Assembly: GCF_021191705.1 (NCBI RefSeq)
Contig: NZ_JAIWPU010000020.1
Location: 1-64,000 of the forward strand
Source: Proluteimonas flavola
GTDB taxonomy: Bacteria > Pseudomonadota > Gammaproteobacteria > Xanthomonadales > Xanthomonadaceae
Reading direction: 5' to 3'
DNA: 64,000 bases
The notes beneath the pieces were generated by a model. That model saw only the letters and a list, made by a program, of their open reading frames with translations. It was not told the DNA's origin and searched no databases. This document shows, piece by piece, positions 1-64,000 of the stretch. The translations under genes and the position numbers were made by a program. Within the stretch, counting starts at the first letter, position 1. Each line of letters starts with the position of its first letter.

Positions 1-498
1 GAAGACTCGTCCCACGATCTCGTTCGACCTGAAGCACCGCGCGCTCCTCACTACTCAGATGACTGTACTGTCTTCCCATCGCAACACCTTACGCGCTGAG
101 GTGTTGCACTTGGAACTTGAGTCTGCCAACCGTGTCATGTGATGGCGCCACCTTGTGAGTCAGGTTCTCTCCGGAGCGGTCTGACCGCTTGCGACCTGTT
201 CGCTCTGGCGTTGCACATCGTGTGCCGTGCTGCCCGTGCCGACCCGGTCGCACCCGTCCAGCACGCACATCGAAAACGCTTGCTTTGCGAGGTCCTCGCC
301 CATCGCTATAGTGCCCGTTGGAGACGTCCCCTTCGTCTGATTGTTGCTTCTAAACACAATCATGGGCACTCGATGCCGAGCGGCTTGCCGCTGAAGTGGG
401 AAGTCTCCTTTTTACTCGTTCAAGCCGACGCCGCTTCGCGCATTGGCTTGATCCAGACGCCAGGCCGCTCAAGAACCCATCCACGAGGAAATGCAGTC
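1..498. other. Left-edge stretch without a recognisable gene
   Basis: I see no convincing coding region, RNA or repeat here. Open frames on both strands lack family resemblance. The reading frame of the following transporter is open far upstream, but that upstream part has no transporter-like sequence. The only clear signal is the purine-rich GAGGAA near 484-489, a plausible ribosome binding site for the next gene. Confidence 0.4.
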
Positions 499-1137
499 AT
501 GCTCCCATTGAACGAACTGCTTCTGTTTTCAGGTGCAGCCTTGCTGATGGTTCTGACGCCTGGGCCGAACATGATTTATCTCATCTCGCGATCGATCTGC
601 CAGGGCAAACGGTCCGGAGTGCTGTCGCTGTTCGGTGTCATCGCAGGTTTTCTCGTGCACATGCTTGCCGCTGCCATCGGATTGACGGCCCTTTTCATGG
701 CAGTTCCACTTGCATACGAAGTACTCAAGTGGGCCGGAGCGGCCTATCTCCTGTATCTGGCGTGGCAGGCAGTCAAACCGGGGGCGCGGTCTCCGTTCGA
801 AGCTCGCGCGCTCCCTGTCGACTCGCTTCGAAAGCTTTTTCTGATGGGATTCGTCACCAACCTTCTGAACCCCAAAATCGCGGTCTTCTATTTGGCAATC
901 TTTCCACAGTTTGTCTCGCCGGAACGTGGGTCGGTTTTTTCGCAAAGCATCCAGTTGGGCTTCACACAGATCCTGGTCAGCTTCGCCGTCAATCTTTGTA
1001 TCGTGCTATCTGCTGCCAGACTGGCAGCCTGGTTCGCTCGCAGCCCTCGCTGGCTGGCTACACAGAGGTATATCATGGGCAGCGTGCTTGCGGGCCTGGC
1101 GGTTCGACTGGCAACCGAGCAGCGTAGAGCCGGCTGA
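499..1137 (+). CDS. LysE/RhtB-family amino-acid exporter
   Basis: A 212-residue inner-membrane protein of the usual LysE/RhtB size. These proteins export amino acids or homoserine lactones by proton exchange; the substrate here cannot be read. The N-terminal hydrophobic helix carries the family motif LTPGPNM at about residues 19-25, followed by alternating hydrophobic segments. The second-half motif NLLNPK sits before IAVFYLAIFPQFV. The start at 499 was chosen because GAGGAA lies about 10 nt upstream and because the protein then begins in the first transmembrane helix as homologues do; an earlier in-frame start would add an arginine-rich, non-homologous extension. The next gene follows in the same direction after about 60 nt. 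Confidence 0.88.
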   Translation: MLPLNELLLFSGAALLMVLTPGPNMIYLISRSICQGKRSGVLSLFGVIAGFLVHMLAAAIGLTALFMAVPLAYEVLKWAGAAYLLYLAWQAVKPGARSPFEARALPVDSLRKLFLMGFVTNLLNPKIAVFYLAIFPQFVSPERGSVFSQSIQLGFTQILVSFAVNLCIVLSAARLAAWFARSPRWLATQRYIMGSVLAGLAVRLATEQRRAG

Positions 1138-1198
1138 CGATTCATTCAAACCGACTGGATTCGCCAGTCGGCTTGATTCAGCGCCAGCCACTTTACTT

Positions 1199-1777
1199 AT
1201 GGCCAAACGAATCCTCATCATCCAGGGCCATCCCGCGAAGCAGAGCCTCTGCGGAGCGTTGGCGAAGGCGTACGCACAAGGGGCGCAGGAAACGGGCCAT
1301 ACGGTCAGCACACTGATCGTTCGCGATCTCGACTTCGACCCTATCCTGCATGAAGGATACAAAGGCATCCAACTGCTGGAGGCGGATTTGATCCTGGCTC
1401 AGAACGCGATCAAGTCCGCAGATCACATTGTCGTTATTTTCCCCACTTGGTGGGGAGGCATGCCCGCGCTACTGAAAGGATTCATTGATCGGGCCTTCCT
1501 CCCAGGCTTCGCTTTCAAGTACCGCAAAGGGTCTCCCTGGTGGGACAAGTACCTCACGGGGAAATCCGCGCACGTCATCACGACCATGGATACCCCGCCT
1601 TGGTATTTCCGGATTTTCTACAGAGATGCGGGCCTCAATCAGATGAAACGCACGATTCTGCAGTACTGCGGCATTGGCCCCGTCAAGGTCACACGCATAG
1701 GACGCGTCAAGGATACCCCTGCCGCCTGGAGGGACGCATGGATATCGAAGGCCAAAGGGTTCGGTCGCGCTGCCTGA
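1199..1777 (+). CDS. NAD(P)H dehydrogenase (quinone)-like flavodoxin-fold protein
   Basis: A 192-residue cytoplasmic protein of the flavodoxin_2 family (PF02525 type: NQO1, MdaB, KefF/KefG relatives), which carry FMN or FAD and reduce quinones with NAD(P)H. The N-terminal strand and flavin-phosphate loop read RILIIQGHPAKQSLC. The second half has the family segment FPTWWGGMPALLKGFIDR, followed by an aromatic region that contributes to the flavin pocket in relatives. I chose ATG 1199 because the sequence starts directly with the first beta strand; no strong ribosome binding site is visible. A Kef-ancillary role is possible, but no potassium efflux gene is next to it. Confidence 0.82.
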   Translation: MAKRILIIQGHPAKQSLCGALAKAYAQGAQETGHTVSTLIVRDLDFDPILHEGYKGIQLLEADLILAQNAIKSADHIVVIFPTWWGGMPALLKGFIDRAFLPGFAFKYRKGSPWWDKYLTGKSAHVITTMDTPPWYFRIFYRDAGLNQMKRTILQYCGIGPVKVTRIGRVKDTPAAWRDAWISKAKGFGRAA

Positions 1778-2016
1778 GCATGCATACAGCCGATGCCATT
1801 CCATGGCACGGCCCACCACTGTTCTGAAGCCGGGTTCGCAGCACCTGCCCGCGTGCAAGACACTCGACGCCTGGCGATGACGCATCGCCGGGAGTTCACG
1901 ACCGCCGCGCTAGCGTGGCCGCCTTTCAGTCCGGGCCAGTACCATGAATGCCGATCACAGGGGCGCAACTGCATGGCGTTCGCCCTGGCGACGGGTCGAT
2001 TGACCATCGCTCGCGG

Positions 2017-2526
2017 ATGAACGCACCGCCCGTCCACAGCTTCGCGCCGGTCGTCGATGCACGCGCACGCGTGCTTGTCCTGGGCAGCATGCCGGGCGTC
2101 GTGTCACTCGATGCCGGGCGCTATTACGCACATCCGCGGAACCTGTTCTGGCCCATCGTCGGTGCGCTGTTCGGCTTCGATCCGGCATTGCCCTATGCAG
2201 ACCGGCTTGCACGACTCCAGGCGCACGGTGTCGCGTTGTGGGACGTGGCGGCCGAATGCGTGCGACCCGGCAGTCTCGATGCGCGCATCGAGGCGGGAAG
2301 CGTGGTGCCGAACGATATCGCCGGCTTGCTCGCGCAATATCGGGGCATCACACGGATCCGCTTCAACGGCGCGGCGGCCGAAACGCTGTTCCGGCGGCAT
2401 GTATCGCCCTTGCCCGATCCGGCGCCCGACCTGCGGCGCCTGCCTTCGACGAGCCCCGCGCATGCCGCGATGGATTTCGAGGCCAAGCGCTCGGCGTGGC
2501 GGGCGGGACTGATGAGCGACGCATAG
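2017..2526 (+). CDS. Uracil-DNA glycosylase-superfamily protein, DNA-deoxyinosine glycosylase type
   Basis: A 169-residue protein of the uracil-DNA glycosylase superfamily, closest in look to the hypoxanthine/deoxyinosine glycosylases (TIGR04274 type), which excise deaminated adenine from DNA. The first motif is LVLGSMPGVVSL near residue 20, followed by YYAHPRNLFWPIVGALFGF, the family's substrate-pocket segment. The C-terminal motif is LPSTSPAHA, matching the SPA(N/H)A DNA-intercalation loop, with the expected K and W residues just after it. The start at 2017 removes a non-homologous leader. The gene stands alone; repair of oxidative or deamination damage is inferred from family only. Confidence 0.8.
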   Translation: MNAPPVHSFAPVVDARARVLVLGSMPGVVSLDAGRYYAHPRNLFWPIVGALFGFDPALPYADRLARLQAHGVALWDVAAECVRPGSLDARIEAGSVVPNDIAGLLAQYRGITRIRFNGAAAETLFRRHVSPLPDPAPDLRRLPSTSPAHAAMDFEAKRSAWRAGLMSDA

Positions 2527-2692
2527 GTCCGCGCAGTGCGCATGCTTCGATGCGCCCTCGAACCGGCATGTCTTGCCCCCTCTCGATGCGCCAGGGCTTC
2601 GTGCCGCGCGACGGATCGTTCCGCCGATCAAAGGCAGAAGGGAGCCCGGCGCTGGCATGCTGACACCTGCCCTCGCCGCCGCCGGAGCCGCC

Positions 2693-3553
2693 ATGACCCT
2701 GTTGATCGCGCCGCGTAGCCACGACCTCGGTGGTTTCGAAGTGCGCCGGGCGGTGCCGACGCTGCAGGCGCGCAGCGTGGGACCGTTCGTGTTCGTGGAT
2801 CACATGGGACCGGCGGTCTTCGAAAAGGGCGCCGGTATCGATGTGCGTCCGCATCCGCATATCGGGCTGGCGACGGTGACCTTCCTGTGGTCGGGCACGA
2901 TCCACCACGCCGATACGCTCGGCTGCTCGCAGGACATCACGGCGGGCGACGTGAACTGGATGACCGCCGGCCGCGGCATCGCCCACGCCGAGCGCACGCC
3001 GCAATCCTTGCGCGAGGGCGAGCACCCATTGCACGGCATGCAGACCTGGGTGGCATTGCCCAAGGCGCATGAAGAAACCGCGCCCGAGTTCCACCACCAT
3101 GCCGCGGCGACGCTGCCGCAGTTCCGCCGCGCTGGCGCTTGGGTGCGGGTGATCGCCGGTCGCGGCTTCGGCGAGGAGTCGCCGGTACGCGTGTTCGCCG
3201 ACACGCTCAACGTGGCGCTGGATCTCGAGCCGGACGCCGAGCTCCCGATTCCGCCCTCGCATGCCGAGCGCGCGCTCTACGTGCTCGAAGGCGAGGCGCA
3301 GCTCGACGGCGCCGACATTCCGCCGCGCCACCTCGCCGTACTGGATGCGGGCGCGGTCGCGAGATTGCGCGCGAAAACGCGACTCAAGGCGATGCTGTTC
3401 GGCGGCGAACCGCTCGATGGGCCGCGTCACCTGTGGTGGAACTTCGTCTCGTCTTCGAAGGACCGCATCGAGCAGGCCAAGGACGACTGGCGCGCGGGCC
3501 GATTCGGCACCATTCCGGGCGATCCGGAGTTCATTCCGCTTCCTGAACGGTGA
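2693..3553 (+). CDS. Pirin family protein
   Basis: A 286-residue bicupin of the pirin family. Family members bind Fe in the N-terminal cupin, and some act as quercetin dioxygenases or redox sensors. The metal motif is present: HPHIGLATVTFLW, then TIHHADTLG, then GRGIAHAERTP, giving the three histidines and the glutamate. The C-terminal pirin domain follows, with the LYVLEGEAQLDGADI strand pair. ATG 2693 was chosen over an upstream in-frame ATG because the protein then starts a few residues before the domain (PRSHDLGGFEVRR). A second pirin of different sequence lies about 1 kb further on the opposite strand. Confidence 0.88.
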   Translation: MTLLIAPRSHDLGGFEVRRAVPTLQARSVGPFVFVDHMGPAVFEKGAGIDVRPHPHIGLATVTFLWSGTIHHADTLGCSQDITAGDVNWMTAGRGIAHAERTPQSLREGEHPLHGMQTWVALPKAHEETAPEFHHHAAATLPQFRRAGAWVRVIAGRGFGEESPVRVFADTLNVALDLEPDAELPIPPSHAERALYVLEGEAQLDGADIPPRHLAVLDAGAVARLRAKTRLKAMLFGGEPLDGPRHLWWNFVSSSKDRIEQAKDDWRAGRFGTIPGDPEFIPLPER

Positions 3554-3632
3554 CGATTATCACAATCCCTGCCGCGCCGCAGCACGGATGCAGGCGTATC
3601 GTCGAAGGCTGTGTCACAGGGGACCAAACACG

Positions 3633-4085
3633 ATGCTCTCGATCCGACCGCTCGCGCTGTTGGGTGCGCTGCTCTGTGCCGGCACGGCGCAGGCACAGAC
3701 CGCCACCGAATGCCCGCGACTGCCACCCGATGCTGCCGTGCGCTGGGACGTGCAGCCCGGGCCCGACTTCGTGTTCTGCCGTGCGATGGACATCACGAAC
3801 GGCGAGCAGGCCTTCGCGGTGACCGTGGGACGCAATGCGCCCTTCAAGCCACGCCGCAACGATCGCGTGGGCGAGCGCGTCACCATCGACGGCACGCGCA
3901 CCTGGTGGCACGCACCGCACAACGAACTGCTGGCCGGCACGATGGTGCGCGAGACGCTGCTGGAACTGCCGTCGGGCGACTACGCACACATCATCGTGCG
4001 CGCAGGTGACGAGGCGGCGCTGGCGCGTTCGCTGCGCGATGCAGAAGCGCTGCATTTTTCGGATGTGCGGCTGGGCAGCAAGTAG
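3633..4085 (+). CDS. Secreted or periplasmic protein of unknown function
   Basis: A 150-residue protein I do not recognise. It starts with a clear Sec signal peptide (basic MLSIR, hydrophobic core, cleavage after GTAQAQ near residue 22). The mature part has two cysteines (ECPRLP and FVFCRAMD), which could form a disulfide, followed by beta-rich sequence with a KPRRNDRVGERVTIDG stretch. It lies 79 nt downstream of the pirin gene in the same direction and may share its transcript. No enzymatic motif is visible. Confidence 0.72.
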   Translation: MLSIRPLALLGALLCAGTAQAQTATECPRLPPDAAVRWDVQPGPDFVFCRAMDITNGEQAFAVTVGRNAPFKPRRNDRVGERVTIDGTRTWWHAPHNELLAGTMVRETLLELPSGDYAHIIVRAGDEAALARSLRDAEALHFSDVRLGSK

Positions 4086-4274
4086 GATTCGAGCTCCGTC
4101 AACGCCGGGAATGCGCGTCAACATCCAGTGCCTTGAAGAGGCTGACGCGAATTGTCGTCCCACACCGCTGACCCGATTGGAGCCGCACGGGCGCGAGAGT
4201 CGCTGGATGACCGGACATGCGTCCGTCGAAACCGGCGTTCGCCGGGATGACGGTCATGGCGCTGATGGGTCTCT

Positions 4275-4302
4275 CTCTCGCGCGCATTTATCCGCGCGAG
4301 AG
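4275..4302. repeat. Short intergenic hairpin
   Basis: Perfect 10-base inverted repeat (ctctcgcgcg facing cgcgcgagag) with an 8-base loop, directly left of the larger palindromic element. It could be part of the same element or a terminator for the gene ending at 4085, although no T run follows. Confidence 0.5.
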
Positions 4303-4319
4303 CCGTGGAACCGGGAATC

Positions 4320-4469
4320 CTCTGGACAAGTCCGTCAGCCCCGCGAAAGCGGGGATCCATGGACGTGAACCCATTGAAATCAAAGTCCATGGATTGACCA
4401 GCCATTCGGCTGTTGAAAAGCGCTTCCGCTTTCGCGGGTAATGACGAGCAAGCGTGGACTTGTCCAGAG
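4320..4469. repeat. Composite palindromic (REP-like) element
   Basis: The ends form a perfect 14-base inverted repeat: ctctggacaagtcc at 4320-4333 and its complement at 4456-4469. Inside is a second imperfect pair: gtcagccccgcgaaagcgggg near 4334, facing cgctttcgcgggtaatgac near 4427, with a gtccatgga pair at its inner end. Nested arms with a gtcat/atgac edge are typical of the mobile non-coding repeats of Xanthomonadaceae. It fills most of the 389-base gap between the secreted protein and the convergent pirin. Confidence 0.75.
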
Positions 4470-4474
4470 CATCC

Positions 4475-5329
4475 CTAGAACCGCCCTTGCTCATAGTCCA
4501 CGAATGCCTGCATCAACTCTTGGCGGGTGTTCATGACGAAGGGCCCGTGCCGGGCGACCGGTTCGCGCAGTGGACGGCCTGCGACGAGGATCAATCGCGC
4601 GCCCGCATCTCCGGCTTGCAGGATCAACTGCGCGCCGCCACTGAGCACGGCCAATTCCTGCGCCGACAGCGGTCGTGCGTCGGCGCCCGCGCCCACGCGG
4701 GCATCGCCCTCGAAGGCATAGGCGAATGCGTTGTGGCCTTCGGGCAGCGCGTAGCGCCATGTCGCACCGGGTGCGAGCGCGATGTCGAGATAGAGCGGAT
4801 CGGTGGCAGGCTGCGCGATCGGTCCGGCGACGCCGTCGACGATGCCCGCGATCACCTTCACCGACACACCCTCACCCGCCTGCACGACCGGAATGCGCTC
4901 GGGCGCGAATTCCTGGTACTTCGGCGCGGTCATCTTGTCCTTCGCCGGCAGATTCACCCACAGCTGGAAACCGCGCATGCGGCCGGCTTCCTGCTCGGGC
5001 ATTTCCGAATGCACGAGGCCGCGCCCGGCGGTCATCCACTGCACGCTGCCCGGCACCAGCAGGCCCTCGTTGCCGTGGTTGTCCTTGTGGCGCATCCGGC
5101 CGTCGAGCATGTAGGTGACGGTTTCGAAGCCGCGGTGCGGATGCTCGGGGAAGCCGGCGAGGTAATCCTCAGGCTTGTCGGTACCGAACTCGTCGAGCAT
5201 CAGGAACGGATCGAGATCGGGCAGCTGCGGGCTGCCGATCACGCGGGTGAGCTTCACGCCGGCGCCGTCGCTGGCGGGCATGCCGCGCACCTGGCGGACG
5301 ATGCGGGCAACATCGGTGGTGGCGGTCAT
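4475..5329 (-). CDS. Pirin family protein (second copy, YhhW-like)
   Basis: A 284-residue pirin, diverged from the one at 2693. The iron-site residues are in HPHRGFETVTYML, RMRHKDNHG and GRGLVHSEMPEQ. The C-terminal cupin (TWRYALPEGHNAFAYAFEG) and the late FVMNTRQELMQAFVDYE segment are typical of E. coli YhhW-type quercetinase pirins. ATG 5329 is preceded on the minus strand by AGGAGC at a good distance, which decides this start. The 3' end touches the composite repeat at 4320-4469. Function beyond metal binding is not readable. Confidence 0.9.
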   Translation of the reverse strand: MTATTDVARIVRQVRGMPASDGAGVKLTRVIGSPQLPDLDPFLMLDEFGTDKPEDYLAGFPEHPHRGFETVTYMLDGRMRHKDNHGNEGLLVPGSVQWMTAGRGLVHSEMPEQEAGRMRGFQLWVNLPAKDKMTAPKYQEFAPERIPVVQAGEGVSVKVIAGIVDGVAGPIAQPATDPLYLDIALAPGATWRYALPEGHNAFAYAFEGDARVGAGADARPLSAQELAVLSGGAQLILQAGDAGARLILVAGRPLREPVARHGPFVMNTRQELMQAFVDYEQGRF

Positions 5330-5466
5330 CGGCGGCTCCTGTCGGGTCTGCAGACACGATGCGGGCATGATGGCCGGATGCCACGCGCGTGGGTGGAACG
5401 GAGGTTTCTGCGGGACGCAGCGGTACGTGTGGGCGCGCTTGGGCGCGGTGGCGGATTTCCGGTGAA

Positions 5467-5493
5467 GCCTTTCGCGCGCGAGCGCGCTCCCAC
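5467..5493. repeat. gtgggagcgcgct-type palindromic repeat
   Basis: The stretch is a short GC palindrome (ttcgcgcgcgagcgcg) ending in gctcccac. Read on the minus strand it begins gtgggagcgcgct, a repeat type common in pseudomonads and xanthomonads. The same gctcccac edge recurs at the right side of the homopolymer tract near 43387. Confidence 0.45.
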
Positions 5494-5596
5494 AATAAAT
5501 GCGCGGGCCGTGGCCACATCCGCCGGGCCTGGCCTGCGGGATGCGAAGCGGCGACCTGCCCATCCAGTCCAGCCGTTCACCCCATCGGGTCTCAGC

Positions 5597-7819
5597 TCAG
5601 CGCGCGGTGATCCGCCAGGCGCGATGGATGCGCGGGTTGCGTTCGAAGTCCGGGGGGATCGTCGCGGGGCTGATGTCCTCGCAGTGCGCGAATGCGGCGA
5701 CGGCTTCGGTGTCGAGCTTGAAGCGGCGGAAGTTGTTGGAGAAATACAGCACGCCGCCGGGGGCGAGACGCGCGACCGCGGCTTCGAGCAGGCGCACGTG
5801 TTCGCGCTGAATGTCGAAGTCCTTGGCGCGCGCGGAGTTCGAGAACGTCGGCGGGTCGCAGAAGATCAGATCGAACTGCGCCGTTTCGGCCTCCAGCCAC
5901 TGCAGGGCATCGGCCTGCACCAGCCGGTGCCTCGCACCACCGTAGCCGTTCGCGGCGAGGTTGTCGGCGCACCATTGCAGGTAGGTCCCCGACAGGTCGA
6001 CGGTGGTCGTGGTACGCGCGCCGCCGCCGGCCGCGTGCACGGTCGCCGCGCCGGTGTAACCGAACAGGTTGAGGAAGCGCGTGTCGGCGGCTTCGTCGGC
6101 GATGCGCAGGCGCATCGGGCGGTGATCGAGGAACAGGCCGGTGTCGAGATAGTCGAACAGGTTCACGCGCAAGTGCACGCGCCCCTCGTCGACGAGCAGG
6201 AACTCGTGGCGCGCGTCGAAGCGGCCGTACTTGCTGCCGCCCTTGCCCTTCGAACGCGTCTTCACCGCGATGCGCTCGCGCGGGATACGGAACACGTCGC
6301 GCGCGGCGGCGAGGACATCGCCGAAACGGCGACGGGTCACGGCTTCGGGAATCTCGGCCGGGGCGGCGTATTCCTGGATGTGCAGCCACAGTAGCGTGCC
6401 TTCGGCGCCCACGTCCGCTTCTGACTGGATGTAGACGTCGATCGCGGCGGCGTATTCGGGCAGATCGGCATCGTAGACGCGGTAGCAGGTCACGCCCTCG
6501 CGCTCGCGCCAGGTCTTGAACCTGCGCAGGTTCTTGCGCAGGCGATTGGCGACCATCGTCGCGCCTTCGCCCAGTTCTTCCGGCGTCTCGCTGACGGCGC
6601 GCTGCGGCGGCCGCACCGGATCGCAGACGATCAGGCTGCACTCGATGGCGCCGTTGAACACCTGGTACTTCTTCTTCGCACGCAGGCCGGTGGCGTGTGC
6701 GAGTTCGGGATCGCCGCACAGCAGGCTCGCGCGCCATTCGGGCACCGCGCGTCCCAGCGCGTTGCCGAGCGTGCGGTACAGCGCGGGGTCGGCGGCGAGG
6801 CGCGCGTCGTAGGGTGGATTGCAGACCACGAGGCCGCGCTTTACCGATTCGGCCAGCGCAGCCGGCTCTGAAAAAGCATGTCCCTGCGACGCCGGCGGCA
6901 CCGGTGCCTGCAGCGTAGCGATGTCGCCGATGTGCCAGTCGATCGCATCGCGCAGACCGGCCGCGGTCGCGTTCTCGCGCGCGGCGTGGATCGCGTGCGG
7001 ATCGAGGTCGCGGCCGAAGAACACCGCGCGCAATCGCTCGCGGCCACTGCGTTCGCGCGCCAGCGCGTCTTCGCACAGCGTCTGCCAGTAGGCGACGTCG
7101 AATCCGCGCCAACGGCTGGGCGCACGGCCCGCCGTGGCCGCGCCGCCATCGCGCGCCAGGCCGGGCGCGACATCGGCGGCCATCAGCGCGCCTTCGATCA
7201 GCAGCGTGCCGCTGCCGCACATCGGGTCGAGCAGCGCGCCGCCCTCGGCGTACAGCGCCGGCCAGCCGCCGCGCATCAGCACCGCGGCCGCGAGGTTCTC
7301 CTTCAGCGGCGCCTCGCCCTGCGCGCGGCGCCAGCCGCGGCGATGCAGCGGGCCGCCGCCGAGATCCACCGACAGGATCGCGCGGCCCTTGCGCACGACC
7401 AGGCTCAGGCGCAGATCCGGCGATTCGACATCGACATCCGGACGCGCGCCGGTCGCTGCTCGCAAGCCGTCGACGATCGCGTCCTTGACCCGCTGCGCGG
7501 CGTAGCGCGCATGGGTGATCGCGCTGCCGGAGACGTGCGGATCGATGGCGAGCGTCATCGTCGCGTCGAGATGCGCGGTCCAGTCGACCGCGCGCGCGCC
7601 GGCGTACAGCGCGTCCTCGTCCTCGCAGGCGTAGTCGGCGATCGGCCACAGCACGCGGCTGGCCAGGCGCGACCACAGCACCGCGCGCTGCGCGTCATGC
7701 AGCGTGCCTTCGACATTGGCGCCGGCGGTTGTCGCCGTGGCGTGCACGCAGCCGAGTGCGAGCAGCTCGTCGACGAGCAGGTATTCGAGGCCCTTGGGGC
7801 AGCTGGCGAAAAATTTCAT
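5597..7819 (-). CDS. rlmL: Bifunctional 23S rRNA methyltransferase RlmKL
   Basis: A 740-residue fusion that methylates 23S rRNA at G2445 (m2G, RlmL half) and G2069 (m7G, RlmK half) in E. coli numbering. The start [19 protein letters not shown] is the canonical N terminus, followed by a THUMP domain to about residue 160. The RlmL methyltransferase contains [13 protein letters not shown] and the catalytic motif NPPYD (N334). The C-terminal RlmK Rossmann domain carries [14 protein letters not shown] and DPPTFSNS (D655). Length matches the E. coli protein. It is a stand-alone gene, bounded upstream by a REP element. Confidence 0.96.
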
Positions 7820-7860
7820 GGGACCTGGGTCGTACGTTTGAGGGCCGACGTGTCGACTCC

Positions 7861-7956
7861 GTCATTCCCGCGCGGGCGGGAATCCAGTGTCTTGAGGTGC
7901 TGGCCGAGCGATGTGTGCCGATCAAGGCACTGGATTCCCGCCTACGCGGGAATGAC
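7861..7956. repeat. Large inverted repeat (REP/BIME-like)
   Basis: Two 29-base arms, 7861-7889 and 7928-7956, are complementary at 27 of 29 positions. The outer edges read gtcattcccgc and gcgggaatgac, the inner edges aatccagtg and cactggatt, and a 38-base loop separates them. This is a classical intergenic palindromic element of Xanthomonadaceae. It lies just upstream of rlmKL, in the gap after the hydrolase gene. Confidence 0.85.
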
Positions 7957-8003
7957 GAAAGGAATTCTGGAAGAAGTGGACGCTGACACTCGCGATCCGC
8001 CGT

Positions 8004-8534
8004 TCAAAGCGACCGCAGCAACGCCGTGAATGCATCCGCCGACGCATCCACATGCGCGGTCAGGCGATGATTGTCGTCGACCAGCAGCAGCCGGCCGCGG
8101 CGGGCGCAGGTCCAGCCGACGACATCGGCGGCGGGAATCAGCTCGTCGTCCCAGCCATGCACGACTGACAACGGCACTTCGGCGGCCTGCAGCGGATGCG
8201 CGGCGTCGAGGCGCACCGGCGGCGCCATCAGGAACAGGCCGGCAACCGGCACCTGCAGCGAGACATGTCCCGCGATCCAGGCACCGAGGCTGGAACCGGC
8301 CAGCACCACCGGTCCGCGCGCGGCGGCATCGAGGGTCAGCCGCAGCAGGCGTTCGATGCGCGCGGCGACATCGCCGAGCGGGCTGACGTCGCGCTTGCCG
8401 TCGAGATCGGTGTAGTCCGGACGCTCGTGGCGCCAGCCGAGGCGCTCCGCGGCCTCGGCGAGCGCAGTGACCTTGGTCGCGTCAGGGCCGCTTTCGAACC
8501 CATGCGAGAGGATGCAGTGGCCGCGCGCGCTCAT
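8004..8534 (-). CDS. Alpha/beta-hydrolase family protein (YqiA/RBBP9-like)
   Basis: A 176-residue small serine hydrolase. The nucleophile elbow is VVLAGSSLGAWIA (GxSxG), the acid lies in VVHGWDDELIPAADV, and the histidine in LLLVDDNHRLTAHV, so the triad is complete. The N-terminal CILSHGFESGPDATK holds the oxyanion HG. The substrate is unknown. The start at 8534 overlaps the stop of the upstream MOSC gene as ATGA, so the two are translationally coupled; an in-frame ATG 12 nt earlier is possible but lies inside the MOSC gene. Confidence 0.82.
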   Translation of the reverse strand: MSARGHCILSHGFESGPDATKVTALAEAAERLGWRHERPDYTDLDGKRDVSPLGDVAARIERLLRLTLDAAARGPVVLAGSSLGAWIAGHVSLQVPVAGLFLMAPPVRLDAAHPLQAAEVPLSVVHGWDDELIPAADVVGWTCARRGRLLLVDDNHRLTAHVDASADAFTALLRSL

Positions 8535-9031
8535 GCGTCCACCCACTCGACCGCGTCACCGATCTTCAACGCGCCGCCGGTGATCACGCGCGCGCACAGA
8601 CCACCCATGCCGCGGATCGCGTTGTAGCCGCCGGGACCGAGCGCCGCTTCCATCTTCGAACACGGATCGCAGGGCGCGGTGCCTTCGAGCACCACGTCGC
8701 CGACGCGGAAGCGCCGCCCCTTGAGCGCGATCAGCGGAATGCCCGAGACCACGAGGTTGCGGCGCAGCGTCACCGGGGTGACTTCGGCGTGGCCGCTGAG
8801 CGCGGCGATCGCCGGCAGATGCTCGGCCTGGATCAGGGTCACGCCGCGCTTGCCGCTGCCGCCGGTGTAGCGGTCGCCTTCGAGGCCGACGCCGGTGACC
8901 GCGACCGCGCTGTCGACGGCGTGGATCGGCACGTCGCGGGCCGGCCGCAGGCCGATCCAGTCGACCCGGCCGACGCGCGGAAACTGCGTCATCAGGGCGT
9001 GCAGGTCGGAGTCTGGCGGCGGATTTCTCAT
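8531..9031 (-). CDS. MOSC domain-containing protein
   Basis: A 166-residue MOSC (molybdenum cofactor sulfurase C-terminal) domain protein, a relative of YiiM/YuaD. Such proteins bind Mo cofactor and take part in sulfur carriage or N-hydroxylated compound reduction. GVGLEGDRYTGG near the middle is the family signature, RRNLVVSGIPL follows, and the conserved cysteine that ligates Mo is in GTAPCDPCSKME. The C-terminal GGLCARVITGGALKIGD is typical. It is the first gene of a coupled pair with the small hydrolase and is divergent from the amidase gene, with only 23 nt between the two starts. Confidence 0.88.
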   Translation of the reverse strand: MRNPPPDSDLHALMTQFPRVGRVDWIGLRPARDVPIHAVDSAVAVTGVGLEGDRYTGGSGKRGVTLIQAEHLPAIAALSGHAEVTPVTLRRNLVVSGIPLIALKGRRFRVGDVVLEGTAPCDPCSKMEAALGPGGYNAIRGMGGLCARVITGGALKIGDAVEWVDA

Positions 9032-9054
9032 GCGCGAATGCTAGCATCCGGGCC

Positions 9055-9627
9055 ATGTCCGACCCCACGTCCGCGCTCCGGATCGCACTGCAACCGCTGC
9101 CCTACGTGGACCTGCTGGCGCCGCGCGCGGCGTCCGACATCACCCTGGTCGTCATCCACTGCACCGAACTCCCTGACCTCGCCACGGCGCGCGTCTACGG
9201 CGAGCGCGTGCTCTACGACAGCGGCGCCGGCGCTAGCGGCCACTGGTACATCGACCGCGACGGCGCCATCGTCGAATACGTGCCGGCGACGCGCGTCGCC
9301 CATCACGTGCGCGGCCACAACGCGCAGTCGGTCGGTATCGAACTGGTCAACACCGGACGCTTCCCGGACTGGTACGACAGCCGCCACCAGGCGATGGACG
9401 AGGCCTACACGCCGGCGCAGATCGAAGCACTCGTTGCGTTGCTCGCGCATCTGCGCGCGACGCTGCCCGCGCTGCGCGAGATCGCCGGGCACGAGGATCT
9501 GGACACCGACCGCGTGGCCGCCAGCGACGATCCCGCCCTGACCGTGGCCCGCAAGCGCGATCCCGGCCCGATGTTCCCGTGGGCGGACGTGCTGGCCCGC
9601 GTGCCGCTGACCCGCGTCGGCGTCTGA
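9055..9627 (+). CDS. N-acetylmuramoyl-L-alanine amidase, AmpD-like
   Basis: A 190-residue amidase_2 domain protein without signal peptide, so probably cytoplasmic like AmpD, which cleaves anhydro-muropeptides during wall recycling. The zinc ligands are visible as VVIHCTEL, the histidine pair in VAHHVRGHNAQSVGIELVN, and the late RDPGPMFPW motif of the AmpD family. The loop IAGHEDLDTDRVAASDDP before it is longer than in E. coli AmpD. It lies divergent from the MOSC gene with a very short gap, so the promoters must overlap. If AmpD-like, it would influence beta-lactamase regulators, but no ampR is in the window. Confidence 0.85.
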   Translation: MSDPTSALRIALQPLPYVDLLAPRAASDITLVVIHCTELPDLATARVYGERVLYDSGAGASGHWYIDRDGAIVEYVPATRVAHHVRGHNAQSVGIELVNTGRFPDWYDSRHQAMDEAYTPAQIEALVALLAHLRATLPALREIAGHEDLDTDRVAASDDPALTVARKRDPGPMFPWADVLARVPLTRVGV

Positions 9628-9660
9628 ACGCCCGCGTCAGGGCGCGGGCCGCACCCCACC

Positions 9661-9666
9661 TATAAT
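9661..9666 (+). promoter_or_regulatory. Candidate -10 box (TATAAT) for tesB
   Basis: A perfect TATAAT lies 53 bases before the tesB start, in an otherwise very GC-rich gap. No good -35 is visible at 16-18 bases upstream, so this rests on the -10 alone. Confidence 0.35.
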
Positions 9667-9718
9667 CGCCGGCCGGCACGCGTCCCGCGCTGCCGCCCCA
9701 CCGTGCACGGCTCCCGCG

Positions 9719-10606
9719 ATGACCCCGCCCGTTTCCGAACTGATCGACCTGCTCAGCCTCGAGCGCCTCGAAGACAACCTGTTCCGCGGCCAGAGCCGCG
9801 ACATCGGCACCAAGTACGTGTTCGGTGGCCAGGTGCTGGGCCAGGCGCTGTCGGCCGCGCAGGCCACGATGACCAGCCCGCGCCCGGCGCATTCGCTGCA
9901 TGCGTATTTCCTGCGCGCCGGCGATGTGGATGCGCCGATCGTCTACGACGTCGACCGCACCCGCGACGGCGGCAGCTTCTCGGTGCGCCGCGTGACCGCG
10001 ATCCAGCACGGCAAGGTGATCTTCTTCTGCGCGGCCTCGTTCCAGGAAGAGGAAGCCGGCGCCGAGCATCAGTTGACGATGCCGGAAGTGCCGGCGCCCG
10101 AGGACATCGCGCCGCAGGATCCGCTGCCGGCCGAAGTGGTGGCCAGGCTGCCGGTGAAGGTGCAGCGCTGGCTCGACCGCAGCGGGCCGTTCGAATTCCG
10201 CCATGTGTACCCGCGCGACGAACTGCATCCACCCAAGCGCCCGCCGTTCCAGCAGATGTGGTTCCGCCTGACCGGGCCGGTCGGCGATGCGCCCGCGCTG
10301 CACCGCGCGCTGCTGGCCTACGCGTCCGATTTCCAGCTGCTGGGCACGGCGACGTTCCCGCACGGCATCAGCTACTACCAGCCGAACGTGCAGATGGCCT
10401 CGCTCGATCACGCGCTGTGGTTCCACCGCCCGTTCCGCGTCGACGACTGGCTGCTGTACTCGCTCGACAGCCCCAGCGCGCAGGGCGCGCGTGGACTCGC
10501 GCGCGGGCAGATCTTCGACCGCACCGGACGGCTGGTCGCCAGCACCGCGCAGGAAGGCATGATCCGCGTGCTGCCGGGCGACGCCGCCGCGCCGAAGGCG
10601 GGCTGA
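9719..10606 (+). CDS. tesB: Acyl-CoA thioesterase II
   Basis: A 295-residue TesB, the cytoplasmic enzyme that hydrolyses medium- and long-chain acyl-CoA to free fatty acid and CoA. It is a double hotdog protein: the first half contains the segment YVFGGQVLGQAL and the second half SLDHALWFHRPFRVDDW with the catalytic aspartate, then QGARGLARGQIFDRTG with the catalytic glutamine region. Length and N terminus agree with E. coli TesB. The next gene starts two bases after its stop, pointing to one transcript. Confidence 0.95.
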   Translation: MTPPVSELIDLLSLERLEDNLFRGQSRDIGTKYVFGGQVLGQALSAAQATMTSPRPAHSLHAYFLRAGDVDAPIVYDVDRTRDGGSFSVRRVTAIQHGKVIFFCAASFQEEEAGAEHQLTMPEVPAPEDIAPQDPLPAEVVARLPVKVQRWLDRSGPFEFRHVYPRDELHPPKRPPFQQMWFRLTGPVGDAPALHRALLAYASDFQLLGTATFPHGISYYQPNVQMASLDHALWFHRPFRVDDWLLYSLDSPSAQGARGLARGQIFDRTGRLVASTAQEGMIRVLPGDAAAPKAG

Positions 10607-10607
10607 G

Positions 10608-11429
10608 ATGCGCCAGGTCTTCTCCAGTCCACGGCTCGAGAATGTCGAACGCGTCGCCGCCCTGCTGCGCGAGGCCGGTATCGAGGTGCAGATCCTCAAC
10701 GGCCGCTCCTACAAGGGCAACCGCCGCAGCAATTTCACTTATCGCGAGGATGCCGGCGGCCCCAGGCCGGCCGTGTGGGTCACCCGCTCCGACGAACAGC
10801 CGCGGGCACGCGAACTGCTGCGCGAGGCCGGACTGCTGCAGAGCCAGCCCTCGGCGCGCAGCTACCTGCAACAGGCCGACGTGGTGTTCGCGCCGGCTGC
10901 CGAAGCGCCGCGCAGGGGCATGACGCGTGCATCCAAGGTGCGCTACACCTTGATCGGCGGTGCGGTGCTGGTGATCGCGCTGTCGTGGTGGAACCGGCCT
11001 TCGACCGACGCGCCTGCCGAGACGCCCGTCGCCGCAGCGCCCGAGCCTGTGCTGGACATGGTGCCGCCGACCGTCGACGCCAGCGAATACCGCGCACCGG
11101 TGCCACGCGCGCTCGCGACGGCCGTACTGGCCGATGCGCTGGCCTCGCAGGCGGGCCCGGTGTGCGTCGCGATCGACGGCGATGCCCCGGCCGCGCCGCT
11201 GCTGGCCGAACTCGAGGCCGGCTATCCCGACGTGCGCCCGTCCTCGACCTGCATCGGCGGTGACGGACAGGCCGCATCGCTGGAGGTCACCAACTACCGC
11301 ACCGACGGCTCCGGCCAGGGCACGGTGGATCTGGTGAGCGGTGGCAGCGACGCCGCGCAGGGCCTGGTCACGCGCACGCTGGATGTCCGCCGCGACGGAC
11401 GCGACTGGCAGTTCGACGCGGCCAACTGA
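10608..11429 (+). CDS. DUF2007-type domain protein with membrane anchor
   Basis: A 273-residue protein. The first 75 residues (VFSSPRLENVERVAALLREAGIEV and VWVTRSDEQPRARELL) look like the DUF2007 putative signal-transducing domain. A single transmembrane segment (YTLIGGAVLVIALSWW) at about 112-127 follows, then an acidic periplasmic tail with two cysteines (GPVCVAIDG, SSTCIGGDG) that may form a disulfide. It begins two bases after the tesB stop. I infer inner-membrane location with the small domain in the cytoplasm; no function is assigned. Confidence 0.75.
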   Translation: MRQVFSSPRLENVERVAALLREAGIEVQILNGRSYKGNRRSNFTYREDAGGPRPAVWVTRSDEQPRARELLREAGLLQSQPSARSYLQQADVVFAPAAEAPRRGMTRASKVRYTLIGGAVLVIALSWWNRPSTDAPAETPVAAAPEPVLDMVPPTVDASEYRAPVPRALATAVLADALASQAGPVCVAIDGDAPAAPLLAELEAGYPDVRPSSTCIGGDGQAASLEVTNYRTDGSGQGTVDLVSGGSDAAQGLVTRTLDVRRDGRDWQFDAAN

Positions 11430-11525
11430 TCGCAGCCGGGCGATCGAGCAGGCATCATGAGGGCGCCGGTCACATCCAGCGCCCGGGTCGCGTCCTTGAA
11501 AGCGACCCGACCTGCAAGGATCGCC

Positions 11526-12710
11526 ATGAACACCATTGCCGCCGACCTCGGCCTCGAAGCCCGGATCCACCTGGAACTGCCCGCCGCGCGTGGCGGCGAC
11601 CAGGCCGCGTACGGCCGCATCGTGCAGATGAGCCAGAACGCGACCACCGCGATCGCGCTGGCGATCACCCGCGACGTGCAGGCCAGCCAGGACATCGCGC
11701 AGGAGGCCTATCTCAAGGCCTGGCAGCAGCTGGGCAGGCTGCAGAACACGACGAGCTTCCTGCCGTGGCTGCGGCAGATCACCCGCAACCTCGCCCGCGA
11801 CTACCTGCGCGCGCGCCGCGAACGCATGGTGGCCGGCGAGGCCGCCGACATCGCCATCGCCCAGGCCGCCGATCCCGACGCCTGTCCGATGCAGCAGATC
11901 ATCGACGACGAGACCGGCCGCGTCGCCGCGAACCTGATTTCCGACCTGCCCGACGACAGCCGCGAAGTGCTGCTGCTGTACTACCGCGAGGGCGGCAATT
12001 CGAAGCAGGTCGCCGCCCTGCTCGGCCTGTCCGATGCCGCCGTGCGCAAGCGCCTGTCGCGCGCACGCCGCAGCCTGCGCGAGGATCTGATGGCGCGCTT
12101 CCAGGAATTCGCGACGAGCTCGGCGCCGGGCACGGCGTTCACGCTGCTGGTGACCGCGGGGCTGGCGGCATTCGCGAAGCCTGCCGCCGCGGGCACGCTG
12201 GCGGGCACTGCAGGCGGTGTATTGGGCGCCGGCATGGTCGGCAAGGCCGCGTGGAGCGGCGCGGGCGCATTCGGCGCCGCCGGTGCCGGACTCGTGTTCG
12301 GCGGCCTGACCACGTGGCTGTGCCGGAAGATGGTCGCCCGCTATGCCGACACCGATGAAGAGCGGCGCGCGATCCTCAAGCTCTACGACCGCTGGTTCGT
12401 CTGGGGTGCGCTGGTCGGTGTGCTGCTCATGTTCGGCGCCGGCTTCGTCGTGGGCGCGAACGAGGGCTCGCCGACCTGGCTGTTGGTATCGGCCCTGCTT
12501 CTGCTTTCGCTCTACAACTATCCGGTGCTGGTCAGCCTGCCGCGGGTGATGAATCCGTTGCTCGCACGCGATGCGGCGCGCGATCCGAAAGGCGCGGCAC
12601 GTCGCGCGCTCGGCTATCGACTGATGTTCGGGCCGAGCGGCTTCATCATTTCCAACCTCGGCGTCGGCGTCATGCTGTTCGTGATGTGGTTGAAGATGGC
12701 GCCGGCGTAA
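11526..12710 (+). CDS. ECF-like sigma factor with C-terminal membrane domain
   Basis: A 394-residue protein. Residues about 24-97 form sigma-70 region 2 (DIAQEAYLKAWQQLGRLQ with the -10 recognition helix) and about 133-188 region 4 (DDSREVLLLYYREGG, then the helix-turn-helix VAALLGLSDAAVRKRLSRAR). Instead of ending there as ECF sigmas do, it continues for some 200 residues with a glycine/alanine-rich hydrophobic stretch and at least three clear transmembrane helices (WFVWGALVGVLLMFGAGFVVG, WLLVSALLLLSLYNYP, and one near the C terminus). ATG 11526 has AAGGA upstream. No separate anti-sigma gene is adjacent; the membrane part may restrain the sigma domain, which is inference. Confidence 0.85.
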   Translation: MNTIAADLGLEARIHLELPAARGGDQAAYGRIVQMSQNATTAIALAITRDVQASQDIAQEAYLKAWQQLGRLQNTTSFLPWLRQITRNLARDYLRARRERMVAGEAADIAIAQAADPDACPMQQIIDDETGRVAANLISDLPDDSREVLLLYYREGGNSKQVAALLGLSDAAVRKRLSRARRSLREDLMARFQEFATSSAPGTAFTLLVTAGLAAFAKPAAAGTLAGTAGGVLGAGMVGKAAWSGAGAFGAAGAGLVFGGLTTWLCRKMVARYADTDEERRAILKLYDRWFVWGALVGVLLMFGAGFVVGANEGSPTWLLVSALLLLSLYNYPVLVSLPRVMNPLLARDAARDPKGAARRALGYRLMFGPSGFIISNLGVGVMLFVMWLKMAPA

Positions 12711-12778
12711 CCGCACGACACCCCGGCCGATTGCCTGCTGCTCCAGCCGGATGATGTCCGCACCCGCGCCGCACGAAC

Positions 12779-12808
12779 GAAAAGGCCGCGCAACGCGCGG
12801 CCTTTCCG
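12779..12808. terminator. Bidirectional terminator
   Basis: A-rich left side, then aaaggccgcgc and gcgcggccttt with a short loop. It lies between the convergent sigma-factor and EF-hand genes and can serve both. Confidence 0.75.
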
Positions 12809-12827
12809 GGGACATGACGCCCGCGAC

Positions 12828-13514
12828 TCAGCGCTGCGGGCGTGCCGGTTGCAGTTCCTCGCGGCTCAGGAAGCCGTCGCGATCCTCGTCGAGCCAGGCG
12901 AAGCGCTCGGCCAGACGCGGCATCTTCTCCGACACCTCGACGCGGCTCAGCTTGCCGTCGTTGTTGAGGTCGGCCTCGCGGAACTTCGCATCGAAACGGC
13001 GCTCGCCCTCGGCGCGGCGCTCGGCGGACTTCGCGGTGTGCCAGGTACGCAGCTCGCTGCGGGTGAGATAGCCGTCGCGGCTGGTGTCGATCGCATCGAA
13101 GTCCGCGACCAGATCGAAACCACCACCCTTGTGCGAACGCGGGCCGCCCGGGCCACGCTGCGGACGCTCGCCACCCGCATCGGAGCTGCGTGCGCCTTCA
13201 CGGCGCGGGCCCTCGGCACGCGGGCCTTCACCCCGCGCGGCGCGTTCGGTGCGATGCGCATCCAGGCGTGCCTGCCGGGCCTGCTGACCTGCCTGCGCTT
13301 CGGCCCGGCTGATGCGGCCGTCGTTGTCGGTGTCGAGTCGCGCGAGCGCGTCGACACGGTCGCCGCCGTGACCGCGCGTGCCATGGCCGCGATGACGTTC
13401 GCCATCGGGCTTGGCCGCCTGCGCGCCTGCGACCGGCGCCTGCGCGGCGGCCGCGCCGATCGTGGTGATGGACAGCGCCGCCAGCAGCGCGGTGGTGATG
13501 AGCCTCGTCTTCAT
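12828..13514 (-). CDS. Secreted EF-hand calcium-binding protein with four loops
   Basis: A 228-residue protein with a Sec signal peptide ([24 protein letters not shown]). Four canonical 12-residue EF loops are visible: [36 protein letters not shown] and [12 protein letters not shown], each with the terminal glutamate, so all four should bind Ca. Between the first and second lies a long Arg/Gly/Glu-rich linker of about 90 residues, probably disordered. Periplasmic or extracellular calcium binding is inferred; the partner is unknown. The start at 13514 was chosen because it gives the signal peptide. Confidence 0.88.
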
Positions 13515-13662
13515 GGGTGTGTTCCCGTTGCCGCGGCACCGTGCCGCTGTGCAGGGGTCAACGCCCGCACCGCGCGCGGCGTTGACCGACCGCCCGCCCG
13601 GTTCAGCCCGCGGTCGGCGAACCGGTCGCGCCGCCTGCGACGCCGGTGCGTATCCTGCCGGC

Positions 13663-14415
13663 ATGCAGAACCCGTTGCGCCCTGCCCCAGAACCCGATGC
13701 CGGCACAGGCGAGCTGCGCCTGTTCCACACCGCGCCGCATGCCTGCGGATACTGGCCCGACCGCGAAGCGCGCGACCTGGTGCTCGATCCGCGCGATCCG
13801 CGCCTGGGCAGCGTCTATCCGCAGGCGTTGCGCTGGGGCTTCCGACGTTCCGGCGACATCGTCTATCGCCCGCATTGCGGCGACTGCCGCGCGTGCACCG
13901 CGGTGCGCATTCCCGTCGATGCCTTCGTGCCCAACCGCAGCCAGCGCCGCACGCTCGCGCGCAACGCGGACATCGACGCACGCGTGGTGCCGGCAGAACG
14001 CGACGACGAACGGCTCGCGCTGTACCGGAAGTATCTGGTGTCGCGCCATCCGGCCGGTGGCATGGACGACCACGGCGCGCACGAATTCGACCAGTTCCTG
14101 ATCGGCAGCTGGAACGAAGGCCGGCTGCTGGAACTGCGCCTGCACGGGCAACTGGTCGCGGTCGCGGTGACCGATCTGGCCGAGGACGCGCTGTCGGCCG
14201 TCTACACTTTCTACGACCCCGACTTCGTGTCACGCGGGCTCGGCACACTGGCGATCCTGCGACAGATCGCCTGGGCGCAGCGCGACCGCCGGCGCTATCT
14301 CTATCTCGGCTACTGGATCGATGGACACCGCAAGATGGCTTACAAACGCAATTTCCAGCCGCTCGAAGGCTTCGATGGCCGCCAGTGGCGCCCGTTGACG
14401 GACGCCGCGCCATGA
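13663..14415 (+). CDS. bpt: Aspartate/glutamate leucyltransferase (arginyltransferase family)
   Basis: A 250-residue Bpt-type aminoacyl-tRNA protein transferase. It adds Leu (or Arg) from tRNA to N-terminal Asp/Glu of proteins, marking them for ClpAP through ClpS. The N-terminal domain contains [14 protein letters not shown] and the cysteine motif [16 protein letters not shown]; the C-terminal GNAT-like domain holds [20 protein letters not shown] and [19 protein letters not shown], all strongly conserved. Length is standard. Its stop overlaps the next start as ATGA. clpS and clpA are not in the window. Confidence 0.93.
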
Positions 14416-15638
14416 GCCGCACGTGGCTGATCGTCCTGCTCGCCTGCGCAGTCGTCGGACTGCTCGCCGCCTGCGTGCGCGTCAACACGCATGGCGACGC
14501 GCCGCGCACCGCTGGCGCAGATTCGCCCGGCACGCTGCGCATCGCGACCTACAACACCTCGCTCAACAGCGACGAAGCCGGCGGCCTGCTCGAGCGCCTG
14601 CAAGGCGATGACGCAGGCGCGCGCAAGGTCGCCGCGGTGCTGCAGCAGTTGCGTCCCGACATCGTGCTGCTCAACGAGTTCGACTACGTCGCCGACGGCA
14701 GCGCCGCCGAACTGTTCCAGCAGCGCTGGCTCGAACGCGCCCAGCCCGGCGGCGGCGCGCCGCTGCGCTATCCGTACCGCTATCTCGCACCGGTGAACAC
14801 CGGCGTACAGAGCGGTCTGGATCTCGACGACAACGGCACCATCGGCGGCGATGGCCGCGAACGCGGCAACGATGCCTGGGGCTACGGCCTGCATCCCGGC
14901 CAGTACGGCATGCTGCTGCTGTCGCGGTATCCGATCGATGCCGCCACTGCGCGCACGTTCCAGTTGCTGGAGTGGAACGCGATGCCCGACGCGCGGCGCC
15001 CGCGTCATCCCGATGGCCGTCCGTTCCATGCCGATACCACGTGGTCGCAACTGCGGCTGTCGTCGAAGTCGCACTGGGACGTGCAGGTACGCGCGCCCGG
15101 GGGCGTGATCCACGTGCTGGCCTCGCATCCCACACCGCCCGCGTTCGACGGGCCGGAAAAGCGCAACGTCGCGCGCAATCACGACGAGATCCGCTTCTGG
15201 ACCGAGTACCTGTCGCCGGGCACGCACGAGTGGCTGTGCGACGACGCCGGCCGTTGCGGTGGGCTCGAACCCGATGCGCGCTTCGTGATCCTCGGCGATC
15301 TCAACAACGACCCCGTCGACGGCGCCGGCGACCACACCGCGATCGTCGAGCTGCTCGAACATCCGCGCGTGCTGCGCATGGCCACGCCGCGCAGCGAAGG
15401 CGCGATCGAGGCCGCCGATGCCGACGGCGGCGCGAACGCCGAGCATCGCGGCTCGGCCGCGCACGACACCGGCAGCTTCGGACCGCGCGTGGGCAACCTG
15501 CGCCTCGACTATGCGCTGCCGTCGGTGGGCCACGCCCCCGTCGGCAACGGCGTGTTCTGGCCGCGCAGCGACGCGGCGCATGCCGACATCGTCGACGGCA
15601 CCGATCATCGACTGGTGTGGGTCGACGTGACGCAATAA
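14412..15638 (+). CDS. Endonuclease/exonuclease/phosphatase-family lipoprotein
   Basis: A 408-residue protein. The N terminus is a lipoprotein signal ([17 protein letters not shown], lipobox LAAC at about residues 18-21). The EEP-fold core carries [21 protein letters not shown] with the metal-binding glutamate, [14 protein letters not shown] with the Asp-Asn pair, and a final [11 protein letters not shown] with the catalytic Asp-His. This combination indicates a metal-dependent phosphodiesterase, nuclease or phosphatase anchored in the envelope, so possibly for nutrient scavenging. The start overlaps the bpt stop by four bases, so translation is coupled, although the functions look unrelated. 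Confidence 0.85.
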
Positions 15639-15796
15639 GTCGACGCCGCAATGTTCGACACGCCACGACGTACATGATCGCTTGACCTGCTGGTGAACCG
15701 GCGCGATCATCCGCGCCGCCAGCTCCGAGCCATTCCAGGTTTTCTTGCCAGCCACGGGCGCAATGCCCGCCTCTTCTTGCTGACAGGAATCCCCGC

Positions 15797-18394
15797 ATGC
15801 ATCGCCTCACCCTGGCCATTTCGCTGGCCCTCGCCGCCATGTCCGTGCAGGTCGTGGCCCAGACCCCCGACCCCGCCGCGCAGCAGCAGGATGCCGAAGC
15901 GCCGGCACCCGCCCCTTCGAGTGCCGATACGGCGCAGGCTGCCGGCGCATTGCGCTTCGGACCGCTCCGCGTACAGGGCGGTCCGGTGTTCCGCTACCAG
16001 GAGGGCATGTCGCTGGGCGAGGACTACATCCGTCAGACCAACACTGCCGACGGCGACCTGGCCACGCTGCTGCGGATCAATCCGGCGGTGCAGTTTTCCG
16101 ACACAGCACGCACCGCGCGAAACGGTGGCGAAATCCGTCCGGCCGACATCAGCATCAACGGCGCGCCGTACTACCAGAATCTTTTCCTCGTCGATGGCGC
16201 CAGCTTCAACAACGACATCGACCCTGCGAACAACATCTATGATTCGAGCAGCGTGTTGGTCACCAGCTTCTTCGACGTGCCCGGCACCAGCCAGGGCATT
16301 GCACTGGACACCGAGCTTCTGGAAGGCGTGGATGTCTACGACAGCAACGTGCCGGCCAGTTTCGGCGGGTTCACCGGCGGCGTCGTCGATGCACGCACAC
16401 GGCGAGCGCGCGATGCGTTCTCCGGCAAGGCCTGGTTCCGCATCGCCCGCTCGGCCTGGGACGAGATCCTGATCGCCGAGGGCAATGAGACGGCATTCGC
16501 CGAATCCTCGACCTATCTCCGGCAGCCGAACTACGACAAGCAGAAGTTCGGACTGCGACTGGAGGGGCGGACGGAACAGGGCCTGGGCATCATCGGCACG
16601 ATCACCCAGACCCGATCGACGATCCCCCTGAAGGGCTACAACACGACTGACAGCACCATCGACGCCAACATCAAGGACCAGACGCGCAAGAACACCGCGA
16701 TCTCGCTCAACATGGACTGGGCGAATGACGACGGTGTGTCGCTCGGGGTTTCGCTGCAGCATGCGCCGACCGACGAGCGCTACTTCATCGTCAACCAGAA
16801 GGACTCCTGGATGGACCTGAAGTCTGGCGGGCCTGTGATGTCGTTCCGCGCGGACTTCGAACGCGGCGCCTGGCGTTTTGGCAACACCCTGAGCTACAGC
16901 GACGTGGAGAGTTCGCGCGATACGCCGGTGGACTACTGGAAATCCTGGGCACGTTCCGAAGACAAGAACTGGAACTCGGCGAACGCCAATAGCGAGGGCA
17001 GCGGCGGCAGCATCAACCAGCACGACCGCAAGATCGCCTACAGTTTCAGGGCGACACGCGACCGGTTCACCGTCGGCGCGACCGAGCACGCGCTCAGCGG
17101 TGGCTTCGGCTATCAGCGGCGCGACGCGTTCTACGAACGCCCGAATGCCCATGCCTACTACTACACACCCACCGCCACCACCAGCTGCACACTGTCCGAC
17201 GGCACCATCGACACGGATACCTGCTCACTGTCCCCCGTCATCGGCACGCGCGCCCAGGTCGTCAACGGCCGAGGTCAGTTTCTCGCACGCGCGATCGTCT
17301 ATCGCGCCGGGAGCGTGGACGTCGAAGGCGACGAGTGGAACGCCTGGGTGCAGGACGACATCGGCATCGGCAACTGGAGCATCCGTCCGGGCCTGCGCTT
17401 CGACGACGACAGCATCTGGAGCCGCCCATCCCTCGCACCCCGCCTGTCCGCGTCGTGGGACGTGTCGGGCGACGGCAGCACGGTGGTGACCGGCGGCGCG
17501 AACCGCTACTACGGCCGCAACTTCTTCACCTACCTCATGCGGGAAGCGCGCGGCAAGCTCGCGACCGAGAAGACCCGGACCAGCGCGTCACAGCTGTGGG
17601 ACGACGTCCCCGGCACGGTCCAGACCACCAACAACCGCGTCTCCGATCTGGACATCCCCTACACCGACGAGTGGACGCTCGGCGTCCGCCAGCAGTTCGC
17701 CGGCTTCGACGTCAACCTCAAGTACGTGGACCGCGACAGCCGCAGGCAGGTGCTGCGCCAGAGCGTACGCAGCGGCGACACCTCGGGCTACTACCAGACG
17801 AACGTCTACGAGTACAACAACAACGGGCGTAGCGAGAGCGGCCTCTACTCGCTGACCGTAACCCCGACCGCACACTTGAATGCGTTCGGCACCCGCACCG
17901 GATTCACGTTCGCGTTCGACCACAGCGACATCCGTCGCAACTTCAACGACTACGACACCGCCTGGAACGAGGACACGTTCAACGAGCTGATCGTCTACAA
18001 GGGCGACGTGATCTCCAAGTACGACATCCCGGCGACGAACTTCAGCCGTCCGTGGACCGCACGCCTCTCCACGCAGACCCGCTTCGAGGCGCTGGGGCTG
18101 TCCTGGAGCAACTTCCTGCGCTACCGGGCGGGCTACCGCGACATCGGCGTCGTCGACGAAACCGAGATCGACGGCACCTACGTCGACGTCTACGACGATG
18201 TCGACTATCCGCGCAGTTGGACCTGGGATTCGACGGTCGAGTACGACCTGCCGCTGCCCGGGATCGATGCCTACGTCAGGGTGGAGGCGACCAACGTGCT
18301 CAACCGCATGAACCGGATCGTCGGCACCACAGCCACCGGCGTCTACTACGAACCCGGCCGCAGCTACTGGCTCGAGGTCGGCTACCGGTTCTGA
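15797..18394 (+). CDS. TonB-dependent outer-membrane receptor
   Basis: An 865-residue receptor: signal peptide (MHRLTLAISLALAAMSVQVVAQ), a Pro/Ala-rich linker, a plug domain (about residues 60-200, including ADISINGAPYYQNLFLVDGAS), and a long beta-barrel ending YWLEVGYRF with the C-terminal aromatic needed for outer-membrane insertion. Such receptors import scarce ligands using TonB energy. The ligand is not readable. Its stop overlaps the start of a di-heme peroxidase gene (TGATG), a strong sign that both act together. A mid-barrel loop has two cysteines (TTSCTLSDG, DTCSLSP). Confidence 0.92.
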   Translation: MHRLTLAISLALAAMSVQVVAQTPDPAAQQQDAEAPAPAPSSADTAQAAGALRFGPLRVQGGPVFRYQEGMSLGEDYIRQTNTADGDLATLLRINPAVQFSDTARTARNGGEIRPADISINGAPYYQNLFLVDGASFNNDIDPANNIYDSSSVLVTSFFDVPGTSQGIALDTELLEGVDVYDSNVPASFGGFTGGVVDARTRRARDAFSGKAWFRIARSAWDEILIAEGNETAFAESSTYLRQPNYDKQKFGLRLEGRTEQGLGIIGTITQTRSTIPLKGYNTTDSTIDANIKDQTRKNTAISLNMDWANDDGVSLGVSLQHAPTDERYFIVNQKDSWMDLKSGGPVMSFRADFERGAWRFGNTLSYSDVESSRDTPVDYWKSWARSEDKNWNSANANSEGSGGSINQHDRKIAYSFRATRDRFTVGATEHALSGGFGYQRRDAFYERPNAHAYYYTPTATTSCTLSDGTIDTDTCSLSPVIGTRAQVVNGRGQFLARAIVYRAGSVDVEGDEWNAWVQDDIGIGNWSIRPGLRFDDDSIWSRPSLAPRLSASWDVSGDGSTVVTGGANRYYGRNFFTYLMREARGKLATEKTRTSASQLWDDVPGTVQTTNNRVSDLDIPYTDEWTLGVRQQFAGFDVNLKYVDRDSRRQVLRQSVRSGDTSGYYQTNVYEYNNNGRSESGLYSLTVTPTAHLNAFGTRTGFTFAFDHSDIRRNFNDYDTAWNEDTFNELIVYKGDVISKYDIPATNFSRPWTARLSTQTRFEALGLSWSNFLRYRAGYRDIGVVDETEIDGTYVDVYDDVDYPRSWTWDSTVEYDLPLPGIDAYVRVEATNVLNRMNRIVGTTATGVYYEPGRSYWLEVGYRF

Positions 18395-19596
18395 TGCGTT
18401 CGCGATTGCCGATGCGTGCACACCACGGACCGCGTACTGCGCGGTCCGGGGTCGTGGCCGTGCTGGCCTGCCTGCTCGCATGGCCGGGCCACACCGTGGC
18501 GCAGTCCGGCGCGCAGACGGACACGGCGGAGCCTGCGCCCTCGCTGGCCGCGTGCAGGGCGCGCTTCGGGGTCGACAAGGCGTCCGAGCCGGCCTGCCTG
18601 CGCCTCGTCTACACCCGGCCGAGCAGCGACTGGCCCGCCCCGCATGTGGATGCCGGCGTGGCCTGGCGCGAGCTGGCGCCCTTGCCCGACACGCCGCCGC
18701 ACCCTGCAGACAATCCATCGACGCCTGCCCGCATCGCGCTCGGCAGGCGACTGTTCGAAGACCCGAAGCTGTCGCACTCGGGCCAGATCGCCTGCGCGAA
18801 CTGCCACGATCCGCAACTGGGCTGGGGCGACGGGCGCAGCGTGTCGTTCGGGCACGACCGGAAGACCGGGCGCCGCAATTCGATCGGCCTGCAGATGAGC
18901 GGCTTCATGCGCACGCTGTTCTGGGACGGCCGCGCGGATTCGCTCGAAGCGCAGGCGCTGCATCCGCTGGTCGATGGCGTCGAGATGGCCAACCGTTCCG
19001 TCGCGCGCGCGGTGCGCCGCGTGCGGCGCGATCCGTCGTATCGCACGCAGTTCCGCGAGGCGTATGGCGATGCGCCGCTCGATGCCGCGTTGATCGCGAA
19101 ATCCCTGGCGACCTTCCAGCGCAGCCTCGCGCCGCGCCGCTCGCGCCTGGACCGGTTCCTCGAAGGCAGCGACACGGCGCTGAGCGACCGCCAACTGCTG
19201 GGCCTGCACCTGTTCCGCACCAGGGCGCGTTGCATGAACTGCCATTCCGGGCCGGAGATGACCGACCACAGCTTCCACAACCTCGGCCTGCACTTCTACG
19301 GACGGGAGCGGCAGGATCTCGGGCGTTACGGGATCACCGGCGATCCGGCCGATGCCGGCAGGTTCCGCACACCTTCGCTGCGCGGCGTCGCCCGCACCGC
19401 GCCCTACATGCACAATGGCCTGATCCCCAGCCTCGACGGCATGCTGCGCATGTACAACGTGGGCATGCCGCGTCCGCGGCGGGGGCCCGACCAGCGGGAC
19501 GATCCGCTGTTCCCGGCACCCGACCCCTTGCTGCAACCTCTGGACTTGTCGCGCGAGGAGATCGACGCGATCGTGGATTTCCTCGAACAGACGTGA
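18394..19596 (+). CDS. Di-heme cytochrome c peroxidase (CcpA/MauG family)
   Basis: A 400-residue periplasmic protein with a signal peptide ending near VAQ and two CxxCH heme sites, CANCHDPQ (about residue 140) and CMNCHSGP (about 280). LGRRLFEDPKLS before the first site, LFWDGRADSLEAQ and RTPSLRGVARTAPYMHNG are typical of bacterial cytochrome c peroxidases and the MauG/MbnH branch, which reduce H2O2 or oxidise partner proteins. It starts inside the stop of the TonB receptor gene. A role in maturing or releasing the receptor's metal ligand is a reasonable inference but not shown. Confidence 0.9.
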   Translation: MRSRLPMRAHHGPRTARSGVVAVLACLLAWPGHTVAQSGAQTDTAEPAPSLAACRARFGVDKASEPACLRLVYTRPSSDWPAPHVDAGVAWRELAPLPDTPPHPADNPSTPARIALGRRLFEDPKLSHSGQIACANCHDPQLGWGDGRSVSFGHDRKTGRRNSIGLQMSGFMRTLFWDGRADSLEAQALHPLVDGVEMANRSVARAVRRVRRDPSYRTQFREAYGDAPLDAALIAKSLATFQRSLAPRRSRLDRFLEGSDTALSDRQLLGLHLFRTRARCMNCHSGPEMTDHSFHNLGLHFYGRERQDLGRYGITGDPADAGRFRTPSLRGVARTAPYMHNGLIPSLDGMLRMYNVGMPRPRRGPDQRDDPLFPAPDPLLQPLDLSREEIDAIVDFLEQT

Positions 19597-19629
19597 GCCG
19601 GTCCGGGCGCAACGCCGTTGCCGCTGGCG

Positions 19630-21318
19630 TCAGCGACGGCGCCCCGAACGCCAGATCGACAGCAGGATCCACACCCCGCCCAGTCCCGCGCCGACGAAGC
19701 CCACCACGCCCAGCGCCATCAGCCAGCGGTTGCCTGTCCCCACGCTGACACTGTTCATCACGATCGACGAGCCGATGACCAGGGCGGCCACGACCACGCC
19801 CATCGTCAGCCGGTTGGCGGCGCTGTTGACCTGGTCGCCGAAGGCCTCGAGCGACGTGACCTCGATCTGCCCGCGCAGACGTCCATGGCGCGCACTACGC
19901 AACAGCCGCCGCAGATCGCGTGGCAGGTCAGCCAGCAGATCCAGCGCGCCCATCAGCGACTGCTGCCCGCGTTGCGCCAGCGCACGCGGCGAATGACGCT
20001 GCCACATGATCCGCTGCAGCCATGGCTGCGCGGCAGCGGTCATGTCGAAATCGGGATCGAGTTGCCGGCCCAGGCCTTCCAGCGTCAGCAGCGCCTTGAT
20101 CAGCAGCGCGAGGTCCGGCGGCAACATCAGGCCGTGGCGCCGCAGCAGGCCGGTCACTTCGCCGAGCATCGTGCCCATCCGCAGGTCCTTCAGCAGGACG
20201 CCGCGGTACTGGTCGACGAACGCCTCGATGTCCGCCTGCAGCCGGGATTCGTCGACATCGGCGCCGTCGGCCCAGTCCAGCAGGACGTCGCTGACCATCT
20301 CCGACTGCTGGAACACCAGCCCGTACAGCAGCCGCGCGACCTGCTCGCGCAGCACCGGCGAGACATGCCCGACCATCCCGAAGTCGATCATCGCCACGCG
20401 CCCGTCGCGCAGGAAGAACAGATTCCCCGGATGCGGGTCGGCATGGAACACGCCATCCTCGAACACCATCTGCATCACGATGTCCGCGCCGGTGATCGCC
20501 AGCGCATGGCGGTCGAGGCCGGCGGCGTCGATCGCAGCCAGATCCGCGGCCGGTACGCCATCCACCAGCGCCTGCACGTTGAGCCGTTCGCAGGTCCACT
20601 CCCAGTACACCCGCGGCACCAGCACCCGCGGGTCGTCGACGAAGTTGACGGCGATGCGTTCGGCGTTGCGGCATTCGCGCGCGAAATCCAGTTCACGACG
20701 CAGCGAGGCGTCGAACTGGCGGACCACTTCGACCGGCCGGTAGCGGCGCAGGTCCGGTGCCTTCGCCTCGACGATTTCGGCCAGGCGCGTGAGCAGGCGC
20801 AGGTCGGCCTCGACCACTTCGCGGATGCCCGGCCGACGCACCTTGAGGATCACCGCGGTGCCGTCGTGCAGCCACGCGCGATGCGCCTGGGCCAGGGACG
20901 CCGCGGCGATCGGCACCTCCTCGAACCGCGCGAACACGCGCTCGGGCGCGTCGCCCAGATCCGCTTCCAGCTGCGCGCGCAGCGCGTCGATCGGTACCGC
21001 CGGCACCTGGCTCTGCAAGTGACCGAGCACCTCGATCCAGTCCGGCGGCAGCAGGTCCACGCGCGTGGCGAGGATCTGGCCCAGCTTGACGAAGGTCGGC
21101 CCCAGGTCCTGCAGCGCATGGCGCACGCGCTCGGGCGACGACAGCCGCAGCACCGAATCCTCGCCGCCCTGCGCGATGTGCAGCAGGCGGCCTGCGCGTT
21201 CGAGCGCGCCGGCCAGGCCGATGCGCTGCACCACGTCGCCGAAACCGTAGCGGATCAGGACCCCGGCGATCTCCTGCAGCCGGCCGAGGTCGCGGACGGT
21301 CGCGAGCGTCTCCCACAT
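19630..21318 (-). CDS. AarF/ABC1/UbiB-family atypical kinase
   Basis: A 562-residue UbiB-family protein, needed in bacteria for ubiquinone synthesis as an atypical ATPase. The family KxGQ motif is in TFVKLGQILATRVDLLP, the Ala-rich loop in AAASLAQAHRA, and the catalytic and metal residues in FHADPHPGNLFFL and AMIDFGMVG. Two transmembrane helices close the protein (VVVAALVIGSSIVMNSV and WLMALGVVGFVGAGLGGVWI). The start overlaps the pncC stop by one base. Because it is not beside ubiE/ubiJ, it may be a paralogue rather than the main ubiB, so I give no symbol. Confidence 0.88.
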   Translation of the reverse strand: MWETLATVRDLGRLQEIAGVLIRYGFGDVVQRIGLAGALERAGRLLHIAQGGEDSVLRLSSPERVRHALQDLGPTFVKLGQILATRVDLLPPDWIEVLGHLQSQVPAVPIDALRAQLEADLGDAPERVFARFEEVPIAAASLAQAHRAWLHDGTAVILKVRRPGIREVVEADLRLLTRLAEIVEAKAPDLRRYRPVEVVRQFDASLRRELDFARECRNAERIAVNFVDDPRVLVPRVYWEWTCERLNVQALVDGVPAADLAAIDAAGLDRHALAITGADIVMQMVFEDGVFHADPHPGNLFFLRDGRVAMIDFGMVGHVSPVLREQVARLLYGLVFQQSEMVSDVLLDWADGADVDESRLQADIEAFVDQYRGVLLKDLRMGTMLGEVTGLLRRHGLMLPPDLALLIKALLTLEGLGRQLDPDFDMTAAAQPWLQRIMWQRHSPRALAQRGQQSLMGALDLLADLPRDLRRLLRSARHGRLRGQIEVTSLEAFGDQVNSAANRLTMGVVVAALVIGSSIVMNSVSVGTGNRWLMALGVVGFVGAGLGGVWILLSIWRSGRRR

Positions 21319-21824
21319 CAGCGCGTCTCCACGGTTGCAGTCAACCCGCGCAGCGCAGCGGCGACGGTCTGTCGACGCACCGCGTCGCGGTCACCGTCGA
21401 ACTGGAACAGCGTCGCGCACGCGTAACCGCCGCGCCGTTTCCATGCGATCCAGACCGTGCCCACAGGCTTGTCGTCACTGCCGCCACCGGGACCGGCGAT
21501 GCCGGTCACCGCGACCGCCACGCTCGCACCGGAGTTCACCAGCGCGCCGGACACCATTTCGATCGCAGTCTCGCGGCTGACCGCGCCGGTCGTCTCCAGC
21601 GTGTGCGGGTTGACCCCGAGCAATGCCTGCTTGGCTTCGTAGCTGTAGGCCGCCATGCCGCAGTCGAACCAGTCGGAGCACCCCGCTACATCAGTCACGG
21701 CCTTGGCGATCCAGCCGCCGGTACAGCTCTCGGCGGTGACGAGACGATGGTGCGTCGCGCGCAGCAGCGTGCCGGTCGCTTCGGCGAGCGTGTGCAGCGC
21801 GGCATCGGAATGGGTGTCGTGCAT
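21318..21824 (-). CDS. pncC: Nicotinamide-nucleotide amidohydrolase (CinA C-terminal family)
   Basis: A 168-residue stand-alone CinA_C domain, the PncC enzyme that deamidates NMN to NaMN in pyridine nucleotide recycling. The signatures are LVTAESCTGGWIAKAVTDVAG and AVAVTGIAGPGGGSDDKPVGTVWIAW. Length is as in E. coli PncC. It is followed by a one-base overlap with the UbiB-like gene, suggesting an operon. In many gammaproteobacteria pncC lies next to mutS and recA; here a TonB receptor gene lies between pncC and mutS. Confidence 0.92.
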   Translation of the reverse strand: MHDTHSDAALHTLAEATGTLLRATHHRLVTAESCTGGWIAKAVTDVAGCSDWFDCGMAAYSYEAKQALLGVNPHTLETTGAVSRETAIEMVSGALVNSGASVAVAVTGIAGPGGGSDDKPVGTVWIAWKRRGGYACATLFQFDGDRDAVRRQTVAAALRGLTATVETR

Positions 21825-21921
21825 GGGCGGTCCCGCGATCGGAGCCGCCGTTGTACCGCATCGTGCCGCACGCGTCGCCCCGGCACCTGGAACAGGGTGT
21901 TGTCGACGCTCCGACCCGCGA

Positions 21922-21947
21922 ACGGCCGACCCTCCCGGGCCGGCCGT
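21922..21947 (-). terminator. Possible terminator after the TonB receptor
   Basis: Inverted repeat acggccg ... cggccgt with further GC pairing inside, just past the 3' end of the receptor gene at 21960. No T run follows, so it may only be a stabilising hairpin. Confidence 0.35.
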
Positions 21948-21959
21948 CGCGTCGAAGCG

Positions 21960-24548
21960 TCAGTAACGCAGGCGAAGCGTCATGCCGTAGGTGCGCGGCG
22001 CACCGAGGAACGCGTTCCAAGAACCGGCCTGGATCGGCGCGTCGATACCGACCTGCCTGTAGGTCTCGTCGGTCAGGTTCTGGCCCCAGAACTCGAGCAT
22101 CCAGCGCTGGTCGCGACGCCCGAAACCCAGGCGCGCGTTGACCAGCGCATAGCCGTCCTGCAGTTTCTCCGGGTCCAGATCGGAGCCGGTGTTGTACTCG
22201 GACATGTACTTGGCGCCGATGTTGAACCGGGCCTGCAGGTTCGCGCCGACGTCCCAGTCGTAGGTCACCGAGGCGTTGCCCGACCAGCGCGGTGCGAAGC
22301 TCATCTGGTTGCCGGGCAGCGCCACCAGTTCCGGATCCGGCAGCAGGTCGTCGCCGTATTCGGTCCTGGCGTAGGTGAAGCCGCCCTGCACCATCAGCCC
22401 GCGGACCGCCGGCTGCCACAGCACCTCCGCGTCGATGCCCTGCGAGGTGACCTTCGGGATCGAGCGCACGACGAACGCGGTGCCGAGGAAACTGTTGAGC
22501 TGGAAGTCCTCGTAGGTCTGGTGGAACAGCGCCGCGTTGAACAGCAGGTTGCCGCCGGCCCAGGTGGTCTTGAGGCCCAGCTCGTAGCTGTCGACGAACT
22601 CGCCGGGGAACGCGGTGTCGTCGACCGGGACGATGCCGGCGACGCCGCCGGACAGCCCGTTCGACGACTGCACGCGGTCGAGGTTGAAACCGCCGGCCTT
22701 GTAGCCGCGCGCGGCCGACACGTAGGTCATGACCTCGTCGGACCAGTCGTAGGCGACCTTCAGCGTGCCCGACCATTCCTTCTCGGTGCGCGCCTGGTAG
22801 GTGCTGCGGCCGTTGTGGGCGATGTTGGCCCAGGGCAGGCACATGAAACCGGCGACCTGCGGCGCGATCGCCGGGACCAGTTGCGCCAGCAGTTGCTGCT
22901 GCAGCGCCGGCGGCAGGCTGCCGAAACCGTTGATGCGCTGCGCCAGCGCGCCGCCGACGCGCGCGGCCGGGTTGGCCAGGGTCGCCGCGCAGGCCGGGCT
23001 GCCGTTGGGGTTGGCGAAGTCCGACTGCAGGGTCTTCTTCTCGCGGGTGTAGCGCAGGCCCAGGGTGACGTCGAGCGCATCGGTCACGCGGAAGGTGTTG
23101 TTGGTGAAGATCGCCGCGCTCCTGGCGTTCTGGGTGTAGCGGTCGAGCGCGCCGACGCCGGTGTAGTTGCTGCCGTAGGGCAACCCGCTGACCTGCGACA
23201 GGAACGTCGCCGGGTTGGCGGTATTGACGGTCAGCCCCAGCGGCGCCAGTTGCTGGGCCATGCCGGCGAGGACCTGGCTGCCGACCAGCGTCGACAGGTA
23301 GGGCTCGTAGACGCTGCCCATGTAGTAGGCATCGTTGCGGCCCAGGTCCTCGTCCGAATAGAACAGGCCGACCATCCAGTCGAGGCGGTCGGTCGAGCCG
23401 GTCAGGCGTAGTTCCTGGCTGAAGTTCTCGAACGCGACCAGCGAGGCGTCCTCCTCCGGCGGCCGGTACATGATGTCGGCGGCGGAGTAGTCGAAGTCGA
23501 TGCTGGTGATCGCCTTCCAGTCGCGGAACGCGGTGATCGAGGTCAGCACCGCCTCGTTGGCCCACGGCGTGGTCCAGTTGACCTCGGCCGAGACGCCCTT
23601 GTCCTTGATGTCCTGCTCGGTGGTGCGGTTGGCGTAGGCCAGGCGCCGGTCGAGATCCGGCACCGGGATCACGCCCTGTCCGCCCGGCGTCAACGCGTCG
23701 ATGATCGCCGCGGTCGGGCCGCGATGCGTGGTCACCGAGACGCAGCAGTTCTCCTCGCGGCTGGCGTAGTCGGCGATGATGTTGATGTCGAGCCCGGGCG
23801 TCGGCTCGAACAGCAACTGGCCGCGCAGTGCGTGGTAGTTGTTGTCGCCGTCGTCGGTTTCCCGACGCGGCCCGCCGGCGGTGACCACGTTGTCGACGCC
23901 GTCGCGCTTGCGCTTGGTGGCGTAGATGCGGAACGCGGCGTTCTCGCCGAGCGCGTCGTTGTACGCACCGCCGACGCCGATGTGGCCGTAGTTGCCGACG
24001 GTGATCTCGCCCTCCGCCGACTGGGTGTAGCTCGGACGCCGGGTGATGACGTTGATGACGCCGGCCGAGGTGTTCTTGCCGAACACCGTGCCCTGCGGCC
24101 CCTTCAGCACCTCGATGCGCTCCAGCTCGCCCAGGTCGCCGAAACCGATGCTGTTGCGCGCGCGGTAGACGCCGTCGATGACGATGCCCACCGACGACTC
24201 CAGGCCCGGATTATCGCCGACCGTGCCGATGCCGCGGATGCGCGCGGTGGTCTGCGCCGCCGACTGCGTGCTGGTCACCGTCAGGCCCGGCACCAGGACC
24301 TGCATGTCCTTGATGTCGCGCACGCCGGTGTCCTGCAACAGCTGCTCGCCGAGCACGTTGATGACGATCGGCACGTCCTGCAGCGCCTCCTCGCGTTTCT
24401 GCGCGGTGACGGTGATCGCCGACAGCGTGGTCGGTGTTTCGTCGTCCGTGGTGGTCGACTGCGCCAGCGCGGGCGCAGCGACCGTGGCGGCCAACGCGAC
24501 GACGACAGCGTGGCAGAGGAGGCTGCGCCGCAACTTGCATGTATCCAT
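21960..24548 (-). CDS. TonB-dependent receptor (sphingomonad/xanthomonad type)
   Basis: An 862-residue receptor with a signal peptide ending in APALAQ. A likely TonB box follows (TLSAITVTAQKREE), then the plug (ALQDVPIVINVLG, ARIRGIGTVGDNPGLESSVG, LERIEVLKGPQGTVFGKN) and a 22-strand-type barrel ending in TYGMTLRLRY. This sequence type is common for receptors of complex organic ligands; the substrate is not readable. ATG 24548 is preceded by GGGGGA on the minus strand. A VTTHRGP loop has two adjacent cysteines (EENCCVSV). It separates pncC from mutS. Confidence 0.92.
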   Translation of the reverse strand: MDTCKLRRSLLCHAVVVALAATVAAPALAQSTTTDDETPTTLSAITVTAQKREEALQDVPIVINVLGEQLLQDTGVRDIKDMQVLVPGLTVTSTQSAAQTTARIRGIGTVGDNPGLESSVGIVIDGVYRARNSIGFGDLGELERIEVLKGPQGTVFGKNTSAGVINVITRRPSYTQSAEGEITVGNYGHIGVGGAYNDALGENAAFRIYATKRKRDGVDNVVTAGGPRRETDDGDNNYHALRGQLLFEPTPGLDINIIADYASREENCCVSVTTHRGPTAAIIDALTPGGQGVIPVPDLDRRLAYANRTTEQDIKDKGVSAEVNWTTPWANEAVLTSITAFRDWKAITSIDFDYSAADIMYRPPEEDASLVAFENFSQELRLTGSTDRLDWMVGLFYSDEDLGRNDAYYMGSVYEPYLSTLVGSQVLAGMAQQLAPLGLTVNTANPATFLSQVSGLPYGSNYTGVGALDRYTQNARSAAIFTNNTFRVTDALDVTLGLRYTREKKTLQSDFANPNGSPACAATLANPAARVGGALAQRINGFGSLPPALQQQLLAQLVPAIAPQVAGFMCLPWANIAHNGRSTYQARTEKEWSGTLKVAYDWSDEVMTYVSAARGYKAGGFNLDRVQSSNGLSGGVAGIVPVDDTAFPGEFVDSYELGLKTTWAGGNLLFNAALFHQTYEDFQLNSFLGTAFVVRSIPKVTSQGIDAEVLWQPAVRGLMVQGGFTYARTEYGDDLLPDPELVALPGNQMSFAPRWSGNASVTYDWDVGANLQARFNIGAKYMSEYNTGSDLDPEKLQDGYALVNARLGFGRRDQRWMLEFWGQNLTDETYRQVGIDAPIQAGSWNAFLGAPRTYGMTLRLRY

Positions 24549-24814
24549 GTTGTCCCCCGAGTGACGTGGTGTGGTTTTTTTAGAAACCGACGCCCGACGG
24601 CATTGCGCCATCGGGATTCCCCGCAGCTCCGGTCATCGTGGGGGACAGACCGGAACGTGACGGCAGTCGCCTGCCGTGAACGGAAACCTAACACACCTTT
24701 CCAGACGCGTGGGCATGGAGATCGCGCGCCATGGCGGACCCGCCCCGAGGTCACGCGGACCACGGAAATCCATGAATTCGGGCAGACTATGCGGCCGGTC
24801 GAACGAGCGATTTG

Positions 24815-27415
24815 ATGTCCGCGCCCCAGCACACTCCCTTGATGCAGCAGTTCTTCGCCGCCAAGGCCGAACACCCCGACGTGCTGCTGTTCTTCCGCAT
24901 GGGCGATTTCTACGAGCTGTTCTACGACGACGCCCGCAAGGCGGCGCGGCTGCTCGACATCACCCTGACCCAGCGCGGCAATTCGGCCGGCGCGCCGATC
25001 CCGATGGCGGGCGTGCCGCACCACGCGGCCGAAGGCTATCTCGCACGGCTGGTCGCGCTGGGCGAGTCGGTGGCGATCTGCGAACAGATCGGCGATCCCG
25101 CCGCGAGCAAGGGCCTGGTGGAACGCAAGGTCGTGCGCATCGTCACGCCGGGCACGGTGACCGACGAAGCGCTGCTGCAGGAACGCCGCGACACCTTGCT
25201 GATGGCGGTCGCACGCAATCGCGCCCGACAGTACGGCATCGCCTGGGCGGATCTGGCCGGCGGCCGCTTCCTCGTTTGCGAATGCGCGAACGAGGACATG
25301 CTCGAAGCGGAAATCGCGCGGCTCGATCCGGCCGAACTGCTGGTGCCCGACGAAGACGGCTGGCCGGGCTTCCTGTCCGAGCGCACCGGTGCGCGCCGTC
25401 GGCCGCCGTGGCTGTTCGATGCCGACTCCGGCCGTCGTCAGCTGCTGCAGTTCTTCGGTCTGCACGACCTCACCGGTTTCGGCATCGACGACCGGCCGCT
25501 GGCGATCGCCGCAGCCGCTGCCCTGCTCGGCTACGTCGAGGAAACCCAGAAGCAGCGACTGCCGCATCTGACGTCCATTTCGGTGGAAAGCGGCGACGGC
25601 GCGATCGCGATGAACGCCGCGACCCGGCGTCATCTCGAACTCGATACGCGGATCGACGGCGACACCCGCAACACCCTGCTCGGCGTACTCGATTCCACCG
25701 TCACGCCGATGGGCGGGCGTCTGCTGCGGCGCTGGCTGCACCGGCCGCTGCGCGACCGCATCGTGCTGGGCGAACGCCTGCATGCGGTGCAGACACTGAT
25801 CGATTCCGGCGGCGACGGGACTCTGCGCGAGCGCTTCCGCGCGCTCGGCGACATGGAACGCGTGCTCACGCGTATCGCATTGCGCTCGGCGCGCCCGCGC
25901 GACCTCTCCACGCTGCGCGATGGTCTGGCGATGCTGCCCGATCTGCGCGGCATCCTCGGCACACTCGATTCGCCGCGGCTGCGCGCCCTGCACGACAGCC
26001 TCGGCGAGCACGCAGGCGAAGCGCATCTGCTGGCCACCGCACTGGTCGAGCAACCGCCGGTGCTGGCGCGCGACGGCGGCGTGTTCGCCGATGGCCACGA
26101 CGCCGAACTGGCCGAACTGCGACGGTTGAGCACCCACGCCGACCAGTTCCTCGTCGATCTGGAAACGCGCGAGCGCGAAGCCAGTGGCATCCCGACGCTG
26201 AAGGTCGGCTACAACCGCGTCCACGGCTATTACATCGAAGTCTCCAAGGCACATTCGGCGAAGGCGCCCGCGCACTACACGCGCCGGCAGACGCTGACCA
26301 ATGCCGAGCGCTACATCACCGAGGAACTCAAGACGTTCGAGGACAAGGTGCTGTCCGCGCGCGAACGGTCGCTGGCCCGCGAACGGCTGCTGTACGAACA
26401 ACTGCTCGACGCGCTCAACGATCGCATCGAAGCGCTCAAGCACTGCGCCGCCGCGCTCAGCGAACTCGACGTGCTGGCCTGCTTCGCCGAACGCGGCCAG
26501 GCGCTGGACTGGTCGCGCCCGCAACTCGACGACGCGCCCGGCATCCGCATCGAACGCGGTCGGCATCCGGTGGTCGAAGCGGTGCGCCGCGAACCCTTCG
26601 AGCCCAACGATCTGGTGCTCGGCGACGGCCACGAATTCGACTCGCGCCGCATGCTCGTCATCACCGGCCCGAACATGGGCGGCAAGAGCACCTACATGCG
26701 CCAGAACGCGCTGATCGTGCTGCTCGCGCACATCGGCAGCTTCGTGCCGGCCTCGCGTGCGGTGATCGGACCGATCGACCGCATCCTCACCCGCATCGGC
26801 GCCGGCGACGACCTGGCCAAGGGCCAGTCGACCTTCATGGTCGAGATGGCCGAGACCAGCTACATCCTGCACCATGCCACCGACCAGTCGCTCGTGCTGA
26901 TGGACGAGATCGGCCGCGGCACCTCGACCTACGACGGCCTCGCCCTGGCCGACGCCTGCGCGCGACACCTGGCATCGGCGAACCGCAGCTACACGCTGTT
27001 CGCGACGCACTACTTCGAACTCACCGCACTCGCGCAGCCCGGCAGCGGCATCGCCAACGTGCACCTCGACGCGGTCGAGCATCGCGACCAGCAGGGCAAC
27101 GAGACGCTGGTCTTCATGCACGCCGTCAAGGCCGGCCCGGCCGACCGCAGCTTCGGCCTGCAGGTCGCAGCGCTGGCCGGCCTGCCCAAGGCGGTCGTCC
27201 GCGACGCAAGGGCGCGACTGGCCGAACTCGAACAGCGACGCCACGACAGTCCCGCGCCCGCGCCGATGTCGGCCGCCACGCTCGACAGTCCGCAGCAGAT
27301 CGGTCTGTTCGCCCCCGCCTCGGCAGCGCTCGAAGCACTGGCCGGGCTGGATCCTGACGAGCTGACGCCGAAGCAGGCGCTGGAAGCGTTGTACCGGGTG
27401 CGGGCATTGCTCTGA
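24815..27415 (+). CDS. mutS: DNA mismatch repair protein MutS
   Basis: An 866-residue MutS, which recognises mismatches and starts repair. The mismatch-reading motif [10 protein letters not shown] (Phe-x-Glu) is at about residues 29-38. The ATPase has Walker [10 protein letters not shown] at 618-626, followed by [17 protein letters not shown] and FATHYFELT. The C-terminal helix-loop-helix and tetramer tail ([17 protein letters not shown]) are present. ATG 24815 is the likely start; a TTG codon immediately before it is in frame. The gene is divergent from the TonB receptor. Confidence 0.97.
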
Positions 27416-27463
27416 AAGTGCGCCTCTGCCGACTCCGGCTTCGGGTCGGTCTTGAGAACCGTC

Positions 27464-27483
27464 GTCCCAGCGCACGCTGGGAC
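27464..27483. repeat. Short perfect palindrome after mutS
   Basis: gtcccagcg and cgctgggac face each other with a two-base loop. It lies about 50 bases past the mutS stop; it may act as a processing hairpin or be a remnant of the palindromic repeats seen elsewhere. Confidence 0.5.
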
Positions 27484-27635
27484 CCATTTTGATCCTGGCG
27501 CACCGGGCGAGAATCACAAAGGGTGAGCGGCAATCCGGCCGTTGATGCGCATTCCAGTCCAATCCGGAATGCGGGGCATCGAAGCCTCGCTGAATTCGCG
27601 CCCGCTCAGTCCGCGCAGCAGCCCGCCCAATCTCG

Positions 27636-27668
27636 ATAGCCCACCCCTATCGAATAGACGCGAACAAT
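27636..27668 (+). promoter_or_regulatory. Candidate OxyR-type site upstream of katG
   Basis: A perfect ATAG-N7-CTAT lies at 27636-27650 and an ATAG-N7-CAAT at 27654-27668. The OxyR consensus is two such units, but separated by 7 bases instead of the 3 seen here. A weak -10-like TACCCT lies at 27697. The context, upstream of a catalase-peroxidase gene, fits peroxide control. The start of katG is 256 bases downstream. Confidence 0.4.
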
Positions 27669-27704
27669 CGATTTCCCTCCCGCCAGTGACTGCGCCTACC
27701 CTGA

Positions 27705-30170
<2,466 letters not shown>

Positions 30171-30209
30171 CGCTTGCGCGACATCGCCCTCGGGCGATGG
30201 TGTGACCGG

Positions 30210-30241
30210 ACGCCGATGCCCATGCATCGGCGTTCGCGTTT
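30210..30241 (+). terminator. Probable terminator after katG
   Basis: A stem cgccgatgc facing gcatcggcg with a small loop, followed by ttcgcgttt. A shorter hairpin (catcgccctcgggcgatg) precedes it at about 30182-30199. Confidence 0.5.
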
Positions 30242-30318
30242 GCGGACATCGCACGCGTGATGCCGCCCCGCGGCGGTCCTACACTCGACGACCCGTTCCT
30301 TCAGAGACCCGGCGACCG

Positions 30319-31266
30319 ATGCACTTCGATCTCCGCAGGCGCCGCCTGCTGCAGGCCGGCACACTCGCCGCATTGGCGACCGCCCTGCCCGGCTTCGCGC
30401 GCACGCCGACCCTCGACGCCACGACCACGGCAGAGCATGCGACCGCCGGCCTCGACCTGCGCGGCCACACCATCGTCGTGACCGGCTGCACGTCCGGCAT
30501 CGGCCAGGAAACCATGCGCGTACTGGCACTGCGAGGCGCGCACGTGATCGGCACCGCGCGTTCGCGCACGAGCGGCGAAGTCGCCTGCGCCGCGGTCGAA
30601 GGTCGTGCGACGCCGGTCGTCCTGGATCTGGCCGATTTCGATTCGGTCGTCGCCGCCAGCGACGCGATCCACGCGCTCGACGTGCCGATCGATGCGCTGG
30701 TCTGCAACGCCGGCGTCGTGCTCGACGATCTGGAGCAGGTCCGCGGCATCGAGAAGAGCTTCGTCGTGAACCACCTGGGCCACTACCTGCTGGTGCGACG
30801 CCTGCTCGAACGCGTAACCGCCGCGCCGCAGGGCCGCGTGGTCGTGCTCGGCAGCGGCGACGAACGCAACGCGCCGGCGGGCGGCATCCAGTTCGACGAT
30901 CTCTCCGGCGCGGGCTGGGAGGCGCGCTACGCGCATTCCAAGCTGGCGAACGGCCTGTTCTCGCTGGAACTGTCGCGACGCCTGGCCGGCACGCGCGCGA
31001 CGTCCAACTGCGTGTCGCCCGGCCACACGCGCAGCAACATCCTGCGCAACGTCGGCAACCGCTACCGCGACGACGCACGCAGCGTGCAACAGGGTGCGGC
31101 GACACCGTGCTGGCTGGCGGCGTCGCCTGCGGCATCCGGCATCAACGGCGCGTTCTACCGCGATTTCGCGCCGGCGCCGCAGAGCGACGCGCAGCGCGAC
31201 ACGGCGATGGCCGCGCGGCTGTGGACCGTCTCCGAAACCCTGCTCCAGGACTGGCTGCCCGGCTGA
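30319..31266 (+). CDS. Short-chain dehydrogenase/reductase with Tat-like signal
   Basis: A 315-residue SDR. The N terminus (MHFDLRRRRLLQAGTLAALATALPGFA) looks like a twin-arginine signal, so this reductase is probably exported folded, which is unusual for an NAD(P)-dependent SDR. The cofactor loop is VVTGCTSGIGQE, NAG follows in VCNAGVV, the catalytic serine is in VVLGSGDERN, and the Tyr-Lys pair in YAHSK. The sequence VVNHLGHYLLVRRLL resembles retinol dehydrogenase/WW-domain oxidoreductase-like SDRs. The substrate is unknown. It is followed by a convergent small lipoprotein gene. Confidence 0.85.
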   Translation: MHFDLRRRRLLQAGTLAALATALPGFARTPTLDATTTAEHATAGLDLRGHTIVVTGCTSGIGQETMRVLALRGAHVIGTARSRTSGEVACAAVEGRATPVVLDLADFDSVVAASDAIHALDVPIDALVCNAGVVLDDLEQVRGIEKSFVVNHLGHYLLVRRLLERVTAAPQGRVVVLGSGDERNAPAGGIQFDDLSGAGWEARYAHSKLANGLFSLELSRRLAGTRATSNCVSPGHTRSNILRNVGNRYRDDARSVQQGAATPCWLAASPAASGINGAFYRDFAPAPQSDAQRDTAMAARLWTVSETLLQDWLPG

Positions 31267-31270
31267 CCGG

Positions 31271-31519
31271 TCAGTCGGTGCGGGCCGGCTTCGAGACGCC
31301 CCCGAAGCGGATGCCGGTCGTCGCCTCCCGGCACTGCGGCGGCAGCGAATTGCGGCTGCGCTCGCGCGATTTCGGTGGGGGCGTGTCGCGCACCTGGCGC
31401 TCCAGCTCGGCGCACCAGGCCGGATACGGATAGCCCGAGTCCGCCCGGTATTCCTGCTGACTCGTGCATCCACCGAGCCCGATCACACCTGCCAGTACCA
31501 GCGTCTTGGGTATCCGCAC
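31271..31519 (-). CDS. Small putative lipoprotein
   Basis: An 82-residue protein with a short signal (MRIPKTLVLAGVIGLGGC), a lipobox LGGC, and a mature part of about 64 residues with two further cysteines (PAWCAELER and LPPQCREA). It is hydrophilic and Arg-rich. I do not recognise the family. The 3' end is five bases from the end of the convergent SDR gene. Confidence 0.65.
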   Translation of the reverse strand: MRIPKTLVLAGVIGLGGCTSQQEYRADSGYPYPAWCAELERQVRDTPPPKSRERSRNSLPPQCREATTGIRFGGVSKPARTD

Positions 31520-31612
31520 GACTGCGCTCCTGCCATTCCCTGAGGATTGGCCCAGCTTGCCGCAACCGGGCGCAGCGGCGTTGAACGGCCGCCAACGCAG
31601 CGATGCGTCGGA

Positions 31613-32026
31613 TCAGAGCGCGTCGATATCGCCGAGCGCGCGGATCAGTTTCCGCGCACGCTTGTCGGGCTTGTGCTCGGGCGCCTGGTAGCCGGCACGC
31701 GCGGCGCGCGCATCCGCCAGACGCGCCAGGCGCGCTTCGCGCGATGCGTCGGTCTCGCTGTACAGCGTCTGCGCGACGCTCGCGGGCCCACGGGTGTCCG
31801 ACAGTCCGGCAACTGCGACTTCGAACACTTCCTCGCCGCGCGCCACGCGCAGCGCATCGCCGATCCGAACCGCACGCGCCGGTTTCGCACGCTGACCGCC
31901 GACATCGACCTTGCCGGTCTCGATCGCCTGCTTGGCCAGCGCGCGGGTCTTGAAGAAACGCGCGGCCCACAGCCAGAGGTCGAGGCGGACGCTGTCGGCG
32001 GCGGTGGGAACCTGTGCTTGGCTCAT
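31613..32026 (-). CDS. hslR: S4 RNA-binding heat-shock protein Hsp15
   Basis: A 137-residue Hsp15. It binds free 50S subunits carrying stalled nascent chains and takes part in rescue. The S4 domain at the N terminus is clear: RLDLWLWAARFFKTRALAKQAIETGKVDVGGQRAKPARAVRIGD. The C-terminal basic tail (KPDKRARKLIRAL) is typical. The start overlaps the stop of the histidine kinase gene as ATGA, so it is the last gene of the two-component operon. Confidence 0.9.
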   Translation of the reverse strand: MSQAQVPTAADSVRLDLWLWAARFFKTRALAKQAIETGKVDVGGQRAKPARAVRIGDALRVARGEEVFEVAVAGLSDTRGPASVAQTLYSETDASREARLARLADARAARAGYQAPEHKPDKRARKLIRALGDIDAL

Positions 32027-33363
32027 GCGCCCGATATCGGTGCGCCGGCGGGCAAATCAAGCAGCGCGCGGAATCCGTCCTGCAGATTCTCGAGTACGAG
32101 ACTGCCCTCGTAGCCGGCCGCGATTCCTTCGACGATCGACAGGCCCAGCCCATGCCCGGGCATCCGGTTGTCGAGGCGCACGCCGCGCTGCAACGCGCGC
32201 TCCAGGGCGTCTGGCCCCATGCCGGGGCCGTCGTCGTCGACCGCGATCCGCACGCGCCCGTCATCGGATGTCGCGTGGATCCGCACCTGCGCACGTGCCC
32301 ACTTCACCGCATTGTCGACGAGATTGCCGAGCATCTCTTCCAGATCCTCGCGCGCACCGGCGAACACCAGATCGCGCGCGACCTCGCAGTGCAGCGTCAC
32401 GCGATCGCTGCCAGTCTGCGCGAACAGACCGCACAACGCTTCGGCCACCGGTGCGATCGGCGTGCGCTGACGCGCATCGACGGCGAAGCCGCCCGCGAGC
32501 CTGCGCTCCACCTCGCCGCGCATGCGCTGCACCTGGCTCGAGACCACACCGGCGATGTCGTCGCCCGGGCGCTGCGCTTCCGCCGACAGCACAGCGAGCG
32601 GCGTCTTCAGTGCATGCGCGAGATCCTCGGCAGCATGGCGCGCGCGTGCAACGCGGCGTGCGTGTTCGTCGAGCAGATCGTCGATCTGTTCCGCCAGCGG
32701 CGCCGCCTCGGCGGGCCAGCGCTCGGCGCCGAAGCGCACGTCGTCGCCGTTGCGCACGCGCTGCAGGATGCCGCGCATGCGCCGCAGCGGGCGCAGGCCC
32801 CATTCGATCTGCCAGGCCAGCAGCGCCAGCAGCGCCGCCGCCGCACCGGCGAAAGCCAGCATCGCCGCCTGCCGGAAGCCGCGCGTCTCGGCGATGACAT
32901 CGCCGCGATCGCCGGCGACATGCACGGGAATCGGGTCTGCGACACCCGGCAACCGCAGCAGTTGCGCGCGCAGGCGCAATTGCTGTCCGCGCGGGCCTTC
33001 CACGACCGACCATACGGCCGCGTTGCCGGGCACATCGGGGGCCACGAGTTCGTCGTCCCACAGCGAGCGCGAGCGCACCGCGTCCGCGCCATCGCCGATT
33101 CGCCAGTACCAGCCCGAGAACACCCGCGCCCAGCGTTCGTCCGCCGGTGGGCGACGCAACTGCCAGCCACCGTCCGCACGCGCTTCCAGCAGGCCGGCGA
33201 GTGTCGCGAAATCGTCGTCGAGGCGACTGTCGAGCGCGCGTTGTCCGGAGCGTTCGAACATCGCGCCGAGCAGACCACCGGCGATCAACGCCGAGATCGC
33301 CACGCCCAGCGCGCCGGCCAGCCACAACCGCCAGCGCAGCGACAAAGCGCGACGGGCGTTCAT
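32023..33363 (-). CDS. Sensor histidine kinase (PhoQ-like)
   Basis: A 446-residue membrane kinase with transmembrane helices at about residues 13-33 and 165-185 framing a periplasmic sensor of about 130 residues. A HAMP-like linker leads to the H box EDLAHALKTP (phospho-accepting His250). The ATP domain has N-box NLVDNAVKWA, DDDGPGMG and GHGLGLSIVEGIA. The sequence order resembles the PhoQ branch. It overlaps its regulator upstream and hslR downstream, both by ATGA, so the genes are translationally coupled. A divalent-cation signal is an inference from the family. Confidence 0.92.
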   Translation of the reverse strand: MNARRALSLRWRLWLAGALGVAISALIAGGLLGAMFERSGQRALDSRLDDDFATLAGLLEARADGGWQLRRPPADERWARVFSGWYWRIGDGADAVRSRSLWDDELVAPDVPGNAAVWSVVEGPRGQQLRLRAQLLRLPGVADPIPVHVAGDRGDVIAETRGFRQAAMLAFAGAAAALLALLAWQIEWGLRPLRRMRGILQRVRNGDDVRFGAERWPAEAAPLAEQIDDLLDEHARRVARARHAAEDLAHALKTPLAVLSAEAQRPGDDIAGVVSSQVQRMRGEVERRLAGGFAVDARQRTPIAPVAEALCGLFAQTGSDRVTLHCEVARDLVFAGAREDLEEMLGNLVDNAVKWARAQVRIHATSDDGRVRIAVDDDGPGMGPDALERALQRGVRLDNRMPGHGLGLSIVEGIAAGYEGSLVLENLQDGFRALLDLPAGAPISGA

Positions 33364-34022
33364 GGCGTCTCCGACAGCCGGAAGCCCTGCCCGCGCACCG
33401 TGTGCAGCAGCGCGATGCCGAGCTTGCGGCGGATGCGGCCGATCAGCACGTCGAGCGCGTTGGAGTCCGGATCGAAGCCGTTGTCGTAGACGTGTTCGCC
33501 GAGTTCGCCGCGGCTCACCACGCGGCCGGCGTGGTGGATCAGATACGCGAGGATGCGGTGTTCCTGCGCGGTCAACGCGAGTGGGTCGCCGTCGAGCGCG
33601 AAGCGGCCCGCGTTCGCATCGAACTCCAGCGGCCCGCAACGCAGGCGCGGCGACGCATGGCCGGCGCTGCGGCGGATCAGGGCCTGCAGGCGCAGCACCA
33701 GTTCCTCAATCTGGAAGGGTTTGGTGAGGTAGTCGTCCGCGCCGGCATTGAAACCGGCCAGCTTGTCGTGCCAGCGGCTACGCGCGGTGAGCACCAGGAC
33801 CGGCAAAGTAAGACCGGCTTCGCGCCAGCGGTGCAGCACCGAGACGCCATCGAGATTCGGCAGGCCGAGGTCGAGCACGACCGCGTCGTAGGCTTCGGTC
33901 TGGCCGCGAAATTCCGCATCCGCGCCGTCCTCGGCGCGGTCGACCGCGAAGCCTGCGGCGCCGAGCGCAGCGGCGACGCGCGCCGCGAGTTCGACGTCGT
34001 CTTCGGCCAGCAGGATGCGCAT
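33360..34022 (-). CDS. OmpR/PhoP-family response regulator
   Basis: A 220-residue regulator: receiver domain with acidic pocket AEDDVE, phospho-acceptor Asp51 in VVLDLGLPNLDG, conserved Thr in VLTARSRW and Lys in YLTKPF. The C-terminal winged helix ends with SNALDVLIGRIRRKLG and TVRGQGFRL, as in PhoP/QseB regulators. The start shares a base with the stop of the PepSY gene upstream and its own stop overlaps the kinase start. It likely controls the operon and the divergent PepSY gene. Confidence 0.94.
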   Translation of the reverse strand: MRILLAEDDVELAARVAAALGAAGFAVDRAEDGADAEFRGQTEAYDAVVLDLGLPNLDGVSVLHRWREAGLTLPVLVLTARSRWHDKLAGFNAGADDYLTKPFQIEELVLRLQALIRRSAGHASPRLRCGPLEFDANAGRFALDGDPLALTAQEHRILAYLIHHAGRVVSRGELGEHVYDNGFDPDSNALDVLIGRIRRKLGIALLHTVRGQGFRLSETP

Positions 34023-34342
34023 CAGTCGTCGATCTCGACCTTGAGCAGGCGCCCGGAGCGCGCATCGTACTTCAGCTCCACGACGCGCCCGTCGCGCATC
34101 AGGATCTCGATCTCGTACTCGTCGTCGTCCTGGTCGAGTTCGACTTCGATCACGCGCCCGGGATAGCGGCGTTCGGCATCGGCGAGCAGGCGTTCGAGAC
34201 GCACGAATTCGCCACTGCGCACGCCGTCGCGGGCGTAGTCGGCGGTGCCCTGCGGATCCTGCGCATCGGCGTGCAGCGGCACGGCGAGCGGCGCGGCGAA
34301 CAGGAGAGTGGCGAGTGCGATCGGAGCAATGGGAGTACGCAT
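34022..34342 (-). CDS. PepSY-domain secreted protein (first gene of the two-component operon)
   Basis: A 106-residue protein with a signal peptide (ATLLFAAPLAVPLHADAQ) and a PepSY-like domain, visible as RYPGRVIEVELDQDDDEYEIEILMRDGRVVELKYDARSGRLL without its edges. Such small periplasmic domains are often found with PhoPQ- or QseBC-type systems and may modulate the kinase sensor. It has a close relative at 34472 on the opposite strand. It overlaps the response-regulator start by one base. Confidence 0.85.
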   Translation of the reverse strand: MRTPIAPIALATLLFAAPLAVPLHADAQDPQGTADYARDGVRSGEFVRLERLLADAERRYPGRVIEVELDQDDDEYEIEILMRDGRVVELKYDARSGRLLKVEIDD

Positions 34343-34368
34343 GGCGCAAGTGTGGCGAGGTGGATTAA

Positions 34369-34397
34369 CAGAACCGTGAACGGCTCGATCAGAACCG
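34369..34397. promoter_or_regulatory. Direct repeat in the divergent PepSY promoter region
   Basis: CAGAACCG occurs at 34369-34376 and again at 34390-34397, 21 bases apart, two helical turns. TTAAC just before the first copy and GTTAA just after the second add an outer inverted pair. Tandem sites of this spacing fit an OmpR/PhoP-type dimer. It lies between the divergent starts at 34342 and 34472. Confidence 0.45.
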
Positions 34398-34471
34398 CGT
34401 TAAGCGCGATCGGGAGACTGGCGTCAACCGGTTGCAGACCGGCGCACCCCATCCCACACCGAGGAATCGCT

Positions 34472-34804
34472 ATGACCCGTATCGCCATCGCCAGCCTGAT
34501 CACCGCCGCCACGTTCGCCGTCGCCGCACCGCTCGCGTTCGCCCAGGACCGCGACGACCGTCGCGGCGACGACGACCGCGTGCACGCCGCGGCCGCCGCC
34601 AAGGCCGACCCGCGCTTCCGCGCCAACAGTGCTTCGCTCGACAGCATCCTCGCCGATGCGCAGCGCCGTCATCCGGGCCGCGTCATCGATGTGTCCTACG
34701 ACGATGGCGAGTACGACATCGACATCCGTCGGGACGATGGCCGCATCGTCGAGCTGGAATACTCGGCGCGCACGGGCCGCCTGCTCGAGGCCGATTACGA
34801 CTGA
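34472..34804 (+). CDS. PepSY-domain secreted protein (divergent paralogue)
   Basis: A 110-residue protein with a signal peptide (SLITAATFAVAAPLAFAQ), an Asp/Arg-rich linker and a PepSY-like domain (RRHPGRVIDVSYDDGEYDI and DGRIVELEYSARTGRLLE). It closely resembles the protein encoded at 34022-34342, including the shared PGRVI and DGR(V/I)VEL motifs, so the two genes are duplicates. GAGGAA precedes the start. It faces away from the two-component operon and probably belongs to its regulon. Confidence 0.85.
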   Translation: MTRIAIASLITAATFAVAAPLAFAQDRDDRRGDDDRVHAAAAAKADPRFRANSASLDSILADAQRRHPGRVIDVSYDDGEYDIDIRRDDGRIVELEYSARTGRLLEADYD

Positions 34805-34830
34805 CGCTCGCCGACACGCCGTAGACACGA

Positions 34831-34860
34831 GGGCGCTGGATGCGGATCCAGCGCCCTTTT
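34831..34860 (+). terminator. Terminator of the PepSY gene
   Basis: A strong stem gggcgctgga facing tccagcgccc with a loop of ten bases, then tttt. It lies 27 bases past the stop at 34804. Confidence 0.85.
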
Positions 34861-35114
34861 CATGCACGCGTGCAGGATTGTCTGCGGATGCGACTGCCGC
34901 CAGACCTGACGGCCCGTCTTGCGAGCGCGATGCAGGCGCTCGTCGGGCGCATATCGTGACAGCCGCTGCTCTCACCCGACGCGCTGCGCGCGTCGGCCCC
35001 GGATCAAGGCCGGGGCAGGCTTTCTCCCGGAAGGAACAAGGTGCCGGTTCGTTCGCGCGACGTCGCCCCCGGCCAAGACGAGGACACGACGGCAGTCCAT
35101 CCTCCCAAACGCAA
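34861..35114. other. Gene-free stretch between two terminators
   Basis: No supported gene. A short GC hairpin of gccccgg and ccggggc type lies at about 34995-35016, like other small palindromes in this genome. Confidence 0.4.
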
Positions 35115-35137
35115 ACGGCCGCCTTGCGGCGGCCGTC
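35115..35137 (-). terminator. Terminator of the rplS operon
   Basis: The arms acggccgcc and ggcggccgt form a stem; on the minus strand it is followed by tttgcgtttg. It lies 21 bases beyond the rplS stop. Confidence 0.7.
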
Positions 35138-35158
35138 GTGCGACTCGGAACTGCCCGA

Positions 35159-35602
35159 TTACTCGGCAGCGGCAACCGGTGCTGCAGCGGCTGCGGCCTT
35201 GTCGGCGCGCGCCTTCTCGTTCTTGGCCTTGGCCGACGCGGACAGGTCTTCCTTGATGCGCGCCTTCTTGCCTTCCAGGCCGCGCAGGTAGTACAGCTTG
35301 CCGGCGCGGACCTTGCCGCGGCGCTTGACTTCGACCGAGTCGATCTGGGCGCTGTGGCTCTGGAACACGCGCTCGACACCGAAGCCATGCGAGATCTTGC
35401 GAACGGTGAACGCGGAGTTCAGGCCTGCATTCTTGATTGCGATGACCACGCCTTCGTAGGCCTGCACGCGCTCGCGGTTGCCTTCCTTGACCTTGACGTT
35501 GACGACGACGGTGTCGCCGGGGCCGAAGTCGGGAAGCGTGCGCGCGGTCTGGGCGCTTTCGAATTCCTGCAGCAGGGTGTTCAGGGAGGGCTTGTTGGTC
35601 AT
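35159..35602 (-). CDS. rplS: 50S ribosomal protein L19
   Basis: A 147-residue L19, located at the 30S-50S interface. The core is highly conserved: [32 protein letters not shown] and the [10 protein letters not shown] and [16 protein letters not shown] segments. The C terminus carries an Ala/Lys-rich extension of about 30 residues beyond the E. coli length, common in this family of bacteria. It is the last gene of rpsP-rimM-trmD-rplS; a 146-base gap with its own -10 box separates it from trmD. Confidence 0.97.
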
Positions 35603-35700
35603 GGTCTGGGCCTGTTGGTGTCGTTATAGGCGTGGTGCACGTGGACGCACGCTCTGGCTCGGCGAGCTCTTGGGCTCTGGGTGAAACGGGTTAGCCGCGC

Positions 35701-35706
35701 ATTATA
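35701..35706 (-). promoter_or_regulatory. Candidate -10 box (TATAAT) for rplS
   Basis: On the minus strand TATAAT lies about 100 bases upstream of rplS in the trmD-rplS gap. No clear -35 is present. It would allow L19 to be transcribed apart from trmD. Confidence 0.4.
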
Positions 35707-35748
35707 GACGGGGCGGCAGGGCGAATGCCAGCACCCTGCCCGGTGGGA

Positions 35749-36570
<822 letters not shown>

Positions 36571-36642
36571 GACTGCCTCTCCAAATCCCGGCTTTCAACG
36601 GACGAACGTCCGGTCATCCCGAATCCCCATTTCCAGTGCTTT

Positions 36643-37170
36643 TCAGAACTCCGCGTCCCAGTCCACCGTCACCAGCGCCGTGTCGAAATCGATCGACACG
36701 ATGTAGTCCGGCACGACGAAGGGGATCATGCGTTCGTGATCGCCCTGTGCGACCAGCACGTCGTTGGCGCCGGTCGAGAACAGATGCGAGACGATGCCGA
36801 AATCGATGCCTTCGGCGTTGCGCACGCGCAGGCCTTCTAGGTCGACCCAGTAGTACTCGCCGGGTTTGGGCGGCGGCAGTGCCTCGCGCGGCACGAAGAC
36901 TTCGAGTCCGCGCGCCGCCTCGGCGCCATCGCGATCCTCGACGCCCGGCAGTGTCGCGACGACGCCCTTCGGCGTCTCGCGCCCCTTTGCGCCTTCGCAT
37001 TCGCGCTCGACGCCGCGCGCGTCGCGCAGCACCCAGGGCTGATAGCGGAAGATCGCGCTGCGCGGCTCGGTGAAGGATTCGAGCTTCACTTCGCCACGCA
37101 CGCCGAACGCGCCATGGACCTTGCCCACCTGGATCATCCGGCGGGGAGGTTGGCGCGTCGGGTCGTTCAT
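36643..37170 (-). CDS. rimM: Ribosome maturation factor RimM
   Basis: A 175-residue RimM, which assists assembly of the 30S head by binding S19. N-terminal domain: VGKVHGAFGVRGEVKLESFTEP; PRC-barrel part: PKPGEYYWVDLEGLRV and the closing HERMIPFVVPDYIVSID. It lies between rpsP and trmD in the canonical order. The start ATG 37170 was chosen because the motif follows within 12 residues. The gap to trmD contains an intergenic repeat. Confidence 0.95.
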   Translation of the reverse strand: MNDPTRQPPRRMIQVGKVHGAFGVRGEVKLESFTEPRSAIFRYQPWVLRDARGVERECEGAKGRETPKGVVATLPGVEDRDGAEAARGLEVFVPREALPPPKPGEYYWVDLEGLRVRNAEGIDFGIVSHLFSTGANDVLVAQGDHERMIPFVVPDYIVSIDFDTALVTVDWDAEF

Positions 37171-37208
37171 GTCGACAACGGCCGCGCCCGGAAGGCGCGG
37201 CCCGTCAA

Positions 37209-37475
37209 TCAGGCAGCGGCGGTCGCAGCAGCGACCTTGCCGGCGTCCTTGTACAGCGCGCGGACCTTGTCGGTCATCTGCGCACCCTTGGACACCCAAT
37301 GGTCGACGCGCGCGGTGTCGAGGACGATGCGCTGCTCGCCACCGGTGGCGACCGGGTTGTAGTAACCCACGCGCTCGATGTTGCGGCCGTCGCGCGCGCT
37401 GCGCGAGTCGGTGACGATGATGTGGTAGAACGGGCGCTTCTTGGCGCCACCGCGCGTCAGACGGATCTTGACCAT
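37209..37475 (-). CDS. rpsP: 30S ribosomal protein S16
   Basis: An 88-residue S16, an early-binding protein of the small subunit. It begins [25 protein letters not shown] and contains ERVGYYNP, both diagnostic. It opens the rpsP-rimM-trmD-rplS operon. The short Ala-rich tail is usual. Confidence 0.97.
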
Positions 37476-37526
37476 TGCTTTGCTTCCTGTGTTGCCCAGT
37501 CGCCAGGGTGGCGAGGTAAGCCGGTA

Positions 37527-37532
37527 ATTATA
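37527..37532 (-). promoter_or_regulatory. Candidate -10 box (TATAAT) for the rpsP operon
   Basis: On the minus strand a perfect TATAAT ends about 50 bases before the rpsP ATG. A weak TTGCGC lies 19 bases further upstream. Confidence 0.5.
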
Positions 37533-37565
37533 ACGGGAATTTTCGCCCCCGGCGCAAGCACCGTG

Positions 37566-38363
37566 TCAGTCCACAGGCTCCGCCGGCTGCGTCGCCAGCG
37601 CCTGCGCAAGCAATCCATCCAGCTCCGGGGCCAGCGACAGCGGTCGCCCGTCGACCGAACCGATCCTCTGCTGGCCGCGCGAATTGCAGGCGAATGCGGC
37701 GATCGGCGCCGCCAGCTCCGCCAGCGCGGCAGGGCGGATCCGCTGAGGCACGCCAAGCGCCGACAGGCCCGCCTGCAGCAGCCGCTCGCGAGTGCCGCGC
37801 AACGCGTCAGCCTGCGGCCAGGTCAGCGTGTGGCCATCCCACAGGCCGAGGTTCCATACCGTGCCCTCGATCACGTGGCCGCTGGCATCGACGAACAGCG
37901 CATCGTCGGCGCCGGCCCGCCGTGCCAGCCGCTGGTGCTGGAACAACGGAAACGTCCCCGCATGCTTGATCGCCGGGGTATCGCGCTGGAACACGAACGA
38001 CTGCAGCCGCAGCGGCGCAGTGCCGGGTTCGGCGGGCGGTGCCAGCGAGACCAGCACGTCGACCTCCGGCGCCGCGCCCTCCCCCGCACTGCCCGCGCGC
38101 GGCACCACGGTGATGCGGACCGTCGCATCGCGCGTCGCCGTCGCGGCCAGCGGCGCACTCAACGCCTTGCGCACGCGCGCGGCATCGAGCCCCACACCGA
38201 ACAGCGCCCGCGTCGCGGTGTCGAGCCGCTGCAGATGCAGGGCCAGCCCAAGGACCGCGCCGCCGCGCAACTGGAACGTCGTGAAATGGCCATCGTTGCG
38301 CAGTGCCGGTGCGGCCAGGTCCTCGACCGTCGCCGGGAGGCCGTTGCAGAACACGACGTTCAC
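37566..38363 (-). CDS. Class IV aminotransferase, probable aminodeoxychorismate lyase
   Basis: A 265-residue PLP enzyme of fold type IV, most like PabC, which cleaves aminodeoxychorismate to p-aminobenzoate for folate. Visible motifs: [21 protein letters not shown] split by a few residues, the lysine region [18 protein letters not shown], and the glutamate-containing [17 protein letters not shown]. The GTG start at 38363 overlaps the stop of the upstream nitronate monooxygenase gene as GTGA, so an ATG further upstream would lie inside that gene. The C-terminal half is shorter than in branched-chain aminotransferases, favouring PabC. Confidence 0.8.
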
Positions 38364-39438
38364 AGCAGCGCCCCGGCGTCGGCCCACCAGCGCGCGACCA
38401 GCGCCTGCGCGGGCTCGGCACGGGCCAGCCATGCCGACTGGCCGGCCCAGGCCTGCATGCCGGCGAGCGCATCGCCGCGGGCCGCGGCCTGGCGCATCGG
38501 CGCGGTCAGCCCACGCTGCACCGGAAACGGCTGCGGCGCCGGCGCATCGTCACCCGCCGAGGCGCGGACATAGGCGGTCGCGATCGCGCGGCCCAGCCGC
38601 CCGGAGAACGCACGCGTCGGCCAGGTCTGCTCGGGCTCGGTGCACGCCAGCGCATCGGCCCACGCCGGGACCAGCGCGGCTTCGGGCGTGCGCAGCAGGC
38701 CGGTGCCGACCTGCACTGCGCTCGCGCCGAGCGTCAGCGCCGCCGCGATTCCGCGGCCATCGGCAATGCCGCCGGCGGCGATCACCGGAATGCGCAGATG
38801 GTCGGCCAGGCGCGGCAGCAGCGCGAACAGGCCGCTCAGCTGGCGCTCGGCGCTGGCGTCTTCGAACGCGCCGCGATGTCCGCCGGCCTCGACCCCCTGC
38901 GCGACCACCGCGTCGGCGCCCGCAGCTTCGGCGGCGCGCGCCTCGTCCAGCGTCGTCGCGCAGGCGAACCAGGCGATGCCCGCGGCCTTGAGCCGGGCGA
39001 CGAACGCAGCGGGAAACACGCCCATGATCGACGATGCCGCCACGGGCCGCGCCGCCAGCAACGCCGCGCATTGCGCATCGAAGCCGATGGGCGCGGGATC
39101 GCCGGCCTCCAGCGGCACCGGCGGCCCCCACTGCGCCAGCCAGTCGCGCGTGCGCGCCTCGGCGGCGGCATCGCGCACCGGCGCGGGATCCGGGATCCAC
39201 AGGTTGATCTGGACCGGACCGCTGGACCGCGCACGGAAGTCGCGCATCCACGACCCGATGTCGTCCGGCGACGACAGCACCGCGCCCATCGCCCCATGCC
39301 ACCGGCCTCGGCCACGGCCGCGGCGAGCGCCGGCGGACAGGCGCCGGCCATCGGCGCCATCAGCACCGGCAGGCGCAGGCCGAAGCGGGCACAGAAGGCC
39401 CGGGACCGGTGCAACGGCGTTGTGTCGATCAAGCGCAT
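38360..39438 (-). pseudogene. Nitronate monooxygenase-like gene with a frameshift
   Basis: Two frames together give a full FMN-dependent nitronate monooxygenase (2-nitropropane dioxygenase family). The N-terminal frame from ATG 39438 reads [19 protein letters not shown] and then [27 protein letters not shown]. The sequence continues in another frame from about 39289 with [14 protein letters not shown] and holds the flavin-site motifs [17 protein letters not shown] and [19 protein letters not shown]. The shift lies in 39290-39297, beside a run of four C; one missing base there would restore one gene of about 359 codons. It may be a true pseudogene or a sequencing error. It is coupled to the pabC-like gene. 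Confidence 0.8.
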
Positions 39439-39620
39439 GACTCCTTCACGGCCGGGCACGCATCGCGGCGGTGCCGCGGTTCGCGATCAAGGTCGGCACG
39501 CCATTGTCGTCGCCCGGGCGCGGATTCGCTGCGCGCGTCGGGATGTCGACGCGTTCCGGGGCGGCTCCACCATGGCGGGATGTGTCCGTCTCGATGCCGG
39601 CGATCGGGACGGTCGCACGC

Positions 39621-40913
39621 TCAACCCCGCGGCACCGGCATCAACTGCCGGTACCGGCCCTCGACGCTGCCCTCGCGCAGGTCGAAATCGCGCAGTGCGT
39701 GCGGGCGCTGCAGGAACGCGCCCCACAGGCGCAGGTCGATGAAATCCGACACCGGCCGGGTGCGCCATCCGGGCGGCCCGAAACATTCGAGCTCCAGGCA
39801 GTAGATGCCGTCGGCATCGCAGGTGAATTCATCGATGCCGCGGGGCGACAGCGCATCCACCCACTGGTGATGCAATGCGGGACCGCGTACGAACCGGTAG
39901 ATCGACAGTGCGCCATTGGTGCGGCTGGTGGCGGTGTCGCCGCGAAAACGCAGCACCTGGTCGAACCGCGCCGCCTGCCAGGCGTACTCCAGGGCCAGCA
40001 CGTCGCCGCGGCTGAGCTGCTGGTACCAGCGATACAGATGCCGGTTGTCGGGGTGCCAGTCGGAACCCGGCTGGGCGATGCCCGCAGCGTCCCATTGGTC
40101 CTCCGCGCTGGCGAACAGCAGCGTGGCGCCGAGGGGGACCTTGCGGATCCGACGGGCCGGCAACCGGGCATGATCCTCGCGATGGGTCTCGCCGCCAATC
40201 CGCGCCACCAGGCCGCCGTCTGCGGCCGCCTCGTAATGACAGGCAGAGGTGTCGGCCGGCGCCAGCGGCAGCGACAGCGCATCGGGCGTGGCGACCTCCA
40301 GCCACACACCAACGCTGCCGCCAAGCGCCAGCGAACCCGGTGCGTCCTGGCCGATGCCCAGCGAGTACACACCGGTACGCGCGATCGGCAGCCGCGTCTC
40401 GGCGTCGGCCCGTACCTCGAACCGCCGGCGCGTGCCTGCATGGCAGAGGTCGCACGGCCAGGACGAGGGCCGCGTCTGCGGATCGCCCTGCGCATGAAAG
40501 CGCAGCACCAGCACGTCGCCCGCGCGCAGGAACAGCGACGTCGTGGTGCAGATGCCGGCACGCGGATAGCGCTCGTTGTCGAAGGGCGCGATGTCTTCGA
40601 CATGCCGCCGCCATTCGCGTATGCCTGCATCGGCCGCCGGCGCCAGCGCGTCGACGCGCCGCGGTGCGCCGCGCAGCGGATCGAGCAAGGCCCCGGCGGC
40701 GGGCACGATCCCGCCCGTGCTCGCGTCGAGGGCCGGTTCGGGCGCCTGGGATCGCGGATGACCGAACAGGTGGTCGACCAGTCCGGCGGCCAGCAGCAGC
40801 AGAATCCACACGACGAAGGTCGCCGGCAGCAGCGCCCACCCCGACGCCAGGCATGCGGCGATCAGGACCGACAACGCCAGATGGATGAAATGCGTCCCGG
40901 GCGAACACGGCAT
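39621..40913 (-). CDS. Membrane-anchored protein of unknown function
   Basis: A 430-residue protein with two N-terminal hydrophobic helices (FIHLALSVLIAACLASGWALL and ATFVVWILLLLAAGLVDHLFG, quoted in part of each helix) and a long soluble part of about 370 residues, probably periplasmic. It contains a CDLCHAG cysteine pair and many aromatic, beta-rich segments such as TGVYSLGIG and DGIYCLELECFG, suggestive of beta-sandwich domains. I do not recognise the family. It lies between ffh and the nitronate monooxygenase, same strand, about 30 bases past the ffh stop, so may be cotranscribed with ffh. Confidence 0.72.
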   Translation of the reverse strand: MPCSPGTHFIHLALSVLIAACLASGWALLPATFVVWILLLLAAGLVDHLFGHPRSQAPEPALDASTGGIVPAAGALLDPLRGAPRRVDALAPAADAGIREWRRHVEDIAPFDNERYPRAGICTTTSLFLRAGDVLVLRFHAQGDPQTRPSSWPCDLCHAGTRRRFEVRADAETRLPIARTGVYSLGIGQDAPGSLALGGSVGVWLEVATPDALSLPLAPADTSACHYEAAADGGLVARIGGETHREDHARLPARRIRKVPLGATLLFASAEDQWDAAGIAQPGSDWHPDNRHLYRWYQQLSRGDVLALEYAWQAARFDQVLRFRGDTATSRTNGALSIYRFVRGPALHHQWVDALSPRGIDEFTCDADGIYCLELECFGPPGWRTRPVSDFIDLRLWGAFLQRPHALRDFDLREGSVEGRYRQLMPVPRG

Positions 40914-40941
40914 GCGGGCGATGCTTCAGCTCGGACAGCGA

Positions 40942-42315
40942 TCAGCGGAACGGCATGCGGCCGCCCATGCCGCCCATCATCCCCTGCAGGCCGCGCATCA
41001 TGCCCTTCATGCCGCCGCGGGCCATCTTGCCCATCATCTTCTCCATCTGCATGTACTGCTTCATCAGCTTGTTGACGTCGGCCGGCGTGGTGCCGGAACC
41101 GGCGGCGATACGCGCGCGGCGCGAGCCGTTGAGCAGGCTCGGGTTGCGGCGCTCCTTCTTCGTCATCGAGCCGATGATCGCGATCATCCGCGGCACTTCC
41201 TTGCCCTGGCTGACCTGCTGCTTGAGGTGCTCGGGCACCTGCCCCAGGCCCGGCAGCTTCTCCATCAGGCTGCCGATGCCGCCCATGTTCTGCATCTGCT
41301 CGAGCTGGTCGCGCATGTCGTTGAGGTCGAACTTCTTGCCCTTGGCGACCTTCTCGGCGAGCTTTTGCGCCTTGTCCTTGTCGACCTGGCCCTCGACCTG
41401 CTCGACCAGCGACAGCACGTCGCCCATGTCGAGGATGCGGCTGGCGACACGCTCGGGATGGAACACGTCGAGGCCGTCGACCTTCTCGCCGGTACCGACG
41501 AACTTGATCGGCTTGCCGGTGATGTAGCGCACCGACAGCGCCGCGCCGCCGCGGGCATCGCCGTCGGTCTTGGTCAGCACCACGCCGGTCAGCGGCAGCG
41601 CTTCGCCGAAGGCCTTGGCGGTGTTGGCGGCGTCCTGGCCGGTCATCGAGTCGACGACGAACAACGTCTCGACCGGATTGACCGCGGCATGCAGCGCCTT
41701 GATCTCGTCCATCATCGCTTCGTCGATCGCGAGGCGGCCGGCGGTGTCGACCAGCAGCACGTCGATGAAGGACTTCTTCGCCGCGGCGATCGCCGCGCGC
41801 ACGATGTCGACCGGCTGCTGCGAGGACTCGGACGGGAAGAACTGCACGTCGACCTGTTCGGCCAGAGTTTTGAGCTGCTCGATCGCGGCCGGACGATAAA
41901 CGTCGGCCGACACCACCATGACCTTCTTCTTGCGCTTTTCCTTCAGCAGCTTGGCGAGCTTGCCGACCGTCGTGGTCTTGCCCGCGCCCTGTAGGCCGGC
42001 CATCAGGATGACCGCCGGCGCCGGCACGTTGAGGTTGAGCTCGGTCGCCTGGGCGCCCATGACCGCGGTCAGCTCGTCGCGGACGACCTTGATCAGCGCC
42101 TGGCCCGGCGTCAGCGACTTGAGCACTTCCTGGCCGACCGCGCGCACCTTGATGCGTTCGATCAGCGCCTGCACCACCGGCAGCGCGACGTCGGCTTCCA
42201 GCAACGCGATGCGCACCTCGCGGGTGGCCTCGCGGATGTTCTCCTCGGTCAGGCGACCGCGGCCGCGCAGGCGCTCCATGGTGCCGGACAGGCGCTGGGT
42301 CAAAGACTCGAACAT
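40942..42315 (-). CDS. ffh: Signal recognition particle protein Ffh
   Basis: A 457-residue SRP54-type GTPase that targets inner-membrane proteins with 4.5S RNA. N domain, then the G domain with GLQGAGKTTTVGKLA, DVYRPAAIEQL, DTAGRL and TKTDGDARGGAAL, then the methionine-rich M domain (GGMGGRMPF at the end, KLMKQYMQMEKMMGKMARGG within). Length is as in E. coli. The 4.5S RNA gene is not seen here. The neighbour ypjD diverges from it, as is common in gammaproteobacteria. Confidence 0.97.
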   Translation of the reverse strand: MFESLTQRLSGTMERLRGRGRLTEENIREATREVRIALLEADVALPVVQALIERIKVRAVGQEVLKSLTPGQALIKVVRDELTAVMGAQATELNLNVPAPAVILMAGLQGAGKTTTVGKLAKLLKEKRKKKVMVVSADVYRPAAIEQLKTLAEQVDVQFFPSESSQQPVDIVRAAIAAAKKSFIDVLLVDTAGRLAIDEAMMDEIKALHAAVNPVETLFVVDSMTGQDAANTAKAFGEALPLTGVVLTKTDGDARGGAALSVRYITGKPIKFVGTGEKVDGLDVFHPERVASRILDMGDVLSLVEQVEGQVDKDKAQKLAEKVAKGKKFDLNDMRDQLEQMQNMGGIGSLMEKLPGLGQVPEHLKQQVSQGKEVPRMIAIIGSMTKKERRNPSLLNGSRRARIAAGSGTTPADVNKLMKQYMQMEKMMGKMARGGMKGMMRGLQGMMGGMGGRMPFR

Positions 42316-42347
42316 GCGGGACTCGATGCGGCGGAATACGGCCGCCG

Positions 42348-42353
42348 ATTATA
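42348..42353 (-). promoter_or_regulatory. Candidate -10 box (TATAAT) for ffh
   Basis: On the minus strand TATAAT lies 33 bases before the ffh ATG. No good -35 at the normal distance is visible. Confidence 0.4.
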
Positions 42354-42432
42354 GCCCGCAGTCCCGACGCCACCCGCGGCCCGCGCGCCTGGCAGCTCCC
42401 TGCGGACGCGCCTGGCGTGAGACACTCGCGCG

Positions 42433-43221
42433 ATGACAATCGTTCTCATCGCAGCCCTGCTCTATCTGCTGGCGGCCGTGGCGCTGGTGCGCGGCGTGGC
42501 ACGGGAACCGGCGGCAAGCAATGCCTGGTGGGCGGCGCCCGCGCTCGCCGCAGTCGCGCTGCATGCCGCCGCGCACGTGCTGGTATGGCGCGAAGTGGGT
42601 ACCGAACTGCATTTCTTCGCCGCCCTGTCGCTGGCCGGCCTGGGCATGGCGGTGCTGACCGCGCTCTACGACGTGCGCGGCCGCATGGCGGCGCTGGGCG
42701 TGATCGTGTTCCCGATCGCCGCACTGACCCTGCTCGGTTACGGCCGGTCGGCGCATCCGGCGTCGGACACGCTCGACTGGCGCCTGCAACTGCACGCGTG
42801 GTTTGCGCTGCTGGCCTACGCCACGCTCGCGGTCGCCGCGCTGCTGGCCCTGCTGCTGTGGGCGCAGGAACGCGCGCTGCGCCGGCGCGAGTTCCACCGC
42901 TGGCTGCGCGCATTGCCGCCTCTGACCGAACTCGAATCGTTGCTGTTCCGCACGATCTGGGTCGGCTTCGCCCTGCTGACCGCGACGCTGGTGACCGGCG
43001 TGCTGTTCGTCGACGATTTCTTCGCCCAGCACCTGATGCACAAGACCGTGCTCAGCGTGCTGTCGTGGCTGGCCTTCGGCGCCCTGCTGCTGGGCCGCTG
43101 GCGCCACGGCTGGCGCGGCGCGCGCGCCGTCGGCTGGACGCTGGCCGCGATGGCACTGCTGGTGCTGGCGTTCTTCGGCAGCAAGTTCGTGCTGGAACTG
43201 GTGCTCGGGCGCAGCGCCTGA
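42433..43221 (+). CDS. ypjD: CcsA-like inner-membrane protein YpjD
   Basis: A 262-residue membrane protein with eight hydrophobic segments, of the cytochrome c assembly protein family in its YpjD (CorE-like) form. Conserved-looking parts are LHFFAALSLAGLGM, WRLQLHAWFALLAYATLAVAA (in part) with a membrane histidine, LPPLTELESLLFRTIWVGF and HKTVLSVLSWLAFGALLLGRW. In other gammaproteobacteria it sits next to ffh and a CorC/HlyC-type gene; the former holds here. The canonical CcsA tryptophan-rich heme motif is not visible, so heme export is unlikely. Confidence 0.85.
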   Translation: MTIVLIAALLYLLAAVALVRGVAREPAASNAWWAAPALAAVALHAAAHVLVWREVGTELHFFAALSLAGLGMAVLTALYDVRGRMAALGVIVFPIAALTLLGYGRSAHPASDTLDWRLQLHAWFALLAYATLAVAALLALLLWAQERALRRREFHRWLRALPPLTELESLLFRTIWVGFALLTATLVTGVLFVDDFFAQHLMHKTVLSVLSWLAFGALLLGRWRHGWRGARAVGWTLAAMALLVLAFFGSKFVLELVLGRSA

Positions 43222-43288
43222 CGCCTGCACGTTCCTCGGCAAAGCGGGACGGCGTCAGGCGGACATTGAGCCGCGCGTCAGTGCCCGT

Positions 43289-43386
<98 letters not shown>

Positions 43387-43401
43387 GCTCCCACGGGATC
43401 T

Positions 43402-43977
43402 TCAGCCTGTCGCCAGCAGCACCGCGCCGGACAGCAGCCCCAACGCCGCACCGCCCAGCACCTCGGGCATCGTATGCCGCGCCATGTTCAGCCGGGCCCA
43501 GCCCAGCAGCGGCAGCGCAACCAGTGCGAGGACCGTGGCGACAGGCCACAGCGGCCACGCGGCGACGCCCGCGAACGCCAGGCTTGCCATGTGCAGCGAC
43601 AGCTTGATCCAGCGGTTGGCGATGCCGGCGACGCACAGCATCAGGACCGCGGCGAGCACGCCGTTCGAGGTCGCCGACGCACGACCGCCCATCCACAGCC
43701 AGTAGCCAGCAGCGACCAGCAGCGCGAGCGCATACAGCAGCGGCCGATCCTGCCGCCGTGATGCATCGACGGTCTGCCAGTGGCCGCCACGGCGGCGCTG
43801 CCAGATGAAGAGCGACACGATCGCGATCGCGGCACCGATCCCGAGCGCGGTGCGGACAAGCGATGCGGGATCGACGCGCCACGCGGCCAGAAGCGCTAGC
43901 GCTGCCAGCACGAGGAAGGGATGCAGGGCGATGGAGACGACGCGCGCGGCGGTCGTCGAGATGGACGTTCGGGGCAT
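43402..43977 (-). CDS. PAP2-family membrane phosphatase
   Basis: A 191-residue protein with five or six transmembrane helices. The PAP2 motifs are visible: basic DASRRQDRP, KLSLHMASLAFAG with the central histidine, and GWARLNMARHTMPEVLGGAALG, the Arg-His motif. Relatives dephosphorylate undecaprenyl pyrophosphate, phosphatidic acid or lipid A. The third motif has Glu where Asp is more common. The start at 43977 gives a short basic N terminus before the first helix. The 3' end borders the homopolymer tract but looks intact. Confidence 0.85.
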   Translation of the reverse strand: MPRTSISTTAARVVSIALHPFLVLAALALLAAWRVDPASLVRTALGIGAAIAIVSLFIWQRRRGGHWQTVDASRRQDRPLLYALALLVAAGYWLWMGGRASATSNGVLAAVLMLCVAGIANRWIKLSLHMASLAFAGVAAWPLWPVATVLALVALPLLGWARLNMARHTMPEVLGGAALGLLSGAVLLATG

Positions 43978-44003
43978 CGCCCGATGTTAGCCGGCGCGCC
44001 GCG

Positions 44004-45392
44004 TCAGATGTGTTCCAGCGCCTCGGCCAACCGCTCGACGCCGATGACCTCCATGCCCTTGAAGATGCCGGTCTTCGGCGCGTTCGCTTTCGCGACGATC
44101 GCGCGCTTGAAGCCGTGGGTCGCCGCTTCGCGCAGGCGCTCCTCGCCATTGGGCACCGGGCGGATCTCGCCGCTGAGTCCGACCTCGCCGAATGCGATGG
44201 TCTTCTCCGGCAGCGGCGCGTCGCGCAGAGACGACAGCACCGACAGCAGCACCGGCAGATCGGCCGCGGTTTCCTGCACGCGGATGCCGCCGACGACATT
44301 GACGAACACGTCCTGATCGCCAGTCATGATGCCGCCGTGGCGATGCAGCACCGCCAGCAGCATCGCCAGGCGATTGCCTTCCATGCCCACCGCGACGCGG
44401 CGCGGATTCGACAGCGGCGACGCATCGACCAGCGCCTGCACCTCGACCAGCAGCGGCCGCGTGCCTTCGCGCGTGACCATCACGCAGCTGCCGGGCTGCG
44501 GCGTGCTGCCGCCGGACAGGAAGATCGCCGACGGGTTCGGCACCTCTTTGAGCCCCTTGTCGCCCATCGCGAACACGCCGAGTTCGTTGACCGCGCCGAA
44601 GCGGTTCTTGAACGCGCGCATGACCCGGAAGCGGCTGCCGCTGTCGCCCTCGAAATACAGCACCGCATCGACCATGTGCTCGAGTACGCGCGGCCCGGCG
44701 ATGCCGCCTTCCTTGGTCACGTGGCCGACGAGGAAGACCGCAGTGCCGGTTTCCTTGGCGTAGCGCACCAGACGCGCGGCGGATTCGCGGACCTGGCTCA
44801 CCGAGCCGGGCGCTGCGGTCAGCGATTCGGTCCACAGGGTCTGGATCGAGTCGGCGATGATCAGCTTCGGGCGCAGTTCCGATGCGTGCTGCAGGATGCG
44901 TTCGATGCCGGTCTCGGCCAGCGCGTGCAGGCCGTCGAGCGACAGCCCGAGCCGCACCGCGCGACCGGCGACCTGGGCCAGCGATTCCTCACCGGTGACG
45001 TACAGGCCCGGCAGGGTGCCGGCCATCTGCGCCAGCGCCTGCAGCAGCAGCGTCGACTTGCCGATACCGGGATCGCCGCCCACCAGCACCACCGCGCCTT
45101 CGACCAGGCCACCGCCGAGCACGCGGTCGAACTCGCCGATGCCGGTCGACACGCGCACGTCTTCGCCCTGCTGCACGTCCTTGAGCGCCATGACCTTGGG
45201 CGCATCGAGCTTGCCGGCCCAGCCGCTGCGGCGCGACGCCGGCGAATTCGCCGCGGCCGCGCTCTCGAGCACGATTTCGGAAATCGAATCCCAGGCGCCG
45301 CAGGCGCTGCACTGGCCCTGCCACTTGTTGAAATCGGCGCCGCACGCGTTGCAGACGAAGGCGGTACGGGCTTTGGAAGCGATCTTGGCCAC
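44004..45392 (-). CDS. radA: DNA repair protein RadA (Sms)
   Basis: A 462-residue RadA, a RecA-like helicase that promotes branch migration. N-terminal zinc finger CNACGADFNKWQGQCSACG; Walker A GGDPGIGKST; the RadA-specific KNRFG (FKNRFGAVNELGVF); and a C-terminal Lon-like domain with GEVGLSGEIRPV. The GTG start at 45392 gives the normal N terminus (AKIASKARTAFVC); a longer frame upstream is not homologous. It lies 26 bases upstream of the PAP2 gene, the two possibly cotranscribed. Confidence 0.95.
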   Translation of the reverse strand: MAKIASKARTAFVCNACGADFNKWQGQCSACGAWDSISEIVLESAAAANSPASRRSGWAGKLDAPKVMALKDVQQGEDVRVSTGIGEFDRVLGGGLVEGAVVLVGGDPGIGKSTLLLQALAQMAGTLPGLYVTGEESLAQVAGRAVRLGLSLDGLHALAETGIERILQHASELRPKLIIADSIQTLWTESLTAAPGSVSQVRESAARLVRYAKETGTAVFLVGHVTKEGGIAGPRVLEHMVDAVLYFEGDSGSRFRVMRAFKNRFGAVNELGVFAMGDKGLKEVPNPSAIFLSGGSTPQPGSCVMVTREGTRPLLVEVQALVDASPLSNPRRVAVGMEGNRLAMLLAVLHRHGGIMTGDQDVFVNVVGGIRVQETAADLPVLLSVLSSLRDAPLPEKTIAFGEVGLSGEIRPVPNGEERLREAATHGFKRAIVAKANAPKTGIFKGMEVIGVERLAEALEHI

Positions 45393-45608
45393 GGCGTGCT
45401 TGCGGAAACGGAAGTCGCCGCAGCATAGCCGAGCCCCGTCGCAGCACCGGAGACCCGACATCCGTGCGCGGCCATTTCCGATCACCGACGCGCATGCGCC
45501 GAACGTCGCGCCTGCCGCGGTGCGCGTCACGAAATCCGCCGCGCGCCTTCATGTTCGCTCTACAATTTCCGCGCACGTCCCCCACGACCACGCGAGTCCA
45601 GCACGCTG

Positions 45609-46664
45609 GTGCCCTACTACGACGACAATGCCGATCGATCGCAGACACCCGCGCTGCGCTTCGTGACCCGCATTCACCGCATGCGCATGCTCGGCACCCT
45701 GCTCTGCGCCGTGCCGATCGCGTCGGTCCTGCACGAAACCGGCGCGCCGATGTGGATCTGGGTGGCGTTGATCTTCAACGCGCTGGTCTGGCCGCATGTC
45801 GCGTGGCTGCTGGCACGGCGCGCGCGCGATCCGGCCGCGGTCGAATACCGCAGCCTCGTCGTCGATGCCGCAGCGGGCGGCGTGTGGATCGCGATCATCG
45901 GCGTCAACCTGTTGCCGTCGGCCGTGCTGCTGACGGTGCTCAGCGCCGACCGGTTCGCTGCCGGTGGCTGGCGTCTGCTGTCGCGCGCGCTGCCCGCAAT
46001 GCTGGCAGGCTTCGCGGTGGCCTGGCTGGCGCTCGGCCGGCCGTTCGCGCCGGACACGTCGCTGCGCACCATGATCGCCTGTCTGCCGCTGATGTTCGGC
46101 TACCAGTTCGCGCTGAGTGTGGTGACCTGGCGGCTGGGCCGCACGATCGCGCGCCAGAACCGCGAACTCGAACGCGCCACGCGCACCGACGATGCCAGCG
46201 ACCTGCCCAACCGCCGCCATTTCGATGGGCGCGCCGCTCACGCGTTCAAGTTGTTCCAGCGCAGCGGGCGGCAGGCGGCGCTGCTGCTGATCGACATCGA
46301 CCAGTTCAAGACCACCAACGACCGCTACGGCCACGGGATGGGCGACGTGGTGGTGCGACGCGTCGGCGACGTGCTGCGCGACATCGCGACCGGCGACGAC
46401 GTGCCCGCCCGCTTCGGCGGCGACGAATTCGCGCTGCTGCTGACTTCCGCCGACCGCGAACTCGCACTGTCGATCGCCGAGCGCGTGCGCATCGGCGTGT
46501 CAGGCCTGACGTTCGAGGCCGAACCCGGTCTGGCGTGCACGGTCAGCGTGGGCCTGGCCGAAACGCGCAGTAGCCACGCGACGCTGGCCGACTGGATCCG
46601 CGATGCAGATGCCGCGCTGTACCGCGCCAAGGCGGCCGGCCGCGATCGCGTCCAAGTCGGCTGA
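45609..46664 (+). CDS. Diguanylate cyclase with MASE2 membrane sensor
   Basis: A 351-residue protein. The N-terminal 170 residues are a MASE2 domain of about five transmembrane helices (RMRMLGTLLCAVPIASVLHE, LVWPHVAWLLARR with the typical WPH, NLLPSAVLLTVLSADRFAAGG), as in E. coli DgcC/AdrA. The GGDEF domain (about 190-351) has LLLIDIDQFKTTNDRYGH and an intact active site RFGGDEFALLL. It should make cyclic di-GMP. No RxxD inhibitory site is visible at the usual place. GTG 45609 is the start; a TACAAT -10-like box lies at 45561. Confidence 0.93.
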   Translation: MPYYDDNADRSQTPALRFVTRIHRMRMLGTLLCAVPIASVLHETGAPMWIWVALIFNALVWPHVAWLLARRARDPAAVEYRSLVVDAAAGGVWIAIIGVNLLPSAVLLTVLSADRFAAGGWRLLSRALPAMLAGFAVAWLALGRPFAPDTSLRTMIACLPLMFGYQFALSVVTWRLGRTIARQNRELERATRTDDASDLPNRRHFDGRAAHAFKLFQRSGRQAALLLIDIDQFKTTNDRYGHGMGDVVVRRVGDVLRDIATGDDVPARFGGDEFALLLTSADRELALSIAERVRIGVSGLTFEAEPGLACTVSVGLAETRSSHATLADWIRDADAALYRAKAAGRDRVQVG

Positions 46665-46689
46665 GCGACCGACCGGACCCACGGCCACG

Positions 46690-46717
46690 AAAAAGGCGAC
46701 CCGAGGGTCGCCTTTTT
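46690..46717. terminator. Bidirectional terminator between the cyclase gene and tRNA-Thr
   Basis: A run of A, then aaggcgaccc, a short loop and gggtcgcctt followed by a run of T. It serves the diguanylate cyclase gene on one side and the tRNA gene on the other. Confidence 0.88.
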
Positions 46718-46725
46718 CTTGAACC

Positions 46726-46801
46726 TGGTGCCGGAAATAGGAATCGAACCTACGACCTACGCATTACGAATGCGCCGCTCTACCAACTGAGCTATTCCGG
46801 C
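46726..46801 (-). tRNA. tRNA-Thr (anticodon CGU)
   Basis: 76 bases including an encoded CCA. The acceptor stem GCCGGAA pairs with TTCCGGC followed by A and CCA. D arm gctcagttggtagagc, anticodon stem gcatt/aatgc around loop with CGT, and T arm with ggttcgattcc are all normal. The anticodon CGT reads the threonine codon ACG, frequent in such GC-rich genomes. Confidence 0.95.
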
Positions 46802-46812
46802 CTGGGACGCGA

Positions 46813-46841
46813 ATTCTAGGGAGCGCGGGACCTGCGGTCAA
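46813..46841 (-). promoter_or_regulatory. Promoter of tRNA-Thr
   Basis: On the minus strand TTGACC at 46841-46836, a 17-base spacer, then TAGAAT at 46818-46813, 11 bases before the tRNA 5' end. A near-consensus sigma-70 promoter; its -35 overlaps the last codons of ispH. Confidence 0.75.
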
Positions 46842-47788
46842 TCGACCAGTTGCAGGCGCAGCTCCTTGGGCAGCGCGAAAACCATGTTCTCGGGCTCGCC
46901 CGACAGTTCGCGCAACCCGTCCGCGCCGAGCTCGCGCAGGCGGTCGAGCACGCCTTGGACGAGGATGTCGGGCGCGGATGCGCCCGCGGTGACGCCGATG
47001 TGGCGACGGCCTTCGACCCAGCGCGGGTCGATCTCCTCGGCGCCGTCGATCAGATAGGCCTCCACGCCGTCGCGCTCGGCGAGCTCGCGCAGGCGGTTGG
47101 AATTGGAGCTGTTCGGCGAGCCGACCACCAGCACCAGATCGCATTCGCGCGCGAGGTCGCGCACGGCGTCCTGGCGGTTCTGCGTGGCGTAGCAGATGTC
47201 GTCGTTCTTCGGGCCCTGCAGCACCGGAAACTTCTCGCGCAGCGCCGCGATGACGCCGCGGGTGTCGTCGACCGACAGCGTGGTCTGGGTGGTGTAGGCG
47301 AGGTTCTCCGGCTGGTTGACGACCAGCGCGGCCACGTCGGCCTCGTCCTCGACCAGATAGATCGAACCGGTGCCCGCCTCGGCACGCCACTGCCCCATCG
47401 TGCCTTCGACTTCCGGGTGGCCTTCGTGGCCGATCAGCACCACGTCGCGACCGGCGCGGCAGTGGCGTGCGACCTCGAAGTGGACCTTGGTCACCAGCGG
47501 GCACGTGGCGTCGAACACCTTGAGCCCCCGCCGCGCGGCTTCCTCGCGGACGGCCTGCGAGACGCCGTGCGCGCTGAAGATCACGGTCACCCCGTCGGGC
47601 ACCTCGTCGAGTTCCTCGACGAAGATCGCGCCGCGACGCTTGAGGTCTTCGACGACGAAGCGGTTGTGCACCACTTCATGGCGCACGTAGATCGGCGCCC
47701 CGAGCGTCTCGATCGCACGCTTGACGATCTCGATCGCGCGGTCGACGCCGGCGCAGAAGCCGCGGGGGTTGGCGAGGACGATATCCAT
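46838..47788 (-). CDS. ispH: 4-hydroxy-3-methylbut-2-enyl diphosphate reductase
   Basis: A 316-residue IspH (LytB), the last enzyme of the non-mevalonate pathway, giving IPP and DMAPP. The three cysteines of its 4Fe-4S cluster are in [13 protein letters not shown] (Cys12), [12 protein letters not shown] (about 96) and [12 protein letters not shown] (about 195); [12 protein letters not shown] and [10 protein letters not shown] are typical. The histidines of HEVVHN and IGHEGHPE are present. It lies downstream of lspA in the usual ribF-ileS-lspA-ispH order, with a 316-base repeat-filled gap. Confidence 0.96.
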
Positions 47789-47922
47789 GAGATGCGCAGT
47801 TTACCGGAGGGCGCGTGGGCGAAACGGAATGGAGGCAGGACGGCGTGTCCGGCGGTTGCGCGCAGAAGCCCCCCGCCCGGCGGCCAGCACGGTTCATGTC
47901 TCGATCGGCTGCCGGCTTAAAG

Positions 47923-47946
47923 CCCTCCCCCGCGCGCGGGGGAGGG
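47923..47946. repeat. Perfect 24-base palindrome
   Basis: ccctcccccgcg followed directly by its complement cgcgggggaggg. It lies in the 316-base gap between ispH and lspA. Together with the next element it forms the usual ccctccccc-type intergenic repeat of this bacterial group; no gene is supported in the gap. Confidence 0.75.
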
Positions 47947-48062
47947 TTGGGTGGGGACAAAGCGTTGGGCCGGGAGATCGCCTTGTCAGGCGAAGACCGT
48001 TGAACGTTTCGCCTATCGCCTACGACGACAATCCGAAATCGGATCGTTCGCCCCCATCCCGA

Positions 48063-48086
48063 CCTTCCCCCGCACGCGGGGGAAGG
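48063..48086. repeat. Second palindrome in the ispH-lspA gap
   Basis: ccttcccccgc and gcgggggaagg pair perfectly around a two-base loop. It is related to the palindrome at 47923 (one change in the outer arm) and lies 19 bases past the lspA stop, where it may also act as a terminator. Confidence 0.75.
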
Positions 48087-48104
48087 AGCGAAGCATGCGC
48101 CGCC

Positions 48105-48593
48105 TTACTTCTTCTTCGCCGGAAAAAAGCCGAACAACGCGATCCCGATCGCGCCACCGACGATCGCCGCATCCGCCAGATTGAACGCAGGCCAGTAATG
48201 CTCCTGCCAGTGCCACTGGATGAAATCGACGACGTGGCCATGGATCTGGCGGTCGATGACATTGCCCAGCGCCCCGCCGATCACCAGCGCGAACGGCAAG
48301 GCGGTGCGCCAGTCGCGGCGCGGGGTCTTGGCCAGCCACCAGCCGAGCGTGCCGCAGATCACGAGCGCGAGGATCGTGAAGAACCACTTCTGCCAGCCGC
48401 CCGCGTCCGCCAGGAAGCTGAACGCCGCGCCGGTGTTGTAGGTGCGGTACCAGTTCCAGAAGCCTTCGATGACCGGAATCGCGGTGTATTCGGGCAGCAA
48501 GGTCAGCACCCACCACTTGGTCAGCTGGTCGAGCACGATCACCACGGCCGAGAGCACCAGCCACGGCAGGGCGTTGGGGGTCACCTTGGCCAT
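48105..48593 (-). CDS. lspA: Lipoprotein signal peptidase
   Basis: A 162-residue inner-membrane aspartic protease that cleaves prolipoproteins. Four transmembrane helices, with conserved [21 protein letters not shown], and the catalytic pair in [14 protein letters not shown] and [12 protein letters not shown]. The ATG shares a base with the ileS stop (TGATG), so it is coupled to ileS. The lipoproteins encoded elsewhere in this window (14412, 31271) would be its substrates. Confidence 0.95.
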
Positions 48594-51478
48594 CAGAACC
48601 ACCTCCGGATTTCGCCCTGTCCATCGCGACCATCGGTCGCGATGTTCTCCACGCAGCGGCCGCACAACTCCGCGTGCTCGGCATGCGTGCCGACATCGGC
48701 GCGACGCTGCCAGCAACGCACGCACTTGGGTTTGGTCGTCGCGCGGGCGGTCACGCCGATCGCGGTTGCGCTGGTGTCATCCACGATCGTCACGTCACCG
48801 CTGATCAGCAGGAAACGCAGTTCGTCGAAGACCGGCGACAGCCAGTTGGCATCGGACACGCCGCAACGCAACTCGATCTCGGCGTCGAGCGCCGCGCCGA
48901 TCTCGCCGCTGGCGCGCATCGGCTCGAGCACTTTGGACACGCGCTCGCGCAGTTCCAGCACGCGGTCGAAGTCCTGCGGGCCCCAGTCGGCATCGCCGTC
49001 GAGCGTGGACAATCCGGTGTACCAGGTCGCGAACTGCACATTGGCCTCGCGCGCGCCCTTCGCCGGGGCCGGCAGATGGCCCCACAACTCGTCGGCGGTG
49101 AAGCTCAGCACCGGCGCGATCCAGCGCGTGAACGCCTCGGCGATGTGGTACATCGCGGTCTGCGCGCTGCGACGGCCGACCGAATGCTCGGGCATCGTGT
49201 ACAGGCGGTCCTTGGTGACGTCGAGGTACAGCGAACCCAGATCGACGCTGCAGAAGTTCGACAGCGCCTGCACGATCTCGGCGAAGTCGTAGCGCGCGTA
49301 GGCATCTTCGATACGCGCCTGCAGTTGGGCCGCGCGATGCACGATCCAGCGGTCCAGCGCGACCATGTCCTGCGGCGCGACGAGGTCGCGCGCGGGCTCG
49401 AAGCCGGCCAGATTGCCGAGCAGGAAGCGCGCGGTGTTGCGGATGCGGCGATAGGCGTCGGCGGTGCGCTTGAGGATCTCCTGCGACAGCGACATCTCGT
49501 TGCTGTAGTCGGCCGATGCGATCCACAGGCGCAGGATGTCGGCGCCCAGCGTCTTCATGATGTCCTGAGGTTCGATGCCGTTGCCGAGCGACTTCGACAT
49601 CTTGCGGCCGTGCTCATCGACGGTGAAGCCGTGCGTCAGGCACTGCCGGTACGGCGCGGCCTTGTCGATCGCCACGCCGGTCAGCAGCGAGGACTGGAAC
49701 CAGCCGCGATGCTGGTCGGAGCCTTCGAGATACAGGTCGGCCGGCTTCTGGTACCCACGCGCCAGCAGCACGCCTTCGTGGGTCACGCCGGAATCGAACC
49801 AGACGTCGAGGATGTCGGTGATCTTGTCGTAGTGCGCCGCGTCGTCGCCAAGCAGTTCGCTGGCGTCGAGCGTGTACCAGATGTCGACGCCGTGCGCCTC
49901 GACGCGATCGGCGACCAGACGCATCAGCTCGGTGCTGCGCGGGTGCGGCTCGCCGGTCTCGCGATGCACGAACAGCGCGATCGGCACGCCCCAGGTGCGC
50001 TGGCGCGAGATCGTCCAGTCCGGGCGTCCTTCGACCATGCCGGCGATGCGCGCCTGACCCCACTCGGGATACCAGGTGACGTCCTTGATCGCGGCCAGCG
50101 CGTCGTTGCGCAGGTTGGCCTGCGACATCGAAATGAACCACTGCGGCGTCGCGCGGAACGCGATCGGCGTCTTGTGGCGCCAGCAATGCGGATAGCTGTG
50201 CTCGAGCTTCGCGAACGCGAGCAGGCTGCCCTGCGCGCGCAGCGCCTCGACGATGACGTCGTTGGCCTTCCAGATGTGCAGGCCGGCGAGCACGGTGTCG
50301 CCGATCGGCGGCGTCGACGACAGATACACGCCGCGACCATCAACCGGATTGAGCTGGGCCGCGGTGTAGAGCTCGAGCAAGCCATAGGCCTTGCCGACGA
50401 CGTAGTCCTCCTGGCCGTGACCGGGCGCGGTGTGCACGGCGCCGGTACCGTCTTCGGCCGACACGTGGTCGCCGAGGATCACCGGGATGTCGCGCTCGGC
50501 GTAGAACGGATGCGCGAGCACCAGGTGCTCGAGCGCACTGCCGGCCACGCGACCGTGCACGACGACATCGCCTTCGACGCCGTAGCGACGCAGCGCGCGT
50601 TCGGCCAGTGCATCGGCCAGCACCAGCCAGCGACGGCGACCGTCCTGCGCAAGCGGACCTTCCACCAGCGCGTATTCGAGATCGGCGCCCAGCGACACGG
50701 CGAGCGACGCGGGCAGCGTCCACGGCGTGGTAGTCCAGATCGGCAGCGCGACATCGACGTCAGTCGGCAACGTCGCGCCGAACGCGTGCGCGAACGCGGC
50801 GGAGTCGCGCGCGAGGTAGGCGACATCGACCGCCGGCGAGACCTTGTCGGCATATTCGATCTCGGCTTCGGCCAGTGCCGAGCCGCAGTCGAAGCACCAG
50901 TGCACCGGCTTCACGCCGCGGGTCAGATGGCCGTTGTCGACCACCTTGGCCAGCGCGCGCATCTCGTCCGCCTCGAAACGGAAATCGAGCGTGCGATAGG
51001 GGTTGTCCCAGTCGCCGAGCACACCGAGGCGCTTGAAGTCGCGGCGCTGGATGTCGATCTGCTCATTGGCGTATTCGCGGCATTTCTGCCGGAACTCGAC
51101 CGCATCGAGCTTGACGCCGACCTTGCCCCACTTCTTCTCGATCGCGATCTCGATCGGCAGGCCGTGGCAATCCCAGCCCGGGATGTAGGGCGCATCGAAA
51201 CCCGCCATGCCCTTGGACTTGACGATGATGTCCTTGAGGATCTTGTTGACTGCGTGGCCGAGATGGATCGCGCCGTTCGCATACGGCGGACCGTCATGCA
51301 GGACGAACTGCGGGCGTCCGCGCGCGTGCTCGCGCAGCTGCGCGTACAGGCCCTCGTCTTCCCAGCGCGCCAGCATCGCCGGCTCGCGCTTGGGCAGATC
51401 GCCACGCATCGGGAAGTCGGTCGCCGGCAGATGGATCGTCGACTTGTAGGGATTGGAATTGCTGGCGTCTGCGCTCAC
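48593..51478 (-). CDS. ileS: Isoleucyl-tRNA synthetase
   Basis: A 961-residue class I synthetase. The HIGH-type motif is in [13 protein letters not shown] (His72-His75), KMSKS at 626-630 ([11 protein letters not shown]), an editing domain lies between, and the C-terminal zinc site is [12 protein letters not shown] and LCGRCVENI. All are of the bacterial, mupirocin-sensitive type. It overlaps ribF upstream (ATGA) and lspA downstream (TGATG), forming a tight ribF-ileS-lspA unit. Confidence 0.97.
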
Positions 51479-52446
51479 GCGAAGTCCTGTCGTTGCGTTT
51501 CGTGTCGTGGGGAATGCGGTGCAGCGAGGACGGCCCGTGCCTGTGCGGCGTCGAGATCCATCTGCGCGACCAGACTCGGCAGGTCGTCGAACGTTTCCTC
51601 GTCGCGCAGGCGCGCGACGAATTCGACTTCGATGCGGCGGCCATAGAGATCGCCATCGAAATCGAACAGATGCGCTTCGAGCAGCGGTTCGACACCGCCG
51701 ACCGTCGGCCGCGTGCCGAAGCTCGACACCGACGGCCGGGCTGCGTCGCCGATGCCGTGCACGCGCGTGGCGTAGATGCCGCGCAGCGCCGGCACCTTGC
51801 CGCCGAAGCGCAGGTTCGCGGTCGGATAACCCAGCGTGCGACCGAGCTGCTGGCCGCGCACCACGCGACCGGAGACCGCATACGGCCGTCCGAGCAGGCG
51901 CGCGGCGTGTTCGAAATCACCGGCGACCAGCGCGTTGCGGATGTGGGTGCTCGACACGCGTTCGCCGTCGATGACCAGCGGCTCGATCTCACCGGCGATG
52001 AAGCCCGCCTCGCGGCCCAGCGCCTGCAGCGTCGCCAGATCGCCCGCGCGCTTGTGGCCGAAGCGGAAGCCCGGGCCGACCCAGACTTCGCGTGCGCGCA
52101 GGCGCTGCACGAGCACGGCGTCGACGAAGGCCTCGGGCGACATCGCCGCCATGCGCGCATCGAAACGCAGCAGGCCGACGACGTCGGCGCCGAGACCGCG
52201 CAGGCCTTCGAACTTCGCCCGCACCGGCCCGAGTCGCGGCGGCGGCGATGCGGCGGCGAAGAACTCGCGAGGCAACGGCTCGAAACTCAGCGCGGCGGCG
52301 TCGACGCCCAGCACGTGCGCCCGCGCGACCGCGTGCCGCACCAGCGCCTGGTGCCCGAGATGCAGCCCGTCGAACGCGCCGATGCAGACCACGCTGCCGT
52401 CGGCACAGAGGGGCCCGCCGGCGATGTCGCGGAACAGCCTGCTCAT
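51475..52446 (-). CDS. ribF: Bifunctional riboflavin kinase/FAD synthetase
   Basis: A 323-residue RibF that makes FMN and then FAD. The N-terminal adenylyltransferase contains [16 protein letters not shown] and [23 protein letters not shown] (in part); the C-terminal kinase has [22 protein letters not shown] and [17 protein letters not shown] (in part). ATG 52446 gives the standard N terminus. Its stop overlaps the ileS start. The gene upstream, murJ, is on the same strand after a gap of about 110 bases. Confidence 0.95.
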
Positions 52447-52559
52447 GTGGGTCCGTTGCGGCGGGCGTACCAGTGCACGCCCGCGGGAAAAAGTGACCGG
52501 CAAGTATAGCCGCGACCCGGCCTGAGCCGGGCCCGGCGGCCTCGCGCGCGGGGCGGTGC

Positions 52560-54158
52560 TCAGTGCCGCAGGTGCCGCGGCCGCAGGCCCAGCGCGATCA
52601 TCGCCGCCACATAGGTCGCCCCGCCCGCCCCGATCACCAGCACCAGCCAGCCGATGCGGTGGAACGCACCCTGGATATCGGTCCAGGCACCGATCCAGAA
52701 CCGCAGGCCCAGCACCACGACGGCCATCGCCGCGCAGGCGCAGGTCAGGCGCAGCGCGTAGATCGCCCAGCCCGGCTCCGGGGTGAAGATCCCGCGCTGG
52801 CGGAGATACCGCCACAGCAGTACCGCGTTCACCACGCCCGCCAGCGCCGTCGCCAGGGCGATGCCGCCATGCGCGCCGGGCACCTCAAAGAGCCACAGCG
52901 GCGTGGTCAGCGCGATCGTCAGCAGCACGTTCGCGGCGACCGTCCAGATCGCCGCGCGCATCGGCGTCTTCGTGTCCTGGCGCGCGTAGAACGCCGGCGC
53001 CAGCACCTTGCTCAGCATGAAGGCCGGCACGCCGAGGCTCATCGCGGTGAGGCTGATCGCCGCCATGCGCGTGTCGTCGGCGCCGAACGCGCCGTAGTTG
53101 TAGACCGTCGCGGTAATCGGCTCGGCCAGCAGCAACAGGCCCAGGCCCGCCGGCATGCCGGCCAGCAGCGCCATGCGCAGGCCCCAGTCCAGCGACTGGT
53201 TGTAGCCCGTCGCATCTTCGGCCGCGTGCCGGCGCGAGAGATGCGGCAGGATCACCGTGCCCAGCGCCACGCCGAACAAGCCCAGCGGGAACTCGATCAG
53301 GCGGTCGGAGTAGTACAGCCAGTCGACGCTGCCGGCCGCCAACAGCGATGCGAACGCGGTACCGACGATCAGATTGACCTGGGCGACCGACGAGGAGAAC
53401 AGCGTCGGCAGCATCAGCCGGCCGACCTTGCGTACCTCCGGATGCCGAAAGCCGGGACGGAAGCGCGGGCGCAATCCGAGCCGGCCAAGTGCCGGCCAGA
53501 GCAGCGCGAGCTGCAGGAAACCGGCGATCAGCACGCCCCACGCCAGGCCCTCGGGTGGCAGTGCGAAGCGCGGCGCCAGCCACAGCATCGCGGCGATCAT
53601 CGTCAGGTTGTGCAGCACCGGGGTGAATGCGGGCAGCGCGAACTTGCCGTGGCTGTTGAGGATCGACGCCGACAGCGACATCAGCGAGATGAAGAGCAGA
53701 TAGGGGAACGTGATGCGCAGCATCTGCGCGGTCTGGGCCAGCAGTTCCGGCTGGTCCGCCCAGCCCGGCGCGAACAGCCGCGCGACCAGCGGCGCCAGCA
53801 GCATGCCCAGCGCGCAGACCACCAGCACCACCGCGCACAGGGCACCGGCCATCGCGTCGATGAAGGATTTCAGGGCGGCGCGGTCTCCACGCTCCTTGAT
53901 CTCGTTGAGCACCGGCACGAAGGCCATCGCCATCGAGCCTTCGGCGAACACCCGGCGCAGGAAATTCGGGATGCGATAGGCGACAATGAACGCACTCATC
54001 GCGCCGCCGGTGCCGAACAGCGTGGCCTGCAGCATGTCGCGGGCGAAGCCGGCGATCCGCGAAACCAGGGTCATCGCGCTGAACACAGCGCTCGAGCGCA
54101 GCAATCCGCCGCGCCTCTTCGGGGCCGGGCTGGCGGCCGCCGGATCGAGGGCCGTCAC
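52560..54158 (-). CDS. murJ: Lipid II flippase MurJ
   Basis: A 532-residue membrane protein with about 14 helices, flipping lipid II across the inner membrane. Conserved parts: SAMTLVSRIAGFARDML, IPNFLRRVFAEGSMAMAFVP (in part), SSSVAQVNLIVG, DRLIEFPLGLFGVALGTVILP (in part), and LSKVLAPAFYARQDTKTPM. GTG 54158 was taken as start; a TTG at 54194 is also in frame but lies inside the rpsT promoter. The region before the first helix is short and Arg-rich. It is divergent from rpsT, the usual arrangement. Confidence 0.95.
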   Translation of the reverse strand: MTALDPAAASPAPKRRGGLLRSSAVFSAMTLVSRIAGFARDMLQATLFGTGGAMSAFIVAYRIPNFLRRVFAEGSMAMAFVPVLNEIKERGDRAALKSFIDAMAGALCAVVLVVCALGMLLAPLVARLFAPGWADQPELLAQTAQMLRITFPYLLFISLMSLSASILNSHGKFALPAFTPVLHNLTMIAAMLWLAPRFALPPEGLAWGVLIAGFLQLALLWPALGRLGLRPRFRPGFRHPEVRKVGRLMLPTLFSSSVAQVNLIVGTAFASLLAAGSVDWLYYSDRLIEFPLGLFGVALGTVILPHLSRRHAAEDATGYNQSLDWGLRMALLAGMPAGLGLLLLAEPITATVYNYGAFGADDTRMAAISLTAMSLGVPAFMLSKVLAPAFYARQDTKTPMRAAIWTVAANVLLTIALTTPLWLFEVPGAHGGIALATALAGVVNAVLLWRYLRQRGIFTPEPGWAIYALRLTCACAAMAVVVLGLRFWIGAWTDIQGAFHRIGWLVLVIGAGGATYVAAMIALGLRPRHLRH

Positions 54159-54185
54159 CGGGCGGTGCCGTTCAGGCCGGGCTGG

Positions 54186-54214
54186 TTGACGCAAGTAGCT
54201 GAAACACCCATAAT
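54186..54214 (+). promoter_or_regulatory. Promoter of rpsT
   Basis: TTGACG at 54186-54191, a 17-base spacer, and CATAAT at 54209-54214; transcription would start about 60 bases before the S20 ATG. It overlaps the possible TTG start of the divergent murJ. Confidence 0.7.
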
Positions 54215-54282
54215 TTCCTGCTCAAATTTCCATTGGTCCGGCGACGCCGGATTTTCACACGTCCAGCTTCCAGGAATCCATC

Positions 54283-54555
54283 GTGGCAAACATCAAGTCC
54301 GCCAAGAAGCGCGCCAAGCAGACCGTTGTGCGCAACGCGCGCAACTCCGCCCAGCGCTCGCAGCTCCGCACCGCCGTCAAGAAGGTGCTCAAGGCGCTCG
54401 ACGCCAACGACGCCACCGGCGCGCAGGAGGCATTCAATGTCGCCCAGCCGATCCTCGACCGTTTCAGCTCCCGCGGTCTGATCCACAAGAACAAGGCAGC
54501 CCGTCACAAGAGCCGCCTGACCGCACGCATCAAGGCGATCAAGGCCGCTGCCTGA
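54283..54555 (+). CDS. rpsT: 30S ribosomal protein S20
   Basis: A 90-residue S20, with the typical start [20 protein letters not shown] and the end of the protein [19 protein letters not shown]. It binds 16S rRNA. AGGAA lies before the ATG. The gene stands alone between murJ and an integrated island, and has its own promoter and terminator. Confidence 0.97.
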
Positions 54556-54586
54556 TCCCTGCCCGGCCGCTTCGGCGACCGATGCG

Positions 54587-54615
54587 AAAAAACCCGGCCA
54601 TCGGCCGGGTTTTTT
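54587..54615 (+). terminator. Terminator of rpsT
   Basis: A run of A, then aacccggcc, a short loop, and ggccgggttttttg. A standard intrinsic terminator. The island side begins beyond it; the 176 bases before the integrase gene hold no gene and should contain the left attachment site, which I cannot delimit. Confidence 0.9.
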
Positions 54616-54791
54616 GTTTCACGATGACTCCAGCTCGGCACTTCGCTGGACTACGCCAAGGCTCGATACAGCAGGTTTATCAATAGCTTAGGCGAGTCCA
54701 TCCTATGCCGGTGCTTTCCGAAACTTGACCCGGTTTCCCCTCGCGTGGCTCCCATGCGGCTCTTGGAAACTGAGGTTTCTGAGGAGTCGTC

Positions 54792-55994
54792 ATGGCAAAG
54801 ATCAAGCTCACCAAGTCCGCAGTGGATGCGGCGAAGCCCCAGGCGCAGGCCGTCGAACTCCGGGACACCGTGGTGCCCGGCTTCCTGTGCAAGATCACCC
54901 CGGCCGGCCGCAAGGTGTTCATGCTCCAATACCGCACGAACGCCGGCGAGCGCCGCAAGCCCGCCCTGGGCCAGTACGGGGAACTGACCGTCGAGCAGGC
55001 CCGTGTCATGGCGCAGGAGTGGCTGGCCGAGGTTCGCCGGGGCGGCGACCCGAGCGCGGCCAAGAATGCCGCCCGCAAGGCGCCAACCATGAAGGAGTAT
55101 TGCCACACCTTCATGGAGGACTACTCCAAGCAGCGCAACAAGCCCAGCACGCAGCGCGGCTATCAGGGTGTCATCGACCGCAACATCATCCCCATCCTGG
55201 GCCGGATGAAGGTGCAGGACGTGAAGCGCCCGGACGTGGCCGCGCTGATGAAGAAACTGGCCCACAAGCCGGCCGAGGCCAACCGCACCTTCGGCGTGCT
55301 GCGCAAGATGTTCAACCTGGCCGAGGTGTGGGGGCTGCGCCCGGACGGCACCAATCCGTGCCGTCACGTCCCGATGTTTCCGCCCGGCAAGGAAACCCGG
55401 CTCATCGTGGACGATGAACTGGTGCGGATCTTCCGCCAGTTGGAGCACTTGGAGGCGGAAGGATTGGAGAACTACGTCATCCCGCTGGCGATCCGTCTGC
55501 AATTCGAGTTTGCCGCCCGCCGTTCCGAAATCTGCCCGCTCGAATGGGACTGGGTTGATCTGGAGAAGCGCCGCGTCGTCTGGCCCGACAGCAAGACCGG
55601 CGGTATCTCCAAGCCCATGAGCGAGGAAGCCTATCGGCTGCTTTCGACGGCGCCGCGCCTGGAAGGCTGCCTCTATGTCCTGCCGTCCCCCAACGACCCG
55701 GCCAAACACATGACCCACGGCGAACACTATGGCGGCTGGAAGCGCGTGCTCAAGGCCGCTGGTGTGCCGCACGTCGGCACGCACGGCATCCGCCACCGCG
55801 CAACGACCGACATTGCCAATTCGGGCGTGCCGACCAAGGTGGGCATGAAACTGACGGGCCACAAGACCGTGGCGATGTTCATGCACTACGTTCACACCGA
55901 GGACAAGCCGGTGCGCGAAGCGGCCGAACTGGTGGCGAGCCGTCGGCTGGCGATCACTGGTGCCAAGCGGCTTCCCGTGGAAGCGACGGCATGA
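54792..55994 (+). CDS. P4-type tyrosine integrase
   Basis: A 400-residue site-specific recombinase of the P4/CP4-57 family. It opens with the DUF4102 arm-binding domain (KLTKSAVDAAKPQAQAVELRD and GQYGELTVEQARVMA, in part). A SAM-like core-binding domain follows, then the catalytic domain. The residues are complete: Arg in FEFAARRSEICPLEW, His-x-x-Arg in THGIRHRA, His in LTGHKTVAMF and the nucleophile in MHYVHTED. GAGGAG at 54781 fixes the start. It is the first island gene, and should mediate excision and integration near the 3' side of rpsT. GC is lower than in the core genes. Confidence 0.95.
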   Translation: MAKIKLTKSAVDAAKPQAQAVELRDTVVPGFLCKITPAGRKVFMLQYRTNAGERRKPALGQYGELTVEQARVMAQEWLAEVRRGGDPSAAKNAARKAPTMKEYCHTFMEDYSKQRNKPSTQRGYQGVIDRNIIPILGRMKVQDVKRPDVAALMKKLAHKPAEANRTFGVLRKMFNLAEVWGLRPDGTNPCRHVPMFPPGKETRLIVDDELVRIFRQLEHLEAEGLENYVIPLAIRLQFEFAARRSEICPLEWDWVDLEKRRVVWPDSKTGGISKPMSEEAYRLLSTAPRLEGCLYVLPSPNDPAKHMTHGEHYGGWKRVLKAAGVPHVGTHGIRHRATTDIANSGVPTKVGMKLTGHKTVAMFMHYVHTEDKPVREAAELVASRRLAITGAKRLPVEATA

Positions 55995-56022
55995 ACGACG
56001 GCTACCGTCCCGCCTTTCCTGC

Positions 56023-56055
56023 CCCGATTGTCGTGTCGTTGTCACGACAATCGGG
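56023..56055. repeat. Perfect 13-base inverted repeat after the integrase
   Basis: cccgattgtcgtg at 56023-56035 and its complement at 56043-56055, with a seven-base loop. No T run follows. It may end integrase transcripts or insulate the toxin-antitoxin promoter just beyond. Confidence 0.6.
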
Positions 56056-56092
56056 CGGGCCGCCTCTTGCGGGGTGGCTTCACGGCGACGCA

Positions 56093-56121
56093 TTGAAAAG
56101 TGTACCCGTTTCGGGTATAGT
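56093..56121 (+). promoter_or_regulatory. Promoter with overlapping operator of the toxin-antitoxin pair
   Basis: TTGAAA at 56093-56098, a spacer of exactly 17 bases and TATAGT at 56116-56121. Within the spacer is a perfect palindrome TACCCG-TTT-CGGGTA at 56103-56117 that also covers the start of the -10. This is the likely binding site of the XRE antitoxin encoded second, giving autoregulation. Confidence 0.75.
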
Positions 56122-56133
56122 TTGGGGGTCGAG

Positions 56134-56517
56134 ATGACTTGCATCCTCAAGCGGAAGGACTTTGCTCGGTGGCAGGCGAGCGAGAAGCTGTCCGATGCCG
56201 CCTTGTGCAAGGCGGTCAAGGAGATGGAAAGCGGTCTGATCGACGCGGACTTGGGCGGCTTTCTCTACAAGAAGCGGGTGGCCCGCGTCGGTAGTGGCAA
56301 GAGCGGCGGCTACCGCACGCTGGTATCGGCCAGGATCGGCAGCCGCTACGTGTTCCTGCATGGGTTCCCGAAGAACGACAAGGCGAACATCACGCAGGAC
56401 GAGAAGAAGGCGCTGCAATTCGCCGGTAAGGCGTTCTTGCAACTGTCCGGGGAAGCGTTGTCGAAGGCGTTGCAGTCGGGCGTGTTATTGGAGGTGCATT
56501 GTGAGCAAGATCATTGA
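56134..56517 (+). CDS. RelE/ParE-superfamily toxin (PF06296 type)
   Basis: A 127-residue protein of the type II toxin family formerly DUF1044. Diagnostic segments are LCKAVKEMESGLIDADLGGFLYKKRVA (in part), GKSGGYRTLVSARIGSRYVFLHGFPKND (in part) and a late tail with GEALSKALQSG. Such proteins act in the cytoplasm as mRNA interferases or related poisons; the exact target is unknown. The toxin gene comes first, before the antitoxin, as in higBA-like pairs, and overlaps the antitoxin by 17 bases. The start follows a GGGGG stretch. Confidence 0.87.
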   Translation: MTCILKRKDFARWQASEKLSDAALCKAVKEMESGLIDADLGGFLYKKRVARVGSGKSGGYRTLVSARIGSRYVFLHGFPKNDKANITQDEKKALQFAGKAFLQLSGEALSKALQSGVLLEVHCEQDH

Positions 56518-56803
56518 ATCCCTGCGTGACGACCTGGCAGCGCTCCATGAAGTGGGCGCGATCAGCAAGGTAACGATGCGCGAGTTCGACGCGATATGCC
56601 CGCCGCCGGTACGGGAGTTCGGCGCCGAGGACATCAGGCGCCTACGGGAGAAACTGAAATTCAGCCAGCCGGTGTTCGCGCATCACCTGCACACCTCGGC
56701 GTCGACTGTGCGCAAGTGGGAGCAAGGCGAAACCCGGCCTGCTGGTCCGGCGCTCAAGTTGCTCAACGTCATCGCCGACAAGGGTTTGCAGGCCATCATT
56801 TGA
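56501..56803 (+). CDS. XRE-family antitoxin
   Basis: A 100-residue DNA-binding protein paired with the upstream toxin. The helix-turn-helix is in the C-terminal half: LREKLKFSQPVFAHHLHTSASTVRKWEQGETRP (in part) with the xre hallmark VRKWEQG. The N-terminal part (LRDDLAALHEVGAISKVTMREFD, in part) likely wraps the toxin. The GTG start at 56501 is preceded by GGAGG and lies inside the toxin gene. It should repress the promoter at 56093. Confidence 0.88.
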   Translation: MSKIIESLRDDLAALHEVGAISKVTMREFDAICPPPVREFGAEDIRRLREKLKFSQPVFAHHLHTSASTVRKWEQGETRPAGPALKLLNVIADKGLQAII

Positions 56804-56827
56804 TGCTTGGCACGATGGAGACAGGCG

Positions 56828-57646
56828 GTGGCGACACGGATTGACCCTTTCAGTTCACAGCACCTTGAAGCAGCCTGTCGTGTCCTAGCCGATACCGAGC
56901 GCGGCCTGAGCGGCACGCAGATTGAGCGATTGCTGCAAGAAATCGAGGTTGCCGACACGTCGCCCGGCACGACCAAGTGGAAGCGATTGTTCAATGCACT
57001 GGCCGGGGTACAGAACCAGCATCAGGTCGGCAACCATCTCATCCTGTTCATCAATCGCGCGATGAACCCGGTGAACTACGCCCGTGACCCTGGGACGTTC
57101 GCCTGGCGGCGCGACGAACTCAATGTCGTCCTGGCCTTCTCAGGCTTCTACGTGCGCGAGGATGGCAAGGTCGGACATGCCGACAAGGCAGCGACACTCG
57201 ACGCCGCCCGCGCGCGTGCTGGGCGACTCAAGGCGGCGCTGGAAAGCCGTACCGTGCATGCGGAAGTCCTGAACTACTGCCGCGCCGAGCTGCTGGACGA
57301 AAATTATTTCCATGCCGTCTTCGAGGCGACGAAGGGTGTTGCGGAGCGGATTCGCCTGCTGACGGGCCTGAACGGTGACGGCGCTGATCTGGTGACCAAG
57401 GCATTTGCAGGCCAACAGCCCGTCCTGGCCTTGGGGCCGCTCACAACCGAATCCGAAAAGAGCGAACAAAAAGGTTTTGCCAACTTGCTGATTGGCCTAT
57501 TCGGGGCCGTGCGCAATCCGCTGGCCCACGCACCCAAGACGAATTGGCCCATGTCCGAGCAAGATGCACTGGACATCCTGACGCTGGTATCGCTGATTCA
57601 TCGCAAGCTGGATGGCACCGTGAAAGTAGCTTCGGCATCGCCATAA
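56828..57646 (+). CDS. TIGR02391-like (Hypoth_Ymh) protein
   Basis: A 272-residue cytoplasmic protein. The C-terminal 120 residues resemble the TIGR02391 family, seen as NYFHAVFEATKGVAERIR, LVTKAFAGQQPVLALGPL, and GFANLLIGLFGAVRNPLAHAP; this histidine-containing end is typical of the family, often found in mobile and defence regions. The N-terminal half (RVLADTERGLSGTQIERLL) looks helical. The GTG start at 56828 follows the antitoxin gene by 24 bases, so the genes are probably cotranscribed. The molecular function is unknown. Confidence 0.75.
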   Translation: MATRIDPFSSQHLEAACRVLADTERGLSGTQIERLLQEIEVADTSPGTTKWKRLFNALAGVQNQHQVGNHLILFINRAMNPVNYARDPGTFAWRRDELNVVLAFSGFYVREDGKVGHADKAATLDAARARAGRLKAALESRTVHAEVLNYCRAELLDENYFHAVFEATKGVAERIRLLTGLNGDGADLVTKAFAGQQPVLALGPLTTESEKSEQKGFANLLIGLFGAVRNPLAHAPKTNWPMSEQDALDILTLVSLIHRKLDGTVKVASASP

Positions 57647-57659
57647 AGGAAAAGCAAGA

Positions 57660-58943
57660 ATGGACGAGGCGATCGTTGTCTTCTCCCGGAAAGGGATTTT
57701 CCAGACCGCGATCGCCGCGCGCGACGTTCGCAGCCGGGAGCACGCACGCAAGTTGTGGCCCTTGGTGTCCTCTAGTGCATCACGGCAGATGGTGACATGG
57801 GTTAGCCCATCCTTTGAAAATGGGAAGCTGCGTCGGCGATCCCATTTCCGGATACTTCCTGCCCAGCACACCTATAGCCCCAAAGCGCACTTCGATGATG
57901 AAGAAGCCAGTCGGTGGCGCACCGTGCAGGAAAGCGCCGAACATCGACGAGCAAAGGAACTTGTCGCGGCTGAACTAGCCCGACGCTTGAACGCCGGACT
58001 TGCAATGCCCTGGGCGTTCAAGGACGCGGATGCGTCTGACTATCCGCTGGAAGGCAACTTGCTGCTTGGCGCCGATCGGGTGGCGATCGAGCACCTGCTG
58101 GAGACACCTTTCGGCAGCCAATTCCGACTCGACGTTGCCGTGCTCGGGCCGCCTGTCCAGACCGAGCCGATGGTGCTGGGGGGCGTCGAAATCGAACTCG
58201 GGCACGCCTTCGATGGGCGCAAGGCGCTAATCGGAAAATCGCTCGGATTCCCCCTCATCTCCATCGACATCACCGAGATGACGCTGGCAGAACTCACACC
58301 GGAATGGGCGCAGAAGGTGCTGACCGCCACCACGCGGAGTCATGAGCAAGGGCGCCGGCAGACGTACATCTACCTGCATGATCTCCTGTACCCCCTCTAC
58401 GCGCAGCTACCGGTATTTCTCGACGACGAACAACGCCACCAGTTCCTTGTGTTTGCGGACGACAACACCCTAAACAAGCTGGTGCGCTGGATGAACGCTC
58501 TGGCCGAAAAGCTGGAGTACCCGAAGGGTACGGTCGCCGTTGCCCTGGTCAATGGCAAGAACGAACAGTCGCGCAAGATGCTAGAACGCGCTGGACAGGT
58601 GCTTGGTCCCGACTGGGCTGAATTCAACGACCAGCGATGCCTGCGTCTGACCCTTCCGCGACCCAAAGGTCCGGCTGATCTCCAGGCTCATCGCTTCCAC
58701 ATGACGATGGCGCGCGTTCTGCTGTCGCACACCGATGCGCTCGTTGGCTACAAGTATTGCAACGGCGTGGACAACAACCACCCCGAAGAAGACGTGTGGG
58801 TTGCGCATCGCTGGATCGCCGACCTGAAAACGCATACCCAGCACCGCGTATTGCCAAAGCGACTGGCCGAACCGATCAACAGGTTGATCGCGGTGGTTTC
58901 GGACCTGCATCGCAATCACGTGGCAACCAGCCAAGAGGCGTGA
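57660..58943 (+). CDS. Putative CoiA-like PD-(D/E)XK nuclease
   Basis: A 427-residue protein of no family I can name with certainty. The region from about residue 90 to 200 looks like a restriction-type fold as in CoiA-like proteins: an N-terminal helix SAEHRRAKELVAAELA, then FRLDVAVLG with Asp158, GGVEIELGHAF with Glu177 and Glu179, and a following strand GFPLISIDI. The usual lysine is replaced by Glu in the ExE motif, so activity is open. The last 200 residues are unassigned. It starts 13 bases after the preceding gene and is followed by another nuclease-like gene after seven bases. Confidence 0.65.
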   Translation: MDEAIVVFSRKGIFQTAIAARDVRSREHARKLWPLVSSSASRQMVTWVSPSFENGKLRRRSHFRILPAQHTYSPKAHFDDEEASRWRTVQESAEHRRAKELVAAELARRLNAGLAMPWAFKDADASDYPLEGNLLLGADRVAIEHLLETPFGSQFRLDVAVLGPPVQTEPMVLGGVEIELGHAFDGRKALIGKSLGFPLISIDITEMTLAELTPEWAQKVLTATTRSHEQGRRQTYIYLHDLLYPLYAQLPVFLDDEQRHQFLVFADDNTLNKLVRWMNALAEKLEYPKGTVAVALVNGKNEQSRKMLERAGQVLGPDWAEFNDQRCLRLTLPRPKGPADLQAHRFHMTMARVLLSHTDALVGYKYCNGVDNNHPEEDVWVAHRWIADLKTHTQHRVLPKRLAEPINRLIAVVSDLHRNHVATSQEA

Positions 58944-58950
58944 CCATCCC

Positions 58951-59661
58951 ATGCCGGAAATCATCCTGCGGGCAGACATTCCAGTGGAGCTAAGGGCCAG
59001 GCTAGCCGAGTTGGATATCGACGTCCCTCTACGCTCAGACGGCCGCCGCAAGCATCATGCAGAGCGCTATTGCATCGCGCATCTGCTTGCGACACTGCCG
59101 GTCGAACAGTTCTCGTTCCCGCTGACTCTGACCCATTCGGACAAGCCGGATTTCCTCTTGGCAATGCCTGGCGCTGACGTGGGGATCGAGCACACCGAAG
59201 CCGTACCGGAGAACATCGCCCACGCGGATTTTCTTCGCGAAAAGGAAGGATTGGGGCCGGATGTCTACTTCACTCCCCATGTTAAACTAGGGGAGCCCAA
59301 GAAAACGGCCGACGAACTCCGTCGCGAGATCGAGGCCGATGAGTCCGGCTCTGGCTGGTGTGGCGATTCACCAGAGCGTGAATGGGCTGCAGCGATAGCG
59401 CACTGTGTCAAGGAGAAGATGCCGAAGGCAACAGCAGACGGCTTCGTTCGATATCCAGTCAACTGGCTGATCGTCTATGACAACTGGCCGCTGCCAGCGA
59501 TCGACTACGCCAAAGCGGCTTCGTACCTCGCGCCGCTTCTGGCGGACATGGATGCCTTTTCGGTATTCGACACGATCTTTGTCCATGACGATTCGCATAT
59601 GTGCGAGTTTCGTGATGCTCCAGTCATCCAGATGTTGCGACCGCTACAGGCGCCGCAGTAG
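58951..59661 (+). CDS. Unknown protein with a possible PD-(D/E)XK core
   Basis: A 236-residue cytoplasmic protein. Around residues 38-84 are an ER pair (HHAERYCIAHLLATL), KPDFLLAMPG with Asp67, and DVGIEHTEAV with Glu80 and Glu83, an order that fits the PD-(D/E)XK nuclease core, with histidine or threonine in place of lysine. The rest is mixed helix and strand with many acidic residues. Its final 38 bases overlap, tail to tail, the 3' end of the zinc-hook ATPase gene on the other strand. It is the last gene of the toxin-antitoxin-led operon. Confidence 0.6.
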   Translation: MPEIILRADIPVELRARLAELDIDVPLRSDGRRKHHAERYCIAHLLATLPVEQFSFPLTLTHSDKPDFLLAMPGADVGIEHTEAVPENIAHADFLREKEGLGPDVYFTPHVKLGEPKKTADELRREIEADESGSGWCGDSPEREWAAAIAHCVKEKMPKATADGFVRYPVNWLIVYDNWPLPAIDYAKAASYLAPLLADMDAFSVFDTIFVHDDSHMCEFRDAPVIQMLRPLQAPQ

Positions 59662-62272
59662 CAGTCGGTCCTGCTTTGCGCTTCTTGGCCGTCTCCACGC
59701 TGCGTTTGTCGATCTGCGCGCGCCATGTCTCCAGCGCCGTAATGTCGGCAAGCAGTTCATCCGGATCGGGGACTGCAACGCCGCCCAGAAGTGCCTTGTC
59801 GTGTGCGTAGTTCGAGCACTTCGTCATGCCGGCATTGACCTGGGCATAGTCCTCATCATCGACCACAACCCCGGCGAGTCGCTGGGTTTCCACGCCCTTG
59901 CGGAAACGAAGGATGACCTCGCGCAGCAGGACTTCTTCAACCGCGCGTTCCCATGCCATGCGCAATCGGAAATAGGCGTCGATGGTTTGCCGACGATGCT
60001 CCTGATCCTCGCCATCCTTGTGCAACTTGGCGATGGATTGCTGTTGAGCCTTTAGTGCGCCGATCCGCTTGCTCGCATTCTTTCCTTCAAACGGCAGCTC
60101 TGGATCGGCGACCCCGAATCCCTCGGCGCGGCGAACCAGGCTTTGGGTAGAAATTGCCACACCGGCCGATTTCGCTTCTTCCACCAGGAGGCACAGAAAG
60201 TAGATGTCATGAGTGAACACGACGACCTGGCGGTGCGCGGCTTCGGTGGCCAGGCGCCTTGCCACACGCTCTCGCCTGCGATGATCGAGCGAAGACACGG
60301 GATCATCGAACACGATGCCGCCCTTGCCCCCGCTCAATCCGACTTCGGCCAAAAAGGAACCGATCGCCACGGCGCGCTGTTCACCTTCGCTCAGGATGTC
60401 GCCGGGACTACGGCTTTGCGGCAGTTCCAATTTCAGTTTGTGCAAAGCCTTGCCCCTGTCGGCGCGACTCTGGAGCGAAACGCTCAACGTACCGACACTC
60501 AACGCCTTGAATTCGCGATTGAGCGCTTCAGCTAGTTCCTTGGACACAACCTTCTCGGCCATGTCCGATGCTTTCAGCGAGATGGCATTCGTCTTGACGG
60601 CGGATAGGCACTGCGCGAGTTTCGCCTGATGGCTGAGCTTGCTGACAGCCGTAACCACGGCGTCCCTGACTTGGCACAGTCTGACCCGCGCATCGAGTTC
60701 CGTGAACTGCTTCTGGAGCGCGGCGCGGGCCTTCTCGTCCGATGCCTTCTCCAAGGTTTCGGCCTCGGCGTTCAATTTGTCAGCCAGCGCTTGAAGTCGC
60801 GCCGCCGGGTTCACCAAGGCTTGAGCAACGCTCTCCCATTGGTGTGAGAGCACCGCCGCTTTGATGGCTTCCTGGCGAGTCGTCAGCAGCGTCTCGAACG
60901 CCTTGGTGTCGGCGGCCAGTTGCGGATCTAGGGTTTCAATCTCGCCGTGGGTCACATCGTCGATATTCAACGCCAGACTCTGCGCGATGAATGGCTTGTA
61001 TTCTGCGTACAGGGCGGTACGACGTGCCTGTGAGGTTTTTTCGGCCTCTTGCTGGATGAAGGCCTCGAAACGCAGCAAGCGAGCGGCGCCTTCTGCTAAA
61101 GGTTGCTGGCATAGCGGGCAAGGCGTATCTGAGCCCAGGTCGGGGAACGCCTTATCCGGGTGAGATTCGACGGCGAACTTGCGCGAGGCTTCGAACAATT
61201 CGCGCCAGACTTCTCCCCCGGTGCCCGGCAGCAGGTTCTCACTCTCCTTGAACTCCTTGGCTGCGAGCGCGGCAGCCGCCTGTGCGGTGCGATAACTGTC
61301 CGCCAAGCTACGGAGCTTGGCGACGACGGATTGGTCCACCAGCGCGCCTTTGCCAGTGGTATTTGTCGCTATGGCCGCGACGCGGCGGGCCCGCAAGCGC
61401 AATTGAGCTGCCTTCTCCTTCGGGTTGTTCTCCTTCAGGCTCTTGTCCAGCGCCACATGCTGAGCCAATTCTTCCGGCGCCAGGGTGGCCAGCGCGTCAA
61501 TCTGAGCTTGGGTTGTCTTCGCGGATAGTGATGCGATCAGCTTGCCGACCGCTGTGTCGCCTTGCAGCGGCGCAAACGCGGAGAGGTCAGCGGCGGATTG
61601 CGCATGTTCTGCATCAATCGCGGTCTTCAACTGTTTGCAAATTTTCGCCAGTGCCTCGAAGACATCAAGCCCATAAGGCACGTAGGAGAAATCATCCTCG
61701 CTGTCCAGGTAGGCCCGCGCGCATCGTGAGTCGAAGATTGCGAACGATGACAACTCGGGAGGCGCCGCCTTGCCGTGTGTCCATTGCACATCCTTTGCAA
61801 CACCGTCAACAGTAATTTCAAAGGCTGCTTCAGGAGCGCCCGCCTTGCCAGCGGGAAGATGGGCATTCGGATGAATTGCTTCGGTTTGGTCGCGGGCGCG
61901 ACAGGCGCGCTTGAGTACCCGCGAGTAGCCCGACTTACCCGAACCGTTGTCGCCGTAGATGACGGTCATTCCGGTGGCACTGAATGACAAGTGCTGATTT
62001 TCTGCAATCGCATTGACGTGCCGCATATTCTTCATTGCGAGCAGTTCTATGTGCGTTGTCACCTTGACCGGCGCCGGAATCTGGTCGGCCGTGAGCGGTT
62101 TGGGTTTACGGCCTTTCGGATCGGGGATGCCATGTGCCAACTTGAGCAACGCGAACAGATCGTCTTGGTCATCCGCCGTCAATGTCTGTTTGGCCAGCAG
62201 GCGCGCGACTGCATCGCTTTGCCATGCGGGCAACCCCTGAGTCCAAACCAGTATTTCTTGCAGTATCGACAT
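59624..62272 (-). CDS. SbcC/RloC-like AAA ATPase with zinc hook (AAA_13 type)
   Basis: An 882-residue SMC-like ATPase. Walker A is GDNGSGKS at 107-114. A central coiled-coil region has a CPLCQQP zinc hook at Cys385 and Cys388. The ABC signature is LSEGEQRAVAIGSF near 627, with Walker B and D-loop GGIVFDDPVSSLDH just after and a switch histidine in VVFTHDIYF. The C-terminal 200 residues (AYFRLRMAWERAVEEVLLRE, then KCSNYAHD) are helical and may be an effector, as in RloC, but the RloC nuclease motif is not recognised. Relatives are phage-defence or DNA-end sensors. It is convergent with the operon at 56134-59661. Confidence 0.85.
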   Translation of the reverse strand: MSILQEILVWTQGLPAWQSDAVARLLAKQTLTADDQDDLFALLKLAHGIPDPKGRKPKPLTADQIPAPVKVTTHIELLAMKNMRHVNAIAENQHLSFSATGMTVIYGDNGSGKSGYSRVLKRACRARDQTEAIHPNAHLPAGKAGAPEAAFEITVDGVAKDVQWTHGKAAPPELSSFAIFDSRCARAYLDSEDDFSYVPYGLDVFEALAKICKQLKTAIDAEHAQSAADLSAFAPLQGDTAVGKLIASLSAKTTQAQIDALATLAPEELAQHVALDKSLKENNPKEKAAQLRLRARRVAAIATNTTGKGALVDQSVVAKLRSLADSYRTAQAAAALAAKEFKESENLLPGTGGEVWRELFEASRKFAVESHPDKAFPDLGSDTPCPLCQQPLAEGAARLLRFEAFIQQEAEKTSQARRTALYAEYKPFIAQSLALNIDDVTHGEIETLDPQLAADTKAFETLLTTRQEAIKAAVLSHQWESVAQALVNPAARLQALADKLNAEAETLEKASDEKARAALQKQFTELDARVRLCQVRDAVVTAVSKLSHQAKLAQCLSAVKTNAISLKASDMAEKVVSKELAEALNREFKALSVGTLSVSLQSRADRGKALHKLKLELPQSRSPGDILSEGEQRAVAIGSFLAEVGLSGGKGGIVFDDPVSSLDHRRRERVARRLATEAAHRQVVVFTHDIYFLCLLVEEAKSAGVAISTQSLVRRAEGFGVADPELPFEGKNASKRIGALKAQQQSIAKLHKDGEDQEHRRQTIDAYFRLRMAWERAVEEVLLREVILRFRKGVETQRLAGVVVDDEDYAQVNAGMTKCSNYAHDKALLGGVAVPDPDELLADITALETWRAQIDKRSVETAKKRKAGPTATAAPVAVATSG

Positions 62273-62630
62273 AGCCCCCTCCAGTCCTTATTGCAAGTTT
62301 TACCCCAAATGGATGCATTGTGCGTCCCGGCGTTCTGCCGTCGGGTTCGCGGGCTGCGCCCCGCGCCTCGTGCCGAGTCGCGTCCATCCGGCTTTGACCC
62401 CTGACGCCTTCGGCCCTGACGGGCCTGCGCGCTCCGCTTGCGAAAGGCGGGGTTGTTGGGCGGGTGTGGGCGGTCTTGCTGTTCCTTTCACCGTACCACG
62501 GCGTTCTCGCCGTCAAGGGCTGTGCGCCTTTGGCGCTTGTGGCCGCGGCCATCTTCGACCCCTGACTGCTTGCGCTGCGCCGTGAGGCGCCGGTTCCGGG
62601 CAATTCCGCCCGAGCAACCGGAGCACGATC
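62273..62630. other. GC-rich gap before the RadC gene
   Basis: No supported gene. There are several small GC hairpins (gccttcggccctgacgggcc near 62408 and tgcgcctttggcgct near 62521) and repeated acccctgac words at 62397 and 62559. The words fit the long structured leaders often seen before genes on integrative elements. Confidence 0.4.
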
Positions 62631-63137
62631 ATGTCGCAATTTTCCCTCTCTTTCGATACTTCGCTGATGGTGCGCGATGGCCGCGGCCGTTACCGGCCGG
62701 CTGATACCGATCAGATTCTGGAGGCCGCGCGCCAGGTCATCGAACAGAAGATGCAGCGCGGCGAGGCGTTCACTTCGCCGGCGGCGGTCAAGGACTACCT
62801 GCGCGCCAAGCTGGCCGGCTTCGAGCACGAAGTCTTCGCGGTGCTGTTCCTGGATACGCGCCATCGGCTGATCGAGTACCGGGAGATGTTCCGTGGCACG
62901 ATCGACGGCGCATCGGTGTATCCGCGCGAAGTGGTCAAGGAGGCCCTGCGGTGCAATGCGGCGGCGGTGATCGTCAGTCACAACCATCCGAGCGGGAACC
63001 CGGAGCCGAGCGCGGCCGACCGGGTATTGACTGCGCGAATCAAGCAGGCGCTGGGCCTGGTGGACGTGCGCGTACTCGATCACGTCATCGTCGCTGGCGA
63101 CACCACAGCATCATTCGCCGAGCGTGGCCTGCTTTGA
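62631..63137 (+). CDS. RadC-family JAMM-domain protein
   Basis: A 168-residue protein with the RadC (MPN/JAMM) fold. The zinc motif is complete: the upstream glutamate region HEVFAVLFLDTRHRLIEYREMF (in part), then VIVSHNHPSGNPEPSAAD, the HxHx10D signature. The N-terminal helix-hairpin-helix of long chromosomal RadC is missing, so it is the short form carried on genomic islands and plasmids. Its function is unsettled in the family; anti-restriction or repair roles have been proposed. It is followed by a clear terminator. Confidence 0.9.
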   Translation: MSQFSLSFDTSLMVRDGRGRYRPADTDQILEAARQVIEQKMQRGEAFTSPAAVKDYLRAKLAGFEHEVFAVLFLDTRHRLIEYREMFRGTIDGASVYPREVVKEALRCNAAAVIVSHNHPSGNPEPSAADRVLTARIKQALGLVDVRVLDHVIVAGDTTASFAERGLL

Positions 63138-63139
63138 GC

Positions 63140-63165
63140 GAAGGGGGCTTCGCCCCCCCCTTTTT
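63140..63165 (+). terminator. Terminator of the RadC gene
   Basis: Stem gaagggggc facing gccccccc with a ttc loop, followed by a run of five T. Confidence 0.85.
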
Positions 63166-63258
63166 GCTGCATTCCGACTTGGCGGGTCTGCGCACGCTGC
63201 GTCGCCCCGTGAAGCGGGCGATGCATTATTGGTGAGGTTACCGGAACCAGTGGCGCAA

Positions 63259-64000
63259 TCAGCTGAGCCAAATCGCGCGTTTGGCGCGTTCGATACTTTC
63301 ACTAACGGGAATAGAGCCCGTTTCTGCCCGGGTCATCACGTCGAAGCGCTCCAAGGCTACAAGGACCTTGTCGAATTCAGTCACCAAATCGTTCTTCTGT
63401 GTAATTGACAGCGCGTTCACCCTTGCTTTGACGAATGGCTCAATGTCTTGCATTACTTGGACGGCATGTGAGCGATGACTATCTTCGGCCAGCATAGGAG
63501 CAACTATACGAAGTTTCTCGATGAGCATGTCGTAACGGGTTACAGAAGAAGCTGAGTCTTGCGTTTCACGCACTAATACATAATGCAAAGCCTGGGTGTC
63601 AATTTGATAAGTCTTGAAGCCCGGATTCTTTTCAGCTCGATCGTACGCCGTAATTAAAAATCGTTCCGTGGCATCGAGATCATCCATACTCATCATAAGG
63701 ATCGCATACTGTAGCCAGAATAGAGGCTCTGCATTAACGGCGCTATCGCGATGAAGTCGGTCATAGAGCGCAATCAAAGCCGCATGCCTATTAGGGTCAC
63801 GGCGCAGCGTCCAGTCAAGAGCCGAAAAACGCATCAGGCTACCAAGGATCTTCTGATAACCGCGGCTGCGCTTACGACGAACAGCCTCTACGACTAAACT
63901 ATAAACGGAATCCACGATCCAGCTTGTTTGGAAGTGATTTTGAATTAAATATTCTGAGAATAATGCGGATCTCGCCTGCACGTTGTCATCATCAAACTGA
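63259..64000 (-). CDS. 3' part of an unknown gene running off the window
   Basis: The frame is open from its stop at 63259 to the right edge with no upstream stop, so only the C-terminal 246 residues are seen. They are helical and look like tetratricopeptide-type repeats (EPLFWLQYAILMMSMDDLDATERFLITAYDRAEKNP, in part, then TYQIDTQALHYVLVRE). This resembles the tails of large NTPase or SIR2-like defence proteins, but I cannot name a family. Base composition is clearly lower in GC than the core genome, in keeping with foreign origin. A GTG at 63981 is possible as start but the upstream frame continues. Confidence 0.7.
   Translation of the reverse strand, partial: QFDDDNVQARSALFSEYLIQNHFQTSWIVDSVYSLVVEAVRRKRSRGYQKILGSLMRFSALDWTLRRDPNRHAALIALYDRLHRDSAVNAEPLFWLQYAILMMSMDDLDATERFLITAYDRAEKNPGFKTYQIDTQALHYVLVRETQDSASSVTRYDMLIEKLRIVAPMLAEDSHRSHAVQVMQDIEPFVKARVNALSITQKNDLVTEFDKVLVALERFDVMTRAETGSIPVSESIERAKRAIWLS

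Follow-up and report, generated by a model that had tools for sequence, protein, structure and literature searches.

A CoiA-like D...ExE candidate nuclease encoded beside a PD-lambda-3 component B homologue on an island of Proluteimonas flavola

Closest described systems and layout of the island

The available section of PMC1189080 gives CoiA the active site PD...ExQ and places its conserved arginine where COG4636 has a migrated lysine. A different third residue is found in BamHI, whose active site is described in the accessible part of PMC8845596 as PD94...E111xE113. The defence system PD-lambda-3 of E. coli consists of component A (159 aa, with PD...ExK by eye) followed by component B; in the A at L062:5482-5958, the sequence VFPDVIV...LEFKK looks by eye like a classical PD...ExK site. 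PD-lambda-3 is called an abortive-infection system in the excerpt seen of PMC13190303 and is listed with a PD(D/E)XK domain in that of PMC10952713. According to section 7 of PMC9519451, one of 21 experimentally found defence systems contains a CoiA domain, so that a link of CoiA-like proteins to phage defence is not in itself a new finding. Our literature search on CoiA with defence returned, among the titles listed, no publication on the protein described here.

This protein is encoded on a stretch of 64,000 nucleotides of P. flavola (contig NZ_JAIWPU010000020.1, positions 1 to 64,000), which was analysed as a whole and is called the window. Downstream of a tyrosine integrase, one strand carries in order RelE, HTH, YMH, the gene under study (hereafter the target) and C236. 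The target is thus the fourth gene of the run, and it lies 13 bases after YMH and 7 bases before C236. The features are as follows:

54792..55994, forward strand: tyrosine integrase of the island (Pfam)
56093..56121, forward strand: promoter-like site before RelE (the stretch has 2 such sites, against 1.0 expected by chance)
56134..56517, forward strand: RelE-family toxin (PF06296; Pfam)
56501..56803, forward strand: HTH antitoxin-like regulator, overlapping RelE (Pfam, NCBIfam)
56807..57646, forward strand: YMH, TIGR02391/Hypoth_Ymh, PADLOC PD-Lambda-3_B, with HEPN-type R236-N-x3-H241 (Pfam, NCBIfam, PADLOC)
57660..58943, forward strand: target gene, ATG start, 427 aa; CoiA-like D...ExE protein, candidate PD-(D/E)XK nuclease (ORF list, residues, dN/dS)
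57912..58268, forward strand: candidate nuclease core of the target, residues 85-203, with the ES..H..AK helix, D158, E177-x-E179, H182, D185, R187, K188 and D203 (alignments, crop model, conservation windows)
58422..58766, forward strand: C-terminal region of the target, residues ~255-369, modelled as a ferredoxin-like fold (pLDDT 67-77 at 261-300 and 55-64 at 321-350; Z ~8)
58951..59661, forward strand: C236, 236 aa (ORF list; P66-D67, G78, E80, E83 and A84 invariant)
59624..62272, reverse strand: AAA_13 ATPase, PADLOC candidate PDC-S06 at 2e-221 (Pfam, PADLOC)
62631..63137, forward strand: RadC-like JAB protein (Pfam, NCBIfam)

The site at 56093..56121 is a possible single promoter of the run from RelE to C236. 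The true start of YMH may be the GTG at 56831. A short ORF, which we take to be ribosomal protein S20 by its reading, lies in 54283..54792, and the integrase starts about 240 bases after it. When searching for the ends of the island, we found no direct repeats of at least 16 bases in 54200-64000, no tRNA in 50000-64000 and no Rfam match in 54000-64000.

YMH matches the PADLOC family PD-Lambda-3_B (PDLC03987) at 5e-176 and is 86% identical to component B of E. coli PD-lambda-3. Its residues R236, N237 and H241 are invariant in all six aligned relatives, and RNxxxH is the pattern of HEPN RNases. In addition, the PADLOC family Aga_HEPN matches the C-terminal part of YMH at 3e-13. In C236, the residues P66-D67, G78, E80, E83 and A84 are invariant in five aligned relatives, down to 29% identity, and C236 is a possible further protein of PD-(D/E)XK-like type. 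The AAA_13 ATPase adjoins YMH in L040 and L041, where the target follows further on, and a 30% identical relative stands after YMH in L100 without the target.

We read the target as a CoiA-like D...ExE DNA nuclease of PD-(D/E)XK type in a mobile anti-phage cassette. We give about even chances to this reading, in which the fold, the catalysis with its metal and substrate, the promoter and the role in defence are all predicted.

Occurrence and neighbours of the target gene

Relatives of the target were found in at least 56 loci of the genome collection, a lower bound since the search used six short peptide patterns. They also occur in 17 of 72,556 plasmid records (12 from Acinetobacter, 4 from Pseudomonas and 1 uncultured) and in two near-identical loci of viral contigs. 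With the distant plasmid homologue as query, none was found in viral contigs or in phages. Among the 199 near relatives searched, only the genome of the window itself has the target, and a search of 398 genomes of the phylum turned up, besides the target, a single natural fusion remnant and one chance match. The 13 weak matches besides the target from a search of 369 genomes of the class were set aside; the seven that were inspected were all chance matches. The target is spread by horizontal transfer and does not belong to the gene set of the lineage.

The start of the target and its upstream sequence were present in 51 of the 56 loci (L047, L048, L052, L053 and L057 lacked the 5′ end of the target and were dropped). 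These 51 loci hold only 39 distinct target proteins, so that all locus counts are inflated by near copies. YMH is located directly upstream of the target in 34/51 loci. Before YMH stands the HTH gene in 26 of these 34, component A of PD-lambda-3 in four and neither in four; in three of these last four (L038, L050 and L054), only a C-terminal fragment of YMH is left upstream of the target. In the 17 loci where YMH is not directly upstream, the HTH gene takes this place in four and neither gene does so in 13. C236 follows the target in 12/51 loci. The target cassette thus often, but not always, adjoins YMH. When 31 upstream stretches were compared by eye, the similarity between contexts stopped at or just before the start codon of the target, and the target apparently travels without its own promoter.

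A natural deletion in genome G266 (L068/L095) fuses YMH up to residue 163 in frame to the target from residue 169; the fusion is without the HEPN part and D158, and has one TAG within the YMH match. Disrupted copies of the target, matching in two pieces, occur in L050, L054, L060 and 12 Acinetobacter plasmid records. For the plasmid records, the plasmid table, which is itself incomplete, holds no gene at this place.

In one alternative, YMH would have the target as its dedicated nuclease partner, which would do the job that the small PD...ExK component A has in E. coli. We consider this unlikely, although several observations speak for it. Component A has by eye the site of a nuclease and precedes B, and no copy of it was found in the window (best E 0.78). 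The order HTH, YMH, target is seen in 26/51 loci, and YMH directly precedes the target in 34/51. By eye, part of the YMH end is still present before the target in L028, L030 and L031, which have no YMH directly upstream; YMH was probably lost in these loci. On the other hand, YMH is not directly upstream in 17/51 loci and is a mere C-terminal fragment in three of the 34 others. Moreover, four of the 51 loci (L009, L012, L025 and L049) carry component A (78-80% identical to that of E. coli), YMH and the target one after another, indicating that the target is not a simple substitute for A. No alignment of the two proteins was obtained: BLASTP found no similarity of the target to A, nor to the restriction endonuclease beside E. 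coli PD-lambda-3. The idea that the target replaces A as a rule was dropped, since both the loci with A, YMH and target and the loci without YMH oppose it.

Elsewhere, YMH relatives were found with A in all four enterobacterial records (L061-L063 and L109), whereas the 13 other loci opened (L100-L108 and L110-L113) had no detectable A or target. By blastn in 5426 E. coli genomes, YMH was found in 44 and the target in none. A broader and similarly unlikely idea is that a larger modular system is centred on YMH, with PD-lambda-3 as one of its forms. The arm before YMH would be either the PD...ExK nuclease (A) or the RelE-HTH pair, and the arm after it the CoiA-like D...ExE nuclease (the target, with C236). 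One RNase-like protein would then be wired to interchangeable DNA-cutting partners.

Our preferred reading, in which the target belongs to an anti-phage cassette, also draws on the wider neighbourhood. Ten neighbours in L022, L035, L036, L037 and L044 were picked by eye as likely defence genes, and nine of them belong to known defence families. Beside the target we found GajA and GajB (Gabija) in L022, L035 and L044, AbiEii and SIR2 in L036, and a type IIG enzyme in L037. Among ten less selected neighbours (L009, L010, L020, L023, L024, L031 and L037), two match PADLOC at 1e-15 (E1-E2 and PDC-M68B) and eight do not; this smaller share, and the choice by eye of the first ten, count against the reading.

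The candidate core and its relation to CoiA

The initial annotation had named D158, E177, E179 and the helix S92-A-E-H-R-R-A-K-E-L-V102 in the target. The ORF and all of these residues were confirmed at their positions, and the three acidic residues proved to be conserved. We collected 46 distinct target sequences including that of the window, three of which are too short for 158-187. D158, E177, E179, H182, D185 and R187 are identical in all 43 sequences that cover this part (the window's included), and K188, K193 and D203 are invariant in the 42 sequences that reach them. The same holds for D158, E177 and E179 in an alignment of 36 sequences (the window's and relatives 74-100% identical), made from the 46 after removal of eight copies that are truncated and of the plasmid loci L058 and L059. 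They are also kept in a 45%-identical Pseudomonas aeruginosa plasmid homologue. The D...(D/E)xX residues of the PD-(D/E)XK superfamily are therefore conserved in the relatives of the target.

Over the whole protein, the distant plasmid homologue is 43% identical to the target by column count. The twelve best 25-residue windows of this comparison (72-76% identity) start at 176-187 and the top five at 179-185. The conservation peak thus runs from HAFDGRK to the IDI strand, with E177 and E179 at its edge and D158 outside. The C-terminal part is less conserved than the core (34% versus 55-57% identity to the distant homologue). The dN/dS values of eight orthologues 79-93% identical lie at 0.05-0.10, showing purifying selection (dS is saturated for L044), and the value for the distant homologue is 0.29. 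From the invariance and the conservation peak we infer an active site and no decaying fold.

The third residue of the motif bears on whether this site is catalytic. Faced with Glu instead of Lys, the initial annotation had left the choice between an altered active site and a non-catalytic DNA-binding fold. The Glu is indeed there, but the choice was too narrow because ExE is an established working variant in BamHI, and the altered motif is therefore no argument for a dead protein. A PD-(D/E)XK fold without catalytic activity, used to bind DNA or a protein, would explain why the target has neither the Lys at the usual third position nor the ExQ of CoiA. We regard it as improbable, given that the candidate ligands show no variation and are placed within the best-conserved part or at its edge, and that ExE works in BamHI according to the accessible part of PMC8845596.

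A catalytic PD-(D/E)XK nuclease, our preferred reading, has to be set against another fold in which the CoiA-like helix and the D...ExE pattern meet by chance. The structure models are of low confidence. The target alignment has little depth, with an effective number of 1.7 even when the distant homologue is included, and the models were built without this homologue. The full-length model has a pLDDT of 40.8 and is poor. The crop model of residues 76-232 (pLDDT 52.9, pTM 0.57) shows helices at 77-88 and 93-111 and strands at 142-146, 154-162 and 175-182, followed by a short helix at 192-195, a strand at 200-202 and a helix at 214-222. D158 lies on the second and E177 and E179 on the third strand, so that the earlier placement on the expected strands is borne out only in a low-confidence model; its mean pLDDT is 53, falling to about 45-48 around the ExE strand and to 34 in the following helix. 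At this low confidence, the order of elements fits the alpha-beta-beta-beta-alpha-beta core of PD-(D/E)XK proteins.

When the crop model was compared to known structures, no PD-(D/E)XK protein appeared among the best 50 of 117 Foldseek matches (best E 1.5) or among the VIA-align matches listed (best Z 3.6); both included an actin-capping protein and other unrelated chains. Since the crop model is poor, the missing structural match is no evidence against the fold. The best Foldseek match of the full model (E 0.026) was an unrelated peptidase and was rejected. VIA-align matched the ferredoxin-like part of the full model alone (248-369, Z up to 8.4), to many unrelated chains. According to the VIA-align note, such Z values are common; the ferredoxin-like unit, with Z about 8, is a widespread fold that carries no functional message. 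The C-terminal 200 residues had been described as without assignment and as a possible partner interface. A ferredoxin-like unit is now tentatively modelled at about 255-369, and no sign of an interface was seen in this region, which is less conserved than the core.

Sequence searches gave little. The target has no Pfam, NCBIfam or PADLOC family at E<=1 and, as a single sequence, no PDB match at E<=10; the PDB profile search returned five chance-level rows. The sole PHROGs row (E 0.084) was taken as chance. The CoiA profile PF06054 did not match the target at E<=1, the 45%-identical homologue at E<=10 or any protein of the window's genome at 1e-4.

We compared the target to CoiA through five CoiA_nuc proteins from a search of 200 genomes, in which E...H, D, ExQ, S, R, Y and W are invariant. 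The local hhalign score of the target was 28.2, while the maximum of 200 column-shuffled target profiles was 24.6. In global mode, 16/200 shuffles reached the observed score, and 14/200 did so for the D...ExE half alone without the helix. Judged by these profiles, the similarity to CoiA rests on the one ES..H..AK helix of about 20 residues. The hhalign probability was 5% for whole alignments and 24% and 41% for cropped ones. With relaxed gap costs, D158 stands by eye on the CoiA Asp, E177 on the Glu, E179 on the Gln and R187 on the conserved Arg. A hand count with a loop three residues shorter puts K188 instead of R187 on this Arg, leaving the register uncertain by one. We infer that a positive charge near the site may act in catalysis.

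The target has the E[ST]xxHxxxK helix before the nuclease core, as CoiA does. A joint motif, E[ST]xxHxxxK ... D ... ExQ/E/K, was scanned in 479 non-redundant ORFs. Its strict form hit five, two of the target family and three CoiA (3/5 CoiA controls). The loose form hit seven, adding the CoiA of L073 and the DUF6035 protein of L116 (4/5 controls). In 20000 shuffles of the target it occurred 3 times (strict) and 27 times (loose). As the motif was designed after viewing both families, the scan measures specificity and is no independent test. The PD...ExQ site of CoiA is absent from the target, which has LD158...E177-x-E179 in 43/43 covering sequences while D...ExQ is found in 5/5 aligned CoiA proteins. 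Also absent is the N-terminal Cys pair of CoiA around FAH (C55 and C79 of L070, invariant in the 5-row sample), which has a zinc-binding role; the only cysteines of the target are at 327 and 367.

The likeness to CoiA claimed in the initial annotation is thus supported by the helix, the D...ExX order, the local profile score and the motif scan, but weakened by the low hhalign probabilities, the lack of a Pfam or NCBIfam match and the absence of the cysteines and of ExQ. A fold of another kind is quite improbable. The low model confidence, the lack of a structural match among those listed, and the global and D...ExE comparisons that do not exceed shuffles all leave room for it; the specificity of the joint motif among the 479 ORFs and the target shuffles and the order of elements in the crop model argue against it.

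Proposed function and comparison with known systems

The reading of the target as a nuclease is favoured by residue invariance, the conservation peak, purifying selection, the local profile score, motif specificity, the element order of the low-confidence crop model and the BamHI precedent. Against it stand the lack of a nuclease of this fold among the structural matches listed, although the model is poor, and a similarity to CoiA that depends on one helix. D158, E177 and E179 would bind metal ions in the manner of the D...ExE site of BamHI, and R187/K188, where the following helix begins, could provide the positive charge that Arg contributes in CoiA. The ferredoxin-like C-terminal part may serve in binding or dimerising.

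The defence reading is favoured by the match of YMH to PD-Lambda-3_B, by A and B preceding the target in 4/51 loci, by the defence gene neighbours and by the CoiA domain in a known system. The target would be one gene of a mobile anti-phage cassette on integrative elements, probably transcribed together with YMH, the HEPN-type RNase-like protein, from the RelE-HTH promoter. It may cut invading DNA, or any DNA in abortive infection. Instead of acting in defence, the target could serve to maintain or mobilise the integrative element itself. This would suit its position in the integrase-proximal head of many related islands, but is very improbable because the target also occurs without that integrase, beside unrelated defence genes and on plasmids.

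If our reading is true, a hypothetical protein found on many mobile elements of proteobacteria can be put to the test as a defence nuclease, and the known variants are extended by a CoiA-like core with a BamHI-type ExE site. Component B of PD-lambda-3 would then move between partners, which bears on how an abortive-infection system works.

Compared to known systems, the target shares with CoiA (PF06054; COG4469) the ES..H...K helix before the core, the D followed by ExX and, on the helix that comes next, a basic residue (Arg in CoiA, R187/K188 in the target). It differs in having ExE instead of ExQ, a longer stretch from helix to D, another C-terminal part and no Cys in the first 326 residues. 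The CoiA-like DUF6035 protein of L116 resembles the target in its EGDKHWQMKE helix and PD...FEIQ, but has ExQ, a CxxC, no BLAST similarity and an hhalign probability of 1%. On a Shewanella plasmid, its gene (L116:661-2232) stands two genes before a C236 relative, and an Abi family gene is nearby. With the PD...ExE site of BamHI, as described in the available part of PMC8845596, the target has in common the D followed by E-x-E. BamHI itself is a sequence-specific type II enzyme, and no BamHI entry was among the PDB sequence matches of the target. From PD-lambda-3 (Vassallo et al. 2022, PMC9519451) the window differs in the absence of component A, while the two are alike in the presence of component B, and in four loci A and B both precede the target.
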